Shown: piece by piece, positions 1 through 5,026 of the stretch
Layout of the letters: every line of letters begins with the position of its first letter
How positions within the stretch are numbered: the stretch's first letter is position 1
Origin: Pseudomonadota bacterium
GTDB lineage: Bacteria > Desulfobacterota > Desulfobulbia > Desulfobulbales > Desulfobulbaceae
Direction: 5' to 3'
DNA length: 5,026 bases
NCBI GenBank assembly: GCA_009782165.1
Contig: WQUH01000132.1
Coordinates: 1 to 5,026 of the forward strand
Notes under the pieces: generated by a model
Database searches by the model: none
Seen by the model: the letters and a program-made list of their open reading frames with translations, nothing else
Told to the model about the DNA's origin: nothing
Translations under genes and position numbers: made by a program

Positions 1-335
<335 letters not shown>

Positions 336-559
336 GCCGTCCTCCCTGTATTCCCTGTGTGCGGGTTGAATGCGCCAGGCGTCATCTTGCCGCCGTACCG
401 CAACTATCGGTCTCCCTGGCCCGATCCGATGCCGCGGCGCGGTGCCATTTTTGCAAGACAAACATCGTCAATGCAGGTAAAAGATAACCGAAATCAGCGG
501 GTTCGTCGATGCGCATTGCAACCGGCCGCTGGCAACGCACACTGGCACAGGGAAACACT
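336..559. other. Divergent intergenic region between the tautomerase-ligA pair and galE
   Basis: About 220 nt separate the divergent starts, so promoters for both directions must lie here or in the adjacent sequence. I see no convincing -35/-10 pair. A TTGCAA at 451-456 on the plus strand is followed only at a poor distance by AT-rich sequence (TAAAAGATAA, 478-487). The region also carries open frames on both strands that are extensions of the flanking genes and lack coding character. Confidence 0.4.
340..347 (-). promoter_or_regulatory. Shine-Dalgarno of the tautomerase gene
   Basis: The minus strand reads AGGGAGGA, with four bases (CGGC) before the ATG at 335-333. It fixes the start at the Pro1-encoding ATG rather than the longer in-frame reading. 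Confidence 0.75.
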
Positions 560-1573
560 ATGCATGTCATCGTCACCGGCGGCGCCGGTTATATCGGCAG
601 TCACACCTGCCTGGAACTGCTCGATGCGGGCTATCGGGTTACCGTCATCGACAACCTCTGCAACAGCAGCCGGGAGTCGCTGCGCCGGGTTGAGGAACTG
701 ACCGGCAAGTCCCTTGCCTTTTTCGAGGTCGATCTGCTGGACGAAGACCGGCTGCGCCAGGTGTTCGTCCAAACCCCGGATGCTGCGGCGGTGATCCATT
801 TCGCCGGGCTCAAGGCGGTGGGCGAGTCGGTGGCCAAGCCCTGGCTCTACTACCACAACAATCTGGGCGGCACGCTGAACCTGTGCCGCATCATGGCGGA
901 ACGACAGGTGACCAACCTGGTCTTCTCCTCCTCCGCCACCGTGTACGGCGACCCGGCCTCGGTTCCGATCCGCGAGGATTTTCCGCTCTCCTGCACCAAT
1001 CCCTATGGCCGCACCAAGCTGATGATCGAAGAGATCCTGCGCGATCTCCAGCATGCCGACCCCCGCTGGAACGTGATTCTCCTGCGGTATTTCAACCCGG
1101 TCGGCGCCCATGTCAGCGGCAGGATCGGCGAAGACCCCAACGGCATTCCCAACAACCTCATGCCCTTTATCGCCCAGGTCGCCGTCGGCAAGCTGCCGGA
1201 GCTTGCGGTCTTCGGCAACGACTATCCCACCCCGGACGGCACCGGGGTGCGCGACTACATCCATGTGGTCGATCTGGCGCTCGGTCACCTGAAGGCCCTG
1301 GCAAAGCTGAACGACCGGCCCGGCATGGCGGTGTACAACCTCGGCACCGGCCGGGGATATTCGGTGCTGGAGATGGTCGCGGCCTTTGGCCGGGCGAGCG
1401 GCAGACCGATCCCCTATCGCATTGCTCCCCGCCGGCCCGGCGACATCGCCCAATGCTATGCCGACCCGTCCCTGGCCGGACGCGAGTTGGGCTGGCAGGC
1501 CCGACTCGGCATCGAAGCGATGTGCGCCGACGGCTGGCGCTGGCAGGCGGGCAATCCCGATGGCTACCGATAG
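560..1573 (+). CDS. galE: UDP-glucose 4-epimerase GalE (337 aa)
   Basis: GalE interconverts UDP-glucose and UDP-galactose with tightly bound NAD+, supplying precursors for surface polysaccharides and serving galactose metabolism. It is an extended short-chain dehydrogenase. The nucleotide-binding motif GGAGYIGS is at residues 7-14, the catalytic Ser124 lies within SSSATVYG, and the YxxxK pair is Tyr149/Lys153 (NPYGRTK). All three fall at the same numbers as in the 338-aa E. coli enzyme, so the protein is full length. The start at 560 is chosen because the glycine-rich strand begins right after it and AGGGA (549-553) lies 6 nt upstream; a longer in-frame start at 509 would add 17 residues with no family match. 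Residue 299 is Cys ([11 protein letters not shown]), where E. coli has Tyr299 and human GALE has Cys307. This suggests it may also accept the UDP-GlcNAc/UDP-GalNAc pair. An AT-rich cassette island begins 25 nt after its stop. Confidence 0.96.
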
Positions 1574-1598
1574 CGCCGGGCCTGCCGCGTAAACTCAA

Positions 1599-1605
1599 GT
1601 TAGGC
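1599..1605 (+). mobile_element. Integron core recombination site GTTAGGC at the left end of cassette 1
   Basis: GTTAGGC fits the GTTRRRY core consensus cut by integron integrases between G and TT. It is identical to the R' box of the complete attC at 2020-2026. Base composition changes sharply here, from GC-rich galE to AT-rich cassette DNA. The sequence just before it (TAAACTCAA) resembles the 3' arm of many attC sites (TTAACTCAAGC) but lacks two bases, so it may be a decayed attC end or a chance secondary site. Confidence 0.7.
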
Positions 1606-2020
1606 TAAAGAAGTGAAGTTTCCAATCTTATAGGCATCGGAGAAAATATGCTTGATGCTGCAAAGCTCCTCATCCGCAAGGACGGTTCTCAAATTGACCT
1701 TGATAGGCCGCCAATCGGATTTGATCCGCGCGACCTAATCAGAGAGTTGTTGGCGTATGGTGAAATTGAGGCAGCAGATAAGCTGCTGCAACTTGATCGA
1801 AAAGCTATAGTTGCAATTGGCGTTCTTGCCATGAGGTACTATTCTGCACCAGATCGCCCAATTCTAGACAAGGCTATTTGTTTGGGTATTGTAGAGTTTC
1901 TAGAAGAGAAACCTCGTCCGCTCAAGAGAAAACGCCGTGTTTATCCTAAAAATTGAGATTAAATTTTCCTAACATTGCATTCAACCCGGACGCGCTAAAG
2001 CGCGCCGGTTAATTCAGGCG
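1600..2020 (+). mobile_element. Integron gene cassette 1 (421 bp)
   Basis: The unit runs from the TTAGGC after one core cut to the G before the next, and contains a single ORF followed 10 nt later by its attC. One ORF in the same direction as its attC, with very short untranslated flanks, is the classic cassette layout. It is clearly more AT-rich than galE and cmoA on either side. No intI integrase or attI is in the window, so this is either part of a larger array or an integrase-less attC cluster (CALIN). Confidence 0.82.
1648..1956 (+). CDS. Hypothetical protein encoded by cassette 1 (102 aa)
   Basis: I do not recognise this protein. It is soluble-looking and probably mostly helical, with no signal peptide or membrane segment. 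The N-terminal half is acidic to neutral (FDPRDLIRELLAYGEIEAAD, residues 25-44). Residues 50-85 form a likely helical core including MRYYSAPDRPILDKAICLG. The C-terminus is strongly basic (RPLKRKRRVYPKN, residues 90-102), which could bind nucleic acid or a partner; that is inference from charge only. GGAG (1639-1642) lies 5 nt before the ATG. Codon use is AT-rich, unlike galE and cmoA. Cassette proteins are often orphans, and some are toxins, antitoxins or antiphage factors, but nothing here singles out one of those roles. Confidence 0.78.
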   Translation: MLDAAKLLIRKDGSQIDLDRPPIGFDPRDLIRELLAYGEIEAADKLLQLDRKAIVAIGVLAMRYYSAPDRPILDKAICLGIVEFLEEKPRPLKRKRRVYPKN

Positions 2021-2026
2021 TTAGGC
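1967..2026 (+). mobile_element. Complete attC recombination site (60 bp)
   Basis: R'' is TCCTAAC (1967-1973) and R' is GTTAGGC (2020-2026), with six of seven bases complementary. The inner arms pair in order: 1979-1981 with 2011-2013, 1983-1984 with 2009-2010, 1986-1989 with 2005-2008, and 1991-1995 with 2000-2004, closed by a TAAA loop. Unpaired C1982 and A1990 correspond on the bottom strand to the extrahelical G and T that integron integrases use to choose the strand (G20'' and T12'' in attC-aadA7). C1985 is an additional unpaired base. The unpaired central spacers are ATTGC and TCAGGC. Size and fold are those of a short class-1-integron-like attC. Confidence 0.93.
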
Positions 2027-2037
2027 TTTTCAATCGG

Positions 2038-2044
2038 AAGGAGG
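2038..2044 (+). promoter_or_regulatory. Shine-Dalgarno of the cassette 2 gene
   Basis: AAGGAGG, fully complementary to the 16S rRNA 3' end, lies 6 nt before the GTG at 2051. It starts just 11 nt after the attC R' box and supports a GTG start for an otherwise unremarkable small ORF. Confidence 0.8.
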
Positions 2045-2050
2045 GGGGCA

Positions 2051-2284
2051 GTGAAACAGATAGGATGGCTTTTCTCTTATTCAGTCTTAACCTTATGTTC
2101 CTGCTATAACATATATCATGCCATAGCAGAAGGAACAGTGAAAGGTTTATCGAAATCCTTAAGTCGCATGACAGTTATTTCACGTACGACTTCTCCTTTT
2201 GATTTTTATCTAAATATAGCCTGTTATTGTGCTTTTCTTGTCATAGGAATTATAGGGGTAGCTAGAATTTTGCGAAGAAAGTAA
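2051..2284 (+). CDS. Small two-helix membrane protein encoded by cassette 2 (77 aa)
   Basis: I do not recognise a named family. Two hydrophobic segments are clear: residues 4-24 (IGWLFSYSVLTLCSCYNIYHA) and residues 52-73, which end in VIGIIGVARIL before RRK. They are joined by a basic and polar loop (KGLSKSLSRMTVISRTTSP, residues 31-49). It is probably an inner-membrane hairpin; the C-terminal RRK suggests a cytoplasmic C-terminus and hence a cytoplasmic N-terminus. The start is GTG at 2051, with AAGGAGG upstream. Codon use is AT-rich like cassette 1 and unlike cmoA. Many cassettes encode small membrane proteins of unknown role, so no function is assigned. The TAA stop overlaps an ATG (TAATG, 2282-2286) that opens only an 11-codon frame. 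Confidence 0.75.
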   Translation: MKQIGWLFSYSVLTLCSCYNIYHAIAEGTVKGLSKSLSRMTVISRTTSPFDFYLNIACYCAFLVIGIIGVARILRRK

Positions 2285-2354
2285 TGTCTATTCCTGATGA
2301 TCTTGAACCAATTGCTTAATATTCCTCAAGCGTTGCGCGCTCAGTTGGCCACGC

Positions 2355-2376
2355 GCCTAACCTTGCGTTCCAGCCC
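2355..2376 (+). mobile_element. Probable 5' half of a second attC, truncated at cmoA
   Basis: R''-like GCCTAAC (2355-2361), spacer CTTGC (2362-2366) and an L''-like GTTCCAGCCC (2367-2376) follow the order and spacing of the intact attC. The first 23 positions match it at 16, and the L'' box has the unpaired-C position (GTT-C-CAG). GCCTAAC is the exact complement of the GTTAGGC core. I find no pairing 3' arm or GTTRRRY box in the next 120 nt, which are cmoA coding sequence. It could be chance, but position and spacing favour a truncated site. Confidence 0.5.
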
Positions 2377-3108
2377 ATGACTGTCCCCGAAGATACCCTG
2401 TACGCCTCCGGCGCGGTCGCGGAGGATTTTGCCTTCAACGACCGGGTCGCGGATGTGTTCGACGACATGCTCAGCCGCTCGGTCCCCTACTACCGCACGG
2501 TCATCGACGGCATGGCGCAGTTGCTGGCCGGTCATCTCGCGGATGGCGCCACGGTCTGCGACCTGGGCTGCTCGACCGGCACCACCCTGCTCGAACTGGC
2601 CCGGCGGCTTGCCAACCTGCATCTGCGCTATGTCGGCATCGACAATGCGCCGGCCATGCTCGCCAAGGCGCGCCGCAAAAGCGCCATGTTCAGCAAAAGC
2701 GAGGTGCTGCGCTTCATCGAGGCCGACATCACCTCCTGCCCGCTGCCCCAGGCGGATGCCATCATCTGCAACTACACCCTCCAGTTTCTCCGGCCCCTGA
2801 CCCGGCAGCCCTTTGTCCGGCGCGTCTACGAGGCGCTGCCCGCGGGCGGCATGTTTTTTCTCGGCGAAAAGACCATCACCCCAGCCAGCCGGCTCAACCG
2901 CGACTTCATCGACATCTACCACGCATTTAAAAAGCAGCAGGGATACTCGGAACTGGAGATCGCGGCCAAACGGGAGGCCCTGGAAAATGTCCTGATTCCC
3001 TTTTCGCTGGAGGAAAATATCGCGCTGCTGCGGGAGGCCGGATTCGCGGAAGTGGAACTTTTTTTCCGCTGGTTCAACTTTGTGGCCATCGTGGCCCTCA
3101 AACGCTGA
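2377..3108 (+). CDS. cmoA: Carboxy-S-adenosyl-L-methionine synthase CmoA (243 aa)
   Basis: CmoA converts S-adenosylmethionine and prephenate to carboxy-SAM and phenylpyruvate, the donor step for the wobble modification cmo5U34. It is a class I Rossmann methyltransferase-fold protein. Ligand residues fall at the same numbers as in E. coli CmoA: Tyr39 (RSVPYY), Gly64-Ser66 in DLGCSTG, Asp89-Asn90 (GIDNAPAM), Asp117-Ile118, Asn132 (CNYTLQF) and Arg199 (AAKREALENV). Arg199 binds the extra carboxylate, which separates CmoA from ordinary methyltransferases. Length is close to the 247 aa of E. coli. MTVPEDTLY matches the family N-terminus, so ATG 2377 is the likely start. No Shine-Dalgarno precedes it: the bases before it are the half-attC, so the original leader may have been lost. 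cmoB follows after 3 nt. Confidence 0.95.
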   Translation: MTVPEDTLYASGAVAEDFAFNDRVADVFDDMLSRSVPYYRTVIDGMAQLLAGHLADGATVCDLGCSTGTTLLELARRLANLHLRYVGIDNAPAMLAKARRKSAMFSKSEVLRFIEADITSCPLPQADAIICNYTLQFLRPLTRQPFVRRVYEALPAGGMFFLGEKTITPASRLNRDFIDIYHAFKKQQGYSELEIAAKREALENVLIPFSLEENIALLREAGFAEVELFFRWFNFVAIVALKR

Positions 3109-3111
3109 TCC

Positions 3112-4065
3112 ATGGACCTGATCGCCGCATTTCCCCAGGCCGATGCCGACCGGCTCAGGTCGGCGCTGGCCGAAAAATTCGCCTGGGTCAATCAGGAAAA
3201 AAAGGGATTCCTCCGCTACCGCAACCTGCTCCGGGAGGTGCGGCATCTCCGGGCGTCGTCGTGCGATTTTTCCGGCGATGTGGTCCGCATCGGCGCCGAG
3301 GCCGACCTGAGCCCGGATCAACGGCCGCAGGTGTACCGGGTGCTGCGCGGCTTCATGCCCTGGCGCAAGGGGCCTTTTTCCGTCTTCGGCATCGACATCG
3401 ACGCCGAGTGGCGCAGCGAGCGGAAATGGAACCGGATCGTCCCCGAACTGCCCGACCTGACGGGCAAGACCGTGGCCGACATCGGCTGCAACAACGGCTA
3501 CTACATGTTCCGGATGGCGCATCACCGGCCCGCCCTGGTCCTCGGATTCGAGCCCTATGTCCAGCACTATTACGCCTTCCGCCTGCTCAACGGTTTTGCC
3601 GGTCAGCCGCATCTGCAGGTGGAGCTGCTGGGCATCGAGCATCTTGCGCTTTTTCCCGACAGCTTCGATGTTATTTTTTGTCTGGGGATCCTGTACCATC
3701 GGCCTTCGCCGCTGGAGGCCCTGCGCGATCTGTATGCCGCGCTCAAACCGGGCGGCTGGCTGATCGTCGAGTCCCAGGCCATCCCCGGCCAGGCGCCGGT
3801 GGCGCTCTTTCCCGGCGCCACCTACGCCAAGGTGCCCGGCACCTGGTTTGTGCCCACGGGCGCCTGTCTGTACAATTGGCTCGCCCGCACCGGTTTTCGG
3901 GAGATCCGCCTGTTCTGCGAACATGCCATGAGCAGCGCCGAACAGCGGCGGACCGCCTGGATGGATTTTGAATCCTACGAAGATTTCATTGACAAGGACA
4001 ATCACGAGCTTACTGTTGAGGGGTATCCGGCGCCTTGGCGAGTACTGCTCAAGGCTGCCAAGTAA
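3112..4065 (+). CDS. cmoB: tRNA U34 carboxymethyltransferase CmoB (317 aa)
   Basis: CmoB transfers the carboxymethyl group of carboxy-SAM to 5-hydroxyuridine-34 of tRNA, giving cmo5U34 and widening wobble reading of four-codon boxes. An N-terminal helical region precedes a SAM-type Rossmann domain. Conserved residues sit at a constant offset of five from E. coli CmoB (323 aa): Lys86 in PWRKGPFS, Trp100, Lys105 in WRSERKWNR, Gly125 in DIGCNNGY, Tyr195 in LGILYHRPSPLE, and Arg310 in VEGYPAPWR. The lysine, tyrosine and arginine contact the donor's extra carboxylate or its surroundings. E. coli Met196 is Leu191 here, a mild change. It starts 3 nt after the cmoA stop without a clear ribosome site, which suggests translational coupling. 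The long minus-strand open frame across cmoAB is a GC-bias shadow. Confidence 0.95.
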   Translation: MDLIAAFPQADADRLRSALAEKFAWVNQEKKGFLRYRNLLREVRHLRASSCDFSGDVVRIGAEADLSPDQRPQVYRVLRGFMPWRKGPFSVFGIDIDAEWRSERKWNRIVPELPDLTGKTVADIGCNNGYYMFRMAHHRPALVLGFEPYVQHYYAFRLLNGFAGQPHLQVELLGIEHLALFPDSFDVIFCLGILYHRPSPLEALRDLYAALKPGGWLIVESQAIPGQAPVALFPGATYAKVPGTWFVPTGACLYNWLARTGFREIRLFCEHAMSSAEQRRTAWMDFESYEDFIDKDNHELTVEGYPAPWRVLLKAAK

Positions 4066-4154
4066 CCGCAACAACTGGAATTATTCTGACTGTCACCTGC
4101 GCGGGACCAGAGGCCGCCGGTCGCGTTCGCACCCCACAACGAGGAAAAACAAAC

Positions 4155-4706
4155 ATGAATGCACAAGACTGTACGCTGTACCATGGAGGGCTGAAGGGGG
4201 CGGAAACCCTCTTTGGCGAGAATGCCGAAAAATACGGGATCCAGGAGGTGATTTTCACCTTTGCGGGCCACCGCCTCAACCGTGACCGCAACCCTGTGAT
4301 TTTGAACGAGGAGGAGTTGCAACGGGGCGACATCAGCATGGAGTTGGCGTCGCGCATGATGAACCGCACCTATTACGAGACCGAAAAGATCCGCCGGGTG
4401 CTCCAGACCATCTTCCACATGGTCAACAAAGGACACCAGGTCTTTGTGGTTGGCACCATTCTGGAGGACAATTCGGTGAAGGGCGGCACCGGCTGGGCGG
4501 TGGAACTGGCCAAGCTGTTCAACCGGCCGCTGCACGTCTACGACCAGCAGCGCCGCCAGTGGTTCACCTGGAAGGAAGGGGCCTGGCAGGAAGACAGCCC
4601 CAGGATTTGCTACAACACCTTTGTCGGCTCGGGCACCCGTTATCTCAGCGACGACGGGATTGCCGCCATCAACCAACTCTTTGCCGACAGCTTCGCCAGG
4701 CAGTGA
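4155..4706 (+). CDS. Uncharacterised protein, possibly SLOG/DprA-like Rossmann fold (183 aa)
   Basis: I do not recognise a named gene. The N-terminus LYHGGLKGAETLFGENAEKYG (residues 8-28) resembles the GGAxGAD opening of SLOG/DprA-like nucleotide-binding folds. A strand and Gly-rich loop follow (QVFVVGTI 95-102, VKGGTGWAVELAKLF 108-122), then a strand HVYDQQRRQWFTW (127-139), and last TFVGSGTRYLSDDGIAAIN (155-173), which resembles the GIGTR element in phage-borne relatives. SLOG proteins bind or cleave nucleotides and some act in conflict systems; a role here is inference. The start at 4155 is chosen over an in-frame ATG at 4035 that lies inside cmoB: GAGGA (4141-4145) sits 9 nt upstream and the family-like sequence begins just after. 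It lies 89 nt behind cmoB with no visible terminator, so co-transcription is possible. Confidence 0.8.
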   Translation: MNAQDCTLYHGGLKGAETLFGENAEKYGIQEVIFTFAGHRLNRDRNPVILNEEELQRGDISMELASRMMNRTYYETEKIRRVLQTIFHMVNKGHQVFVVGTILEDNSVKGGTGWAVELAKLFNRPLHVYDQQRRQWFTWKEGAWQEDSPRICYNTFVGSGTRYLSDDGIAAINQLFADSFARQ

Positions 4707-4740
4707 TCCTGGCGTAGCGTCGGTCGCGCCCCGTCGGACA

Positions 4741-4782
4741 GCGTTCCCGGTTTGCCGCTTTGGGGCGGCAAGCCGGGAGCGC
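4741..4782. repeat. Strong 18-bp hairpin downstream of the SLOG-like gene
   Basis: Bases 4741-4758 pair with 4765-4782 through 18 positions, two of them G-T wobbles, around a 6-nt loop (TTTGGG). It begins 35 nt after the stop codon at 4706. No T-run follows on the plus strand and no A-run precedes it, so it is not a canonical intrinsic terminator. It may still stabilise the mRNA 3' end or be a REP-like element. Confidence 0.75.
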
Positions 4783-4803
4783 CGTGCCGTCTCCATTGCT
4801 GAT

Positions 4804-4829
4804 CGTTCCCATGCTCCTGCGTGGGAACG
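4804..4829. repeat. REP-like hairpin CGTTCCCATGC...GCGTGGGAACG
   Basis: Arms 4804-4814 and 4819-4829 pair over 11 positions with one wobble around a TCCT loop. Preceded by GAT, the sequence resembles the GATCGTTCCCACGCTC...GCGTGGGAACG palindrome that I recall as a dispersed repeat in many proteobacterial genomes. That family match is from memory, not from a search. Confidence 0.65.
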
Positions 4830-4857
4830 GCCACTCATCACTTGCCACTCGTCACTG
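4830..4857 (+). repeat. Two tandem 14-bp units GCCACTCRTCACTK
   Basis: 4830-4843 and 4844-4857 differ at two of 14 positions. They follow directly on the REP-like hairpin, so they may be part of the same dispersed element. Confidence 0.6.
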
Positions 4858-4864
4858 CTTTTTC

Positions 4865-4924
4865 CGCCCTGCCGGGCGTGTGACTTTTTTTGCTCGCCCA
4901 AAAAACGATCACCAAAAAAAGGGC
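4865..4924. repeat. Homopolymer-rich segment with small hairpins
   Basis: A 5-bp hairpin (CGCCC 4865-4869, GGGCG 4874-4878) is followed six bases later by seven T's (4885-4891). Then come CGCCC, six A's, seven A's and GGGCG (4895-4924), which can pair across the A-rich stretch. It could act as a weak terminator in either direction, but the spacing to the T-run is poor. I favour a dispersed-repeat origin. Confidence 0.4.
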
Positions 4925-4976
4925 GCCCCGCGTGAGCGGCGGCTTCGCCGTACCTTCGCCGCTGGCCGTGCGGCGG

Positions 4977-5020
4977 GCGGCGCGTAAACTCGTGCTGCGC
5001 ACTCGGACAGTACGCGCCGC
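4977..5020. repeat. Perfect 10-bp inverted repeat flanking 24 nt
   Basis: GCGGCGCGTA (4977-4986) and TACGCGCCGC (5011-5020) are exact reverse complements. The 24-nt centre holds a small GTGC/GCAC hairpin (4992-5002). The element is probably complete or nearly so within the window and ends 6 nt before the right edge. Confidence 0.7.
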
Positions 5021-5026
5021 TGATCC

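What the first reader, a model, noticed from the sequence alone, without database searches (positions are those of the whole stretch)
1599..2376. Two integron gene cassettes without an integrase between galE and cmoA
An AT-rich island between two GC-rich housekeeping genes shows the full cassette grammar: GTTAGGC core, one ORF, a complete attC, a second ORF and a partial attC, all in one direction. No intI or attI is visible, so this is either the tail of an array or a stand-alone attC cluster (CALIN) placed by off-target integration. Both cargo genes are unknown.
Basis: partly seen in the sequence, partly recalled or inferred. Interest (0 to 1): 0.78.

Follow-up and report, generated by a model that had tools for sequence, protein, structure and literature searches.

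The report
Stray integron cassettes inside galE–cmoA operon
Two small foreign genes, one of them followed by a complete integron recombination site, sit between two housekeeping genes of a Desulfobulbus bacterium where its four closest relatives have only a short gap; they were likely dropped there by an integron enzyme acting away from its usual site, an event type already known, seen here with a clear empty-site comparison.

Summary
An AT-rich island (1599-2376) separates galE from cmoA: GTTAGGC, ORF1 (1648-1956), a complete attC (1967-2026), ORF2 (2051-2284) and 22 nt of a second attC that stops at the cmoA start codon. An attC covariance model built without any site of this genome scores 1967-2026 at 57.4 bits (E 6.5e-12). 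The window is a whole contig of a 57%-complete draft Desulfobulbus genome. In the four closest relatives, D. elongatus DSM 2908 among them, the galE-cmoA gap is 58-70 bp against 803 here. ORF1 occurs in 1 of 257 genomes of the order (this one) but has 55 other homologues, the two named ones in Pseudoxanthomonas and Iodobacter; none was found for ORF2. Three more contigs carry cassette-like sites, one pair before mreD, where the four relatives have only 86-89 bp. No integron integrase was found; the one candidate is XerD. Best reading: off-target (attG-type) insertion, then loss of the last attC's 3' half, with cassettes predicted to be read from the galE promoter. A new member of a known kind. 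Co-orientation with host genes is not a rule in relatives (9:8 and 12:8).

The parts
557..1573 (+). galE, UDP-glucose 4-epimerase, host gene on the 5' side
   Evidence: TIGR01179 447.1 bits over cut-off 262.3; 87.9-91.4% identical in the four closest relatives
1574..1598 (+). left flank, 25 nt between galE stop and the first core site; presumed host DNA, perhaps a remnant of a dispersed palindromic repeat
   Evidence: resembles the repeat at 4900-5026 as well as or better than all but 1-2 of 1000 shuffles; decamer GCGTAAACTC 11 times in the genome, 0 in the reversed control; alternatives not excluded
1599..1605 (+). GTTAGGC core site: left junction of the cassette island, inferred crossover between G1599 and T1600
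   Evidence: exact match; the crossover position follows from established IntI chemistry (G^TT), not tested here
1648..1956 (+). ORF1, 102 aa, cargo of cassette 1, function unknown; likely ribosome binding site (GGAGAA before ATG) read from the sequence
   Evidence: 55 homologues besides itself, most 57-78% identical; no Pfam or PADLOC match and no NCBIfam match over cut-off; confident mostly helical model, mean pLDDT 93.7, no PDB or viral fold match at E<=0.001
1967..2026 (+). complete attC of cassette 1
   Evidence: 57.4 bits, E 6.5e-12 genome-wide; hairpin z -3.96
2051..2284 (+). ORF2, 77 aa, cargo of cassette 2; two hydrophobic stretches read by eye suggest a small membrane protein; likely ribosome binding site (GGAGG) before GTG
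   Evidence: only itself found in a search of 5.8 billion proteins that needs shared 5-residue words; no Pfam match, no NCBIfam match over cut-off
2355..2376 (+). partial attC of cassette 2: R''-L'' half only, ending directly at the cmoA start codon
   Evidence: 4 and 5 mismatches of 22 to other attC starts, 0 of 500 shuffles; by local alignment three of four motifs 0-2 of 1000 shuffles as good, the fourth 23 of 1000
2377..3108 (+). cmoA, carboxy-SAM synthase, host gene on the 3' side
   Evidence: TIGR00740 241.1 bits over cut-off 193.3; 85.6-88.1% identical in the four closest relatives
3112..4065 (+). cmoB, host gene that follows cmoA
   Evidence: TIGR00452 363.7 bits over cut-off 275

Best explanation
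The stretch 1599-2376 holds two integron gene cassettes set between galE and cmoA of a Desulfobulbus chromosome, likely inserted by an integron integrase acting at a non-integron (attG-type, secondary) site and predicted to be transcribed from the galE promoter. Shown: the complete attC, the second partial attC, the foreign composition of both ORFs, and the short gap at this place in the four closest relatives. Inferred: the integrase joined the cassette end (TTAGGC) to a host G at 1599; a later deletion removed the 3' half of the last attC together with the native cmoA leader, which would fix the insert in place; with no terminator-like site found between 1500 and 2450 and all genes in one direction, the cassettes would be read as part of a galE-ORF1-ORF2-cmoA-cmoB unit. 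The same genome has cassette-like sites on three other contigs, one pair upstream of mreD, so cassettes appear to have been scattered, either by an integrase now lost or missing from the incomplete assembly, or by one that acted in trans.
For: attC by covariance model, fold and homology. Partial attC. Gap of 58-70 bp between galE and cmoA in D. elongatus DSM 2908 and three Desulfobulbus MAGs against 803 bp here. ORF1 in 1 of 257 genomes of the order, that one being this genome, yet 55 further homologues in the protein collection, two of them with an organism name shown, Pseudoxanthomonas spadix and Iodobacter arcticus (Gamma- and Betaproteobacteria as recalled). Further sites in the same genome: C174:45-101 57.1 bits and 380-440 31.8 bits, C200 24.0 bits, C154 21.1 bits. 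The C174 cargo has 233 homologues, named ones in Dyella, Alteromonas, Shewanella and others among the 120 listed, and the mreC-mreD spacer is 86-89 bp without a GTTAGGC core in the same four relatives (mreC named by TIGR00219 in one of the four). The only recombinase found is XerD: TIGR02225 over cut-off, TIGR02249 146.3 against 265. Insertion at secondary sites is established: PMC2426708 and PMC10127599 (passages read); attG sites of Loot et al. 2024 seen only as cited in PMC12901181 and PMC12444791.
Against: The last attC is truncated, so the right junction of an integrase reaction is not visible and the insertion could have come about otherwise. The left flank 1574-1598 does not align convincingly with the relatives' spacer (shuffles as good: 96, 985, 35 and 884 of 1000 for the four relatives), so the exact crossover cannot be fixed; that spacer is poorly conserved among the relatives themselves. 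No integrase in the genome, though it is 57% complete. The model R1 was built from attC sites partly chosen by similarity to this one, and two of the other three contigs have only weak hits (E 0.01 and 0.06). The genomic neighbourhood of ORF1 homologues could not be read, so their cassette status elsewhere is untested. Transcription is not tested; a promoter-like site inside ORF1 (1865-1892, 9 of 12, within the shuffled number) could serve ORF2.
Confidence: 0.8

Rival explanations
1. It is the tail of a larger integron array whose integrase end was lost by deletion, so that galE and cmoA came to flank the last two cassettes.
For: Degraded arrays are a proposed origin of CALINs (PMC9024848, passages); several relatives carry integron integrases (30 of 55 genomes over cut-off); the genome taken to be D. 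elongatus (G011) has an integrase-like C-terminal fragment near a contig end.
Against: galE and cmoA are neighbours at 58-70 bp in the four closest relatives, so an array would have to have entered exactly this gap and then lost its front; the 25 nt before the core leave no room for an integrase or attI; other cassette-like sites of the genome sit at other loci.
Confidence: 0.1
2. A piece of an array entered by homology-free (illegitimate) joining of incoming DNA, broken inside attC hairpins, with no integrase involved.
For: The right end stops inside an attC; the left flank has a weak likeness to the inner (L') part of an attC (27, 39, 27 and 226 of 1000 shuffles as good for four motifs).
Against: The left end coincides with a perfect GTTAGGC core, the normal cassette end; joining the two ends as one attC folds no better than with a shuffled flank (553 of 1000 as good).
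Confidence: 0.08
3. The island is not cassettes but an ordinary strain-specific insertion that happens to contain attC-like hairpins.
For: One complete site only; both cargo proteins of unknown function.
Against: 57.4 bits with a model free of this genome's sites, a second partial site, a core site at the start, and matching sites with cassette-like ORFs elsewhere in the genome.
Confidence: 0.02

Closest known systems
CALIN (cluster of attC sites lacking an integron integrase), as defined in IntegronFinder
   Same: attC sites and cassette ORFs in one direction without a neighbouring integrase
   Different: one complete and one truncated attC, below the two-site reporting default of IntegronFinder 2.0; both host flanks are housekeeping genes with a short-gap counterpart in sister genomes
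Cassette insertion at attG / secondary sites (Loot et al. 2024, seen only as cited; Francia et al. 1993 and Recchia et al., as cited in PMC2426708)
   Same: cassettes outside an integron, left junction at a G|TT, a single complete recombination site
   Different: the passages seen speak of experiments in Escherichia coli and of IntI1; here a natural insertion with a truncated end in a sulfate reducer (host physiology recalled)
CALINs away from the integron locus in Xanthomonas (PMC12444791, passages read)
   Same: cassettes away from the integron platform, some beside named chromosomal genes
   Different: in Xanthomonas the positions are described as relatively conserved across species; here the site is empty in the four closest relatives

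Membership tests
Integron gene cassette | an attC site: R and L boxes pairing into an imperfect hairpin with extrahelical bases | tested here: met
   1967-2026 scores 57.4 bits, E 6.5e-12, with a model free of this genome's sites; fold z -3.96
Integron gene cassette | a short ORF in the orientation of the attC, between core site and attC | tested here: met
   ORF1 starts 42 nt after the core that ends at 1605 and ends 10 nt before the attC; ORF2 starts 24 nt after the attC
Integron gene cassette | no promoter of its own | tested here: inconclusive
   consensus scan only: 2 promoter-like sites against 1.1 in shuffles, none on the + strand before ORF1, one inside ORF1
Integron gene cassette | can be excised or inserted by an integron integrase | not testable with these tools
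   needs a recombination assay
CALIN | no integron integrase near the attC sites | tested here: met
   none in the 5026-base contig; genome-wide best TIGR02249 match is XerD, under cut-off; contig is short and genome 57% complete
CALIN | at least two attC sites (default of IntegronFinder 2.0) | tested here: inconclusive
   one complete site and one 22-nt partial site
Complete integron | intI gene with adjacent attI | tested here: not met
   25 nt between galE and the first core; no intI in the genome held
attG-type off-target insertion | host site without the cassettes in close relatives | tested here: met
   gap 58-70 bp in four of four closest relatives, 803 bp here
attG-type off-target insertion | both junctions at G|TT of a secondary site | tested here: inconclusive
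   left junction fits; right junction lost with the 3' half of the last attC
attG-type off-target insertion | match to the published attG consensus | not tested
   the paper is not held

The most novel reading that the evidence does not exclude
In this Desulfobulbus lineage housekeeping operons, not an integron, serve as the expression platform for cassettes: an integrase now lost, or acting in trans, has dropped cassettes at four or more chromosomal places, each facing the same way as the host gene next door (galE-cmoAB, mreD-mrdA-rodA, a pyridine-nucleotide-disulfide oxidoreductase gene, a histidine kinase), and end truncation then locks them into the operon as permanent new genes.
Probability: 0.25. 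Interest if true: 0.55.

Novelty: new member of a known kind. Interest (0 to 1): 0.36.

Why it matters
Cassette insertion outside integrons is, in the passages I could read, supported mainly by experiments. This locus, and the mreD locus of the same genome, give natural cases with the short-gap site visible in four close relatives, so the junctions, the loss of the terminal attC and the expression of the cargo from a housekeeping operon can each be tested. ORF1 belongs to a family of 56 found members with a confident predicted fold and no known function, a useful target in its own right.

Full report
What the window is. galE (557-1573), cmoA (2377-3108) and cmoB (3112-4065) are identified over curated cut-offs. 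The genomes G002, G005, G011 and G022 are listed as same genus and have the same galE-cmoA spacers as named Desulfobulbus records, which places the window in Desulfobulbus; I take G011 to be D. elongatus DSM 2908 and the other three to be Desulfobulbus MAGs on that ground. Their CmoA is 86-88% identical.

The observation. GTTAGGC occurs three times in the window counting both strands, 0.41 expected. For the attC I built a covariance model (R1) from 11 sites outside this genome: five from plasmids and six from two viral-collection contigs, one of which holds about a dozen attC sites. These were partly chosen for likeness to the site in question, which should be kept in mind; none comes from the genome searched. 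R1 finds 1967-2026 at 57.4 bits, E 6.5e-12 over the genome. It folds better than all of 200 shuffles. The second site is a 22-nt R''-L'' half at 2355-2376 that ends at the start codon of cmoA. The full model does not score it (2.4 bits).

Insertion. In the four closest relatives the galE stop and cmoA start are 58, 64, 66 and 70 bp apart; in the window, 803. Of 29 relatives' loci examined with 1.5 kb flanks, 13 have galE next to cmoA, with spacers from under 20 to about 250 bp and one of about 700 bp, whose content was not annotated (stop codon counted in). In the other 16 galE was not found in the stretch; two named records have the pair about 4 kb apart. ORF1 was found in 1 of 257 genomes of the order, this one. 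It has 55 other homologues, most on short contigs, with Pseudoxanthomonas spadix and Iodobacter arcticus named. For ORF2 only itself was found; that search needs shared 5-residue words, so distant relatives may be missed. Both ORFs fall below the threshold of a codon-usage gene caller trained on host genes (an earlier, faulty version called ORF1).

Other sites in the genome. R1 finds C174:45-101 (57.1 bits), C174:380-440 (31.8), C200:9916-9973 (24.0, E 0.01) and C154:1546-1601 (21.1, E 0.06), and a sixth match at 16 bits that I disregard. On C174 an 81-aa ORF lies between the two sites, followed by an MreD-like protein (TIGR03426 24.0 bits, under the cut-off of 34.85), MrdA and RodA (over cut-off). 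Its ORF has 233 homologues. In the four closest relatives mreD follows its upstream gene, MreC by TIGR00219 in the one tested, after 86-89 bp without a GTTAGGC core. The C154 site follows a 256-aa ORF behind a pyridine-nucleotide-disulfide oxidoreductase gene; the C200 site lies at the junction of two small ORFs next to a histidine kinase. The last two hits are weak and are reported as likely, not sure.

Integrase. TIGR02249 finds one protein in the genome, under the cut-off, which is XerD by TIGR02225. Of 55 genomes including this one, 30 have a protein over the cut-off; none of the four closest relatives does, and G011 has only a C-terminal piece. With R1, 29 of 55 genomes, this one included, have a hit at E<=0.05; G002, G005 and G022 have none, G011 has two (run with stricter filters that lose weak matches). 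So the activity seems to come and go in the clade, and a 57%-complete genome cannot show that it is absent here.

Mechanism. The left end is a normal cassette end (G1599|TTAGGC), 25 nt after galE. [quoted passage not shown] PMC10127599 (passages) gives the minimal motif GNT, extended to GTTRRRY. PMC12901181 and PMC12444791 (passages) cite Loot et al. 2024 for attG sites, a paper I could not read; that it reports expression near host promoters is recalled. The right end has lost the 3' half of its attC and the host spacer; I infer a deletion after insertion. No terminator-like site was found between 1500 and 2450, and the 2 promoter-like sites are no excess over shuffles (1.1), though one lies inside ORF1 and could serve ORF2. 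All genes face one way, so read-through from galE is the simplest expression route, untested.

Cargo. ORF1 gives a confident helical model (mean pLDDT 93.7, pTM 0.87, 53 sequences) without a convincing structural match. Its function is unknown. ORF2 looks like a small membrane protein by eye. Neither matches a defence family.

Against a general rule. I asked whether scattered cassettes tend to be co-oriented with neighbouring host genes. In this genome the scored neighbours are, on 5 of 5 sides. Among 29 places in relatives the counts are 9:8 (5' side) and 12:8 (3' side), two-sided p 1.0 and 0.50. The bold operon-landing reading is therefore only a possibility.

Verdict. It is a natural off-target cassette insertion of a known kind, well supported by short-gap sites in sister genomes, of moderate interest. 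In searches on attG, CALIN and Desulfobulbus integrons no listed paper was, by its title and the start of its abstract, about such a case in Desulfobulbus; only open-licence papers are in that library.

Noticed in passing
window 4900-5026; genome contigs C67, C75, C77, C83, C111, C145, C175, C230, C275: A dispersed GC-rich palindromic repeat (core GGCGCGTAAACTC...TACGCGCC in the copies read); its decamer GCGTAAACTC occurs 11 times in 1.47 Mb, reversed control 0, several copies near contig ends, so it may break the assembly.
   Followed up: partly
window 1574-1598: The 25 nt between galE and the first cassette resemble that repeat (1-2 of 1000 shuffles as good), but the right flank does not, so its meaning is open.
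   Followed up: partly
L005 (genome contig C174) 45-440: A second cassette island of the same genome, with one complete and one degenerate attC around an 81-aa ORF of a family with 233 homologues, directly upstream of mreD-mrdA-rodA.
   Followed up: partly
G008:C1 (loci L137, L186, L187, L195, L203, L204): A single-contig 3.1 Mb same-genus genome has nine attC hits at six places and only partial integron-integrase matches under cut-off, some with stops: a possible decayed integron with scattered cassettes.
   Followed up: no
G014:C1, G001:C1 (loci L120, L121, L123, L124): Proteins over the integron-integrase cut-off in open frames of 430-495 residues, with no convincing attC array in the adjoining 20 kb; the one model hit there is weak (G014:C1:283420, 26.9 bits).
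   Followed up: no
L200 (G011:C71) 1631-1680: A strong attC-like site (65.1 bits, model positions 6-55 only) in the genome taken to be D. elongatus, which has no complete integron integrase.
   Followed up: no
window 4155-4706: Conserved ORF after cmoB of unknown function, 74-95% identical in the relatives' loci where it is seen, with a weak likeness to a SLOG-type family under cut-off.
   Followed up: no
window 2341-4074 (-): A 577-aa antisense ORF across cmoA-cmoB, probably an effect of high GC; it misled my first gene caller.
   Followed up: yes
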